From assembly GCF_014066305.1 (NCBI RefSeq), contig NW_023501039.1, positions 1,488,001 to 1,552,000 on the forward strand: a stretch of DNA of 64,000 nucleotides. The letters run 5' to 3'. The stretch comes from Letharia columbiana. Lineage: Eukaryota > Ascomycota > Lecanoromycetes > Lecanorales > Parmeliaceae. Both the position numbers and the translations under genes were made by a program. Of this stretch, positions 1 through 64,000 are shown piece by piece; the first letter of the stretch is position 1; every line of letters begins with the position of its first letter. A model generated the notes under the pieces. It searched no databases and was not told the origin of the DNA. It saw only the letters and a program-made list of their open reading frames with translations.

Positions 1-144
1 GAAAGAGCATAATCATATGCCATTCACTTGGCGCGCTCGCGTTTATCAAAGCGCGTTTTCTCCGCATAGCAATTTATTAATCCGGCATCTCCTCCGCCTT
101 TGATTACTTCAACAGACAGTCCGCCTTCCTATCTTTAAGGATTT

Positions 145-1511
145 ATGGCAAATTTCTTCGACAACAAGGCTCGTGCAGCCGCTGTCGCCGCAACCAATGG
201 AGCCTCTTCATCCAAATCCGCAGCCCCCAAAGAGTCCCAGAATCTGCAACCTTGGGTGGAGAAGTAGTATGTTGAACGTCTTCCTGAGGTGCTCGCAGAA
301 TCGTTGCTGATCTCTGACAGCCGTCCAAAGAGTCTGAACGATGTTACAGCCCAGGATCACACAATCACTGTTCTACAACGAACATTACAAGCTTCCAATG
401 TATGGGATCAAGCAACAGATTTTATTCCGACTGACCAGAGCCGGTAGTTACCCCACATGCTGTTTTATGGCCCTCCAGGAACAGGCAAAACGTCCACAAT
501 TCTCGCCCTCGCAAAAGAGCTCTACGGCCCCGAAATGTTCAGGACCCGCGTGCTTGAGCTCAATGCCTCCGATGAACGCGGTATCTCAATAGTGCGAGAA
601 AAGGTTAAAGATTTTGCCAGAATGCAGCTCTCAAACCCACCTCCACATTATAAGGATCGTTACCCGTGTCCGCCGTACAAGATTATCATTCTGGACGAGG
701 CAGATAGCATGACGCAAGACGCTCAGAGCGCGCTGAGAAGGACAATGGAGACGTACAGTAAGATCACAAGATTCTGTTTGATTTGCAATTACGTCACAAG
801 AATCATTGATCCGTTGGCAAGTAGATGCAGCAAGTTTCGTTTCAAGATGCTCGATCAAGGAAATGCCAAGAAGAGGCTGGAAGACATTGCTGAAAACGAG
901 AACGTCAAATTGGAGGATGGCGCTGTCGACAAGCTGATCAAATGCAGCGAGGGAGATCTTAGAAAGGCGATCACTTTCCTCCAGAGTGCAGCAAGATTAG
1001 TGGGCGCTGTGAAGACGTCGCATTCGAGATCGAATGGAAACTCGAAGAAGAGAGTTCTTGAAGATGAAGATGACGAGGATGAGGACGCCATGGAGGTGGA
1101 CGGAGTTGATGAGTCAATGGTCACCATCAAGAATATCGAAGAAATAGCTGGCGTCATTCCGAACGACGTCATTGACGGATTGATTCAAGCCATGCAGCCA
1201 AGGTCGAAGGGAGCCGTGTACGAAGCTGTAGCTAAACAAGTAACGGACTTGGTGGCCGATGGGTGGAGTGCTACGCAAGTCGTAGCGCAGGTACATATAA
1301 ATTCGTCGCTTTCCCCAGTGGAAACGTTGCTAATCTTGAATCCCAGCTCTACCAAAACGTCCTTTATGACGATGCACTGAGCAACAAACAGAAGAATAAG
1401 ATCGTCATGCAATTCTCGGACGTCGATAAGCGCCTCGTCGACGGCGCAGACGAACATTTGACCGTATTAGATCTGGCTTTGCAGGTATCTGGCGTTCTGG
1501 CAGAGACCTGA
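145..1511 (+). CDS. RFC2: Replication factor C subunit 2 (clamp loader small subunit; human RFC4 type)
   Basis: AAA+ subunit of the RFC pentamer, which loads the PCNA clamp at primer-template junctions in the nucleus. Exons 145-266, 321-399, 448-1290 and 1347-1511 give 402 aa; the introns are 54, 48 and 56 nt, and each junction restores the family sequence. Visible are the QPWVEKYRPK start of the AAA domain, Walker A GPPGTGKT near residues 75-82, a DEAD Walker B near 150, the RFCLICNY segment and the SRC sensor/arginine-finger motif near 192-194. These match the yeast Rfc2 type, not Rfc4 or Rfc5. An acidic, lysine-flanked insert ([11 protein letters not shown], about residues 265-285) interrupts the lid region; yeast Rfc2 as I remember it lacks it. 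The ATG at 145 gives a short Ala-rich leader before the conserved part. Next gene DUS2 is convergent. Confidence 0.96.
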
Positions 1512-2336
1512 GAATTGAATTGCTGAACTAGCTTAAAAACTCCACGACACAAACCATTGCAGCTCTATGATGCTCGATAGGGGCTCGTTTGAGGCTCTAA
1601 CATTTTCGCGGCTCAAAAGAGTAATGCCACCGCCCAACTATGAAAATTTGCGACATGCTTTGTCTGGGAGCGAGTGTGATCCAAGAACTTGCAAAGTAAG
1701 CTGCCGAGTCCTGGGCCACCTCGGCTGTTCACAATGGCAGAAGGAATTTTGTGGGTAAGGAACCCTGCAAGACGCCAACAATATCTTCACCTCGGTTGGG
1801 CCGAAGAATTGGTAGCTCACGAATGATGGCTGTGAGATGTAGCTGTGGGAGAAAATCACGTGGTCGAGGACCATGTTCTCATTCACGAGCATGCGGTATT
1901 CAAATACTCAACGCCTACACTGGTGATTGCACGGACTCGGATTGCAATAAAACCCTTGCCAGAGCTAGATGGCACAAATTCGAAATCATTCTTCCGAGTT
2001 TTCCGATTGTGGTTTCTTCCCTATCATAGTTGACCCCACTCGAACGCCATAACCTGTGCTTATACTAGGGTGAAACAACTTGCAAAGATCATCAGGAACG
2101 GTTCCAAAGCAGACCTGACTGAATTCGAAACCTTCGTGGCTTTCTTTTGAGGCTAGCATCACAAGAGTATGCTGAAACCAAAGGTTCACGATGTCACGAT
2201 ATGAGCCAAGAGGCAGGTCAAACTTCCAATGGAAGCCGTCTCATGAAAGTCTCACACTGAGTGGACTCTGCGCTTGGTCGAGGTCTCTGGATTGTCAGGC
2301 GTGTGTTGATCCAATGGTTGGTATATTACATGTCTT
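1512..2336. other. Intergenic, no gene recognised
   Basis: This is the space between the convergent RFC2 and DUS2 genes. Short open frames exist on both strands (for example 1638-1892 minus and 1751-2029 plus), but none resembles a family I know and none extends through plausible introns. One plus frame around 1757-2230 reads fairly smoothly apart from many stops and could be a very old gene remnant; I could not name it. Confidence 0.5.
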
Positions 2337-3575
2337 TCAGACCGCCATCGCGGGCATTGCCGCCATCGCACCCACACCTCGCTCTGACAATGGGCTTCTG
2401 CTCTCTTTGTCAATAGATCTCTGCTTTCCCATGTTCCCCACGGCAGCTTGTGCGCTTTTATTTTGATGCTTTGCCTTCTTCATAGCCTTGGTCTCCTTCT
2501 GCTCGTTTATGCCAAGTCTCTCGTCTACATCCTTTGCCAGATCAACCATGTCACGCAGCTCCAAGACCTCGCAGACTTGTCGGTAACTCATGCAAGCAGC
2601 AGCCTTCCTGCATAATTCGGCTTTCCCAGGCATCAATTGGCTAAGCAAGAACTTGGTGTTCCCCCATTTGTTCTCGACCTCCAACGCTGTCTTCATGTAT
2701 TCCGTCACCACCTCCCTCCATGGCAATAGCCCGCCTTCTTCTTTCGTCCTGAAACAGCTTGAGTTTGCCTCTGCGGCGGTTGCTATCATGCCACCATCAA
2801 CACCATAGTCTTGCGCCAACTGCAACGCCTCGTCTTTGTCTGTGACGTCCCCGTTCATCAAGCAGGCCACGCCTTCCTCTCGACAAATTTCCGCGATCAT
2901 TCGTAGCTGTTCCCGTATAGCTCTTTCCCTCGGCCTCATGGGCGTAGTACGGCAGTGTACCGTTAGTCCTGTGATACCAGTCTTGCACAGCTTCCTTACG
3001 AGTGCTTCTGTTTTCTCTACTGTCTCCAAAAGGCGAATCTTCACGCTAATTCCAATTTCATACACCTCGCCTACCTCCTTCACCAATGCTGCTAGGATGG
3101 AAGCTAGCAAGTCCGGTGTTTGCAACAGCGCAGCTCCCATACCGCCTGAGGTGGAAAACGGCTTCGGGCACCCTGCATTGACGTCTATTCCGGCCACGTC
3201 TTCGGCAACAAGCTTTGCAGCTTCAACAGCCGTTTCGGGCGAAGCGGTCCCAATCTGGAATATCAATTTCCCATGTTCTCGTGTAGGATGTAGTCTGTAG
3301 ATCAAACTCTCTTTTTGGACTGAAGGTTGGAGTCTCGAGGAATTGGAAGGCAAGCGAGTGAAATCGATAGTAGACGTTGTTGGGTTGAAGCGTTTGGTCG
3401 TTCCTATCATAGACCTATCGACAGTCTCGGGGCCCCAGACCAAGTCTGCGCCGTATTTGAGGGCGAGCAAACGAGAGGGCAGTTCGCCAGAGCGAACCAT
3501 AGGTGCGAGTACGACCTTGCCCCGGTAATCCACGCCATTCTTAGGTATGGGAACTCTTTTCGACGTAGAGGCCAT
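2337..3575 (-). CDS. DUS2: tRNA-dihydrouridine(20) synthase, Dus2 type
   Basis: FMN enzyme that reduces uridine 20 in the D-loop of cytoplasmic tRNAs with NADPH. The single-exon frame carries the Dus signature LAPMVRSGELPSR near the N-terminus, the ADLVWGPE strand, the catalytic region DVNAGCPKPFS with its cysteine, ISVKIRL, TVHCRTTP and the MNGDV phosphate-binding strand, in family order. It ends in a basic Lys-rich tail (KETKAMKKAKHQNK). I chose the ATG at 3575 because MASTSKRVPIPKNGVDYRGK matches how fungal relatives usually begin; that gives 412 aa. An in-frame ATG at 3632 would add 19 residues with a weakly basic character (see findings). The gene is convergent with RFC2 and divergent from the pyrophosphatase. 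No double-stranded RNA-binding domain is seen, as expected for fungal rather than animal Dus2. Confidence 0.94.
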   Translation of the reverse strand: MASTSKRVPIPKNGVDYRGKVVLAPMVRSGELPSRLLALKYGADLVWGPETVDRSMIGTTKRFNPTTSTIDFTRLPSNSSRLQPSVQKESLIYRLHPTREHGKLIFQIGTASPETAVEAAKLVAEDVAGIDVNAGCPKPFSTSGGMGAALLQTPDLLASILAALVKEVGEVYEIGISVKIRLLETVEKTEALVRKLCKTGITGLTVHCRTTPMRPRERAIREQLRMIAEICREEGVACLMNGDVTDKDEALQLAQDYGVDGGMIATAAEANSSCFRTKEEGGLLPWREVVTEYMKTALEVENKWGNTKFLLSQLMPGKAELCRKAAACMSYRQVCEVLELRDMVDLAKDVDERLGINEQKETKAMKKAKHQNKSAQAAVGNMGKQRSIDKESRSPLSERGVGAMAAMPAMAV

Positions 3576-4008
3576 GATGCTAGCAAGGGATCGAAGCATC
3601 AAAGAACACTTATTGTCACCATGCGAGGTCACGAAGTGGTAGAATCACAGTCTCGATTTGAGTCAAAAACATGTTGCACAATTTTTTTTTGGTTGCGGTG
3701 AAGTCATTTTGCCCGCAATATCTATCCCCAATACGAGTAACGTCCACTTACTCCTGCGTTCAATATATTGGATCCGCACCTGCGATCAACGTCACATGCT
3801 AGTCTCTAGGACTGTGAATCGTGTTTTCCAAAAGGAGCGAATTATCAGAATTAGCGTCAGCAACCTGCATCTTGACCGCACAGCTTGTGTGTCCACACTG
3901 GCTTCCCCCAACTCAAAATCGAGCCCCACCAGAAACTTCAACCTTACAACCTCTCGGGCCCAACAGATCTCAAGACACCTCTCTACCCAGACATCGCGAA
4001 ATCTCGAG
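3576..4008. promoter_or_regulatory. Divergent intergenic region DUS2 / pyrophosphatase
   Basis: About 430 bases separate the two starts. They contain a T-run at 3682-3691 and no recognised operator. The frame of the pyrophosphatase stays open through 3658-4008, so part of this DNA may code for an N-terminal leader (see findings). Confidence 0.4.
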
Positions 4009-5112
4009 ATGAGTTCACTCCCGATCAGCGAGAAGGGCTATCATGCCAATGCCCCCGGCGGATACTCTGTCAGAAAGAACGGGGCGCCCAATTCACTGGA
4101 GCACCGCATCTACGTTGAAAAGGATGGGGTGCCCTTGTCACCGTTCCATGACATCCCTTTGTACGCCAATGAGCAGCAGACTGTTCTCAACATGATTGTG
4201 GAGATTCCACGATGGACTAACGCCAAGATGGAGGTAAGTGACCGGCCTTGGAAGAGGCTTCATACTACACAACCTTTACATTCCCAAGAGCATTGGTGCT
4301 GATACAGTTCATCCAGATTTCCAAGGAAGAGAAATTGAACCCAATCAAACAAGATATCAAGAAAGGCAAGCTTCGCTATGTCCGCAATTGCTTCCCTCAC
4401 AAAGGTTACCTCTGGAACTACGGGGCGTTCCCTCAGGTACAGGCACCTAAGACTTTCTTTGTCTCTCTACTGAACAACAAAAATAGACCTGGGAAGACCC
4501 AAATGTTCTCCACCCGGAGACCAAGGCCAAGGGTGATAACGATCCCCTCGACGTCTGCGAGATCGGTGAGCTTGTTGCAACTCCAGGACAAATCAAGCAA
4601 GTCAAAGTCCTCGGAGTCATGGCCCTGCTCGACGAGGAGGAGACCGACTGGAAGATCATTGTCATTGACGTCAATGACCCATTGGCACCTCGACTCAACG
4701 ACATTGAGGATGTCGAGCGACACCTACCGGGCCTGTTGAGGGCTACCAATGAGTGGTTCCGTATCTACAAAATTCCGGACGGAAAGCCAGAAAATCAGTT
4801 TGCTTTCTCAGGCGAGTGCAAGAACAAGAAGTACGCCACGGATGTCATTCGCGAATGTGCGGAGGCCTGGGAGAAGTTGATCACTGGCAGGACTCAGCCG
4901 GGTGGCATTTCTTTGTAAGCTGCGTTGACCTTTCGAGTGTTACAACTGTACTGAGAAGCTCATGTTGTTATAGGACCAATGGGACCGTCCCGCATTCCCC
5001 AGACCGTGCGGATGCGAGCTCCCTCAAAATCCCCCGGCATGAAGACCTAGCTCCCAAGCCTATCGACGGGATTTATGACAAGTGGTTCTTCATTTCTGGC
5101 GCTGCCGTCTAA
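4009..5112 (+). CDS. IPP1: Inorganic pyrophosphatase (family I)
   Basis: Hydrolyses pyrophosphate to phosphate and so pulls biosynthetic reactions forward. Exons 4009-4233, 4317-4436, 4487-4914 and 4974-5112 give 303 aa; introns are 83, 50 and 59 nt, and all junctions restore the conserved protein. The signature [11 protein letters not shown] (Asp 132, 134 and 137, metal ligands) is intact, preceded by [11 protein letters not shown] and [20 protein letters not shown], typical of eukaryotic family I enzymes. The C-terminal [14 protein letters not shown] is also conserved. The ATG at 4009 gives the usual cytosolic length. The same frame is open for 350 bases upstream with further ATGs and an Arg/Ser/Thr-rich, almost acid-free stretch just before this ATG, which would suit a mitochondrial form made from an earlier start. 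Confidence 0.96.
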
Positions 5113-5886
5113 GCTCGCCAATCTTCTCCAATCAATCATCTCCCAGAATGGATCTAACCTGTGCTTATGGAGAAATATGGGAATATTCGACAGTGGGCGT
5201 TGCCTAAAGTCTTTCCCAGCAGCAGATAGCTTAGCATAGAGAATTTATGTGCCCGTATGATACTGCTCTCCGAGCTCCATGCTGATGCATTATTGTCATG
5301 GTCCTTCAATTGCCGGTCAGATCTGCCTGTCGGTTCAAAACCCTTGAATGGCGATCCACCTCCTCCACGACGTCATTTATTTTCAGCTTCTCGGTGTCCA
5401 ATTGCATCTCTTTCCCATCTTCTATAAGAACGTCTGATCAGCTAAGATCCATTATAATGGATTCAAGCGCTTAGGTATGAAGCACATACTGAATTTGAGC
5501 TTCAAGAAGCTAGGCTCTTGGCTATTGCGCTCAAGCACCGTGGTATTGATCTTCATGGTACTTCTAGCATTGGCAGGTAGATGCGCTAGAAAGACTCGAC
5601 AGGTCTTTGAAGGCTTTGTGAACGGATTGAACCTCGAAGTCACTTCGGTGATATGTTTTGTGATCATGGTACCAATCTATAACTAACTGAGGAATAAATC
5701 AGCTTCATAGGGTACCTTTTGGTTTTATCCGCATACCTGATTTCAGTGAAGCTTCTTGTGCAGATCTAAAAAGAATGTCGCAGGAGAGCAGAGCAGTCCG
5801 GCGTCGATCCTTTTGAAGTGGGCGGAAATTGCCCGCAACATCGTCACCTCGTCCGCGGTCCTTTCACCACCTTCTTCAGCTCGGAA
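5113..5886. other. Intergenic, no gene recognised
   Basis: This is the spacer between two genes on the plus strand. A 69-codon frame at 5477-5686 has one hydrophobic stretch, but I recognise no homologue and see no splice structure to extend it. The last 150 bases are probably the SEC20 leader. Confidence 0.5.
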
Positions 5887-7291
5887 ATGACCACTCAAGC
5901 ACTTAATGCCCGCTTGACACCCCTTTTTGAGTCTTTGAAGCAGACGCAGCAGCTGATCACTCGACTCTCCAAGTTTCCCGCCCAACTTGGCGCCAGCCCT
6001 TCCAACCCTGACGAGGACGACGCCCGCGTGGAACTTAGTGCAGAGATCCACCAGACCTTGAAGGAGCAGGAGGAGGACTTTGAGTTACTCCGGCAGGAAG
6101 TAGAAGATCAGACAAACATATCTAGCTGGTCGTCGAGCGCTCGCCGAAGAGACGCTGGAAAAGGCAGTCAAAGGACAGATCTAGCAGCACAAATTACGCG
6201 TTTGGGGGAGGATCTGAAGATGTAAGTATTACATAGCCATTTCTCTCAAAAATTCAGACTAACGTACATGGCCACAGTGCCCGTGCCCAATTCCGCAAAG
6301 CTCAGCTTCAAGCCAAGCGCAACGCTGAAGCCGCAAAGCGCAAAGAACGAGAGCTCCTATTCGCAGGTATACAAGAAGGAAACAGCACTACAGCTTACGG
6401 TCGAAGAAAGGGCCAAGAGAAGCTATCACAGGAGGAAATACTACTCAATGCTTCAAGTGACGTGACTGCTGCATTGAGAAGGACCCATACGCTGATGTCA
6501 GCCGAGCTCGAAAGGAGCCAATTCGCACGAGAGACTCTAGGTGAGGGTATTCAGGCGGCTTTGGTTCTTCAGTATGGCTAATACTCTACAAAGAAACCTC
6601 TACAAAAGACCTGGCTACCCTATCGGAATCTTACAGTAACCTCGACACTCTCCTCTCGTCGTCCCGTTCACTAGTTTCTAGTCTCATACACTCGCAGAAA
6701 TCCGACACCTGGTACCTCGAGAGCGCTTTTTATATCCTTGCTGCTACTATCGCCTGGCTTGTGTTTCGACGCCTCATCTACGGACCTGGCTGGTGGTTGT
6801 TGTATCTGCCTACGAAGTGGCTGTGGCGGTTGAGCCTATTGGCCGTGCAGCTTTTGGTAGGCTCACTATCAGCAGTAGCTGGAACTGTTGGAGCAAAGAA
6901 TCAGAGCAGCGCCCTTTCTCAAGCCTCGGAAAGCATTGTTACAAGCTTCGCGCAGAAACCCACTGGCACGGGCAAGATCCCGACTTTCAGACCGAACAGT
7001 CCGGCACCTTCAGTCAACGTCGGAGCTGGTGGACAAGGCGCCAAGATGCAGCAGCCGCAGCAGCCTTCACGAAAGGAGGACAAGACGTTGTCAGATCAAG
7101 TGGGGGAGATGGCCGAGCAGAGTCAGAAGGAGGAGCACACCCAGCTAGAGAACACAGCAACCGCTGAAGGAGAACAGCAGGGCACCGTGCTAAGAGAGAG
7201 GAGAGAGGATGAGCCTCCAAACCCCAAAAAGCGAATGTGGGAAGAGCCCATTGATCGGTCCCGGGAGAACGCCCCGCGAGACGAACTGTAA
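5887..7291 (+). CDS. SEC20: Sec20 Q-SNARE, Golgi-to-ER retrograde transport
   Basis: Tip20/Dsl1-associated SNARE of the ER that receives COPI vesicles (animal BNIP1). Exons 5887-6221, 6278-6540 and 6594-7291 give 431 aa; introns are 56 and 53 nt. An N-terminal coiled region (residues 1-110) precedes the Sec20 SNARE segment (about 145-240; ALRRTHTLMSAELERS then TSTKDLATLSESYSNLD), followed by a transmembrane helix at about 245-262 (YILAATIAWLVF) and a second hydrophobic stretch at about 270-295. The lumenal tail is Gln/Glu-rich and the protein ends in RDEL. Yeast Sec20 ends in HDEL, so this looks like a real ER-retrieval signal. There is a possible upstream in-frame extension to 5818, but the ATG at 5887 starts the conserved part. 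Confidence 0.9.
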
Positions 7292-7549
7292 ATAGAGTCG
7301 TTGACCTCATGCTTCTGTTCACAAATGTCATTCGTCTCTCCAGTCCCTTCACACTTATTGTCTAATGACAAAGACTCAATTGAGCTCTGGCGTTGCCGTT
7401 CGGTCTTAACGGATTTAGTGAGCAAAGACTTTGCCAGCAATGTTGACTTTTCTCGACTTCATAATGTTGCTAAACTCATGTCGCGACGCCGACAGTTCTG
7501 CCTGGTCAATGCACATAACAGTCCTCTTCCTAACTAAAGCTCCCCAGCA

Positions 7550-8698
7550 ATGACTTCCAACCTCACGTCCCGCTGGACAACCCTCTACACTCGCACCCTC
7601 CCCACTCTCGCCCAGTCCTCCCAGCCCACCTGGCCCGTCCACCTAGACCACTGCTTCGCGCGCATCATCCTCGACGCAGTCATCGGCAACTCAACCTCCA
7701 GTCGCCCAGACGAAACGCCCACTCCATGGACCGCGAAGCTGAAATCGCCCGCGGTCAAGAACATGAGCCCACAGCAACTGGAAGCGTGTATAGAGCTCGG
7801 CGAAGCTATAGCCGAGGGAAGAATCGATCTGGTGGAATTGGACCAGCGGAGTTTGACCGTTCGAGGGAAGATGCTCAAGGGTGAGAAGAGGAAGAGGGAG
7901 GATGTGCCAGGCGACGCCGCTCCGGATATGAAGAAATCCAAGAAACCATCGCGAAGCCAACAAGGCGACATTCGAGCCGCCATGGGTGCGCCTCCGACGA
8001 CTCCGCCCAAATCGCCATCACCAGCGGCAGTCGATCCGGCTCTATCCTCTGAGATCACCTCGCATCCCACCCTCACACCCTTTCGCAGACGCGTCCTGCT
8101 TGCTCTTTGCCAAGTGCCTTCGGGCTCATACACTACCTATCTCGCTCTCTCGAATCATCTATCTTCCTCGTGAGTCTACTCTTCGGAACGTTCTTCCCCC
8201 CCCACGCCTCCCGCATTGTGAGCGGTAAGACGTGTCCTGAGAGGATTTGTACTCACTTGAAATGTTTCACCCCTCAAATATGTAAGTAGAAGAGGAATGC
8301 TGACCCAGAAACCAAGACCTCGTGCAGTGGGCAACGCGTTGAGAAACAATCCGTTTGCGCCACGGGTGCCTTGTCATCGGGTCGTCGCTGCTGATGGGGG
8401 CATGGGGGGGTTTGGAGGGGAGTAAGTGCACATTTCGGAGCAAATATCTCCTACTCGAATCCATGGTTCTTGAGCCACAAGACCTGTCTCGCGAGCAGTA
8501 GGCCCGTTTCAATCTCCGAATTTGTCTTATGATCTGTGCGTCTTGCCTCGAAGAAGCCATACTGACTCTGCAATGTGTAGGTGGGGGCCAAAGGGTAAAC
8601 ACAATGGGAAGAAAGTACGGCTGCTGAAGGGTGAGGGTGTGAAGGTCGACGCTGCGGGTGGGAGGGTAATGGGGTCACCGTGGTCGGGCTTCAAGTGA
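7550..8698 (+). CDS. MGT1: Methylated-DNA--cysteine alkyltransferase with extra N-terminal region
   Basis: Suicide repair enzyme that moves the alkyl group of O6-alkylguanine to its own cysteine. Exons 7550-8169, 8317-8421 and 8581-8698 give 280 aa. The C-terminal part is the alkyltransferase domain: VPSGSYTTYLALSNHL, RAVGNALRNNPFAP, active site PCHRVV (Cys 226), GGFGGEW and a family-type end. The first about 110 residues (WPVHLDHCFARIILD, ELGEAIAEGRIDLVELD) look like a compact second domain I cannot name, joined by a Lys/Arg- and Pro-rich linker (about 115-180). Introns are 147 and 159 nt, longer than the 50-60 nt introns of neighbouring genes; the second is an introner-like copy and the first has a related 3' end. 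The join from TCC TC to A CCT CGT is inferred from the conserved SSPRAVG sequence. Confidence 0.88.
8170..8316 (+). repeat. Intron with introner-like 3' block (alkyltransferase intron 1)
   Basis: A 147-nt intron. Its 3' end carries GCTGACCCAGAAACC just before the AAG acceptor, a weakened form of the block shared by the introner-like family. The rest is too diverged to align by eye. Confidence 0.4.
8422..8580 (+). mobile_element. Introner-like element, copy A (alkyltransferase intron 2)
   Basis: A 159-nt intron running exactly from GTAAGT to GTGTAG. Near the 5' end it has GCACATTTCGGAGC and near the 3' end ACTGACTCTGCAATGTG, which are imperfect inverted repeats of each other. The internal block GAGCCACAAGACCTGTCTC matches the same block in the introns at 19993-20147 and 23704-23859. 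It is a member of the intron family described in the findings. Confidence 0.8.
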
Positions 8699-9436
8699 GA
8701 TATGCAGAGAGAGTAAAGCTGAGATCCCAGGATGGGACGGGGGGTAGATATCTATGAGATAGTGAGAAAGCAACGACGAAAACGGAGGGGTGGCAGCACT
8801 CGAGGAGAGTTGACTCCTCGGGTTTTGAAAAACGTTCAAAGGCGACAAAGGGCAACTGTGACCGCTCCTCAATGAGCCCGCCGTTAAGGAGGGCCGTCTA
8901 TGGTCGAAGAGACCTCTTCGCATGAACTCTACGTTATGGCGTTTTAGGTTGTCTCAATGATGCACGAGCGAAGGGCAGCGTTTTCGAACCTGTTTTGAGA
9001 ACTTGGAAGAAGCGTCGAATCTTTGTAGAGAAGCGTTCTGTATGTACTCAGAGCTCTGCGTCAAGCTGCAGGCCTTCCGTCCAATGATATAGACCTACTT
9101 ATAGTATGCACACATAATTGCTGCGGTTCGGAAAAAGCGTGCTTGCACGGTCCCACGGCAAACTTCAAACATCTGACCAGAGCCCCAATGTGCATCCGTC
9201 AGGAGAAGCAACATACGATTCCAACCCCCACACCGTGCAGGCACACCATGTACACCACACCTGCCTTCCGAAATATACTATACCGGTAAAACCATCATCA
9301 TCCCAGGGTATCGCAACATCATGACGAAAAAGACCGCTTAACGAACGCTAAAAACGCCTCGACGAGCCTTGCCCTTCTCACGTTTGCCCCAATGTCTCTT
9401 GCTCGAGACCATGATAAAGACATCCATGAACCTACA
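8699..9436. other. Intergenic, no gene recognised
   Basis: This is the 3' spacer between the convergent alkyltransferase and PDE2 genes. Open frames on either strand are short and resemble nothing I know; no repeat stands out. Confidence 0.5.
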
Positions 9437-12400
9437 TCAGGGGCTGGCCTCCACGCTTTTACCTCTTTTCTTCCAAAAATTGAAATTGAATCTCGAGCCT
9501 TTCCTTCCAACAACGCGTTGATGCCCACCCCCATCTCTCATGCTGCCGTTGCTCATAACAGAAGTCTTGATGTCAATATCCTTGGCTCCATCCTGTCCAG
9601 TCACGTTTCCAGGTCGATGTCCATTCCCTGGTCGCTCCAAGTTCACGACGTCCGGCATTCCTTTGCGCTCGGGGCCAGCCCAGCTGTCTAATCTAGATTG
9701 AGAGCTCTTCTCATCGCTATCCACAGTCAAGACGCTCGTGGCCTGGGTCCCAGTTGGAGAGTATGGCGTAGATTGAGACATGCTGGTATTGTTGGTATGT
9801 GCGCCAGAAGATGAGCGATGGTGAGCGCAATGTGTGTACGGTCTACCTACGATTGTATTGGCCGTGAAGCGATTGGAGCGCCAATTGTCAGTATCATCGT
9901 CTTTGCTGCCGCGACGTGAAATATCTCCTGCCCCAGCGGATTCGCGAGAGCCGCGGCGACTCCCATTCGTAGACAGGCCAATTCCAGAAAATGCTGTTTG
10001 AGACAGAGTATCCTCAGACGCACGTCCTTTTGGTTGTATATTCTCAGAAGTGGTAACAGTAGATGCTGCCTGAGACCTTAAGTCGGCGTTCAAGCCTAAT
10101 TGCAGCTGACTAGGCGAGCTGTTATTCAGCCGTCTAGTGGTGACAGTTGCATGCGAAGTATTCGCAGCAGGAGACGCACCTGATGAGCGACGCGAGTATG
10201 AGGCTGAGTCGGTGGTAGGGTTCACTTGATTCAGATTGCGGCCGAGGGAGGAGCGGCGGGATGTATTCTGGCTATGAGCACCCGAATCAAAAGAGCCGAG
10301 ATGGTGAGGGATTGAGGAGGCTGACGCCCTACGCGGCTCGTCCGCCAATTGAGCAGCTTGCGCCATTGGCGAGGTCTCCAGAGGTTGAGATGCTGGCAGT
10401 CCTTCCGGATGTGAGAACTCAGGCTGACTGGCAGGACGGTCTGGGCTCCCTGAACGCGGAGATAAGAGACCCTCGGACGACCTTTGCTTCTTCCAACCCA
10501 TGCTATCCTCTTTGAATGTCTGTTTCTTGATCCTTTCGGTCCAGATCTCTTGGTTTGCTTTCATCTCGTCAACAGCGAACGCCATTGCAGGCAGAATATC
10601 AGTAACAGCCTCAAACAATGGACGCGCAAAAATGTTCATGAAGCTGTTTTGGGAGTTTCCGAGCTTGATAAGGTTGCCCAGCTCTGGCGGACCACCGAAA
10701 AGCGTGGTAGGTATGCCTACATCCTTCTCCATTACGCCTTGATTGGCAAATTCAAGCTGAAGAATGTTGGCCCATTTAACGGCGACTTCGAAAGGACGTG
10801 CCTGATATAACATCAATTCCATACATACATTACTTACCTTAGCAAGAGTACTTACAACGTTGCTAATGTCTGCACACTTGACAAGTAGGGCACATGTAAG
10901 TATCCTGTAGTCGTCTAGGACTTGAGGACTCCAGCCGTCGGTGCCATTGTTATGGTACACCTTACCCTGCAAATTTCCGAGCTCCCTCATATAATTGAAA
11001 TGCATACCCATATCAGTTGCTAATATTGAATTAATCATAAGCCCACGCATTGGGATGTCTTCGAATGCAGCCTTCCAGTAGCGGCGCAGAATCTGCGAGT
11101 AGGCTGCGCAGTGAAATGCTTCGAGCACGGATTTGTCATTGTATAGTTGAGCGAGTGGTGCGTTGAGAGCCACGAGGAACGCATTGTTAACACCCGGGTG
11201 GCCGACATCATGCCCAATCGCGGTTATCAGGAGTGTAAGAGCATCGAAAGGCTTCAGTAAAGCTGCGATTGGCGAAATCTCTCTGTTTACACCTGACTGT
11301 ACCGACGAAGCCGGGAAGGGAGGTAGCGTGCCAAGCTGGATTAAAAAGTAGAAGATGGCTTGCATGACATCAACTACGTGACGGAAATTGTGGTAATTCA
11401 CAAAGCCATTGTAAGCAGCACGGCTGGCCATCAAGAAAATCGTCAGATCAGCTGCGGATAGTCGCCATTTATCAAGTTCTGGGATGGTCAGAGCGTGTTG
11501 AAGCATAAGGAAGGCTGCGTGAATCAGATCATCTTCCGAGTAGTCGTGACCGGAGAAAGCCCAAGACCCAAGGGCGCGAGACAACGCTTCTTCCTTTCTC
11601 GATTCCAGAGGGGGCAGCTTTTTAAGGTCAATTGGGTGTAATTCTTCATCGGGGTTGCAGATGCCTTTCATCAGTCCTGAGACCATAGCTTCTCGAAGAT
11701 AAGCGTAGGGTTTGTTGTCGTTGTTGCCAAGCCAAGACCGCTTTCTCACTCTCTTCTGCGCGAGAAACTTCGCACGTTCGTTCCGCGCCTCCTTTTGCGC
11801 GCGACAAGCATGCACCGTCAAGCCACGAAGGCGTTCTACTTGCAAAGGGGATGTTAGGACATCTATAGCTCCAGTGTCAACGCATCTCAGCATCTGTTGG
11901 TATTCTGACAAGGCCGGGTTGCCGGCGGCCCTTCTCGGGCTGGAGGATGTCGATCCAAATACGGAGAAGCCGCCTGAGGAAGGCCGCGATGGGCGGTTGT
12001 TCGTGAACGTATGGCTGGTGGGACGTTCGGATCCTTTATTGTAAATCATCGCCACAGGTACGACCAGCTTTGAGAGGCTTGAAGTTGAGATCTCCGCCGA
12101 AATGTGCTCTAGAAGAGCGAGACCGTAGCAGTCTGCGAGCTCGGAGGACGAAGACTCTTTCGGAATCTCGTCCGAACGGCCTTCTACCCCTTCGTTGGCC
12201 GGCGTCCCCAGCATGACAAGTACAGGTTGGATATCAGTACTCAGAGATTCGAGATGTGAGACTTTAGCCATGCAAGTATCGCCGGAAATGCAGGTATGCA
12301 CTGTAACGTGTTAGTCGCTACAGCTTCGGGGGAAGTGATGTGTATTCTGATAACGCATGCCGAGGCCCTCTTTGGCGGAACTCCAAGGGTAAAGAGACGT

Positions 12401-12625
12401 ACCTCCATTGAATACGGACAGAAGACTCTTGAGGTTGCTGCGCACTTCTTCAACTTCTCCAAGGATAGCTTTCAAGCATTCCGGATTTCGATCCTCCCAC
12501 ATATGTTCGCCGTACGTGTTTGCTCCATCCGAACGAATTGACTCTGACTTTTGAACCACTTTTCCGTCGAGATCTCGGCTCAAACGGTTGTCGACATAGA
12601 CGATGTGGTACTCTGCATAGTCCAT
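9437..12625 (-). CDS. PDE2: High-affinity cAMP phosphodiesterase
   Basis: HD-fold class I phosphodiesterase that turns cAMP into AMP and damps PKA signalling. Exons 12625-12403, 12300-10856 and 10801-9437 give 1010 aa. Metal-binding motifs are in order: YHNFRH (about 378-383), GHDVGHPG (about 438-445), the NSILATDM segment and KCADISN (about 565) followed by ARPFEVAVKW. The invariant-glutamine region (NSFMNIFARPLFEAV) is present. The N-terminal 75 residues (YAEYHIVYVDNRLSRD, LLSVFNG) match the leader seen in fungal PDE2. The C-terminal about 300 residues are Ser/Asn-rich and probably disordered. Intron 1 is 102 nt. Intron 2 (10802-10855) is 54 nt, has no in-frame stop, and can be read through; removing it restores the conserved ISNVARPFEV. 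The 5' flank is long. Confidence 0.93.
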
Positions 12626-15409
12626 GACGGCTCGTCACAGCTGACCAATGTCGGGGCCCGTTAGGGTGGCCCGTATGTGGCGTGTGGGAGCTCTTTTGAT
12701 GTTGTGGCTACTCGTGTATTTAAGTAGAGATGGGCAGAGCGCGGGCTGCTAGTCAAGTCTTCCAGAATGCACGCAATGGTTAGATGAGATTGTTGTTTCT
12801 CGGTTGTTATGGGGCTCAGTAGAGCTCAATGGATGAGCGCAAGTAGTCTCTGATGCAGGCAGACGGTACGGTTCGTCCGCGCGAAGCGATGCTGCACGAT
12901 CAATCAGAGCAGTATCTAGGATACAGTTCTGCTTGGATCGAGCAATTGAGGAAAGAGGTTGCGAGGAGTGACGACTACTAAAGCGAGGTGGATCCCGCGC
13001 ATGTAGGTGAGGGAAACCGTGAGATCTGCGCTGAGAGCGATCCGTGCTACCGTGAGCAGTCGAGTAGTCTCGTCGAAATCCGAGGGACGGGTATGAGGGC
13101 AAATTGGCGACCATGTGTAATTGATATGGTTGAAGCAAAGAGTTCGTGAGCAATGCACGGTGACCTCCTCTTCTCACGTGCTCCTGCTCCTAATGGTACA
13201 CGACCAGCTTATCACGGTTTGGTAACTTGGATGTCGAAGACCTTGCTCTTCGCTTGCTATGTGCTATCTGATCGAAGCGGCGCCAGCGTCGCGGGCAAAG
13301 AGACGTTTGATCTATGCGCAACATCCGGTGCGAGTTTGAGGGGAATTACTTTCGCCAGCAAGGAAGGTTCGGGACATTGGAGCAACGTCGGATGGAGAAA
13401 CCAAGTTGAAGGTGGGCAGTTGACGTGAGGTTGGCCAGACAATGGTGTATGGAAGAAGCAGAAGGCGCAATAGTGGCAGGAAGGTAGAGATCGAGTAAGG
13501 GTAAGGGTAAGGGTAGGTTGATGGGAAGGAGAGGTTGAGGTTGTTCGAGAATAGTGGAGGAGTGTTGGCTTGGCCTGGTCAAAATAGGGTTTGGCGTAAG
13601 AACCGAAGTACTCCTTTCGCCGATTTACGATTTACGATTTACGATTTACGAGTACCTAGGGGTGTACAAAGAGTGTCAAAACATTGCTAAGACTCCAAAT
13701 CCCAGATGATAAGTTATTGTTTTTTTCTTCTTTTCTTTCTTTTTTTAAACAACGAGGAATCAAAAAATGAGAAAGGACATCTGGGATGACTTGGCGATTT
13801 TTGGGGGGGGGGGGGGAATCATCAAGCTTGTCCTGGTCCAATTCTGTTACTTATGGACTGATGAATTATTGCCAGGCGACAAGTGGTGCGGCTGATGCTT
13901 GACTAGAGTAAAGAGCGAGATTAGATACTTAAGAATTTTCCGAGCGAAAGGATATGCCGCTATATGAACTTGTGGACTACTTCTATGCTCCATGCATGGA
14001 ATTGATTGGAGAGAGGCTCCGAATACGGTACTCGTAATTCGTACGGTAAGTTACAGTAGTCAAAGGAAGGAATAGAAGTCTTTCATTCTTCCATCTTCAG
14101 GACCTTCCAGAAGCCTCTTCTGATTCGTCAGGAAATTCATTACGAGTAATTACATTACCTACTCACTAATTTAGTTTACCTTACATTAAAGTGGTGTATT
14201 ATTGATTGTGTACCGTGTATCTCATCTTTGTTTCACGCCGCGGGGAAATCCCTTCCCCTTCCCCCCACCCCAACTTTGAACGCATTGATCGTTTATAATT
14301 ACAAGAAAACCCTTGATTGCCACCGACATCTTCAACGCCTGAGCCCTGAGTGTTCAGAAGCCTCACCAAGTACTAGTGTATCTCACGTTCAGCTTTGCAA
14401 GATTCCTTTGCTTTACTTTGCTTTGCTTCGCTTTGTCCGAGTCCTGCGTAACCTTCTTCCAGGCATCTTAGCGATCGGAAAGAAGGCGCCATCTTCATCT
14501 TTCTTGCGACAGGAGCCTGGTCTTACCTTATTCGTATCTTTCTCCAACATGATGTCGATACAAGCTTAATAAGCTACCATACAACTGGCCGGGAAAAAAG
14601 CTGTTGACATCCTTCAAACCATGTTTGACCCTACCTACCTGCCTGCAGCCGAACGGTTGAACGATCGTGTCACTCAAGTTCCACTGACGCCCAAATAATG
14701 TGAGGCCACTGTCTGATGTAACCATTTCCATAAACATTAATAAAGTCTCACTGTTACTCACCCCTTACACCTTCTCACTGCTTGCCTGCAACGAATCCTT
14801 CAGTTCGCATCCTGTCACCTCTTTCCATTCCTATCTTGGACCCCCACAAAAGTGCTCTTCCCAACTGTGCGGCTGAGTACATCTGCGCTACAATGCGCCG
14901 CTACAATTTTTGCGCAATTACCATTCCCCATCAGGCCCAATGATTCGGTGCGCCTATCCGTTGGATGTCTGCCATCCCGCTATTGGTGTTTTGACTGCGG
15001 AGGACGAATACTCCCTACAACTTATAGGACAGGGCAAAAAACCCCGAGGCCGCCAAATCCCATTCCTCAGGCCGCCAAAAGCAATCCACTTCGAATCAGA
15101 GGTGCACAAATTGTAAGTCGAAGTGGAAAGTTTTTTGTAGCGAGGCCTACGTGTATCTTTCGACTACACTGACCCCAGCGATCAGGCTGATGGAAAGGCC
15201 CAAGCATTTCTTCGAGGTACCCTGAACCCCTAAAATCGCATGCGAGATAACACCGAAATTTAAAAATCCTGATGCTTGGAGGGAAGAAGAACCCTTAAGT
15301 CACCCCCACCAAATTTCCTCCCTCTGAGACATCACACGACGCCGTATTTGTATGGTTTCCAAGCCACGACAGAACATCTCTATCTAGATTTGGACAAGCT
15401 GAAGCCTGG
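12626..15409. other. 2.8-kb gene-poor stretch upstream of PDE2
   Basis: No gene recognised. It lies between the PDE2 start and the end of CCR4. The minus-strand frames at 12749-13177 and 13346-13582 are Ser/Arg- or Pro/Leu-rich and are more likely PDE2 leader or promoter than genes. Low-complexity tracts include GGGTAA repeats near 13495-13516, a 7-mer tandem at 13621-13651 and a run of G at 13803-13814. A frame at 14228-14569 (113 codons) has no recognisable features. Confidence 0.45.
13621..13651. repeat. 7-bp tandem repeat (CGATTTA)x4
   Basis: Four perfect copies of CGATTTA followed by CGA, in the upstream region of PDE2. Confidence 0.95.
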
Positions 15410-17765
15410 TCAATTGCTCCGCTCCCATTCTCGCTGCACCCCATTGGTGATCTCCGTACCCTTTGTTTCTCTCCGCTGCTTGACCGAGAACTCTGCTTTG
15501 AGTGCCAGGTGGTCGCTTGGGAAGTGATGATTGGGGAATCCTGGCACCTTCCGCAGATATTCTTCTTCGACACTTCCAAGCAGATGTCGGACCTGCAGTG
15601 CATTGGTAGAGTACCAAATGTAGTCAATGACCCCGATGAAGCTCGGCGTGTAATTTGTGAAACTCAGCTCCGCGGTCGTACTGTACGCAGACTTGAGCTT
15701 GAACGGATGAGCCATTCCTTCGCGGGTAAGACTGCCATACCCCCGATTCCCCAAGTCGGGATGATTACCAGGCAAGCTGCCACGCGTGATGAGATCGTAG
15801 ACCCCACTTCCAGCAGCGGCGTTAAAATCTCCACATATTATGAGCGGTATCTGAGGTCCGCTGGAATACTCGAGGGAGACACTAGGCTCGGGAGCAGGCT
15901 CATCTGCAGTATCTGGGTTGCCTCGGCTATCAACCTCGGAGTGGCGGAAAGCTGCTTTGTCGGTGCATGGAGGGTACTTTGCCCACTTTTCCGCTTGCTT
16001 CGATATTTGCTCCAGAAGAATCGCGACTTGAACCACTTTGACATCTTCAAACGCAGGATCCCAGAATATGTGCGCATTGCCGACGATCATCCTTGACCCG
16101 GTCATCCTGTTCTCAAGGAACGTTACCACGGCGACGTGATCTCTAGGCATGACGCGGTTGAAAGTATCGTGCTCGCCTTTCATGTCCGGCCGGTTGATGG
16201 CTGTGTTTGCAAAATCGATGAGAACTTTATCAAGACAGACATATTTACTTCCTTTGTAAAATGTTGCACATCCATCAACCAATTTGGCATCCTTTTCCGC
16301 CATGGTCTTTGCCCTTGTTTTCGGCCAAAAAACTCCACGATAGTCGTTGACAGCAAGCTCGCGGCGAAAGTATTCGTCAAAACTCTCGCGGTCGACTTCT
16401 TGCAGGCAAACGATGTCCGCGTCATGATCTTTGAGTTCATTGAGAATAACCTCCCTTCTATAGTCCCAAGAAAGCACGTCCGAAGGCGTGTAACCATAAT
16501 GCGACTTCGTAGCGTATTTATCGCATAGTATGTTGTAAGAAAGAACACTGAGAATCTCTGAGGCAGGAGACGTATCAATTTCCACACGGGGACGCTCATT
16601 GGGAGGGGTCCCAGCTGCAAGTCAGTCAGTCCGATTGCCCCCATAGGGGATTAAGAGTAACCTTATCATGTGAAGGATAATACATACGTGTAGCATTTTC
16701 CCTTAGATGAGTCACTAACGACTTTGTCCCATGGTGCACGATGTGCTCCTTTAGATCCTCATCTAAGGGATTCCCATCTACTCCTAGCGTCTCTAGTTTG
16801 AACAAATATCCCACCTCGTAAGGAAGCGTTTGCAAATTGTTGTCAAACACCAGGAGCTCTTTCAGATTGACGAGCATTCCGATTTCTTCTGGTAATTCCA
16901 TGATTTGGTTGTTTGATATATCCAGATGTGTCAGGCTCCTCAGATGACCGACAACGGGGTCAAGGCGTGCAAGCCGATTATGGTCGAGGTACAGTTTCTT
17001 GAGGAATTTGTAGGCAAAGATGGATGTTGAGATCGCCCTCATACCTTGACCGCTACAATCCAAGGCGTCCCAATCTTGTCTTGAGATCTCTCCAACAGTG
17101 GTGGCCCGATTGCGCTCTTCTTCACCTTCTTCAGCTGCCTCTTCGGCAGGCGTTGGCTCCAGGGCTTTGCTCACTCGCGATATTACCCCTTCTTTCTTGC
17201 AATGATGGTGCGGCGCCGATTGCGCCTGTCTCGATTCTGCGGCGAGCTGCATCTGACGTTGCCAATGCTGATTTGGTATGAAGTTGTCATTAATCCCCCC
17301 AACCTGAGAGTTGCTTGAATTGCCATTGTGAAGGGTGTTCGGAGTAAAATGAGGAGTGACGTTGGATAACGTTCCCGAGGAGAATGTATGCTGGTGGCCT
17401 ATACCGTGACCTCCGTTCTGGTTTTGCGGGTGGTGGTTGGTCTGTTGACCGTGGTGCTGCTGGTAAGATTGATGTTGGAACTTGTGGCCCGCGCCTGGCT
17501 GCATAAATCTCTGATGTTGTCCACCGTTCATCATGGCGTGCTGACCCTGCTGATGGCCCTGGCTGTACATCGCATACGGGTTCTGGGAAGAAGCTTGTGA
17601 TACAGGCGAGCGAGAGGGCGAAGGGGTGTCGTTGGCATAGCTACCTCTGCCACTGTTCACTGGAGAGCCGGATCGGGCCAGATGACGAGGATGGTGGTTT
17701 TGTTGACTATACTGGTTGTAGTAGAATGGTCCGGTTCCAGGGAACCGGTGTGCTCCATCTGCCAT
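15410..17765 (-). CDS. CCR4: CCR4 deadenylase, catalytic subunit of CCR4-NOT
   Basis: Mg-dependent 3'-5' poly(A) exonuclease of the CCR4-NOT complex; it starts mRNA decay in the cytoplasm. Exons 17765-16688 and 16614-15410 give 760 aa, with one 73-nt intron. Order: a His/Gln/Asn-rich disordered N-terminus (1-190), a leucine-rich-repeat block at about 235-340 (YKFLKKLYLDHNRL, LTHLDISNNQI, LKELLVFDNNL) that in yeast binds CAF1/POP2, then the EEP nuclease domain (about 375-740). Catalytic motifs are visible: YNILCDKYAT, CLQEVD, VDGCATFYK, NAHIFWDP, ICGDFNAAAGSGVY and the final FPSDHLALKAEF. The intron separates the repeat block from the nuclease. The split after AAT GCT ACA C and restart at CTGGGACC keeps frame. 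Confidence 0.96.
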
Positions 17766-19110
17766 CTAACAAGGTCGACCGAAAGGGAGACGACAGAGTA
17801 TACGTATTCTTCAGTGTAGCTATTGTTGTATTCAGATCTGTGATTGAGGAGGTGGATTTGCGTGAGGATCTTCGTTCCACCATAGGCATAGGAAAGTCGT
17901 TTGCGTGCTCAGGTCTAGGCTCGAGGGGCTGAAGTTGACCAATCTCCAGACTGAGGATTGAGGACGTTGTGATACCGTGAGGAGATTCCTGCCGGTGGTA
18001 TTGTTGCAATTTAGCAAGATAGATAACCCGTCCAATACACTCGGTCGTCCACTTCACAGCCACGCAAGCATCGTAGTCCTGGTGTAATGCGCGTTAGAGG
18101 AGACTCTGCGACAGCTTGTCAACGGGTTGCGGGTCAGGGTGTTAGGAGAAGACGCTAAGGACATGGGCTTCTCAAAAATGCAGTTGAAACTGATTGCGAC
18201 AACGTAGAAGCGTATCACAATTCTGGTTATTGCAATAATAATTAATGATAGCAGTCGAATGGCGTACCTTATGAATCCAACGAAAACGCTGCTGGTGAAG
18301 GTTCCGCCGCATTCTGTATAGAAGCGCGGAGCTACCCGCCTTAGCGCTAAGCTAGTCTCGCCAGTGCCCCTCGTGCTTTAAGGCTGACAGCCTGATGGTG
18401 ATGAAGGTACTCGTACAGTACTTCCATTTTAATCCCCTGTCACGTTGATACGGAGTCTACTTTGCTACAGCAGTGAATTTGAGTCAGGCATCTCCGCAAG
18501 TCCGATCAAACGCTTGCGAGTTGAATCATTCAATGACTAATTCGAAAAGGTTTCCGTAATGAATGCCTGCTCGTGTCTTGTGGTAGCTGAGTTCAATACT
18601 TGACCACAGTTTGGGTACTTCTCCTTTTGGATGCTCAGCTTTTCAGACGAAAATTTGAAGGCTTTCTTTTTATTGATTCACCCTCGTCACCTTCATTCCG
18701 AACTAAGGAACCAAATGAACGTGAAAGACCTCTGGATCCCCTGTCAAGATCTTATATCCCACCTTATATCCCACTTTGTACCTTCAAGTCTACCTGTCTC
18801 TGAACGACAATTTTCTTGCTGACAATATGACATAAGAGGATCTATATACATGGACTCCGTAAGGCGTCGCACACCATCCTTGGTGGATCCTTGAGTTCAG
18901 ATCATGGAAACTAGCACGCCTAAACCTTTGCCCAAGGGTCCTACCCCGTTGCTTTTTGAACCATATTTCTATATGTTTCGAGCTTTCAGACATTTGCTTC
19001 ATCTATACCTCCAGAAAACCGCTCTTGCACCAATGATATTATGAGGCTGCCGTCGCCTGCCTTTAGCACCATCATACAGACTCCAGGATCCGGGATTTGC
19101 AACTCAGTAC
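17766..19110. other. Intergenic, CCR4 upstream region, no gene recognised
   Basis: The first 300 bases are probably the CCR4 leader and promoter. Frames at 17597-17932 and 18600-18822 resemble no family. A plus-strand stretch beginning at about 18903 (METSTPKPLPKGP in one frame) could be the far N-terminus of the methyltransferase pseudogene that follows. Confidence 0.4.
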
Positions 19111-19730
19111 GGTGCTAGAGGGGGAACGTTTCCTAACCCAGCTCCTGTCAATGACCGCCCGATTAGCGACATGCCCTCTCCATTCGTCTATCGACAGGGC
19201 CGGCATTTTCTGGAAGATGCAAGCACATACCCACTGCCTATACATCTAAAGGAGCTAAACAGACAAAACTTTCGAACTCTTCTGCTGGCCCAAGTCTTCA
19301 GATGTCCATTTTGTAGCACGTTTCATGAACAGCCTGAGAAGTTTTTGGGGTCAGCTTGCGGGTCAGGCACGCTTACTATGAGTTTCTTCCTAATCTATAC
19401 CTCAGTCTGAGTTGAGGAGGAGGAACATGGAGGATTGACTGCAACATACACCATAAGTGCGGCCATCCCGTTTGCAAACGCCCAGAACAGATTCATCCAG
19501 GATCTTAATTTGTGGTTGGAAAAAGCTCTGTGCAAACAGAATTTGACGGCGACACCCTGTGCCCTCATAGGCTTTGACTTCTCAAGTGAGCCGGATGCTT
19601 ATAGTGAGATTTGCAATGGAAGGTTTGTAGTCCCCTTCGGGCCTGTGCGCTAGGAGCATGAAAGCGTATCCCATGAGCCCAGCGGGACGATAACATCTGT
19701 GAAGAGAATGAACGCGTTGAGGGCTTCAGC
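19111..19730 (+). pseudogene. Decayed SAM-dependent methyltransferase
   Basis: Two pieces of one fungal methyltransferase type can be read. The first (19171-19365) has PSPFVYRQGRHFLED, YPLPIHLKELNRQN, LLLAQVF and PFCSTFHEQP, then a damaged motif I (SACGSGT). The second (19438-19650) has TISAAIPFANAQN, WLEKALCKQN, ATPCALIGFDFSS and GRFVVPFGPV, which is the usual C-terminal part. The core of about 150 residues between them (motifs I to III) is missing, and several stops and frame changes interrupt the reading. I therefore call it a relic with an internal deletion. The parent family's substrate is not known to me. Confidence 0.65.
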
Positions 19731-19961
19731 GGCGGCCTGGAACATTCATCTTTGACATAAGACTAAGCGACCATCAGGCGGACAGCTTTGAGCATTGAGA
19801 TTGGATTTGTTATGGAGCCGCTCTTGATGAAAGAAAATAGTAAGAGACGAGATGAATTGACTGTTAGTAGGCAAACAAGAATAAAGACTGCTGCGAGAAA
19901 GATAGTACTTTCAACCGAGAGGGTCTCGAGCTTGGAGCGTTGCGAGCTCGCAAGAAGTATC

Positions 19962-20509
19962 TTAAGCTTGACCGTAGCGCCGGCGAAGCGCCCTGCGCAT
20001 TGTTCGGAGTCAGCATTGCTTATACGAGGTAGGCAATGGAGTTGCGAGCCAGATCTCGGGAGTAGAAAGGTCCTTTTGCTCCCGAAACATGTCTTGCGAC
20101 TCAAATTCAATACCAACTGGGACAGATCGGCTCCGAAATGTACGTACCTATATCGCTTCAAATAATAACTTGATTATCCATCGTATCAGCAACCTGATTC
20201 AGCGATGATGAGCACATGCTTACAGTGCCTCAATCTCCTTCTTCACATATTCGGCCCTCTCTATGCCCTTCCTGATATCCTTTTCATCTTGAAGACCGGT
20301 CTGACTGGCGAATGATTTGTGCAGGTGAGTCTGGAAGTATGGATAACCCTGAGGGTAATTCTTGCCCAAGTTCAGGAGCTCTGCGAATCTCCGCGGCTTC
20401 AGTTTAGCAGTAGTCCTTCGTGGTCTGGGGAACGGGGTATGCGGAGGAGCATTTGGAAATCACCTTTGTAGATGTTGATTACTTCTCGACGCAGACCTGG
20501 GTTAGTCAT
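19962..20509 (-). CDS. LYR-motif protein (LYRM5 / ETF regulatory factor 1-like)
   Basis: Small mitochondrial-type LYR protein; relatives bind the acyl-carrier protein and, for LYRM5, electron-transfer flavoprotein. Exons 20509-20464, 20380-20224, 20168-20148 and 19992-19962 give 84 aa; introns are 83, 55 and 155 nt. The N-terminus reads [18 protein letters not shown], with LRR in the place of the LYR triad, then [31 protein letters not shown] and the basic end [13 protein letters not shown]. This follows the whole length of LYRM5-type proteins. The third exon is only 21 nt, and the last intron is an introner-like element. It shares a 225-bp divergent promoter with the lipase. The function is inferred from family resemblance only. 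Confidence 0.85.
19993..20147 (-). mobile_element. Introner-like element, copy B (LYR-protein intron 3)
   Basis: A 155-nt intron running from GTACGT to GCGCAG on the minus strand. The ends ACATTTCGGAG and CTCCGAACAATG are near inverted repeats. Inside, GAGTCGCAAGACATGTTTC and CTCCCGAGATCTGGCTCGC face each other and can fold back. Both the interior and the 3' end align with copy C at 23704-23859. Confidence 0.85.
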
Positions 20510-20734
20510 CTCACAATGTAGCTTGCCGTCTTCGTTTCTGGCAGCTGATCGGCAGCTGTGAGATACATACAACATACTCTAGCACTAGACAGTTGACTGG
20601 AGCAGATTGACCGTCCCCACATTTTTGGGCACCTTCAGCCCTATCACAATCTTATCGATAAGGCAAGTACAGGTAGGCCGACGGGGAACAATTCTCGGGA
20701 ACTTGTTGCTGTTGTGGTGATTGCCCCAAATATA
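20510..20734. promoter_or_regulatory. Divergent promoter of LYR protein and lipase
   Basis: 225 bases lie between the two start codons. No defined element is recognised. Confidence 0.5.
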
Positions 20735-22954
20735 ATGACCTCTTATACAACAGAGGAGGGCTGGTGAGTCTACTTTTTGCATCATCTGAATACTTTTGTT
20801 TGCTATAAGTTGGCTTACAGACTCTTTTTGCGGGGCTCAAACCCCGGCTCAAAAAGTTGATGCTGACTCCGGAAACACGAAGGCATACACTTCCCGACGG
20901 GCACAAATTGTACACGAAGACCTGGATAGTCAGTAACTATCCACCTAAATTCTGCAACCCCCTACTTTATCCTTCAATTGACTGTCCGCCATACTTAGCC
21001 CACAACAACTCCTCACGCTCTGCTGCTCTTCGTCCATGGCTTTTCCGACCATATAAATAGTTACTACACTCTTTTTCCCACCCTCGCTTGTCGCGGCATT
21101 CAGTAAGTCTTCTCCAACTCATTTCTTTCCATCCAGAGGGCATTTTGAGTTACCAGGCACCCTGCCAGACCCGGTGCTTGTTATGCACTTCGCAAGCTGG
21201 AAACTTCAGCGTGAAAAGGGAGATTAGCGATCAAGACAGCGCGAATGTGAGATAGTCTACCATTCGCATGGTCTAATCATTAGACCTTCACTGACTTAAT
21301 GACTCTCTGAAGCCCCAGATCTCCTCCTATAGGGGGGGCTTAACGTCTGCTAGACCCATTAAGCGAAGGAAAACAATTTTTTACTCCCCTATGTTGTACA
21401 CCGCTCCGAAAGATGTAATTTCGTTTCGTGGATACACATTCCCAGTCAAGGAAGGCAACGCTAATATGGAGTATGACTGTAGATCCCATGCCTTCGATCA
21501 ACGCGGCTGGGGACGCTCTGTGCAGACACCCTCACAACGGGGTCTCACTGGGCCTACAGCGACGGTACTCAATGACATAAGTTCCATTATTGATTCACTG
21601 CTTGCAACAGCTGCATCAATGTCCGTCCCTGTTTTCTTGATGGGCCACTCAATGGGGGGTGCGGAAGTGCTACAATGGGCAGCTCGTGGTCCCTCGGATA
21701 TACGATCTCAGATAAGAGGCTATGTTGCTGAAAGCCCATACCTGACCCTCCACACGTCAGCACAGCCTCGTCGTATGATTGCAATAGCCGGTAGGTTAGC
21801 GGCGAAAGTCCTACCAAAAAGACAGATGTACGTATTTGCGCCGTCCATAATCCCTCTTTTGGACCAAATCTTGAGTCTTGATAGATGTCTTGGGAGTTTC
21901 GACTCTTTGGACATGTTCCAAGGCTCAAAAGATCCTCTCAAATAGGGAAACCTGACTCTGAAATTATCATCTAGGGTGCAGAAGCTGCAGCCCAGGTGGC
22001 TTTGCAGGGACCCGGCAGTATGCAAGAAGGTAAGCATGTTTCTTTCTCCTTCGGGGATGTCTTTGGGGCGTAGGGACCCGGCACGACACGAAATATCCTT
22101 TGCTGTAGGATATGACGGGAGAAAGCCATCAGAATTTCTGAGGTCCATCAGGCCTCAAAAACACTTCCCCGGCTTGCTCATTTGAACGGTTCTGCAGCCT
22201 TGAAGGCTCAATGCTCGTGAATCATTGCAATCTAAAGGGTAAATCTTATTAAGAAACATCAGACTTGCTGGCTCAAAGCTTCCATCTGGCTTCTTTGTCT
22301 AGATAAGTAGGCAGTCATCACTCAAATCCTGAGGGTCGGCTCCTCGTGGATCCGATCTCGGGTCTACATATTGTCTCTCGTTCAATATTTCAAGTCATAC
22401 GTCATGCCTTGGTTTTCTATCTCAAAGATGCTCTACTGACTTAGGAAACTATCAGTGGGAGGATGACGAGCTTTGTCATGATACGGGAACATTGGAAGGG
22501 CTGGTCGGGATGATGGACAGGGGAGCAGAGTTGAATTGCGACAGGATAGTTGTAGAGGATGAGAAAAGTTTTTGGATAGGACATGGGAGTGGAGACCGGG
22601 TCACGAGTTTCGAGAGCAGTAAGCAGTGGTTTGGACGATTGAAGGCAAAAGATAAGGAGTTCAAGGAGTAAGCAATCTTTCGATGTCATCTTCCCTGATT
22701 CAATGAAGAAGGGATTTGCGAGGGCCTCTATCTAGAGTGTTACACTCTAAAAATCCGCGTTCAAATACGAGATCTGTCCCGTTTTGGACATGCTGACTCG
22801 GAAGCTTTCCAGATATCCGGGATGGTTCCACAAGCTACACGCTGAGCCGGGGGAGGACAAGATCACTTTCGCAAACGACGTTGCAGGTTGGATCCTCGCT
22901 AGAGCAAACATTCAGAGGACGCAAGCCTTGTCAGAGCCACAAAGCAAATTGTGA
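20735..22954 (+). CDS. YJU3: Monoglyceride lipase (serine hydrolase)
   Basis: Alpha/beta hydrolase that releases fatty acid from monoacylglycerol, at lipid droplets or membranes in yeast. It was found by splicing: exons 20735-20763, 20883-20928, 20999-21102, 21483-21827, 21975-22029, 22456-22667 and 22813-22954 give 310 aa in one frame. Motifs in order: GWHTLPDGHKLYTKTW, oxyanion-hole FVHGFSDH, HAFDQRGWGRSV, nucleophile GHSMGG (Ser 116), RQMVQKLQPRWLCRDP, CHDTGTLEG, acid region IGHGSGDRVTSFESS and catalytic histidine in WFHKLHAEP. Introns are 119, 70, 380, 147, 426 and 145 nt, far longer than those in nearby genes; three carry the introner-like 3' block. All catalytic residues are intact, so I read it as a working gene. 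The acceptor at 22455 was chosen over the one at 22444 because only it keeps frame and gives CKKWEDDELC. Confidence 0.85.
20764..20882 (+). repeat. Intron with introner-like 3' block (lipase intron 1)
   Basis: A 119-nt intron with GCTGACTCCGGAAAC near its end and a small GC foldback (CGGGGCTCAAACCCCG). It is related to the introner-like family by the 3' block. Confidence 0.55.
21828..21974 (+). repeat. Intron of the introner-like family, diverged (lipase intron 4)
   Basis: A 147-nt intron. The internal GAGTCTTGATAGATGTCTT and terminal CCTGACTCTGAAATT correspond to the blocks in copies A to C. Confidence 0.55.
22668..22812 (+). repeat. Intron with introner-like 3' block (lipase intron 6)
   Basis: A 145-nt intron ending in GCTGACTCGGAAGCTTTCCAG (21 bases shown as GCTGACTCGGAAGC plus TTTCCAG). 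Only the 3' block is recognisable. Confidence 0.45.
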
Positions 22955-23445
22955 CAATTCTCCGACTAGCAAATTTTTGGGCTCTGAGACTATTCCGGAT
23001 GGTCTTCACGATGCATGGCTCGGTTAATGAGGTAGGAAGCACCGACCATACACTCTTACAGCACAGCAGCTCCTGTAGAAGAAACATGCAGCGCTCGAAC
23101 TGCGGCGAGAGCCTGCCAGTCCTGATGTATTTATTCGTACCGACAAAATAACAATAGTGAAATGGCCGAATTTGACTTCCAAGAAGACATTCAGAAAAGA
23201 TGTTGAGATATTATTTCCACAAGATTCAACATAGACAGCCCCTGAGATGTAGCTTTGCAGAACCAAAGCTCCCTTCGAGGAGGCCGCCTAAGTCCAGACA
23301 TTAGATAAGCCTTTTATCCTGAGGTAAAGACCCCCTTTTGTCAGATATCGGCACGAAAGTGACCGAGCTTCGACGCTTAACAGCGGCGCAGAGGTCTGTG
23401 TGAACGATGATCAACTCTCGTGGGCTCAAGACTCACCAGTGCCCA
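22955..23445. other. Intergenic, no gene recognised
   Basis: This is the 3' spacer between the convergent lipase and TRM61-like genes. It holds only short frames without recognisable features. Confidence 0.55.
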
Positions 23446-25139
23446 TCAATACTTCATCTTTTTCCAGACGCCGAGGAAACCTCCACCCGCCACTCGATAA
23501 CCGACTTTCGGTCTACAGACGATCTCCATTTCACTGACTTGATCGTGAATTGGTTGATTGTCTCCTTCAGCGGTACTTGCTCCAGCGGAGTCGGCCACTG
23601 CGCCGTCGTTTAAATCCTTGTCCGCGTCCCCTGAAGCATCGTCTTCGCGTATGGTATCTTTTGCCTTCCTCGTCAGTGCCCTTGGAGTGACAGTACGTAC
23701 ATCCTGCGCACATTTCGGAGTCAGCGTTGCTTTTCAAAGGCAAACCTCAGACTCGCAAGACACGTCTCGGGACCAGAAAGAGCCTTCTGCTCCAGAAATA
23801 TGTATTGCAACTCAGACCTCGGCATGAAAAAGGAAGGGATTATTTCGAAATGTACGAACCCAGTCCTTGCCTCCCGAGACGTTTAGTCCAAGCTCGAGAA
23901 CACTGTCAAGGACCAAAGGGAGATTGAGTTGCTTGACTATTTTAACAATAGAAATGATCTGCGTGATACTGGGATTGAAGGCAACCAGATTACCGTTGGT
24001 ATGCAATACAGACGCCGCTTTTTCGACATGATGAAATGAAGAAGGCATGTCCAGCACGATATGTGACAAGAATGCTTTTGCGTCAGGCCCAAGTCCACGA
24101 TTGGAGACCTGCTCGTCTATCCACCCGGAGATATCACCAGCATGAAAGACAATATCGTTGAAGTAGAGTCCCTGGCGAAACCCTTTTACAATCTGCTCTG
24201 CATGTTTTGAATGTTTCAAAGATACGTCTAGAGTATGGATGACCGCTTGCCGGTCATCACTACTATGTTCATAGGAGGGTTTTGATCGTGAATTCAGATC
24301 GTCTTCCCGTCCGGAAGACCTCGGAGAACCTGGAGCACCAATTTTGAAAAGGGGTGCTGACTGACAATCTTCTACCGCTTTACTACTTGGGTTGTTGGTG
24401 TTGGGTCGTAGAGCATTTGCTGCGTGAACAGCTTTAGCGAGGTACAATGTTAATCCTCCATGCCCAGTGCCTGCTTCGAGAATCTCTAAGGAAGGGGGAC
24501 CGTGAGTTGAGGGTGAAGGACTGGCGTGGATATCTAGCAACGAGACTATGAGATTGGCGTCCACTGGGTAGATCTACTGGTGGAAGAAGTAAGCCGCGTA
24601 TACATGGCAGAGAATTAAGTAGTCCCACAGGAGTCACAATGCGAGGAGTCATGGTGACATATTCAGCCAAGGTGGGAAGGTAGACTCTGAGGTCGGCTCC
24701 TCTACTACTCCTCACTAAGTCTCTTGTGTTTCTGCCAATGATTTCGCTATGCAAGATGTCGCCACTGAGTCATGTCGGAGTCAGCGTATCTCTCTTAGCA
24801 TCGGACCCCAATTGCCAGACGAGTTTTGGAACTGTTCCATTTCTAGAACAGGACTTGTCGCTCCAAATGCAGTACGAAGCCGGAAGAGATGGCTCCAAAG
24901 AGATGACTTACTGCTGAAGATTCGTCTTTCCATCTTGACGAAGTACGTTAGTCATGAACGGATCTCTCCCTTTCAGCTGCAGAACAACGCGATCACCGGC
25001 TGTCCCCAGCATGAGTTCATGGTTTGAAAGGAGTAATATGGGTTCACCTACCCTGTATTTTATTGTCGCCGCCTGAGACAAATCTTCGACAAAAGAAAGA
25101 CGACCTGAAATTGATCGGGCGCGTTGAAAGTGTTAACAT
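23446..25139 (-). CDS. TRM61-like tRNA (adenine-N1) methyltransferase, probably mitochondrial
   Basis: SAM-dependent enzyme of the TRM61 family, which makes 1-methyladenosine at tRNA position 58. Exons 25139-25052, 24999-24912, 24764-24629, 24573-23860 and 23703-23446 give 427 aa. The first exon encodes MLTLSTRPINFRSSFFCRRF, a basic, acid-free leader typical of mitochondrial import. Then come AGDRVVLQLKG, HSEIIGRNTRDLV, YLPTLAEYVTMTPRIVTP, YPVDANLIVSLLDIH, SAM motif I (LEAGTGHGG, about residue 136), VLDMPSS, the DVRTVTPRA strand and the conserved end VCRPKVGYRVAGGGFLGVWKKM. An open frame runs into intron 4 and stops at 23812, but only splicing from 23859 to 23704 restores the family C-terminus. 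Introns 2 (147 nt) and 4 (156 nt) belong to the introner-like family. A nuclear TRM6/TRM61 role cannot be excluded. Confidence 0.85.
23704..23859 (-). mobile_element. Introner-like element, copy C (TRM61-like intron 4)
   Basis: A 156-nt intron on the minus strand from GTTCGT to GCGCAG, in phase 0 between Trp and Asp codons. It has 5' ACATTTCGAAAT and 3' GCTGACTCCGAAATGTG as inverted ends, and the interior GAGTTGCAATACATATTTC and GTCCCGAGACGTGTCTTGC align with copy B. Confidence 0.85.
24765..24911 (-). repeat. Introner-like intron, diverged (TRM61-like intron 2)
   Basis: A 147-nt intron. The 3' block GCTGACTCCGACATG and the preceding GATGCTAAGAGAGATAC match the Rdx intron at 40003-40139; GCGACAAGTCCTGTTCTAG resembles the internal block of copy A. 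Confidence 0.65.
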
Positions 25140-25488
25140 AATACAACGAACTATTCCCAATCCTCTTCAAGGCACATAGCAAAGCTGTAATTCCAGGACA
25201 TGCAAATGCAATGATCGAACAGGTCACGTGCTGCGCGCATTAGGGTTTTAGTCCAATCAGATGATCGACATTTAGCCGGTCACGCCAAGGGTAAGCCCTA
25301 ACCTCCTAGGTAAGTTAGATACCTGTGCTTGAGAGTGACTCCAGCTACCTAACCTCAGGTGTATCAACACCCTTATTTTGAAACGTCCACTTCGCATCTA
25401 AAATCAACCAATTCCCGTACATCTGTCTGACTGCGCCTTCAAATTACTGGCTCGGGGTTCCGGCTCGGACATTTGAGTTGAGTGGGTC
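25140..25488. promoter_or_regulatory. Divergent promoter of TRM61-like gene and CSN1
   Basis: About 350 bases lie between the start codons. A CACGTG box lies at about 25224 (GGTCACGTGCTG), a possible bHLH site. AGGTAAGTTAGGTAC-like AT-rich sequence at 25305-25325 resembles the common intergenic TACCT/AGGTA composition of this genome. Confidence 0.4.
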
Positions 25489-27117
25489 ATGGCTGTTCAA
25501 GCTGAGCCGCAGTACTTCACCAAAGCTCGTCGAGCTGGTCGAGTTGTTGTAGAAGGTCAGTATCTGTGACCGGCGCTTTCGCTCATTACATACTCTAGCT
25601 GACCTTCTCATAGAGCCACCAAAGCTGGATCTCGAGGCCTACATTGCGAATTACAGAGGTAGAAGGCTTCATGTTTCTTATACGCTCCGTGAGACCCAGA
25701 TTCTAATTGCTTCAACAGGCCGAACGCGCTTCGAACGACTGCTACTCATCGGAACTTCTTCCTCGTATCTCTTCTTGGAAGCACTGAAAGCAGCTATTGC
25801 TGAAGCCAAGCAAGGAACCGATGTTCAGCGCTACGAGAATGCTGTGTCATGTCTTCGCGAGATTGCCCCTAATGATACCGATGCCACGCCGGACTTGGAC
25901 TGGATTGACAGAATGAAGAAGCAAGTAAAAGGCGCAACTGACAAAATGGAGTTGGAGTTGAAGGGCTACAAAAACAACCTGATCAAGGAGAGCATCAGGG
26001 TACGCTATGTCTCCTCACGAACACACACAAGCTAATGAGCTAACAACTCCTTTCAAAGATGGGGTACGATGACCTCGGCCACCACTACCACCGCATTGGT
26101 GAACTCTCAAAGTCCAATAAAGCCTATTCTCAAATGCGTGACTTTTGTACCACGAATTCTCACATCGTGATCATGAACATGCACCTCATCAACGTCTGCA
26201 TTGACCAGCACAGCTGGTTCGCCGCTCAAAATCACGTCCAACGTATACGGGGTCAATCAGGCAATCAGAAGTATCCTGAAGCTGAGAAGAACTCCGCCAA
26301 GCTGTCCGCTGCCTCGGGCCTCACATACATGGCCCAAGCAAAATACAAGGAAGCCGCCGAGGAGTTCTTAAGCACAAATCCTAGAATGTCACAAACCAAG
26401 CTCGACGATCCAGCGGACGAAGAGTCCTACAATGAGGTTTTGACCCCTAATGATATCGCGGTCTACGGTGGCCTCTGCGCACTCGCCTCGATGACCCGCG
26501 AGGAGCTTCAAAAGCAAGTCCTCGACAATTCTGGCTTCCGCAATTACCTTGAACTCGAACCTCACATCCGTCGCGCCATATCCTACTTCGTCTCCTCCAA
26601 ATACTCAGCATGTCTGTCTATTCTTGACTCATACAAAGCTGACTACCTCCTTGACATCTATCTTCAACGCCACATCCCCCAGCTCTATTACGAAGTCCGC
26701 AGTAAAGCTATACAGCAATACTTTATCCCTTTCTCTTGCGTCACGTTTTCAGCTCTTGCAATAGCATTCAATACAGATGAGCCAAACATCGAACTCGAAC
26801 TCTCCCAAATGATCAAGCGCGGCAACCTTGACGCTCGCCTTGATCTCGTTGATCGCGTGCTGCTGGGGAGAAAAGTGGATAACAGAAGCGAAGTGCATGC
26901 CAAGGCGTTGGCTACTGCAGAGGAATACGAGCGTACGGCCCATCTGCGCTTACTGAGGATGGGCCTACTAAATGCTGGACTTGAGATAAAAGCAACGAAG
27001 GGGTTAGGTAACGTGGGCAGTGGTAGCAGTCAAGACGGGGGAAGCTGGAATGGTGGCGCGGGAGATTTGATGAGTGGTGAGGGGCAAGACTTGAGGAGTG
27101 GGTCGGTCTTTAATTAA
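25489..27117 (+). CDS. CSN1: COP9 signalosome subunit 1
   Basis: PCI-domain subunit of the signalosome, which removes NEDD8 from cullins; in Aspergillus the complex (csnA onward) controls development and light response. Exons 25489-25555, 25614-25658, 25719-25999 and 26059-27117 give 483 aa; introns are 58, 60 and 59 nt. Visible: LDLEAYIANYRGRTRFERLLLIG at the start, the helical repeat region with MGYDDLGHHYHRIGEL and MNMHLINVCIDQ, then the PCI part (about 280-430) with NDIAVYGGLCALASM, FRNYLELEPHIRRAI and YFIPFSCVTFSALA. It is close to proteasome Rpn7, but the LDLEAY...YRGRTR start fits CSN1. The C-terminus is Gly/Ser-rich. The second exon is only 45 nt. Confidence 0.92.
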
Positions 27118-27496
27118 CCAGGGTTCGACTAATGACAGAGATGTATGCATGACACATAGCGACGGCGTTGAGCATGAAGCTCACGAAAAAGGCATCCGGG
27201 GTGGTAAATCAGTAAAAACAGATATATGGCTGCATAGAGCGATTTGCCATCATCTGAGTTACACGAGTGACATTTCAGATTTAAGGTCCATTTCCAGTAG
27301 CAGAGGGTCTCATACTCCTCCATTGCACTCACACGCCCACATTGCATTGCAATACTCAAAGCAATGATCTTTGTCATGCCGTGTATTCGGTCACTCCAGC
27401 GCTATCTAAACTATCATAGCTAAGCTATTGAGATCTACTACACTTTCATACAAGCACGCAAGAGAGGGGGCCTCTAACGCTCCGCAAGTACTTTAC
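27118..27496. other. Intergenic, no gene recognised
   Basis: This is the spacer between the convergent CSN1 and G6PDH genes. The short frames in it show no recognisable features. Confidence 0.55.
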
Positions 27497-29312
27497 TCAC
27501 AGCTTGTTGGCTTCATTTTGAGCTCCACCCCACTGATAGCCGGCTGGATCGGAAAATTTGTATCCGTAAGAAGATGTGAAATCGTCCAGAACGGCTGGAC
27601 CGCGTGAGCCTGGAATTATGTTAGCCTGGTGGATCCGAAGTGCTGCATCTTCACGTACCATAGGGATACTCCATAGGAGTGATTTCTGTGTTCCCGTCCA
27701 GATAGTGCAACAAAGGCGAAAAAACTCTCCAGCTAGCATCTAGCTCGTCGTCACGGACAAAGTTGGAGTGATCGCCTTTGAGCGCATCAAGAATCAAAGA
27801 CTCGTAAGCCTCGGGGATCTTAAGGTCAGAGAAACGGCGGCGGTAGGTTAGGTCAAGCTCCGTTGCAACGGTTTGCATGCTCAGACCAGGCAACTTGGAG
27901 TTCATCTTGATGTACACCGATTCGTTTGGCTGCACTCGAATGACAAGCTCGTTTCGTGGGATATCTTTGAAGATACCCGAAGTGACGTCTTTGAATTGGA
28001 TACGGATCTCTGTCTTTTGCTCGTTGAGAGCTACGATTGATCAGCTTCAATAGGACAACGGCATATGTAATGTCTCACTCACCCTTGCCGGCCTTGAGTA
28101 TGAAGGGGACACCATCCCATCTCTCATTTTTAATGTACGCAACCATGGCACAGAATGTAGGGCATCGCGATTCCTTGGGCACCGTGTCGTCTTCCTTGTA
28201 CGAGGGCTTGTTACCGTCCAAAGACTTGCCATATTGGCCAATTATCACGTTCTTTGGCTCTATGTTCGGGATGCCTCGGAGGACTCGGACTTTTTCGTCA
28301 CGAATGTCTTCTGACGAGAATGAAATTGGCCTCTCCATAGCAAGCAAAGTGAGCACCTGCAGCAAATGGTTCTGCATAACATCCCGAATGATGCCGAATT
28401 CGTCAAAGTAGCCTCCTCTGCCTTCGGTACCGAACGGCTCTTTGAAAGATATCTGAACATTGTCAATGTGATTGCGATTCCAGGTAGCCCCAAAGAATTC
28501 ATTTCCGAATCGGAGAATCAGAATGTTCTTCACCATCTCTTTCCCCAAGTAATGATCGATACGGAAGATCTCCTCCTCTTTCCAGTCTGGCTCAAGGGCC
28601 TTCTGAAGCTCTCGTGAGCTACCCAGATCCTTGCCGAACGGCTTCTCCACGACGATTCGTGATATTCCTCTTTTGGGGTAGCAATTCCGCTTGAGGTGTT
28701 GTGAGACTGTGATGAAGACGCTAGGCGGGAGCGCCATATAGAACACGCGGTTTTGCTCCTCTCGACCCTTCTCGATCCCCTCCAGATGTTCGTTCAGTAC
28801 TTTGAACGGTTCGTCCTGGTCATATTGACCAGAGACATATGTACATATCTTGCAGAATTCTTCGAGTTGCTCCTCCATCTCCTTGGTTGGCACCTTGATG
28901 TGTGATTTGACCCTCTTGAGGTATTCCTCATGGTCCATCTTTGTCCGTGCATAGCCGACGATTCTGATATCTTTAGGCAGGAAGCGATTACGGTACTAGA
29001 GTACGTCAGCTGGAGTCCCAAGGATTTAGGAGCCAGAGGTGACCAACCAAGCCGAACAAAGCTGGGAACTGTGTTTATTGAATCAGCACTTGTTGTAGTT
29101 TGGACGGGAATAGCATGCTCACAGTCTTCTTCTTTGCAAGATCGCCCGACGCACCCAGAACTACTATGATGGTGTTATCCTTAAGCTCGATGGTCCTATG
29201 TTCGAAATAAAAGGTTAGCCAATGTGAGGGAAAAGTGACGTCTGTTCACAGAAAGAGATAATATTTACCCAGCGTCTTCAGGCTCATCCGGATGGATCAT
29301 TGTGTCGGCCAT
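27497..29312 (-). CDS. ZWF1: Glucose-6-phosphate 1-dehydrogenase
   Basis: First, NADPH-producing step of the oxidative pentose phosphate pathway, in the cytosol (gsdA in Aspergillus). Exons 29312-29269, 29195-29123, 29068-29048, 28995-28083, 28030-27659 and 27609-27497 give 511 aa. Introns are 73, 54, 52, 52 and 49 nt. Exon 3 is a 21-nt microexon coding FPALFGL, which completes the nucleotide-binding motif GASGDLAKKKTFPALFGLYR. Also seen: VVEKPFGKDL, the active-site RIDHYLGKE (about 190-199, with the catalytic His), ATWNRNHIDNVQI, the structural NADP region and the conserved end. All splice joins restore the family sequence. Regulation is not visible; it shares an 876-bp upstream region with the eL33 gene. 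Confidence 0.97.
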
Positions 29313-30188
29313 ATTGACAATTCGCACAGTGGATTTGAACAGCTAAAGGGAAAGAGAATCGTTGTGGGGGGATGATAATGGTAAATAGCGTGGTTTGACA
29401 AAAGAGTCGAGCTTGGTGCTACAAGGCAAGATATACTTCCTCAAGTCTTAGTAATCCGCCACCACGCGATTAAGTAAGGGAATCACTACTGTATTGCAGC
29501 CGCTGCTGCCGTTACAACAACGGCTGCTCTTTGCTTTTTACTGTCTCAATAATTAGCCGCACAAGGTCGCTCCATTCTCTACAGCAATTGATAAAGGATT
29601 CTATTGACAGTGGTGGAGACTGCTGTTAGCCGCTAGGCGGAACATTGCGGATGTTGTGCAGAAACCCAGAACAACGGAGTCACGCCTGCCTTCCTTCATC
29701 TCTTCCTACTGGATGTAGAAGTCCTTCATTGTACTGTAGACTCTACAAAGGGTAAGACCGGCAGGCTTGTCTAGTAATCTGATCTGGTGCTCGCTGGTTC
29801 TCGCTGGTTTGGCGAGTACTCTTCCTACCAGGCTCAGATTCCGATGTTGAAAAGGGGTCCAGGCCATTTGGGAACATGAAGAACATCTTGCTAGGGCATG
29901 TACAACACTTTCATCTTCAGGAAAATGTCCCTCTAAATTTGCCTTAGTTGATTTGTCTTACTTACATATCCAGCGAGATGCCTGATACCTTAGGTCTTGA
30001 GGAAACATGCTAATCGGATCTAACGGATCTAACCATTTATGATTTAGTGGCTGTCGCTTAATCTCAAAGCTGCAAGGCCCACACTTGAACAAACGACTTC
30101 AGCGATCCACAACCAATTCAACCACTACTATCAACACTCGACCATCGCATTCCTTGTGCATAGACGACGCTGAGAATAGGGGGCCAAC
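29313..30188. promoter_or_regulatory. Divergent upstream region of G6PDH and eL33
   Basis: 876 bases without a recognisable gene. It contains GCTGCTGCCG/CGGCTGCT-type short motifs near 29500-29530 and tandem GGTTCTCGCTGG units near 29790-29810, but no site I can name. Confidence 0.4.
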
Positions 30189-30974
30189 ATGGGTTCAGAA
30201 GCGGGACATCGCTGTAAGTATACCGCGCCCCGCCCAACTGCTGCCCTTGCCAGTCACGAGCACCGTCCAGTACTCGTGCTGCTAGCCTCTGAATTTACAA
30301 ATAATGCTGACATTTGCATCCAGTGTACGTAAAGTGAGTTGCCAAACAGTACATCCATCGCGACGTCTTGTCAGCACGATTAAGCTGAAAGATGCGAATG
30401 CCACAAGATTGGTCCTGAAGTGAAGAGGCTGACCTTAAATACGATGATGACAGGGGACGGCATCTGAGTTATCAACGAGGGAAGGTGAGCGAGGGGCAAC
30501 ACATCGAATATTGTGCAAGACTGTGCTGATAGCTTTCAGCGAAATACAAACCCAGGGACTAGGTGGGAACCATGGCAGAGCACGACTTGTTTGGGCCCAT
30601 TGCTAATGTGCCGATAGCTTGGTCAAGATCGAGGGCGTTGATGACCCAAAAGCTGCTACGTGTGCTTCCACTTCTTCCCGCATTAAGGTGATGTATGGCT
30701 GACCGTCAACGCTTCTACAGGTTCTACCTGGGCAAGAAAGTAGCCTTCGTCTACCGCGCACATCGGGAAATTAGGGGTACAAAGATCAGAGTCATTTGGG
30801 GCAAAGTTACACGTTCACATGGTATGCTCAACCGATGGGTTTTCTATATTGTCCACTTGCTGAATGAGGTCGCTAGGCAACTCTGGCGTCGTGAGGGTAA
30901 ACTTCAGAAGCAATCTCCCACCCAAATCTTTCGGCGCCTCGGTCAGAGTGATGCTGTATCCGTCATCGATTTAG
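30189..30974 (+). CDS. RPL33: 60S ribosomal protein eL33 (L35a family)
   Basis: Structural protein of the large cytosolic ribosomal subunit. It is invisible as an open frame and was assembled from seven exons: 30189-30213, 30324-30333, 30454-30484, 30540-30562, 30618-30659, 30721-30821 and 30877-30974. They give 109 aa, the normal length. The reading is [83 protein letters not shown] and the final [19 protein letters not shown], following the family from end to end. The second exon is only 10 nt (codes the end of Leu, then Tyr-Val and part of Lys). Introns are 110, 120, 55, 55, 61 and 55 nt. High intron number is common in fungal ribosomal protein genes. No second copy is in the window. Confidence 0.94.
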
Positions 30975-31820
30975 CGTTTCAGCGGGTCTCGAAGATGGAT
31001 CAGAAGAGGCGTTGTGGAGCCAGCTGCTGGCCCCAGTGAACAGGATGAAAGTGGTCGAAGGCCGCACTGTGTGACAAGTAAAGACACGTTTCGTGCGTAG
31101 CTTGCGCAAATCAATCAAATTGATTCAAAGCAAGCCTTGCTGCATTTTTATGGTGCAGTGATGTTGGTGTCATTGGTTCGGCACCAATTTGTTATAGCTC
31201 CGAGGTGGTCGAGCAGGCGGTCTTCTAGCCTTGAAGGTTTGGGATTTTGACAGAACGATGCATGCAAGTAAAATACTGACAATGGCCGTCGACTCATACT
31301 GTTGCGATCCAATGCAAGAGATGTGACCATCAGCAGGGCAATAATGGAGAGCAAATCATTGTCGAGCTACTAGTAGATGCATGCTCCACTTTTGAGTTTT
31401 GCACTAGTAATGATAAATCAAAGTTTTCTCAGCCAGGCGATGCAGGGTCTCACCACAGCCATGTCTTATCGTCACCTCCCAGCCTGGAGCTGTGTCCTCC
31501 ATCTTCACATTCGCTTCTATTCTCTCTGTACAGGTATCACGTACCCATTACTTTGACTTGTAGCATTTCGTCCTTATCACACTGTCCATTCTATTCATAG
31601 AAATTTCACTCGCTTGAAAGCAGGCCCCAACACTGCCCCAAAACGGCGGATCTACGGCTGTTTCGTGAATCCAAGAGCTCCACCGCTCACCTCATCCTGT
31701 CGCTACAACAAAGTTGGCCAACTGCACAGCTCCGTTCTCAAGCTTCCGAATACCTACATCCCTTTGTCACTTTCGCCACTTCACGATCGTTCATAAGCCG
31801 TCCGCGCCGCCCTCGTTACG
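30975..31820. other. Intergenic, no gene recognised
   Basis: Spacer between eL33 and the DUF2406 gene. It holds only short frames; the last 300 bases are CT-rich and probably the promoter and leader of the next gene. Confidence 0.5.
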
Positions 31821-33327
31821 ATGGCCAGAAACCGCAGAAGCTCGATGCTGAGCTTTACGGGCAAGAATAGAAAGACCAGCAGTGGATCGATCCCCAAGGT
31901 TGATGCCGCTGAGACCGCCAAAGAGAAAGCTGCATTCCATATCAACACAAAGGCCGATCCGACCAAAGCCATCAATGAAGCGCAGCCTGGTACGTTTGCT
32001 AAACAAGAGTCAAAGTAGCTCAAGACCTTTGCTGAACCTTTTCAGCGACCCGAAATACCCTCGAGGCCACTACGATTGAATCCATTCGAAGTCTTGAGCA
32101 CCGCGATGCAGATGGGAACGTCATCAGTGAGATACAGGTGGGAATCACTGAAAAGAGCGTTTCTGATGCCTAGACAGCTGATCCCGACCTGTCAAATCCG
32201 ACACGACCCCGTATGGAACGACCACTTGACACCATTCGGTCCTTTGAGGCGGCTATAGATGGATCATACAATCGGAGGGCCTCTTTCAGAGCTGGTACGA
32301 CATACTGCCTACAAATGATAAGCCTGGAAATTACAAAGCTGATTGGTGTGTTCCACAGAGTCGACGAACCCCATGAGCCTTCAGAATAATCGTCGAAGTG
32401 GCTTTTTCTCAGGTGAGACCCCCAAATATGTTGCATTTCATATCGCGCTTGTTGAGCGGTGGCTTTTCCATACGAAACATTTTCCATGAATGCCTCGTGA
32501 AATTTATGCAATGTTTGCAACTCGGTCTTCCAAGGGCCGCGCGTTGGCTCTTTTTTCTTTCCCTCTTTTTTCTTGGGCGGCTCCTTGGCCACGGCGATCT
32601 CCCGGAAATTCAGATCCTCGAGCTAAAAAGCTTACTTGCTCCAATGCATATTTTAGGCTACCAAGCTCAGCAACAAAGATCCCCAGCTGATGGTGGAGGG
32701 TACTATGGCAATCGCATGAGCCACAGCAGGCCTGACAGTATCATGGATAATTATGGAAATGCTCCAAACCAGCATGGCAGTGGCCGTCGCTTCGGCCCTC
32801 GAAACCACTCAGATCCAGCTTTGTATGGACACAACAATACCCAAGGCGTTTATCCTTCGCATGGACATCAGCAATCTTACGACACAGTAGCATCAGCATC
32901 CAATGGAAGCCACGCAACTGATCAGTGGGGCAATTCCACTGACCCCAGCAGCGAGAATAGCTCCATTGATAGAGTTCAGACAGCCCCCAAACCGGACCTT
33001 GGTGAAGCTTACGGCTTCAACGGATTCGGAGGAGCGCCCCAGATCCAAGGTCCGATCTTGGAGGAGCATGGGCACGGCGCTCCAGGGTACGGGCATCCTG
33101 GATATGGTCAATCCCAGGTTGCAGCTGGCAATGGCCATCCATATCAAGGCAACGGGGCTCCCGCCCCACCACCGCATGCACCTCCCAAAGACGCTGGACC
33201 AAGGGTTCCTATCAAGCTAGGGAGTTCTGCAGTGGGCATGAGATCTGCAGTGGGCAGCAGGTCACCACCGGCCGTTGACACAGACAAACGCAAGAGTTGG
33301 CTCAAGAGAAGATTTAGCAAGGGTTAG
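31821..33327 (+). CDS. DUF2406 family protein, function unknown
   Basis: Fungal-specific family with no agreed biochemical role. Exons 31821-31989, 32046-32126, 32178-32294, 32359-32412 and 32657-33327 give 363 aa; introns are 56, 51, 64 and 244 nt. The conserved N-terminal part is clear: RSSMLSFTGKN, KADPTKAINEAQP, SIRSLEHRDADGNVI, DPDLSNPTRPRMERPLDT and IRSFEAAIDGSYNRR. The rest is Gly/Tyr/His/Pro-rich and low complexity, ending in a short basic tail (RKSWLKRRFSKG) that could bind membranes or acidic partners. The long fourth intron is CT-rich, and another frame through it (32398-32656) looks open by chance. I infer that the protein is a disordered cortical or signalling adaptor, but the sequence does not prove it. 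Confidence 0.85.
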
Positions 33328-33671
33328 ATTGTTGGCAATGATGAGACGAATGGCTGAAAGCTTCGAGTGTCTCAGAAGAGCATTTTCCGCCAGTGGGGTT
33401 TGCCTCAGTATACATGAACAGTAATGCTTAATGGAATGCGCGCTGCGTTTTCACGAACAGCATGGAAGGCGTCATCGGTTGGGTTCAACAGCAACAGCTT
33501 GTCAATAATACATAGCGGTCTGGATGAGGTTGGCAAGACTTCATGCAAACGGTAAAGAACGCATGGTATGAGCCATGCTCCTAGCGCTTGAGAAAGCGGT
33601 TCATACGCCATGCTAATAACCTTCACCTTCTCATATCCGCATTCATGTAACAGTAGTACATAGCAGTACAG
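33328..33671. other. Intergenic, no gene recognised
   Basis: Spacer between the convergent DUF2406 gene and VMA21. It holds only short frames. Confidence 0.55.
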
Positions 33672-34143
33672 TCATTCTCCCTTCCTGGCCTTTTCCTCAG
33701 CAGCTAGTTTCTCACTCTCATCCTCTCTCATAGCGACGATGACATATGCTATGAGTACCATATTTGCCATGAAAGCAGCCGTTGCTCCTGCCCATGTCGA
33801 TTTGCCTGTATTGTCGTATGAGTAGGTGTCTTCCACCACCGTCTAGAAGGTGTAAGACCGACCTCGAAATATAGTGTTGAGAGTCAGGAAGTATGTTCCT
33901 ATGGGGCCTGCTATCATTGCCAGAGTGAACCCCAAGAGCTTGTATATGACAGCTCTAGAGCAGAATTGTCAATGTCATCCACACATACTCGACACTGTCG
34001 AATTATTTATTAAGCAGTAGAAGGATAACCCACGTAGGAACCGCAGGAGTGATGTTTGATTTCTCCGATGCATTAGGAGTGTTGGTCCTTTCATCTTTGT
34101 CAAACAGATTCTCTCCAGTAGATACGATCCTTCTCGAAGTCAT
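33672..34143 (-). CDS. VMA21: VMA21, V-ATPase assembly integral membrane protein
   Basis: ER chaperone needed to assemble the membrane sector of the vacuolar proton pump. Exons 34143-34034, 33954-33863 and 33805-33672 give 111 aa; introns are 79 and 57 nt. The sequence starts [12 protein letters not shown] and NITPAVPT, then has two transmembrane segments: [22 protein letters not shown] and [20 protein letters not shown], with TLNTIFRG between them, the classic VMA21 layout. The C-terminus ([14 protein letters not shown]) carries lysines; yeast uses a dilysine ER-retrieval signal, which is not exact here. It is divergent from FUN30, with 194 bp between starts. Confidence 0.93.
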
Positions 34144-34337
34144 TTTCGCAGGAAGGAATGTATTGTCTTCAGAACCAAGCCCACCGATAAATGGCGCGTC
34201 ATGGCGTCTGTCGCGCTCACTCGCGTAGAGTGTTTTGGCTTGGCACGTTTTTGTTTGAGCAAATGAGCGTCTCTGAACAATTACCAAATCTTGACAACAT
34301 CTACATACTGTGGTTAATCCTTACCCAATCCAGCACC

Positions 34338-37300
34338 ATGGATTCTGTCGAGGATACGCCCGCAAAGAGGAGGAAGTTGGCCAAGGGCGACGCCTCAAGG
34401 AGTCAAACATACGACTCTCAAAACGACAGTGGCGATGATATCTTCGCGGACTACGAGACAGTCGCCACGGTCCCTTTAGCAGCAAAGCCCATTCCCACCT
34501 CACAAAATACAGCCGACATAATCTCTTTGCCCCCCATGTACGTCACACAGCCGACGCAGATAGTCCGCAAAGCTACCCCTGTGCAAGAAAGCAATGGCCG
34601 GAAGCCTTCCATTGTTCAGGTGGCAGCTTCTTCGCCCGCACGAAATATATCTCCCAGTCCTGCTACAAGCAAACATTTTGCACGGGGGAGACTTGCGAGT
34701 AGTATGGCACCCGCTGGAACCGCATTTCAACCTCCGAAGGGTGTAACAAAAGCTCCTGCGGCCACTATCGTGGACATTAGCGACGATGAGCCTTTTCTCC
34801 GAGGCGCCTCATCTGACGACGAGTCAGAGTCAAGACGCAGAGGAGATATCAAGCCTTCCACCTTCACGCATTCGGGCCAAAAACATGGCTCAAAGGCTAC
34901 GAAGCCTGGCGGTAGCTTCAAGGATATTTTGTCGAACTCCTTCTACAAACCTCTCGAAAGTACCGAAAAGCCTAATTCTCAAGGGTCAACGCTTTCAGGG
35001 TCAGTGTATGATCAGCGAAATCGAAATGAAAAACAGACTACGTCTCGTATCGGCACTTCCTTGAAACGATCGGCCGACATCATGGCAAATGCGTATGGGG
35101 CCACCAGTAGAGCACCCAAGCAAGTCAAACAGACAGGTCCGGCAAAGGCTCTGCCAGCCACCGAACTCGACATTGATGACATAGAGGACTATCAATTGCG
35201 ATCTAAGATTAGTCGTATGCGGCAAATTCTTCCTCACCATGGGGTACGGGCGTGCAAAGGTGCGTTGGAGCGAAAAAAGTACAATTTTGATGATGCTATG
35301 GAACTTCTAGCATCTCAAGAGACTCGTACGACGCAAATTTATCATGCAAGCTCAGATGGCGAAGATCCACTATCCAGTCAAGTAGCTCCAAAAAAAGCTC
35401 CGGCCAAGCAACAAATCAAGGCCCCAAATCTGAAAATTCAAGATAAATGGACCGCTACACAAGCACGCAGTATTCAAGATTCCCCTCCCCTCATAGCTAC
35501 CTCACCTACCGCTATTACACCAAAGCCTAGACGACGGCTTGTCCAGGGTCGAAAACAGCAGTCATCCCCGGTCGCAGTACTAAAGCAGCCGTCTCCTGTT
35601 TCGTCCTCAAGAAATGCTACACCCGATCCAGATGACTCCGATTCAGGTGTGGGAACCGGCATTGATTCTGAGCTGGATCACAGGGTTCTCAATTTCTTTA
35701 ATACATGTTTGATTCCCGATCTCGTTGATCTAGCTGGTGTTACATCAGACGTTGCATCTGTACTCCTATCTCAGAGGCCCTTTGAGTCGTTGGACGATAT
35801 TCGTCAAGTGTCAAGTGATATTCCAGGGAAAACAAAGACCAAGAGAAAGACGGCACGCAAACCATTTGGGGACAAGATCGTTGACAAATGCTTGAACATG
35901 TGGACAGGCTACGAGGCTATCGATGAGCTTGTCAAACGATGCGAGGAGTTGGCAAAGCCGGTGAAAGAAGACATGAAAGGCTGGGGTGTCAATGTATTTG
36001 GTGCAGCAACGGAGGGTGAACTTGAGATCGTCAGCTTTGAGCCGGATATTTCTCCTCGAGACTCTGCTATCGGCACGCCGAACAGCATCGTAGTTTCGGA
36101 TGAAGAAGGGGATTTTAGAAAGACTCGAAGGAATGCGTTCTTTCCACAGCCTTCGATTATGGCAAAAGGTATACAGCTTAAGGATTATCAGGTGCGTTCG
36201 TTCCAAGATTGTTCGCTCCCGTTAAGTTCGCCAAAGGGAAGGCTGACTGTGTATCTACCAGGTGGTGGGAGTCAATTGGCTTTCTCTGTTGTTCGAGCGG
36301 AAACTATCCTGTATTCTGGCCGATGATATGGGGCTGGGGAAAACATGTCAAGTGGTAGCTTTCCTTGCTCATTTGCTTGAGAAGGGGATCAAGGGCCCTC
36401 ATTTGGTCGTTGTTCCGGGCTCTACACTGGAGAATTGGTTACGAGAGTTCTCGGTGTTTTGCCCTAAGCTCCATGTCATGCCATACTACGCCGGCCAGAA
36501 TGAGCGACCCGGGATTCAGACCCAAATCTTGGACAATTTAGACACTCTCAATATCGTCGTCACGACATACACATTAGCCAAGACAAAGGACGATAACAAA
36601 TTCCTCCGGAAGCTGAAACCTGTAGTCTGCGTATACGATGAGGGTCATCTTCTGAAGAACAGCAAATCGGCGGGCTATGAAGCCCTTATGAGGATTCCAA
36701 CACACTTCCGTTTGCTTCTGACAGGGACACCTTTACAAAACAATCTCCGGGAGCTTGCCTCCCTGCTGGGGTTCATTCTGCCTTCAGTCTTCAGCGAGCA
36801 TCATGAGGATCTTGAAGCCATATTTAGTCATAAAGCCAAGACCACTGACGATTCCCACGCGGCATTACTATCAAACCAACGCATCGCTCGGGCGAAGTCC
36901 ATGATGACGCCGTTTGTGTTAAGGCGGAAAAAGCACCAGGTCTTGAAGCATCTTCCGGCGAAAACCCGAAGGGTCGAGTATTGCGAACTGTCCAAATCCC
37001 AATCTGAGACATATGCGATGGAAAAGGCTCGAGCACTTCGGGTCGTCACAGCGAGGGCCGCTGGTGAAAAAACTGGTAACGAGACCGCTAACATCATGAT
37101 GGCTCTTCGAAAAGCCTCCATTCACCCATTACTGTTTCGTCGGCTCTACGACGATAGTATTATTGCAAAGATGTCCAAAGCATGTCTAGGAGAGCAGGAG
37201 TACGAGCATTCCAACGTTGAATTTGTTTACGAAGACATGGAAGTCATGACGGACATGGAACTTCACCGATTTTGTGAGCATCATCCCCGGACTATGACCA

Positions 37301-37973
37301 GATTCCTTCTTCAAGACAATCCATGGATGGATTCCGGGAAGGTCAGCAAGCTGGCTTCACTCCTCCGAACATTTAAACAGAATGGAGACAGGGTCCTCGT
37401 TTTCTCACAGTTTGTCATGGTCTTGGATATCCTCGAAGCCGTCATGGAAACCTTGGCAATGCAATTCTTCCGACTTGACGGGTCAACTCCCATGGAACAA
37501 CGTCAAGACATGATCGATCAATTCCACGAAGAGGAAGACATTACGGTTTTTCTCCTTTCAACAGGCGCGGGAGGCGCAGGTATCAACCTTGCTTGTAAGC
37601 TGATCTCGGGGATGGTTCGCTTGAAATGAATACTGACTTTGGGAAAGGTGCCAATAAAGTCGTCATATTCGACTCATCATTTAACCCTCAAAGTGATCAG
37701 CAAGCGGAGAACAGAGCCCATCGTGTCGGCCAAACTAGGGAAGTCGAGGTAGTTAGACTGGTGACAAAGAATACGATCGAGGAACAGATCCATGCTTTAG
37801 GCGAAACGAAATTGGCTCTTGATGATCGTGTGGCTGGAGTCGTTGCCGACGAAGTGGATGGCAAGAAAGCCGGGATCGCCGCCGAGAAGCAAGGAGCAAA
37901 GATAGTGGAGGAGATGATGTTAGGAAAAATGGAAGAGGAGTTGAAGGTCGGGGGCGAGACGTTGGATATCTGA
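34338..37973 (+). CDS. FUN30: FUN30-type SNF2 chromatin remodeler
   Basis: ATP-dependent nucleosome remodeler (SMARCAD1 / S. pombe Fft3 group), which acts in heterochromatin maintenance and DNA-end resection. Exons 34338-36191, 36262-37594 and 37648-37973 give 1170 aa; introns are 70 and 53 nt. The N-terminal 600 residues are mostly Ser/Pro/Lys-rich, with a CUE-like ubiquitin-binding helix bundle at about 275-320 (ISRMRQILPHHGVRACKGAL). The SNF2 ATPase follows: KDYQVVGVNWL, Walker A DDMGLGKT (Lys 645), DEGH box near 744, LTGTPLQNNLREL. The helicase C half has VFSQFVMVLDILE, RLDGSTPMEQRQ, LLSTGAGGAGINL and QAENRAHRVGQTREVEVVRL. The ATG at 34338 begins MDSVEDTPAKRRKL; the frame is open further upstream but overlaps the VMA21 promoter. 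Confidence 0.95.
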
Positions 37974-38699
37974 TTGAGCAGCACAGCAGGTGACAGGAGT
38001 CCCTCAGGGTAAACCTCAATGTGAGATTGCAACGTGTACTCGGATGTACTCGCTCATGCGTTGTTAATGCTTCAGCCGTCGTACCTAAAGAGAAATAGCT
38101 GCTCATGGATGATGTCTCGCTTTGGGTCAGGGTTCAAGATATCCTCTTCGGCGCTTCGAACACAATGGAAGACGACTTAAGATAGCTATCGAAGACAGAT
38201 CATAGCATGCTGGTGCTATTGTAGCACCTTCTCATTGTTCCAAGGGGTTACCTGTGTGGAGCACGACCCTCTGAAAGAGGGACGTATCACAACGTGACAT
38301 CCGAGGCCACCCTAACCCAAGCTCCTGAAAGATGTAGGGTATGTTACCCCTAGTCGTATTGAGTGGTACTCATGTTTCGACATGAACCCAAAATGTTACT
38401 CTGCAGATGCTGCCATTGCCAGGAAGCTCAGGCTATCTACGACACGAGCCTCTTGAATCTTGGCATTTATATCTACTACTATAATGGACAGTTATAACTC
38501 CAAAGTAGTTGACTATGCTACAAAGAAATTGTAAGACTTATCACACGTTGACATGAAGAGTTTTCTGCACCGAAAAAAAAAATCAATACTAGTACACAAG
38601 GCGGTCAATTGAGTGAAGAGGCTTAGGCCGCCGATTACACGAAATTGCGACGACGCTGTAGTGCGAAATCTTCAATGGCTATAGAGAGCTATCAGAGCT
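37974..38699. other. Intergenic, no gene recognised
   Basis: Spacer between the convergent FUN30 and Rdx genes. An A-run lies at 38574-38582; no gene seen. Confidence 0.5.
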
Positions 38700-40213
38700 T
38701 CATTTACAGTCTTGAGAAGCCTCCCCTCCCCCACGGCTTTTCTCCTTTTGTTGCTCTTCATTTCCGTTATCCTCGGCGGCAGCGCCCCTTGCTACAGCTG
38801 CATCAGCGTCTGTAGCTATCGTCCGCTCCTGATCGTCATTTGACGCCTTGAAGATGTTAGTCGAGGACGTTGTTCGACAATGTTGCTGAATACTTTCCTC
38901 GGCCTTCTCTGTCGAAGACTGGCCGGTCGACACGGAAGAATCTTTCTCGTCCGAAGCTGACCCAGGCTTCTGCCCGTTGTGATCGCGATCGACGTGACCT
39001 AGATCACGATCTGGGTCCACAACATTGCGGACCAGCTGTTTGAGGTTCTTTACTTCTGTGAGAAAGAAGCACAGGGTTAGCTAGAGTGATACATGTACCT
39101 TTACCTGGTTTGGAAGGCTCAGTGCTTAGGGATTCTCGAATGGCGTGAAAGAAATAGAAGTTTTGGCGGGCAAAAAGGACGGATACCGATCGTATTGACG
39201 ATGGGCACGAACGTCAAAGAATAAGGCTTGTCTTATAGATTTCAAGAAGAAAGAGAGTACCCTCCAGCCCCCCCCCCCCCCAAAAAGTTGAAGAAGAGAC
39301 ACAATTGAAAGGGGGAGAGGCACTGGGCACTGATCACGTAGAAATAACGAAGAGGACAGATAGAATCTTTGAGGACGTACCGGGAAAACCGCCTTCAGCT
39401 CTTCGATCCCAGAGTCGAGCCGTTTGGGTAGTAGGAGGTTGTCCATTGAGAGCTTCTTGATTTGACTGTGTAGATGCATAGATGATATCTATGGTGAAAA
39501 CACCACCCTTTGCGGGAATGAGCGAGACTTCGCCCAGGGATGTGGAGAACGTCGAGAGAAGTTCTTGGGCGAACTAAACAAAGTGAGCACGAGTAAGAGT
39601 TAGGAGGAGCATGTAAATTTTGAGAGTCATCAAATTTGAGAATTGGGCGGCATTTTTTCCGCAGCATCAAATTGCATAGTTACGCATAGCGGAGCAAACC
39701 CTTTCATAAATATTTCTGACAGTAGAATCGGAGGTACCATGTTCTTGGAAGAAGAGACCTGTACAACATGATAACTTTGACGTTCGAAATATGAGAGAAA
39801 AGCCTGTGGTTGCTGGCACTTTTTACCTGGAAGAAATACAATTAAATCCCAAAGTGTTTGATATTATGCTGCCACTCCGGGAACAAGTCGCGAATCAAGT
39901 AAGTATGGAGGAAGAGACTCCCAAGTTCGAAAGCAAGATACTCGATGACTGCAAAGAACGGGCATCTGACGTACGTATGCCGCACGAAGCATCCATTTGC
40001 ATCTATATGATTTCGGAGTCAGCATAGCTCTCTATTAGGATCAGATCTGAGTCGTAGAAAACGCTCTGAAATGTTTAACTCCAAGACGCTGTACGGGTCA
40101 GGGAGCAACGGCATTATGGCTCGGAAAAGAAAACTTAACTGAGTACAAAATCTGATCGTAATGCGAGGTAAATGCACAGGGGCTAGGGATTCTGCCTCAG
40201 GCGCAGATTCCAT
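38700..40213 (-). CDS. Rdx / SelT-SelW-like thioredoxin-fold protein
   Basis: Fungal member of the Rdx family (selenoprotein W/T/H-like, redox-active CxxC instead of CxxU). Exons 40213-40140, 40002-39975, 39573-39381 and 39055-38700 give 216 aa. The first join gives RFCTQCKWMLRAAY, so the CxxC is split by an intron. Next come FAQELLSTFSTSLGEV, IPAKGGVFTIDI, LWDRRAEGGFP and EVKNLKQLVRNVVDPDRDLGH, which follow the family. The C-terminal about 100 residues (Ser/Glu/Asp-rich) are an extra disordered tail. Exon 2 is only 28 nt. Introns are 137, 401 and 325 nt, long for this window; the first carries the introner-like 3' block. Its biochemical role in fungi is not known to me. Confidence 0.85.
40003..40139 (-). 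repeat. Introner-like intron, diverged (Rdx intron 1)
   Basis: A 137-nt intron. GATCCTAATAGAGAGC and GCTGACTCCGAAATC near its 3' end match the TRM61-like intron at 24765-24911; ACATTTCAGAGC lies inside it. Confidence 0.65.
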
Positions 40214-40902
40214 ATTGGACAATTGCTCGTGTGAAAAGACAATTGACAGGGAGGGACTCTATACCTTCAACATCAAGTGGTGAGTGTGAATGTGAGTAGT
40301 TGCTTCTTGCTAAGTTTTGATCACGTCATACTACGACTTGCAACTTTACAACATTCACGAGCTCCAAAGTCTTCGTTGCCGTTACATTTATCAGGCTTGC
40401 TATCTACAAAAGGCTCAGGCTCAGGCTCAACGATGGTTCGCCGTAGATTTCGACATGTGGTACATGTGCGCTTTGCTCCACCACCGAAACCAGCCATTAG
40501 CACGTATTATAGGCTGCGAGGACATACAGAGTAGACACATAAGAAACCTTTGCTGTTACACGAAAACCACCATCCATACAAAGAAAGCAAGGAGCATGCT
40601 GGCCCGGGTCAGTAGATGTCATATCCACCGTCATCCTGCTGGTACCAAGTTGCGTTGGAGAATGGACGTTTTGGTGCCAAGGCAAATGCGACTCCTCCGT
40701 AAGACAAAGATGTGACGGCCACCAAACGACTGATTCCATCCTGATTTTGCTTTTTCCTATGCCCATGCTTAATGTGAGGCGCCCAGTGAGAATTGGTCCG
40801 CTGTGTGACGGATTGTCGTAGTCGAGGTGTGGGAAGAGAAAATGGTATCGAGAACAGATGCGAAATAACCGTAGAACGCCAGGTCGAGCAAAGAAGCCAG
40901 CT
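40214..40902. other. Intergenic, upstream of the Rdx gene, no gene recognised
   Basis: Frames at 40317-40715 plus and 40497-40943 minus run through it but resemble nothing; the minus frame overlaps the last G-gamma exon out of frame. Confidence 0.5.
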
Positions 40903-41350
40903 TCACATGATCGTGCAACAGCCTTTTGATTGTTGTGGTGCATATGGATCTTCGCGCTTGTCGACCTGAAGATAGCCGAGTGACGTTAGCGAGTCAAATT
41001 ATCCCAAAAGTCGCGAATGGTCAACGCGCCATTGACGACAGCATGGTGTTGATTTGTACTCACCGAGCCCCACATGGAGGGGACCATGAAATCCTTTGTG
41101 TTTGTGCAGTATTGTATTAATCTGGGGTGAGAGATTAAGATTAGTTTTGCTGACGACCACACTCTGTCGCAAAAGGAAAGGAAGGCATCACTCACGACAT
41201 TGAGGCTTCTGACACCTTGATCCGGGGTCGCTCCAAGTCTTCTCTCAGCCGCGAGTTGAGCTCATTCAGGCGACGGAGCTTCAGATCTGCCATGGATTGC
41301 TTCTTGTTCTTGACGTCTCCCCCAGCGCGGATCTCGTAAGCCGTTGGCAT
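40903..41350 (-). CDS. gpgA: Heterotrimeric G-protein gamma subunit
   Basis: Partner of G-beta in pheromone, nutrient and developmental signalling, anchored to the plasma membrane by a lipid. Exons 41350-41196, 41121-41064 and 40965-40903 give 91 aa; introns are 74 and 98 nt. The start is [20 protein letters not shown], followed by the helix [50 protein letters not shown] and the CaaX end GCCTIM. The double cysteine before TIM fits prenylation with a neighbouring palmitoylation site. Length and every segment match Aspergillus GpgA-type proteins. It is divergent from eIF3a, with a TTC-repeat tract in the shared region. Confidence 0.94.
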
Positions 41351-41806
41351 CTTGTCAATTGAGGCGCTTGCCCGGGCGCAGCTTCAAGATATAAGAGAGA
41401 ATCGGGTGCGATCAGTGTAGCTGATGATTGATAATGATACTGAGCGTCGCCTTGATGATTTTCTTCTTTGCACGGAGATGGCTGCTTCTTCTTCTTCTTC
41501 TTTTTCCTCTTCTTCTTCTTTTTCTTCTTCTTCTTCTTCTCACACGGGTGAATGGTGACACTGAAATTTGCGGTAGTCAGTGGGTGCGCCAATTGGATGC
41601 CTCCAAGGCTCATGCCTATGGGCACTACTTAGTCACTAGCGGGCCGCTAAAGTCCTCCACACAAAATCTCATCTTGCCGAGCGTGCCTTGAAAACGGTCA
41701 GACTTCAGCATCATCATCATCTTCATCATCGAACGGCATATACACATCTTTCTTGACTGCCTAACAGATTGCACTTCTGTCAAGCACTCAAGAGAGGCCG
41801 CCCAAG
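41351..41806. promoter_or_regulatory. Divergent promoter of G-gamma and eIF3a
   Basis: 456 bases. It contains a pyrimidine tract of TTC repeats at 41484-41541 and a short (CAT)n run at 41708-41733. Confidence 0.5.
41484..41541. repeat. TTC-rich microsatellite
   Basis: A nearly pure pyrimidine run of CTT/TTC units. It produces a false lysine-rich open frame on the minus strand. Confidence 0.95.
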
Positions 41807-44800
41807 ATGCCTCCTCCACCGCATACCAAACCCGAGAATGTGCTCAAGGTATGGATCCGCGCGCTCCTTTCCGCCGTCCAAGCTGCACTCGATGTGATGG
41901 ATGGCTAATATATTGTGAACACCAGCGAGCACAAGAACTCATCGCTGTCGAGCAGTCTCCAGCTGCTCTCACTATCTTACACGAACATGTCACGTCTAAA
42001 AGATCCAGAAATAGCCCCATCACTTCTCTTGAACCTGTAATGATACAGTTCGTTGAGCTCTGTGTAGACCTCAAGAAAGGCAAATTAGCGAAAGATGGAC
42101 TCTACCAATACAAGAACACTGCACAAAACACGAATGTTGGCACGATTGAGGTAAGTTGATTCGCAACATGTCATTCGGAGCTGATTAAGATCGCATCCAG
42201 CTCGTCCTCAAAAAGTTCATTGAACTCGCAGAGGCCAAGGTCACGGAAGCTCAAGCAAAAGCAGATGAGGTCCAGTCGATCCTTGAGCCTATCGCTTCCG
42301 GTGCGAACGTGGAGGATCTCGAGGCTATAGAGACACCAGAGTCAATACTACTATCCACTGTCTCAGGCGAGCAATCCAGAGACCGAACAGACAGAGCTAT
42401 CGTTACACCATGGTTGAAATTTCTGTGGGAGACCTACCGTACTGTGTTGGAGATTCTGAAGAACAATGCGCGACTGGAAGTCATGTATCAGTCTACAGCT
42501 ATGCTGGCATTTACGTTTTGTCAGCATTTCGCCCGCAAGACAGAGTTCAGAAGACTGTGCGAGCTACTACGAAATCATGTCCAGAATGCGGCCAAATACC
42601 AGTCACAGATGCATGCGATCAATCTGAGCGACCCTGATACCTTGCAGCGTCATCTCGACACTCGTTTCCAGCAACTTAACGTTGCTGTAGAGCTCGAACT
42701 ATGGCAAGAAGCTTTCCGCAGCGTGGAGGACATTCACACGCTCCTCAGCTTGAGCAAGCGCCCAGCGAAGAACATCATGATGGCGAACTACTATGAGAAG
42801 CTTACTCGAATATTCCTCGTCAGCGAGAACTATTTGTTCCATGCTGCTTCCTGGAGTAGATACTACAATCTCCTTCGTCAATCTGCGAACACGGTCGCTT
42901 CGGGCCAAAGTCTGAAGAAAGACAACCCTGCAGTAACGGAAGCGGATATGAGCAGGGCGGCGTCATTCGTCCTACTCTCGGCACTTTCAATTCCCGTCAT
43001 AAGCACGTCTCGTTCCCGTGGAGCTCTCATTGACGTTGATGAGGCTCGCAAAAACAAGAACAACCGCCTTACCAACCTGCTTGGAATGTCTCACGCGCCA
43101 ACTAGGGCTGTTCTTTTCAAGGACGCTATGAGCAAAGGACTCCTGAAGCGCGCCAAATCAGAAATCCGGGAGCTGTATCAGATCCTCGAGGTCGACTTTC
43201 ACCCTCTATCTATCTGTAAAAAGATATCGCCTATCCTCGCACAAATTGGCGCAGATCCCGAAATGGAGAAATATGTGCTGCCTTTACAGCAAGTCATATT
43301 GACGAGGTTGTTCCAGCAGTTGTCGCAGGTCTATGAGTCTGTGGAACTGAGCTATGTGCACCAGCTCGCCCAATTCCCCGAACCCTTCCAGATAACCGCC
43401 GCCTCCATCGAGAAGTTCATCATGAACGGATGCAAGAAAGGCGACCTGGCAATCCGGATCGATCATGCTACTGGCGTTCTTACCTTCGACTCGGATGTCT
43501 TCTCGTCCGCAAAAGCTCTTCACCCTGGGAGCGGCTCTGGCTCCGCAGAGAGTGAGACAAGTTCCGTTCAACGGTTGCAGCGCACCCCAGCGGAAATCGT
43601 TCGCTCCCAGCTCACTCGCTTAGCAAAGACACTCTATGTCACCTGTCAATACGTTGATCCCGAGTATAACGAGGCTCGGCAACAGGCTAAGGCTGCAGCA
43701 CTCTCGAGAGCGCAAGCCGGTGCCGAACAAGAGCACCAGGATACTTTGGCAAGACGAGCCATCATAGAGAAGAAGAAGGAGCTGGCCTCTGACGCGCTCC
43801 AGAAGAAGCAGAAGGAGGAAGAGACGCGGAAGCGGATCGTTGCTCAACAGCGCCAGGAAGCCGAGGCTTTGCGATTAGCGGAAGAGCACAAAGAGCGCGA
43901 ACGTAAACGTATGAAGGATGAACAAGATCGCATTCGCCGGGAGAATAACGAGAAAGAGCTCAGTGACCTTGTAAAGAAAGGCATCAACATTGGAGATGTC
44001 GATGTGAAAGATCTCGATAGCAACCAACTTCGGCTTCTGAGGATCTCTCAACTTGAGAAGGAAAAGAACGATCTTTTCAAGAATCTTAGAGTCACCGGAA
44101 AGCGAATCGATCACTTGGAGCGCGCCTTTAGGAAGGAGGAGATCAAGCTTTTGCCAAAAGACTACGAGGCACAACGTGAACGTGACGTTGCTGCTTATGA
44201 GCAATCGAAAGCAGAGACGTTGAAGGAGTCGGAGCGAAAGCACAGGGAGGACGTGTCGCTCAAGCATCGGCTTAGTCGGCTGCTGCCAGTTTACGAACAG
44301 TTCCACAAGGACCTCAAGGAGCGTCGTCATGATGAATTTGAAAAGCGGAGGAAGGCAGCGGATCGAGAATTCCAGAATGCCGTAGACAAGCGAAAGCGTG
44401 AAGCGCGTGAACGAAAAGCTCGCGAACAGAGGGAACATGAAGAGGCTGAGAGGCGAGCTCAGGAGGAAGAGGAGAGGATTGCCCGAGAAGCCGAGGAAAA
44501 GGCAGCTGCCGAAGAAGAGAAGAAGCGTCTATTGGCAGAGGCTAGGACGAAGAGAGAAGCGGAACGAAGGTAAGCTCTGAATCTTCCTTACCCAGCTCGT
44601 GACGCATGCTGACATCGTTTTCAGAGAACTTGACGATAAAGCTGCCCCTCAACGCCAGAAAGATGAGGCGGCAGAAGCTAAGATTAAAGGTAGAAGCGGT
44701 GCACGTCTTCCAGAACGCCCAACGCCTATCCGACCTGCCGAACCAGCACGCACCGAATCTTCCGAGCGGCCATCAGGGCCTCCAAAGCTTGCCCTTGCCG

Positions 44801-45273
44801 GTAGCAAACCCACGTGGAGAGACAGGGAAGCCGCGCGCAAACAAGCAGAAGCTGCAGGAGGTGCCCCTCAACCTGCCGCTCCACCAACAGATATTGCCAC
44901 CGAGGAAGTTCAATTGCCGAAGAATACTGGTGGATATGTGCCACCAGCCCGTCGTCCAGGCGACACTGCTCCTCGTGGCCGGAGTGATGCAGCACCATCC
45001 CCTGCTCCTCGAGACGAAATTTCTGGCGCACAGCCACCTCCAAAATGGCGCCCTGGTGGTCCGCGTGATGGATTAGGGCGCGATGGTTCGCCAGCTGACA
45101 GACCTACACCCAGGTTCTTGGATGGGTTGAGGGGTGCTCCAGGTAGGGATTTGAGTCCTGCTGACGGTGGGAGACCTGTTTCCTCATCTGGAACAGCGAG
45201 GACAGAGAGTCCAGCCAATGAAAAGCCTGCACCTGGGAAGTATGTGCCCATGCATCTGAGAAACAAGGGGTGA
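41807..45273 (+). CDS. TIF32: Translation initiation factor eIF3 subunit a
   Basis: Largest scaffold subunit of eIF3, which binds the 40S ribosome and organises pre-initiation complexes. Exons 41807-41848, 41926-42150, 42201-44569 and 44625-45273 give 1094 aa; introns are 77, 50 and 55 nt. The N-terminal start [16 protein letters not shown] matches the family. A helical repeat and PCI domain occupy about residues 90-520 ([34 protein letters not shown]). A long charged coiled coil of Glu/Lys/Arg follows (about 560-880), then a Pro/Gly/Arg-rich tail (880-1094) with [14 protein letters not shown] and [16 protein letters not shown]. Only a 14-codon first exon precedes intron 1. The gene is transcribed away from G-gamma. 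Confidence 0.97.
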
Positions 45274-45650
45274 GTAGTTGGGGTCATTCCGAGATCAGAA
45301 TTGTAGTGGCAAGGGGAGGTAGTCGCTTTTTCTCGAGCTGTGATTTATTAGACTGTACAATTGGCTCAATGCACCCTCGTTCAACAACAGTGTCATAATT
45401 ATTCGGATCTTTTTGGCGTACATTGCTGGTGCTAGTAATTGAAGAATATTCTCGGCGATGTTTGAGTGTGATTGGTATTGTTCTTCCGCCCACAGACGAA
45501 AACCGGAATGGCTATTGCAAGAACTTCCAACTTTTTACATGGTGTTTCCACAACTTCATCTACTTGGTATCTAAAGTCAATTCATACAGGATGGTATCAA
45601 CACTTCGCTTCCCATGCTTGGACGCTACCACTACCCTTTCGTCCCAGCCA
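45274..45650. other. Intergenic, no gene recognised
   Basis: 3' spacer of convergent genes. Frames on the plus strand at 45423-45925 are antisense to the end of the next gene. Confidence 0.5.
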
Positions 45651-46966
45651 TCATGCAGCAGCAACCTCTACTCCGGCCATCCCACCCGCCAACCTCTTTC
45701 TCCAGGATGCACAAACTTCCTCAAACCCGCCCACTACCTCTCCACAAACTCTGGCGCACTCTCTCCCTGCCAACCGGGCTTCCCAGTTCCCTTTTTCCAC
45801 CCAGTGAATGCCCGTTTCTCTCGCTTCCGTCTCTCTTCGCATCTCGATCACTAGTTCTCTGGCCGCTCGTAACCTTCGCGATGCCAGGGATGTGGTTTGA
45901 CGCATCATGTGCAATGTGTCGCTGAGGTAAGTGAGAATGGATGTAAGATCCGCCGTCGAGGCGTGCAGATTGCGAAGAGACGCGAGTGTAGGAGACGTAG
46001 GTGTAGGGAGGGCAAGAACAAGGGAGGTTAAGAGCGGGAGCAGGTCATCAATGAACCCGGGATCCGGAGGAGCAGAGAGAGGAGAGACTAGGGGATGCGT
46101 CAAAGTTAACAGCGTGCGCGTTTGATGGGAGAGGTGTATTGTTAGAGCTGTGTGGGCTGTGATGAGGCTAAACAAAGACGAACGAGGGTCAGCAATACGG
46201 TCCAGTCTTATCGGGCGTAAGATAGCACGAACCGTGCTGAGCCGTCTTCGACGCCAGCTTGGGAACCCAAGTCTTTGAGGGAGTCGGTCACGCGTTGTAC
46301 GATCTCATCTGTATCGCTACCATTGGCTTCGGTACCTCGGCGTGCGAGATTTTCCACAGCGGCCAGGCGAGCTTCGAGAGAAGCAGAGATACTATGCGTG
46401 CCATCCAGATCGCTATCATCGCCGTAGTCTGACCCGTCATACTGCGAGTTTTCCCGTGTGGGTCTAGAGCGTAATGACTGTTTGGCAGGGCTCAGAGCGC
46501 GGTCTGATGTGGCTTGTCGGACTGGCGATATAGAGGTAGCATGCCCCTTTTGATAACCATTCCTAAACATTGGACGCCCGTTTTCTTTCAAATGATCATG
46601 GCGGATTGCTTCTGCTTCGTCGTAAAGGCCTTCCGATACTTCGTCTCCAAGCTCCCGCGCATTCTCGTCCTCTTCCTCGAAGGCTTCCGCCAGTTCGTCT
46701 GCGAGATTTCCGAGGCCGTTCACACTTCCTGGGTCTACCAGATCGTCCAAGCCATTAGAGGACTCGAAGTACCCACTCCTGTTGTGGGAGGAGATTGGCT
46801 GGGGGGTCGACGGAGACGCTACCGAGCAATGAGATGATCTTCGGCTATTGGAAGGTCGAATGGAGGAACAGGCATAGCTTTGCGGAGTGGCAGATATGAA
46901 AGGTAGATGGATAGCAATACTTGAGGACTTGCGACGCCGTGTTGGCGTTGGAGGGGAAGATGGCAT
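45651..46966 (-). CDS. Conserved-looking fungal protein, function unknown
   Basis: Two exons, 46966-46233 and 46167-45651, give 416 aa; the 65-nt intron keeps frame. I do not recognise the family. The N-terminal half is Ser/Pro- and charge-rich and likely disordered (RRRKSSSIAIHLPF, SRRSSHCSVASPS). A short structured-looking motif DPGSVNGLGNLADELAEAF followed by an acidic stretch EEEDENARELGDEV sits near residues 78-110, and a predicted helix SLEARLAAVENLARRG near 195-210. The C-terminal half is largely helical (LITAHTALTIHLSHQTRTLL, LASLRNLHASTADLTSILTYL, RLRAARELVIEMRRETEARE), suggesting a coiled or helical bundle. A cytoskeletal or spindle role would be a guess. Confidence 0.75.
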
Positions 46967-47224
46967 CGGCGTATGCTGGGCTCTGGGGCCACTGCAAGCA
47001 AGGCCAAGGGTATTTATTGTTCACTGCAAGCTATGTATGTAGTTGACGGTTACGAGGGGCATCTCGTGCAGATGGAGATATGTAAATGTCTAGTCTTTCT
47101 GATTTTATTGGTTGAGGCTATTATTCAATGTATTGCTGGATGGAATGATGGAGCACCGTGAGTGTTGGAGAATAAGTAGCAAAGCGGTGGTATGAAAGTT
47201 CCTAAGTTCCTAAATAGATTAGAC

Positions 47225-47636
47225 CTACCCCCATTCGCGCCCATTTTTAAATCCGATAAATCCGACATAGGCTACCACTACCATGGCTACCACTACCATA
47301 ACTACCACTTTTACTCTATTCAAATAGTTTACTATCATAGTCTATCATAATGGCTAATGCTACGGTACTATAGTCGTCATCTATAGGCCTGATATAGTAG
47401 ACGTTACAATTATCGATTTTAAAATGGGCGCAAATGTAAATCCGACATAGATACGGAGAGCTACCACTACCATGGCTACACTACCATGACTACCACTACT
47501 TGTATTATTTATTCAAACAGCCTACTACCATAGTCTATCATAATAGCTAATGCTACGGTACTATAGTCGCCGTCTATAGGCCTGATATAGTAGACGTTGG
47601 AATTATCGGATTTAAAATGGGCGCAAATGGGGGTAG
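47225..47636. mobile_element. MITE-like element with about 34-bp terminal inverted repeats and a tandem internal duplication
   Basis: The left end CTACCCCCATTCGCGCCC... and right end ...GGGCGCAAATGGGGGTAG are inverted copies through about 34 bp, extending into TTTAAATCCGATAA. Inside, a unit of about 180 bp is repeated: TCCGACATAG occurs at 47261 and 47441, and the block GCTAATGCTACGGTACTATA occurs in each half. The middle contains an internal copy of the right end (TTAAAATGGGCGCAAATG at about 47419). It has no coding capacity. Confidence 0.8.
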
Positions 47637-47989
47637 ACACGATTACAGGAGAGGAGGACAAGACAAAAGAGAGGGACTGTGAGTAGAGTTGGAGGGAGTA
47701 GAGACTAGAGAGTAGCGCCCGCTGTCATTGTCTTCCAGGTAAGGTAAGGTACCTAAGACGTATCTTAAGTCATGTCAATAATTAATAATACACCTTAGAG
47801 GCACCTTAAAAAAAAGGATGACTTGACAGCAAGACCTCGGCCATATTACGGTATAATACTCTAGCTCAGGCTAATGTAAGCTAAGCTAAGGTAAGCCTGA
47901 AGCACTGAGGTACCTTACCTACTCATTACCCCCATGCATTATAAGTCTACTCAAGTACGTACTTACCACATATAAAAATATATCTTTGC

Positions 47990-48221
47990 ACCCTTTTTCT
48001 TTCCCTGTCGTCTTCTTCTTCTTCTTCTTCTTCTTCTTCCCCTTCTCCCTTTCTTTTTCCCTTTCCCTTTCCTTGTCCTGTTTTTCCCTTCCCCTTCCCC
48101 TTCCCCTTCCCCTTCCCCTTCCCCTTCCCCTTCCTCTTCCTCTTCCTCTTCCTCTTCCTCTTCCTCTTCCTCTTCCTCTTCCTCTTCCTCTTCCTCTTCC
48201 TCTTCCTCTTCCTCTTCCTCT
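47990..48221. repeat. Polypyrimidine (CT) tract, CCTTCC and TTCCTC repeats
   Basis: Over 200 bases are almost all C and T on the plus strand, with about 138 uninterrupted from about 48083. First come CTT units, then CCCTTC hexamers, then CTCTTC hexamers. It ends 3 bases before the NAA20 ATG and produces false Arg/Lys/Glu frames on the other strand. Confidence 0.95.
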
Positions 48222-48224
48222 GCC

Positions 48225-48915
48225 ATGACTTCTCTCCGCGCCTTTCAGCCACAAGACCTGCTAAAAATGAATCTCACAAATCTTGACCCTCTCACGGAGA
48301 ACTATAACGTCGACTTCTACATGCACTACCTCACCAAATGGCCTTCGCTTTTCACAGTGGCCGAAGACCAACACGGCAACATCACAGGGTACAGTGAGTA
48401 TCCCGTGCGCTGTTTCTGCAATCCAATCCGACTAAAGGCAAACTCAGTGATGGGCAAAGTCGAGGAAGACCCCGCGTGGAGACAATTCACAGAACACTAC
48501 CTACCATGGCACGGTCACGTCACTGCGCTCACAGTTGCTCCACAACATAGAAGATCAGGCCTTGCTCAAAGCCTGACCAAGGCTTTAGAGCGTGGATGCG
48601 AAGAGCAGAAGGCATGGTTCGTAGATCTTTTCGTCCGGGAAGGGAACAAGACGGCCGTTGGCTTGTACCAAGGTCTAGGGTATGAAGAGCCTCGACTTTG
48701 TCCTTGAGCCCAAGCATGATCGCTGAAGGAGTTCTACCAACAGATATAGCGTCTTTCGGCGCGTAGTAGACTATTATAACGACGATCCCACCGGTCGAAA
48801 AGCGGGGGAGGATGCGTTTGATATGCGGAAGCCCCTGAGCAGGGATAAAAAGTTGAAACATATCAGGAAGAAGGGGGAGAATTTTAGAGTGGAACCCGAC
48901 GACCTGTATCATTGA
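48225..48915 (+). CDS. NAA20: N-terminal acetyltransferase NatB catalytic subunit Naa20
   Basis: GNAT enzyme that, with Naa25, acetylates nascent proteins beginning Met-Asp/Glu/Asn/Gln. Exons 48225-48393, 48448-48679 and 48744-48915 give 190 aa; introns are 54 and 64 nt. It starts MTSLRAFQPQDLLKMNLTNLDPLTENY, contains ALTVAPQHRRSGLAQSL (acetyl-CoA loop, RRSGLA) and FVDLFVREGNKTAVGLYQGLGYS, then the C-terminal VFRRVVDYYNDDP, DAFDMRKPLSRD and GENFRVEPDDLY, as in all Naa20. An open frame runs into intron 2 and stops at 48707, but only splicing to 48744 restores the family end. The start codon directly follows a long CT tract. Confidence 0.94.
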
Positions 48916-49271
48916 TGGTGCCATGAGCCGGCCAAGATCTTATCAATTGCGGTGAGGACGCCACCGCACGGGAGTCTGATTGTTTGGAAGCTTGATTCTG
49001 GAGAACACGAGAAACATTTCATGAATTGGACTGAGAGTTACCTTATGTCTGTAGACAATACGAAGCTTTCATGTTTTAGAAGTACAGCACTTCGACGACG
49101 TTCGTAGAGGCTTGGTGGGATAGGTAGTACTACGCGTCTCCAGCTGATGAAAGAAATTGGGAAAAGCATTACTACGCTCATGCCTCGTAATCAAACCAAC
49201 TTTGCTACGCAAACAGTCCCAGCGAAACCATTACTTAAGCCCTTGCCTGCCAATCCACACTCAGAGATCAG
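48916..49271. other. Intergenic, no gene recognised
   Basis: Spacer between convergent genes. Only short frames are seen. Confidence 0.55.
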
Positions 49272-51752
49272 TCACGCCATTGTCCTCCAATGCTCTTGCC
49301 GATCCTTCTTCTTCAGCGTAGCTTCAATCACCAAATCTTCCGCCCCATCAAAAGTAACAGTGACCTGGATCTTCTTGATGCCGTTGCCCCTTCCTTTGAA
49401 TTCTTGACGTACAGGCCCATGTTGGTCACTCCTGTGCACACTAGCCGGCAACGAATCTGTCCAAATTCCCGAATCCTTCGGAGACAAATTGACCACCTTC
49501 GATCGAAGTTGGTGAGAGGGGTTGGGACTGGCAGCGAACTGCTGTGCTGGTCTCGCAATACTGGAACTCGATGAGCCTTGCTCGGCTTTATTATCGGCGT
49601 GTAGTTTCGTTGAATCTGCATGTGACGAGGTGTATGGCTGCATGCGAGAGTGCTCCTTTACCTTTGGCCATTGAGGTTGGAGTGACGGGAGAACGTCGCC
49701 TGATATGGGTGACTCAAAGCTTGCGTCCATGGATCCTGATTGTGAGAGTACCCTTGGCTGCGTGCCAAACGGACCTGTCCTTGTTGGGCTTTGCGCGTGT
49801 CTAATCACGTCTTTGACGACCGCATGCGGATTTCTTGATAGCCACTCCTCCGTAATTTTTAAGCTAGCGGCATCAGAATCTTGCGGGCGCTCTGGAGCCC
49901 TTCGAGTTTGCTCGAGAGATTGCCACTCGCTCATTTCTTGTGGAGATGCCATAAGCTGAAGGGAGGGCTGGCTGGATGCTTTTTGATAAGACGTTATAGC
50001 ATCCATAGCCTGTTGATCTATTGGACCTTGATTTGGAAGAATCTTTGTCCACGGAGCGTTCTCATCCTCCTCGTGTCCATCTTCAATAAGCGTGTGTGAC
50101 TTGCTGATGCCTCGTAAGGGCTCGATTTTGGTAAGAGTATGATCGTGCTGAGCGGCCCGGGTGGATCTTGAGGACCTATCGGTGCCACGGCCTCCTCTCG
50201 ATGAATCTTGAACCACTGGTTGCTTGTCTACCAGGGCCACCTTGTACCAGGGGAACTTTCTAAAAAATGATGTCGATCTTGAGGCAGATCGCCTGGAATT
50301 ACTAGTATTCGAGCTGGAGCGGCGCGAGCCCACAACTGTCTCAGGAGCTGCGGGATCCTGGCGAAGCTGTTCATCTCTGAGCATAGTTACGTCAAAGCCT
50401 GACTTCGGTGTTGAGCCTTCACGAGGTGGCGGCAATTTCGTTGACTCGTGGTCCCGCTCGCTGCTGCGATGATCCCATGTATAACTTGGCCAAATAGTTG
50501 GGGAGGCTTCTTGCTGAATCTCGCTGCGATTACTTGCGGAGCTGCTGACATGGTGTAGAGTCCATGCTCGTCGCGTTTCTGTAGGGGTTGCAACTTCAGT
50601 CTTCAGGTAATGTACTCCGGAATCTGAACTTGATCGTTGGGTAGGATTTCCTGCAGGACTGCATTTCGGTTGTCGTTGCCTTCGCTTTTGTGAACCACCG
50701 AGGTACACAGACGGGCTAGGCTTCTTCTGATTCACGTGAGGTGGAGTGTCTTGCCTGGTCGAATGCCGCGATTCGCTCCGCGCTTCGGCAGCCGAGACTG
50801 AAACAGACCCGCTGTACGATGGCACCTTCTTAAGACGAGGCATCTCGCTCAAGGAGTCACTTCTGCTGTTATTTCTTGAATTGCGAATGTGGAATTTGGA
50901 TTCAGTGGTGTGAGGTGCAAACTCGTCATCGTGGTAAACCTTACCAAACGTGTCAGCTGCCACCCAGCCTCGCTCGACCATAGAACCCAGCTTATCGGCG
51001 ATGCTTCCTCGCGGCTTCAAAGCTTGCTCATGACTGTAGTCATTGTTACGATCCTCGGTCTGCGGGAGACCATGCCAAATGGCCCGAGGTTCGACCAGGT
51101 CTGTTTGGATGGGATGGGGACTCAAGATGGCCTCTTCGGAAGGCCATGTGTTTTTCACAGGCTCATTGTCGACTTGATCAACTCCTGATAGTGGACCGTG
51201 CGGAGTACTTGGCGCTGTGATACGGCCCTGATTCCTCTGGGCACGGGGAGATGATATAGCGTCCGTGAATAGCTTTGGAGATGGACTTTCTGCAGCTCTG
51301 CCCCCAGTATATGGCCTGCTTAGCGTAGTTGGTTCAACGCAGGATTGATACTCATGCGGTTGAAAGAAGGACGTGACATTTGAAGACCTATTCGATCCTC
51401 CAGACGCACTGACAAGATGCCGATGGTCTCTCGAAAAAAATTCCGTGTGAAAGCGCTTGACCGTGCCGGTGCCCGGCATATCCGTGCCCGTCAATACCGG
51501 CTTAAGCGCCAAGGAAGGCCTCGATGGACTGCGTGGTCTGTAGGCATGGAGCCTTCGGGGCGGGCATGGGGTAATTGGGGAATGCGAGCGAGTCACGATC
51601 TGTGCCTGATTTGAGAAGCCTTGCAGGGCTCGGATGCGAGCAGCAACGAAGCCTTCTTGAACAATAGGCCCTGTTGACTCGCAGTACGGCGAGTGGTTAC
51701 GTACGATTGATCTGCTGGACGCTGGCGTCTTGGGTGTCCGTTCCTTCATCAT
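49272..51752 (-). CDS. Large serine-rich fungal protein, function unknown
   Basis: Uninterrupted frame of 826 codons. I do not recognise a named family. The protein is rich in Ser, Arg, Pro and Thr and mostly disordered. Two segments look constrained: near the N-terminus GPIVQEGFVAARIRALQGF (about residues 28-46), and at the C-terminus KKIQVTVTFDGAEDLVIEATL (about 790-812), which looks like a beta strand pair. In the middle are ADKLGSMVERGWVAADTFGKVY (about 250-270) and a short basic segment RSTSFFRKFPWYKVALVDK (about 490-510). Codon use is ordinary for the window. Length and composition suggest a regulatory or scaffold protein. The first Met is followed by a second (MMKERTP). Confidence 0.75.
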   Translation of the reverse strand: MMKERTPKTPASSRSIVRNHSPYCESTGPIVQEGFVAARIRALQGFSNQAQIVTRSHSPITPCPPRRLHAYRPRSPSRPSLALKPVLTGTDMPGTGTVKRFHTEFFSRDHRHLVSASGGSNRSSNVTSFFQPHEYQSCVEPTTLSRPYTGGRAAESPSPKLFTDAISSPRAQRNQGRITAPSTPHGPLSGVDQVDNEPVKNTWPSEEAILSPHPIQTDLVEPRAIWHGLPQTEDRNNDYSHEQALKPRGSIADKLGSMVERGWVAADTFGKVYHDDEFAPHTTESKFHIRNSRNNSRSDSLSEMPRLKKVPSYSGSVSVSAAEARSESRHSTRQDTPPHVNQKKPSPSVYLGGSQKRRQRQPKCSPAGNPTQRSSSDSGVHYLKTEVATPTETRRAWTLHHVSSSASNRSEIQQEASPTIWPSYTWDHRSSERDHESTKLPPPREGSTPKSGFDVTMLRDEQLRQDPAAPETVVGSRRSSSNTSNSRRSASRSTSFFRKFPWYKVALVDKQPVVQDSSRGGRGTDRSSRSTRAAQHDHTLTKIEPLRGISKSHTLIEDGHEEDENAPWTKILPNQGPIDQQAMDAITSYQKASSQPSLQLMASPQEMSEWQSLEQTRRAPERPQDSDAASLKITEEWLSRNPHAVVKDVIRHAQSPTRTGPFGTQPRVLSQSGSMDASFESPISGDVLPSLQPQWPKVKEHSRMQPYTSSHADSTKLHADNKAEQGSSSSSIARPAQQFAASPNPSHQLRSKVVNLSPKDSGIWTDSLPASVHRSDQHGPVRQEFKGRGNGIKKIQVTVTFDGAEDLVIEATLKKKDRQEHWRTMA

Positions 51753-52234
51753 GATAGAAGAGTGGCGCGTGCTGAAGGATGTTATTGGAGAACGGCTGTT
51801 ATGTTTAGCAATGTATTTTAATGAATGACTGTGGAGAGTGACAATAAGTGGGCAGCAGTTCCATTGTTGTTGAGCATGTAACCAGAATCCCCGGGTTCAA
51901 AATCAAAGAGGTTGCGGGCTTGCTTCCTCGAGCTAATGAAATTAGAAAGAGCTATCGGCTTTATCCACAATTCCAAGCAAAGCAAGCACATGAATGACTT
52001 TACAGGAGTGAAAAGCATACGGCCGTAGGGTGAGCGGTGAAGAGAAAGATGGGAAGCCGCCAAATCGGAGCAGGAAGACCGCGGATGAAAGGAATGGGTA
52101 TTTTGGAATTCGGAATATCGAGGACACAAAGATGGCAGCAAATCGCAAGCAGACTACCAGACCAAAAATCCAGCAGCAAATTCGAAATTCGTCTTCCATA
52201 TGAGTACAAAAACGCATCAGGTATACAGCACCTT
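51753..52234. other. Intergenic, no gene recognised
   Basis: It lies upstream of the serine-rich gene and downstream of ATP16. Frames at 51942-52243 on both strands overlap each other, as expected by chance. Confidence 0.5.
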
Positions 52235-53127
52235 TTACTTTAGTGACGCTTGCAAACCCTCTAAGACCTGCGCATGACTATCAGAACAGCCGTTGCCGTG
52301 GGTATGAGTGAATAAATATCTTACTTCTAGCTCTATTTTGGCCTCTGCAATGTCCTGCTCACTCCCGCTCCCTCCAGCTATCTTTTGAGCTTCAGTAATT
52401 TGAGATCGAACAGCCTATAATGAAGAAGTTGTCAGCACAGTTAAAAACAGATCAGATCACTGAAAAAACCTTACGTCGGAACTGAAGTCTTCCAAGGGAA
52501 ACCCTTCCACGGCGTTGATGCTGAGCTGAGAGCCTGGCTGCACAATAGCGAACCCTCCAGACACTGCCGACATCACATTTGTCAGTGCATTTCTCGCGAC
52601 CTCGCAACCTCGCAGTTCTCCCGATTCTTGTGGCACGGACGCAAGTCTCCATCCATGTCCCATCCTGAAGGTTACTTACAGAAAAATTGCTTGCTTCCAC
52701 CGCTTTCTTCAATTATCTCGACGAGTCCGGGCTTCAATTGCTCGATGGAAGGCACGTGGTTGGCTAGCACACCCATCTCTCCGGACTCCGCAGGTATGTT
52801 GACTTGCACCCTGAGCATGCGCCCTGGGTCAGCTCAAGCCTTGGTTTATGTGACGGGGAAGGACTCCTGAGGAGTGACGGCGGTGGGGCAACGCACACAT
52901 CCGTAGACTTGTATATTGACTACACGAACGATCGAATGTCAGCTGTGGATATCTCGTGAATATGATCTACGACAATCGCTCGGTTTGGGAGCACACACCT
53001 GATGGGGAAGGGCGAGGGTGAGCTTTATCTTGTCTGACACGGGGTCCGCGTAACCTCTTCGCTGGAGGGGTAAGCGGAAGGCTAATGGGCGAATGCGAGT
53101 GGCGGCTTGAGCTACACGTAAAGACAT
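52235..53127 (-). CDS. ATP16: F1Fo ATP synthase subunit delta, mitochondrial
   Basis: Central-stalk subunit of the mitochondrial ATP synthase (homologous to bacterial epsilon). It was found by splicing six exons: 53127-52999, 52919-52897, 52810-52680, 52563-52475, 52414-52325 and 52267-52235 give 164 aa. Introns are 79, 86, 116, 60 and 57 nt. A cleavable leader MSLRVAQAATRIRPLAFRLP with RRGYAD precedes KIKLTLALPHQSIYKSTDVVQVNIPAESGEMGVLANHVPS (split here by two introns), then EQLKPGLVEIIEE, KQFFLSGGFAIVQPGSQLSINAVE, FPLEDFSSDAVRSQI, GSGSEQDIAEAKIELEVLE. All are family hallmarks in order. Exon 2 is just 23 nt. Confidence 0.94.
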
Positions 53128-53563
53128 GTCGTCTTTCGGATGGATTCCACTCCGTACTTTACACTTCGGAAATGGGGAGTAGATACTAGATAATTGAAAG
53201 TACCTTAGTGCTTCACAAATTCGAGCGAGCGCGGCTACGAGTAGCAGCGGCTATCTATAAGCCTAAGTAAGGTAAGGTTACAAGGTAGTTACCTAAGTAA
53301 GTATAGAATAAGCTTGGCGCAGCTCCTCCCGTAACGTAAAGTAAAGTAGGTCGTAGAGTACTTTACTTTATCGATTGCACCATGCATCGTCCTCAAAATA
53401 TGGTATTACTGACAAATCGATCTGTCAAGCTCTTGCTGACATCTTTTACTACATTACTAACACCAGCATCGTCACCATCAGAGTTCGGAGCATTTGGTGG
53501 GACATCAGCTGGGAGTTCAGAAAATGCCTCAGACAAAATATGCATTGGCCAATCAGATATTAG

Positions 53564-54371
53564 GGGTTTCAGACTAGGAGTCAACCACAATTTGACTCCA
53601 CCGTGTATACACTGCATTAGCTGTTTTCCTGTATATTCGCGTGAGGACCCCATCTGATTTTTAATAGATCCATGTAGCTATGAGGCCTTAGTAAGCATAG
53701 TCTTCTCCGCAGAATAATGGCCTTGATGCCTCCATTTGTCAGCCACACAGCTATGCAATTGTTAGCAACTCAGCTAAAAAGCTTGGTCCCGGGGGTGTTT
53801 GCGCTTGACAGCCAGACACCCCTATTTGGACTCAAATAGGGCCCCGTAGGCCTCCAAGGGCCCCGTGGGGGCTCCTCGGCTCCGAGACAGTGCAAAATCG
53901 CATTCCGGGACTCTTCCCCGAAGATCTCGATTTTAGGACAACATGCCCTGTGCTCCGGGGTTCACTCCCCGAAGACTCCTAAATGCCCGCTTATTGCGGA
54001 GCTTCAAATTGCCTCTGGGGCTTTTGTCTACGGGGCTACCAGTGAAGGCCTTTGACGCGATCGGTGGCCTGGTGGCCTGGGAGGCCTGGGAGGCGATGGT
54101 CTGGAGATCCTGAGTGGTCTGGTCCTAGCTGACGGCGGGTAGTGCGATAGGGTAACCTTCAAAGACCTTCTAAATCGCGGATCCATTAGCGCAATTCGTG
54201 TATACACTCTCTTAGCATGCCCAGACACCCTCGAGGGCTTGCATTAGCAATTCAATGTAGACACTGAATTGGCTGTCTGACGGCTCTAAATGTATAGAGT
54301 TTACCGCTAAATTAGAGCCTTAAGACAGCTAATTCAGTGTATGCAGGATGTAGATTCCTAGTCTGAAACCC
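53564..54371. mobile_element. TIR element, about 0.8 kb, non-coding
   Basis: The ends GGGTTTCAGACTAGGA (53564) and TCCTAGTCTGAAACCC (ending 54371) are exact inverted copies over 16 bp. Similarity continues inward: TGTATACACTGCATTAGCTG on the left matches the inverse of CAGCTAATTCAGTGTATGCA on the right. Inside are GC-rich blocks, direct copies of CCAGACACCC, and a nested inverted repeat near 54265-54340. No transposase frame is seen, so it looks non-autonomous. Confidence 0.8.
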
Positions 54372-55040
54372 ATATTGTCATGATGGTAGCTACGTACTTC
54401 GTGCTCTGCTTAACTCAATTGCCTTTTGTTCTGAAGGGTAAATTCACGGCTCTGATCAAGCAAATGTCCCATACATTAGCTTTCTCACACCGTGAGATTC
54501 ATGAATAGTCTGGCAGATGCATCCTATCCTCTGCCACGGCATCATGCAGGCCGAAAAATGTTTCGGGGGTAATGTGGGGAAACCAAGGCACTAATTGAGT
54601 TGAGACAACTATTCCCGCGGGTGAAAGTCCAGTGATGTTGGTGGGAGAGTGCTCTTATGCTAGTTGCCACACAGCGTCGATACCTGATAATTGAAGAGCT
54701 CCCCCCTCCCTCCCCTCCCCCAAACTTTGAGATGATTGTCACGGCATTGCAAAACATTGTGCTTTGTTTCTGTGGGTGTTTTAAAGGTTCTGTCTTTATT
54801 AGACTCCTAGTAATGTCCTTCAGCCATCTCACGGCTGAAAGGCCAGTAATATTTAGGTACTTTAAGCGGTGAATCTCCGTTCTCGGCATGAGAGGTTTTT
54901 TCTTTGTTAGATAGAACGAAGTTAATGCAAGACTAACGGCTTTGGTTGTCACACCATCCATTGGATAACAATGAGCTGCTTCTTGCGCAAATTCGGCCGT
55001 TATTCGGGGACGACTTCTTCGGACTGTAATAATCATGACG

Positions 55041-55084
55041 ATAATCATAATAATAATAAATGAATAATAATAATAATAATAATG
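55041..55084. repeat. AAT microsatellite
   Basis: A run of TAA/AAT units, followed by an inverted AATGATCAC/GTGATTATT. Confidence 0.9.
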
Positions 55085-55803
55085 ATCACTTTGTGATTAT
55101 TATGGTCCGTCGTGCAAAGGCGGAAGGCGAACCCCGGTATGATAAATACTTTGGGGTAATCAACTATTTACGCAGAGCCCTCAACGGATTCCAAACATAA
55201 GCGCCCCTCTCCGCGTCGTCTTCCTTCCATAAGCAAACCTTTCACTACTTTTCAATCTACAAATGAGTGCTTCCTACACTTCTTCTCCGTTATACTTCCA
55301 GGTTGCGTAACGACGCTGTCACGCAACCATATGACCTGAAATCAACTGGAACAACCGCCTACATCCGGATGTCACCTTCGCCACGACCCTCGTGTATTGT
55401 TCAAACACACAGCCGCCAACTTCATCCTGGGAACACCAAGCTTTGACTTCATCGGTCCCTCAGATCTTTTTCTGGCCTTATCATTCTCTTTGCTGGGCTG
55501 AGTTCGATTCCTCTGCGCGCAGCTCTCGGCAGCCCACGAGGATCTTCCTTGCGTGTGGGTTTACTCGACGACCAAACACATCATGTTCGTATTACAGTCA
55601 TAACAATACGGTCCTCAGGGACACTACAGTTTATAGGGCCGTAAGGAAGCCATCGTCTGAGAACGACTCAGAGAGATTTACCCGCATTGAGGAACATCTT
55701 GCCACAAACTGATACGGACAGCGGCTCGGTCTTCATACCAGTCGCTCTTGATCCTTAGGCGCCTGGGCCAGTCTCCGATATACTTGACGAAAGACCTGGT
55801 CAC

Positions 55804-58098
55804 ATGGCTCATCATCAGCAAAGCAACCATGATCGGAGTCTAGCAGCTCAAGGGATGTCCTCTAGCAATGGGCTCCATAGCTCTGCAAATCAGTCCACAA
55901 GTGGGGATGACGATCTAACATCGGATGACGATGAACCTCCGCATTTTTCAAAAATGATCACACCGACCTTCCAAAACTCAAGTTTCGAGCATAGCTGCAT
56001 GGCGTCACAGCATCTTCAGCGCAGTAGGAAAGAATCACTTCTCACTCAAGCGCTTCTTACGAGTCCTGAGCTGACATCGTTGTCCGATGCTGAAGCACCT
56101 GTACTTACTAGTGATGGTGGAATGACAAGTCCCGCCCGGACCACTACCCCCAGTCCTCCACCGCCTGTCATCAATCATGGTGGCTTTGTCTCGCTCATCT
56201 CATCACATAAAATGTCTCCGGCGAAAGAACCTACGGGAGATGGAATACAAGTTGCCCAAGCGACAGGTGCTGATCGGTCACAAGAAACCAAGGTGGAAGC
56301 AGATTTGGGTCGCAGACGATGCATTAGCTTCGCATGCGGCCGCCAGACCATTACACGGAAGCAGAATGATCAGCCACCAAACACTCAGGCGAACATCGGT
56401 GTGTCGCCGAGGCCAACTGATCCGCCAAAACGGCCCTGCGTGTTGAGATTCGCATGCCCTATGAAGCCATCGCACACTGATCTTTCCAAGTCCAAAAGTG
56501 GAGGCAGCTCAGTGGACAAACCTGTGCCTCCCGAAGCGGAATTGGAAGTGCCCATTCCAGACGTCAGCCTTAGAGAGCGTCGCAATTCAGCTTCTACAGC
56601 GAAGACCAGCTCAAATAAACACAATTGCACTGCTCCTGTGAGCGCTCAACCTCGGAGATCACAAGTATTTAATCGTATAGACTTCCAGAAATCCGAGGCT
56701 ACCAGATTCCATGAGTTTGCCGGTCCTTTCAATGCTGAGGATGAATGGATAAATGAGCAGACAGCCTACCGCCAGAAAATTACCATCAACGATACTCTCC
56801 GAAAGGAAAATGCTATCAGGAAATTGGCTGAGGAGGCCGAGGAGGAAGCACTCGAAGAGGAGGCTGACGAAGAGCTTGATGACTACAACAATGGCAACGA
56901 GTTCGACGACGAATTCGACGACAACGGTAGAGACTACAGCGATGAAGCTTCAGACGGAGGCAATGAGACGGACGATGAAGAGGGCTTCGCTGACTCCGAC
57001 GACGAAAGCGATGGCAATTCGGATTATCAGTTCTGGACGCCAGGTCTTACAACAGCCGCCACCTCCACAGGCTACATTGAGCACATTCGTCCTGCGGCCC
57101 CTAGAGCGGCCTCGGAGTCCTCGATTGAATTCACAAACGATGCAAAACGTGGTTCTACTCGAGCTCGAAAGCAGCTAGGGACACATGAATCTCCACGAAT
57201 GCGCCCTGGAACCCCTGAGCTGCCGGACGATGCAGAGTTTGTCATTGGAACTCTCGATGAGGATAGGCCTCTTGAGGATGCATACATGTCGTGCTTGGAA
57301 GAACGCCGACGTTCAAGACATAAGCTTGTTCCTCAAGATATCGATCCTAGCTTCCCCACGTCAGAGCCCGAGGCTGATAATGATGACGATGATGAAGAAA
57401 ATGCTACTCAGGTACATGATGAGCCGGAATGGGTAACGGGTCGGCCAGACAGTTCTGGTGAGGACCATTCGAAGTTTGAAAAGAACGGCTCACCGCCTAC
57501 CAAAGCGTCTGACTCTCCAATGCCTTCGCCTAAACGCATTCACTCACCGCCACCAAAAAAAGGCATTGTGCATCGTTCACCACCTCCACGTCGCCTGTTT
57601 GGCCAATCAACCCATCGTCTGCGGTCTCCGCCACCGATGCATCGAAAACTTGCGTCTCCTCCATCGTCCCGTAGAGCTTCCATCAGCGGATCGCCTTGTG
57701 AATCTCACGGAATCAATATGCCGCATCTGGCCCAGCGCCCAAACCTCACTCACACAACGTCGCTCCCAAGAACTCCCAATCCGTTCTGGGATCAGCACCG
57801 CAGGTCTCGATTCCACGGTTTTAACAGCCCACTTGTTGGCACTTCGCCAAAGAGCACCGGCCCTTCGCCTATGGATCTTCACAGCCGTGGACCTATCGAC
57901 ATAGTCCAAGGTCTCGAGACGAAAAGACAAAGACGCAAGGATAAATTCTGGCGACAACATTGCCGCCATGCCGGTAAAGAAAAGGAGAGGAGATGCCAGC
58001 CAGGCAAAGGGGCGGAAAGGATGAGGGAGCTTGGACTCGAAATGGCCGATCGGTGTAAAGGTTATGGCCAAAAGGCACAGCTCGTTCTCTCCATTTGA
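55804..58098 (+). CDS. DUF2457 family protein, function unknown
   Basis: Single exon of 764 codons. The match to the fungal DUF2457 family rests on the central block FNRIDFQKSEATRFHEFA, EWINEQTAYRQKITINDTLRKEN and the long acidic stretch EEAEEEALEEEADEEL that follows (about residues 285-390), then GYIEHIRPAAPRAAS and PDDAEFVIGTLDEDRPLEDAY. The ends are low complexity: Ser/Thr/Pro-rich at the start and Pro-rich SPPPKK/SPPPRR repeats at about 575-620. The very acidic core and basic tail suggest a nuclear, histone-like-binding or chromatin-linked protein, but that is inference. Its DNA is ordinary in codon use. No intron is needed. Confidence 0.88.
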   Translation: MAHHQQSNHDRSLAAQGMSSSNGLHSSANQSTSGDDDLTSDDDEPPHFSKMITPTFQNSSFEHSCMASQHLQRSRKESLLTQALLTSPELTSLSDAEAPVLTSDGGMTSPARTTTPSPPPPVINHGGFVSLISSHKMSPAKEPTGDGIQVAQATGADRSQETKVEADLGRRRCISFACGRQTITRKQNDQPPNTQANIGVSPRPTDPPKRPCVLRFACPMKPSHTDLSKSKSGGSSVDKPVPPEAELEVPIPDVSLRERRNSASTAKTSSNKHNCTAPVSAQPRRSQVFNRIDFQKSEATRFHEFAGPFNAEDEWINEQTAYRQKITINDTLRKENAIRKLAEEAEEEALEEEADEELDDYNNGNEFDDEFDDNGRDYSDEASDGGNETDDEEGFADSDDESDGNSDYQFWTPGLTTAATSTGYIEHIRPAAPRAASESSIEFTNDAKRGSTRARKQLGTHESPRMRPGTPELPDDAEFVIGTLDEDRPLEDAYMSCLEERRRSRHKLVPQDIDPSFPTSEPEADNDDDDEENATQVHDEPEWVTGRPDSSGEDHSKFEKNGSPPTKASDSPMPSPKRIHSPPPKKGIVHRSPPPRRLFGQSTHRLRSPPPMHRKLASPPSSRRASISGSPCESHGINMPHLAQRPNLTHTTSLPRTPNPFWDQHRRSRFHGFNSPLVGTSPKSTGPSPMDLHSRGPIDIVQGLETKRQRRKDKFWRQHCRHAGKEKERRCQPGKGAERMRELGLEMADRCKGYGQKAQLVLSI

Positions 58099-59490
58099 AG
58101 CCCGGTTGAGAGACCCTCGCCAGATCTTGGTGTCTCGGATGTCTTGCACATATCTTGTATATATTTTATGTTCCTTCTCGCTTCGATGAGGAGATTCTAC
58201 ATATTGCTTTCATGTCAGAGGGTCCTGCACGATTCGGCTATAGTACTTGGACGGATACATGCATGATCGGGAGTCCCTTTGGGATGTTGCATAAATAGCA
58301 GTGGTAACACCCTTGTTGTAGCCTTCGTTATGACGACGAATCTTTGAAGTAGTACTACATATTGCACAAGTTCACATCGACAAGGCAAGTTTTCCGCTGT
58401 CGAAAGCTCAACCCCTAGTACTTCTTATTCATAAACAACATTTTGTCTAGGCATGAAGCCCATAAAGGGCGTAAAAATATCAAAGTCCAACGCCTCGAAT
58501 TGCATGTTCTTCTGATAGCTTGCCCGTCAATTGCGATGTGGGCTCCAAATTTTGAAGTCTTTGCGTGTCAATTTGCCCCTCATTTCATGACTCTCGACCC
58601 GATCTCTCACTTATATAGGGACCACAAGCCAATCAATGCCACCAACGCCGTTTCAGCGCCTAATACATACATGATGCATTCGTCACACCTCTCTTTATAC
58701 GCTCGAGACCCTGTGAGACCCTTTCTACGATCCCATTTGTAGCGACAGAGGGCGCTCATTCCCGCGCCCACACTTGCCCTCAGAAGATGCGCGTGCCACG
58801 CCAAGCGTAAAGTCTTTCATGATGATGGGCAGGCTGAATGGACTAGCATCATATGCACTACGCGCCTGGCCAAGAAGCAGGTGATGCTGGACGAGGAATC
58901 TTTATTATCTGAAAGGGAAAAATTGTTGCAACCGCAAACCATGTGACTTTCTGCTGACCGCTTCCATCGTCGGAATATGTAAGACTCAGATGATGAAAAA
59001 GGCCCAACGGCTTGCCTCGCCTCCGCCTCCGCCTCCGCCTCGACCTCGTCCGCTTTGGCTTCGGCTTTGGCTTTGGCTTTCTGCATACGATAGTGAACTG
59101 TGCATGGTAACGACTAGCAAGGTTGTTGGAATGCTCCCTAAGCGCATACACGACTTTTGTATAATGTATCAAAAGTCAGATTTGAGGGAGGCAAGGAAGA
59201 AGCAGTTCAAGGACTGGAGGCCCGACCTATCACAACCATGCTATGAAGGTATGTATGTGATAAATGAGACAATGATGGTTTGGCACTTGGAGTTGGCACT
59301 TGGATGTTGGCAGAGGAATTTCATGCATGACCCGTCTAAAGATTACCTTAAGCACCGTTATTTGCCCGAACCCCACGCCGTTGTTTTCTTGCCTCTCTCT
59401 ATCTCTCTCTCTCTCTCTTTCTCTCTCTTTTTACCCCTCCATAGACCGACCCTTTTTCTTTTGAATCTACAATAACAACAACAACAAATA

Positions 59491-59521
<31 letters not shown>

Positions 59522-60127
59522 TGATGATGATGATGATGATAATAATAATAATAATAATAACAACAAGAATAATACTATCGACATTAATAACATTCGCTTT
59601 TAATCTCCCACCTTCCAAAGCAACAACTACCCTCCCCACCCACGTCCTTCCAAGCAGCATCTCTCCCAACCCGCATTTTTGTTCGTTGACTCGTTGCGGA
59701 TCGGCAAGAGTGGATTATCGCGGAATCAAGATCAAAACGAGCCACACGCTTGCTTATCTGCCCCTCCACTTTTTCTGCAGCTCTTGCAAGCTGCATCATC
59801 TCTGCATACCTCCCCTCTCCCATTGAACTGTTGCAATTCGCCCGGACCTCTTCGTTTCGCACTAACAGTCTTCGTCGCCCCTCGTTTAATGGTCATATAA
59901 GATTGGTGTACCTTTCGAAAGCTTTTGTTCAACATTTCTAGCGGGCTTCCTACCGGTCACTAGGTGATACGTGCAGGTATCCATGTCAAGCTCGCTCCCA
60001 GCTTCAACATCGTATCATAGCTGTGACGTTCACACATCGCAAAAGCTCGAGTCGTTGGCGCGGCGCAAGACGAACCATCTCATCTCCTCTCATCATACCG
60101 TCTTGTACCCCTTATGTATCGCGCAGG
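58099..60127. other. 2-kb gene-poor stretch, promoter of the LRR gene
   Basis: No gene recognised. Low-complexity tracts lie at 59020-59080 (CTCCGC and CTTTGG units), 59393-59436 (CT) and 59470-59574 (AAT/GAT), and cause false open frames. Confidence 0.55.
59470..59574. repeat. Compound microsatellite AAC / AAT / GAT
   Basis: Successive AAC, AAT, ATG and AAT units, preceded by a CT-rich run at 59393-59436. Confidence 0.95.
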
Positions 60128-62539
60128 ATGGACTCGGAGGATGGACAAGTCTTTGTCAAGGTAGGATGCTGAGACTCAGTCGCCATACCTGCATTACGAA
60201 ACATGACTGACTTGGCATAGAGTTTAGCACAGTTTGTTAGGACACATGAGAAAGCCCTTGCCAACGCCTTGCAATTGCGCAGGCAAACTCCCAAAAATGG
60301 ACAAACAAGCGTCGCTACGGGAGAGACCCCTCCTACACACATCAGCAGCTACCAAAACTCTGCTCCTTCGTCGTCCACATCGAATACTCTGGCAGCTGCC
60401 CTTTCCCTTGGAACCCTCAATTTCACCTCTCAAAGCCTTAAGCCGGCCAAGCTCACCTTGACCTCACACCACCTTTTCTACCTCTTATCACGCATAGAAG
60501 AGATAGGAATCCCTGTGGGGCCAATGAATGTGCGATTAGAAAACATCCATGCAGAGGCGTCGCCCGCCAATTACGTCTCTTTTCTTAGCCAGTCACAAAG
60601 GTCTCAGGGCCGCAGCGATCGCGATTCGATTCACTCCGTATCTAGCGTTCGCAGTGTCATGTCAGGCATGTCGAACCTATGGTCTGGTTTTGGCCTAGGG
60701 TCTCCAACCAGTGCTGCTAAGACAGAGAAAGCTGAGGCGCAGCTGTTGATAGACCTGAAATATCTATACTCCGCTTTCACAAAGATACCATGCCTACGAC
60801 TATCACCAAACCGTAAAGCACGTCTGATTGGAGGGTATGAGGAGTTTCCTTTCGATACTGCAGTACCATTGCTAGCCTTCAAGAATGTCAGCGCACTTGA
60901 GATATGTGACGTAGACTTTCGACAATTCTACGGCTGGGATAAATTGGCAGAGCAACTGCGTTCGCTCACTGTGAAGCGATCCAATGTGGATGACCCGACA
61001 GATCTCTTTGTCAACATCGTGCTAGACGACATGGACAAGCGAAGACGGCGCTCGTCTAGAGCGCAACTACCATGGCCAGCAAGCCCTTCATTACGTTTCA
61101 GTGATATAGGACGGGCAAATTCCACTCCTAGCTCGCCCGTGATTGATGACAAGCTCGGGGAGAGTCCCAAGAAGAATCTCCATCTTCACCAAGATTCCGA
61201 CATTCCGGCATCTCAACGTCAGAGACCAGGGACGAAAAGCGTATCTCCAAGCCGGCCCAGCACCTCTAGACAGGTCAAAGTTAAACGTTCGGGATCTGGA
61301 AGCTCGAATTCAAGTACCCATTCCTTTGGTTCCTTCCCGATCGGTATACTCCCAGCGTCAAAATGGAGATTCCTGAGGCACTTGAGTCTTGCGGATAATT
61401 CCCTCACATCAATAACATCTTCCAGTTTTGCACCCCTTTCCAATAATTTGCTCTCATTAGATTTGTCCTCTAACTTGATCGTCGAGATTCCAGAGGCTCT
61501 ATATATTTTGACTTCTTTAAGGGCTCTGAACCTTAGCAATTGCATGATTGGATCTCTACACTCGCTGAGAAGGAACCCATTGCCGGCTATCACTGCACTA
61601 AATCTTCGCGCAAACCGACTGGTATCCATTGCAGGCGTCGAACGACTCCTATCTCTGGAGCGTCTTGACCTTCGCGATAACAGACTACAAGACCCAACGG
61701 AATTAGCCAGACTCACTGGCATCCCAGATATTCATGAGATCTGGGTTTCGCGTAATCCTTTCGTCAAGAGCCATGGCAATTATCGCGTCCAGATATTCAA
61801 TCTTTTCCGGAACACCCCGGGTTATTCCGAGGATATCATGATTGATGCTTCGGCTCCTGGCTATGGTGAAAGAAGGCAATTAAGAGATCGTGTGATCGAG
61901 CCAGAAGGAACCCCAATCGTCCAGACAATTCCCCTTGAGCCAACGTCAAATCTTCTAGCGCAGACCCAGCAGACCCATAAAATTAATGACGGCGCAGACG
62001 GACCGGATTCACAGCGCCCATCACCTCAAACGACACAAAGTGAGTTTGCGGTAGGGTCAGCTCGTCGAAAAAAGGGCCCAAGGCGGCGCATCGTAGACGT
62101 TGCTCGGGAGAGCTCCTCCCTCAATCAACAAAGTCAAAGGGAAATTTCGCAAGACATCGCACGTTCAACACCCGCCAGTGTTTGCACCGACGACGTGTCG
62201 CCAAGGAGCAAGCCGACCTTACTCCCCCCACTGCAGATTCGATCTGACATACCATCGCCACAGCCGCAGCCGCTCGGAACAATAGATTCAGCCGCTTTCT
62301 CACCTCCAGATGTATCCGACAAAGGACAATCTCTTGTCTCGGAAATCCAAAATTTGAATCTCAACGTCAACGGTGAAGCATATCGACAAAAGATTGAGAG
62401 CCTCAAGAGCGAAGTTGGAAGCAATTGGTTAAGTGTGCTGAGTGAAGAGGGCTGGAATCAGCACCACATGAAACCAGAAGTCCCTGCTTTTCGAGCATCG
62501 AGCCAGGGCATTCTCAGTGGCAGTCGCACTCTAGGCTAA
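60128..62539 (+). CDS. Leucine-rich-repeat protein (Nischarin-like fungal group)
   Basis: Two exons, 60128-60160 and 60221-62539, give 783 aa; the 60-nt intron falls after 11 codons (MDSEDGQVFVK). The N-terminal 390 residues hold a conserved-looking domain: LTLTSHHLFYLLSRIEEIGIP, LLIDLKYLYSAFTKIPCLRLSP and VPLLAFKNVSALEI. This could be a membrane- or lipid-binding fold. A leucine-rich-repeat block at about 395-520 follows, with LRHLSLADNSL, LLSLDLSSNLIVEIPEAL, ITALNLRANRLVSI and LERLDLRDNRLQD, capped by HEIWVSRNPF and YRVQIFNLFRNTPGY. The C-terminus is Pro/Ser-rich with a basic RRKKGPRRRIVDVA motif. The layout resembles fungal proteins annotated as leucine-rich-repeat/Nischarin-like; the true role is not known to me. 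Confidence 0.85.
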
Positions 62540-63895
62540 AGAGCCGCCTACTCTTGACATTTACCCCTATTTTCAAGGAACGCCAAGGATCATTAACGTT
62601 TTTCTGAACACGGCAATGACTCCTTGTAGGAATATCACATGGTTTGTCGGTCATAGGAGCAGCTCTTTCGTCTGCATTTGGTGTTTTCAAAGCGGGCATT
62701 TTCCGCTGACGGCTAGCATAAGCGTTCTGTGCATAGATACCTTCTTTTCTCATGTGTTTCAAAATGGTCATGGAGCGATGGTAGGCCTGATCAATGGTAG
62801 ATTTGTAGCATAGAAGCGAAGGCGTTAGGCGTTGCAAGAAGAAAGCATCCTCGGCATTGTTCGATCCATGGTAGATGTAAACATGACTTTGTGGCAACCA
62901 AGTTTCCAGAAAAAGCGGCAATTTTGAGTACTGGCATCTTCCAGGTTTAGTGCACTCAGAGCCAAAATATTTGGCAATTGATGTGCAGAAACAGTTCGGA
63001 CAGAGTGCTCCATGGATCATACAATTCGGAGCTCGTGCTCAGATTGTCCACACACAAGAGGTTCTAGAGGTCCAGCTGTCTCACTACACACATGCAGGAG
63101 AGCTTGAGTCGGATTTACAATTCTCTTCAGGCAAGGATTGTGCTCTAATAAACTTCGAATTTTTCGACAAGTATGTACGAGGTTTAGAGTAGAGAGGCGA
63201 AAGGGCTTTACTAGCCGCTACATTCCTGCGCTAAGAGCCGACAACCCAATAATCCAAAGAACCCAACATCACTTCCTTCTCTAAAACGATCTTCTTACAG
63301 CCCACAAAATATCCCAATAAATCACATATCTGTGTATTTAAATTCGGTCAATACGTCTTCTCTACACTTAGCGACGACCACCTTTCTCATGTGCTGAAGA
63401 CGCCGTGTCACAATATCCAACAACAAGCCGAAAAACTTCAGCGACAGGACCTGCGAACAACTTCAACGTGATACCAACCTCACCAACTGTCCAGCTCACC
63501 ATACACTTGCTCCCGCCCTTGTGACCAGGCTTGTGGTAATCATTGGAGACCGGGGAAGATCGGACCTCTAAGACTTCTCTGTGGGGACCGGGTGTTGACG
63601 CTTTCGCTTTTGACGCGCAGTATCCCAAGGGGAGGAATCACCGCCTACACAAGAGTAGATTAAAGGTAAGTGGAAGTATATGAAGCGCTATCTGAGGCCC
63701 GCGTGGTGCATACCCTGCGAACGCGTTAATGCGAGTTTATGTTGGCAGGCTTCTATCAGGCTGGCTGACGCTGTAACAGGAAAGTAAGCTCTTCGAAATC
63801 CGGAATCAGAATTGTGAGAGGACGACTTTGAGTGGCTTTCAACACCGCCCTGAGCTCAGAAAAGCAGAAGTCGCCCCGCAAACTGGGACCACAGC
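62540..63895. other. Intergenic, possible small gene, PP1 promoter
   Basis: No gene with a known family. The minus frame 62514-63020 (168 codons) overlaps the end of the LRR gene and has no recognisable motif. The minus frame 63368-63628 is treated separately. The stretch 63660-63895 is the likely promoter and leader of PP1. Confidence 0.45.
63368..63628 (-). CDS. Short open frame, doubtful
   Basis: 86 codons. The part KGGSKCMVSWTVGEVGITLKLF and GPVAEVFRLVVGYCDT reads like a small beta protein, but I recognise no family. A first exon may lie further right (an acceptor-like TGTAG lies at about 63644). It could equally be chance. Confidence 0.2.
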   Translation of the reverse strand: MGYCASKAKASTPGPHREVLEVRSSPVSNDYHKPGHKGGSKCMVSWTVGEVGITLKLFAGPVAEVFRLVVGYCDTASSAHEKGGRR

Positions 63896-64000
63896 ATGGC
63901 GGATCAAAATGATGTGGACCTGGATTCCATCATCGATAGGCTGCTCGAAGTGAGAGGAAGTCGACCCGGGAAGCAGGTCCAGCTTCTTGAAGCAGAGATA
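63896..64000 (+). CDS. GLC7: Serine/threonine protein phosphatase PP1 catalytic subunit (5' part only)
   Basis: The first 35 codons of PP1 (bimG in Aspergillus, dis2 in S. pombe), the metal-dependent phosphatase of mitosis, glycogen metabolism and polarity. The visible protein [21 protein letters not shown] followed by [14 protein letters not shown] is the almost invariant PP1 N-terminus. The gene runs off the right edge, so the catalytic motifs (GDxHG, GDxVDRG, GNHE) are not in the window. No intron occurs in the visible part. Confidence 0.93.

What the first reader, a model, noticed from the sequence alone, without database searches (positions are those of the whole stretch)
8422..23859. 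One intron sequence present in three unrelated genes: an introner-like element family
Introns at 8422-8580 (alkyltransferase, + strand), 19993-20147 (LYR protein, -) and 23704-23859 (TRM61-like, -) are 159, 155 and 156 nt. They share alignable blocks when read in the sense of their own gene. The internal block is GAGCCACAAGACCTGTCTC, GAGTCGCAAGAC(A)TGTTTC-type and GAGTTGCAATACATATTTC respectively; the 3' block is ACTGACTCTGCAATG, GCTGACTCCGAACAATG and GCTGACTCCGAAATG. Introns of unrelated genes should not be similar. All copies lie in the sense direction and fill the intron exactly from GT to AG. Introner-like elements are established in some Dothideomycetes and in several algae and other eukaryotes, so this may be a new or little-known family.
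Basis: partly seen in the sequence, partly recalled or inferred. Interest (0 to 1): 0.92.

Follow-up and report, generated by a model that had tools for sequence, protein, structure and literature searches.

The report
Introner-like elements in a lichen fungus
A wolf-lichen fungus carries at least five families of look-alike introns, scattered through unrelated genes and apparently descended from hairpin-shaped ancestors, a known kind of self-copying intron in a group of fungi where I found no earlier report of it.

Summary
The three introns are 70-72% identical end to end in gene sense and beat all 500 shuffles. The genome, whose assembly statistics equal those published for Letharia columbiana, holds many more: a 22-base 3'-end pattern matches 163 places (control 0), and two further families have at least 40 copies each, one with a fourth copy in this window at 21828-21974. 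Copies run from GT to AG and lie mostly in coding sense (119 of 150 scored). Target-site repeats of 3 bases or more are not in excess over chance among 109 copies. At one young copy, 111 of 120 listed homologous proteins run straight through the site. All five family consensuses fold better than shuffles; in A, B, C and E the intron ends pair. Single copies lose pairs as independent mutation predicts, while the B and E consensuses are more stable than nearly all simulated drift from A; D is less clear. I read these as introner-like elements whose hairpin serves copying, not splicing. Scarless, symmetrical introners are known from other ascomycetes; the host lineage appears new.

The parts
8422..8580 (+). 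Introner-like element, C family (GTAAGTGCACATTTCGG..GCAATGTGTAG), in an alkyltransferase (MGMT-like) gene
   Evidence: (9 matches genome-wide)
19993..20147 (-). Introner-like element, A type, in a LYR-motif protein gene; it follows another intron's AG with no exon between
   Evidence: (97% identical to L010)
20148..20223 (-). Ordinary-looking 76-nt intron (GTAAGC..TATAG) that the LYR copy abuts; borders by eye
23704..23859 (-). Introner-like element, B family, in a TRM61-like tRNA methyltransferase gene; junction GKDW|DVRT
21828..21974 (+). Fourth introner-like element, E family (GTACGTATTTGCGCCGTCC..CTGACTCTGAAATTATCATCTAG)
24765..24911 (-). Weaker relative, intron-like, 147 nt; borders by eye
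8170..8327 (+). Weaker relative: the preceding intron of the alkyltransferase gene; borders by eye
40003..40054 (-). 3' part of a further relative (GCTGACTCCGAAATCATATAG); its 5' end was not defined

Best explanation
These are introner-like elements: spliceosomal introns that multiplied by copying themselves into unrelated genes of the lichen fungus Letharia columbiana. At least five related families (A to E) exist, mostly 134-163 nt long, each carrying its own donor, branch point and acceptor. Shown: similarity across unrelated genes, GT-to-AG extent, sense bias, no excess of target repeats of 3 bases or more, an uninterrupted site in relatives at one young copy, and family consensuses that fold far better than shuffles. 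Inferred: the hairpin serves multiplication and not splicing, because landed copies lose it at the rate of independent mutation while the B and E consensuses, 21-32% diverged from A, still have it. Most likely route, inferred and not shown: the excised, folded intron RNA is put back into DNA by reverse splicing or at a break, leaving no scar.
For: Copy number: 163 3' ends, control 0; D and E at least 40 each. Coding sense: 81 of 110 (A-C), 20 of 20 (D), 18 of 20 (E). Pfam domains cross the splice junction in 8 of 10 spliced proteins chosen for long frames. Target repeats of 3, 4 and 5 or more bases in 3, 1 and 0 of 109 copies against 1.85, 0.48 and about 0.2 expected. L010 site continuous in 111 of 120 listed homologs, 36 of which read into the next intron and so look genomic. 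Consensus fold z -10.1, -7.3, -3.6, -6.2, -6.6 for A to E. Pairs kept against expected if independent: 0.835/0.833, 0.837/0.829, 0.820/0.822, 0.889/0.892, 0.889/0.881. Drift of A by 20-32%: 0 of 200 per step reach B, 0-1 of 200 reach E.
Against: 29 of 110 A-C copies scored better antisense and 27 of 110 had no open sense frame; 19 of 64 with long flanks had the longer frame antisense. Sense bias may come from selection alone. Taking a consensus itself favours a stable fold. If A and the others diverged from a midpoint, 10% drift reaches B in 1 and E in 11 of 200, and D is reached in 4-13 of 200 even at 20-32%. Compensatory changes: one pair in ten family comparisons. C copies have GT after the acceptor in 6 of 6, as a 2-base target duplication would give. 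No RNA reads seen.
Confidence: 0.8

Rival explanations
1. Non-autonomous DNA transposons (MITE-like): the terminal inverted repeats are transposase sites that also hold the splice sites, and a transposase in trans moves the element as DNA.
For: Ends are inverted repeats (A 15 pairs between the first 20 and last 25 bases). C copies have GT..GT on both sides in 6 of 6, plus L002, which fits a 2-base duplication with the donor as one copy. Flank preferences differ by family. Introners elsewhere often have TIRs or TSDs (PMC9860276, passages).
Against: No excess of repeats of 3 or more bases in 109 A-C copies; D and E show one chance-size repeat each in 20. Sense bias 119 of 150, though selection could cause it. 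No transposase was looked for.
Confidence: 0.22
2. Ordinary introns that look alike because of shared splice signals or because their genes are duplicates.
For: Donor and branch motifs are constrained in fungal introns (recalled). Four of 114 copies shared flanks and were removed as duplicates.
Against: Similarity covers the whole length and a non-splicing internal block; hosts are unrelated proteins: GH32, MFS, peptidase S10, acyltransferase, phosphomannose isomerase, amidase, permease, cupin.
Confidence: 0.02
3. Structured RNA genes (such as intronic snoRNA-like RNAs) carried by introns and kept for a function.
For: Strong consensus hairpins.
Against: No Rfam match at gathering score in seven loci; pairs decay as independent mutation predicts, so landed copies show no upkeep.
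Confidence: 0.04

Closest known systems
Introner-like elements of Dothideomycetes (Fulvia fulva, Dothistroma septosporum, Zymoseptoria tritici; PMC4457414, parts 1-3 of 4 read)
   Same: Sequence-alike spliceosomal introns in unrelated genes, several families per genome, degrading with age; parallel gains at nearly the same position.
   Different: Different class of fungi. Sequences could not be compared (supplements not available to me). The copies here are older on average than the 98-99% identical ones reported there.
Sister stwintrons and cropped sister introns of Hypoxylaceae and Xylariaceae (PMC8469720, abstract, sections 3.5 and 4; PMC12403724, abstract, one results section, discussion)
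   Same: Terminal inverted repeats, a hairpin that brings the two end Gs together, seamless insertion without target duplications, symmetry lost in older copies.
   Different: Here single GT-AG introns of about 155 nt; the NTIRE-10 sequence quoted there (GUAUAAAAAC) is not in the family consensuses printed. Flank preferences seen here were not seen there.
Introners sensu Gozashti et al. 2022 (PMC9860276, passages)
   Same: Introns multiplied through a genome, some families with terminal inverted repeats.
   Different: Those often have 3-9 bp target duplications and may recruit a splice site; [quoted passage not shown]

Membership tests
Introner-like elements (fungal) | Many sequence-alike introns in unrelated genes of one genome | tested here: met
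Introner-like elements (fungal) | Copies coincide with the intron, GT to AG | tested here: met
   114 of 115 copies that passed the score and completeness filters could be given GT and AG borders, by a rule that looks for them near the profile ends
Introner-like elements (fungal) | Spliced from mRNA | tested here: inconclusive
   P0241, an unnamed contig protein identical over the query, joins exons exactly at the L010 borders with neighbouring introns gone too, as a transcript would; its species and whether it holds the element are unknown
Introner-like elements (fungal) | New intron position, empty in relatives | tested here: met
   L010: 111 of 120 listed homologs continuous, 9 unreadable. 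Only this site; TRM61 unresolved
DNA-transposon-type introners | Terminal inverted repeats | tested here: met
   A, B, C, E consensuses: 15, 15, 15 and 13 pairs joining the ends; D not at its extreme ends
DNA-transposon-type introners | Target-site duplications of 3-9 bp | tested here: not met
   a 2-base GT repeat in C remains possible
[D1,2] sister stwintrons | Internal intron splitting the donor of an external intron | not tested
   Copies are modelled as single GT-AG introns; a longer variant of about 218 nt (L088, L131) was not examined for nesting

The most novel reading that the evidence does not exclude
The hairpin is a copying signal of the intron RNA itself: lineages that keep copying keep an end-to-end hairpin that holds the two splice-site Gs together, while landed copies are free to lose it. 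The same design in lichen fungi and in Xylariales would point to one RNA-based copying route for ascomycete introners that needs no transposase and leaves no scar.
Probability: 0.4. Interest if true: 0.78.

Novelty: new member of a known kind. Interest (0 to 1): 0.57.

Why it matters
Where new introns come from is an old open question. Here is a multi-family case in a class of fungi for which my searches found no introner report, with paired ends, scarless sites and copies of different ages. Other Letharia genomes and L. lupina RNA reads are published (PMC10512270, passages), so gain, splicing and loss can be tested directly. It also bears on the published statement that ascomycete introners lack terminal inverted repeats.

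Tried and rejected
Target repeats: exact at 2-10 bases and, with offsets, at 3-8 bases. Exact: no excess. With offsets, the strongest of many tried was 7 against 1.7 expected (3 bases), treated as noise. Six of 109 copies have 6-7 base repeats within 14 bases of the junction against about 2 expected; their offsets differ, so I do not take them as duplications, but it is an excess.

Covariation: RNAalifold found little shared fold in A and B. Consensus-to-consensus alignment gave one compensated pair in ten comparisons. By eye A against E had suggested three; the computed alignment did not bear that out and I dropped it. Terminal pairing is no stronger within copies than between copies (-14.8 against -15.2 kcal/mol, 46 copies).

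Rfam: no match in seven loci. Plasmid search: none, a poor choice of collection. A 12-base motif in paper texts: two unrelated papers by title. A strict two-ended pattern found only 5 places.

TRM61 site: P0121 (98% identical) runs straight through and begins at a GTG just after the upstream intron, as a genomic frame without the element would; but P0135, 94% identical to a Cornicularia normoerica protein over 245 aligned columns, reads on as VRTFRSDVFLF, which fits a B element in the same place. If the two insertions are one event, P0121 lost it or comes from part-spliced RNA. Unresolved. P0129 reads through an insert ending ILTRACAG, which by back-translation resembles a C element two bases upstream; inference only.

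Not done: transposase search, RNA reads, survey of intergenic copies, sister genomes (not held), comparison with published element sequences.

Full report
WHAT IS THERE. TRM61 against the reverse complement of LYR also scores 53, because the elements are close to palindromic.

ORGANISM. The window lies in G000, 52,243,142 bases in 161 contigs; contig 1 has 2,188,364 bases and contig 32 has 666,803. A published table gives Letharia columbiana 161 contigs, largest 2,188,364, 52.2 Mb, and the figure 666,803, which I take as N50 (PMC9146135, passages). The best named homolog of a window protein is from Alectoria fallacina, 89% identical. I take the host to be the wolf-lichen fungus Letharia columbiana (Lecanoromycetes, Parmeliaceae).

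FAMILIES AND NUMBERS. Searches with the three introns gave 9, 40 (of 103 candidates) and 30 matches. The 22-base 3' end with up to 3 mismatches occurs 163 times (control 0); a 14-base core with up to 1 mismatch 309 times (control 12), D copies included; the 17-base 5' end with up to 2 mismatches 167 times (control 11), some of which are the reverse complement of 3' ends. Flanks of these copies revealed families D and E, with 40 scored matches each (56 and 73 candidates). A profile built from such copies gave 174 non-redundant matches of 198 in the loci held then, many partial or degraded. Mean pairwise identity is 0.75 (A, 28 copies), 0.70 (B, 19), 0.73 (C, 6), 0.85 (D, 20 best matches) and 0.77 (E, 20 best matches), so most are not fresh; LYR and L010 are 97% identical, as is the closest D pair. 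A longer variant of about 218 nt exists.

IN GENES AND IN SENSE. Of the 174 matches, 115 passed score and completeness filters, 1 lacked a GT, 4 were removed as duplicates, and 110 were tested. 81 had better codon scores in sense than antisense over the spliced junction; 83 had an open sense frame against 45 with an open antisense frame. Of the 20 D and 20 E copies fetched (the best matches), 20 and 18 scored better in sense. Of 64 copies with long flanks, 45 had the longer joined frame in sense and 19 antisense. I passed ten spliced proteins, from among those with the longest frames, to Pfam: nine matched a family, and in eight the match crosses the splice junction. This choice shows the kind of host gene, not a rate. 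I did not survey intergenic copies, and selection alone could remove antisense copies from genes.

INSERTION SITES. Among 109 A-C copies, exact repeats of 2, 3, 4 and 5 or more bases number 5, 3, 1 and 0 against 6.3, 1.85, 0.48 and about 0.2 expected. D has one 3-base repeat (0.26 expected) and E one 4-base repeat (0.1 expected) in 20 each. Families differ in flank preference: A has A after the acceptor in 24 of 38, B has G before the donor in 17 of 19, E in 11 of 20, D has 4 of 20, and C has GT after the acceptor in 6 of 6, as has L002 found by a looser rule. The C pattern is the one hint of a 2-base duplication. Three of the 110 copies directly follow another intron's AG: L011 and L054 follow another copy, LYR an ordinary-looking intron.

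EMPTY SITES. At the L010 element (an MFS transporter), 111 of the 120 listed homologs run through the site; 9 had no readable motif (the search itself found 4708). By a simple motif rule 36 of the 111 read on into the next intron, so they look genomic. The insertion is thus young and seamless at protein level. P0241, from an unnamed contig and identical over the query, has this element and its neighbour introns all absent, as a transcript would. For TRM61, of 100 listed homologs with a readable junction (of 120 listed), 94 are continuous and 6 read into an intron at this place; one resembles a B and one a C element by back-translation, so several relatives hold introns here and the history is unresolved.

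HAIRPIN. Consensus fold z-scores are -10.1 (A), -7.3 (B), -3.6 (C), -6.2 (D) and -6.6 (E). A is one stem of 55 pairs from bases 2 and 154 inwards; both end Gs are unpaired in A, B, C and E, the branch A is unpaired in A and C but paired in B and E. D pairs internally, not at its extreme ends. No copy equals its family consensus in stability (0 of 28, 19, 6, 20 and 20), and pairs persist only as independent mutation predicts (A 0.835 against 0.833, B 0.837 and 0.829, C 0.820 and 0.822, D 0.889 and 0.892, E 0.889 and 0.881). A consensus by itself favours a stable fold, so I added a drift test: mutating A at random by 20-32% (B is 21% and E 32% away) gave 0 of 200 per step as stable as B and 0-1 of 200 as stable as E, but 4-13 of 200 as stable as D; at 10% drift, 1, 11 and 64 of 200. 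C was not compared. I conclude with moderate confidence that source lineages kept a hairpin which landed copies do not.

MECHANISM AND KNOWN KIND. This matches fungal introner-like elements (PMC4457414) and the symmetrical introns of Hypoxylaceae, whose authors propose that folded intron RNA is joined into DNA breaks (PMC8469720, PMC12403724). A large survey describes ascomycete families as an outlier without TIRs or TSDs (PMC9860276); it used annotations accessed on 10 April 2020, and I could not check whether Letharia was in it. Text searches for introner with lichen (2 papers, neither on lichen introners by title and abstract start), introner with Lecanoromycetes (none) and Letharia with genome and intron (15 of 24 listed, none on introners by title) found no earlier report. 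They cover only the held open-access library, without supplements.

Noticed in passing
window 20148-20223 (-) with 19993-20147 (-); L011; L054: Three of 110 copies sit directly behind another intron's AG with no exon between, as if splice junctions were favoured targets.
   Followed up: partly
L001-L008 (C family copies): GT follows the acceptor in 6 of 6 C copies with defined borders, plus L002; this could be a 2-base target duplication in which the donor GT is one copy.
   Followed up: partly
L088, L131 (also pieces in L011, L075, L081, L118, L119): A longer variant of about 218 nt whose two halves each match the profile, possibly an internal duplication or nested intron.
   Followed up: partly
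homologs P0129, P0135, P0148, P0149, P0153, P0169 of the TRM61-like protein: Six listed homologs read into introns at nearly the same place with different sequences, as if the site were a hot spot for intron gain.
   Followed up: partly
L028 (C109) and L029 (C77); L105 (C68) and L109 (C101): Copies with matching flanks on different contigs suggest duplicated or overlapping contigs in the assembly.
   Followed up: no
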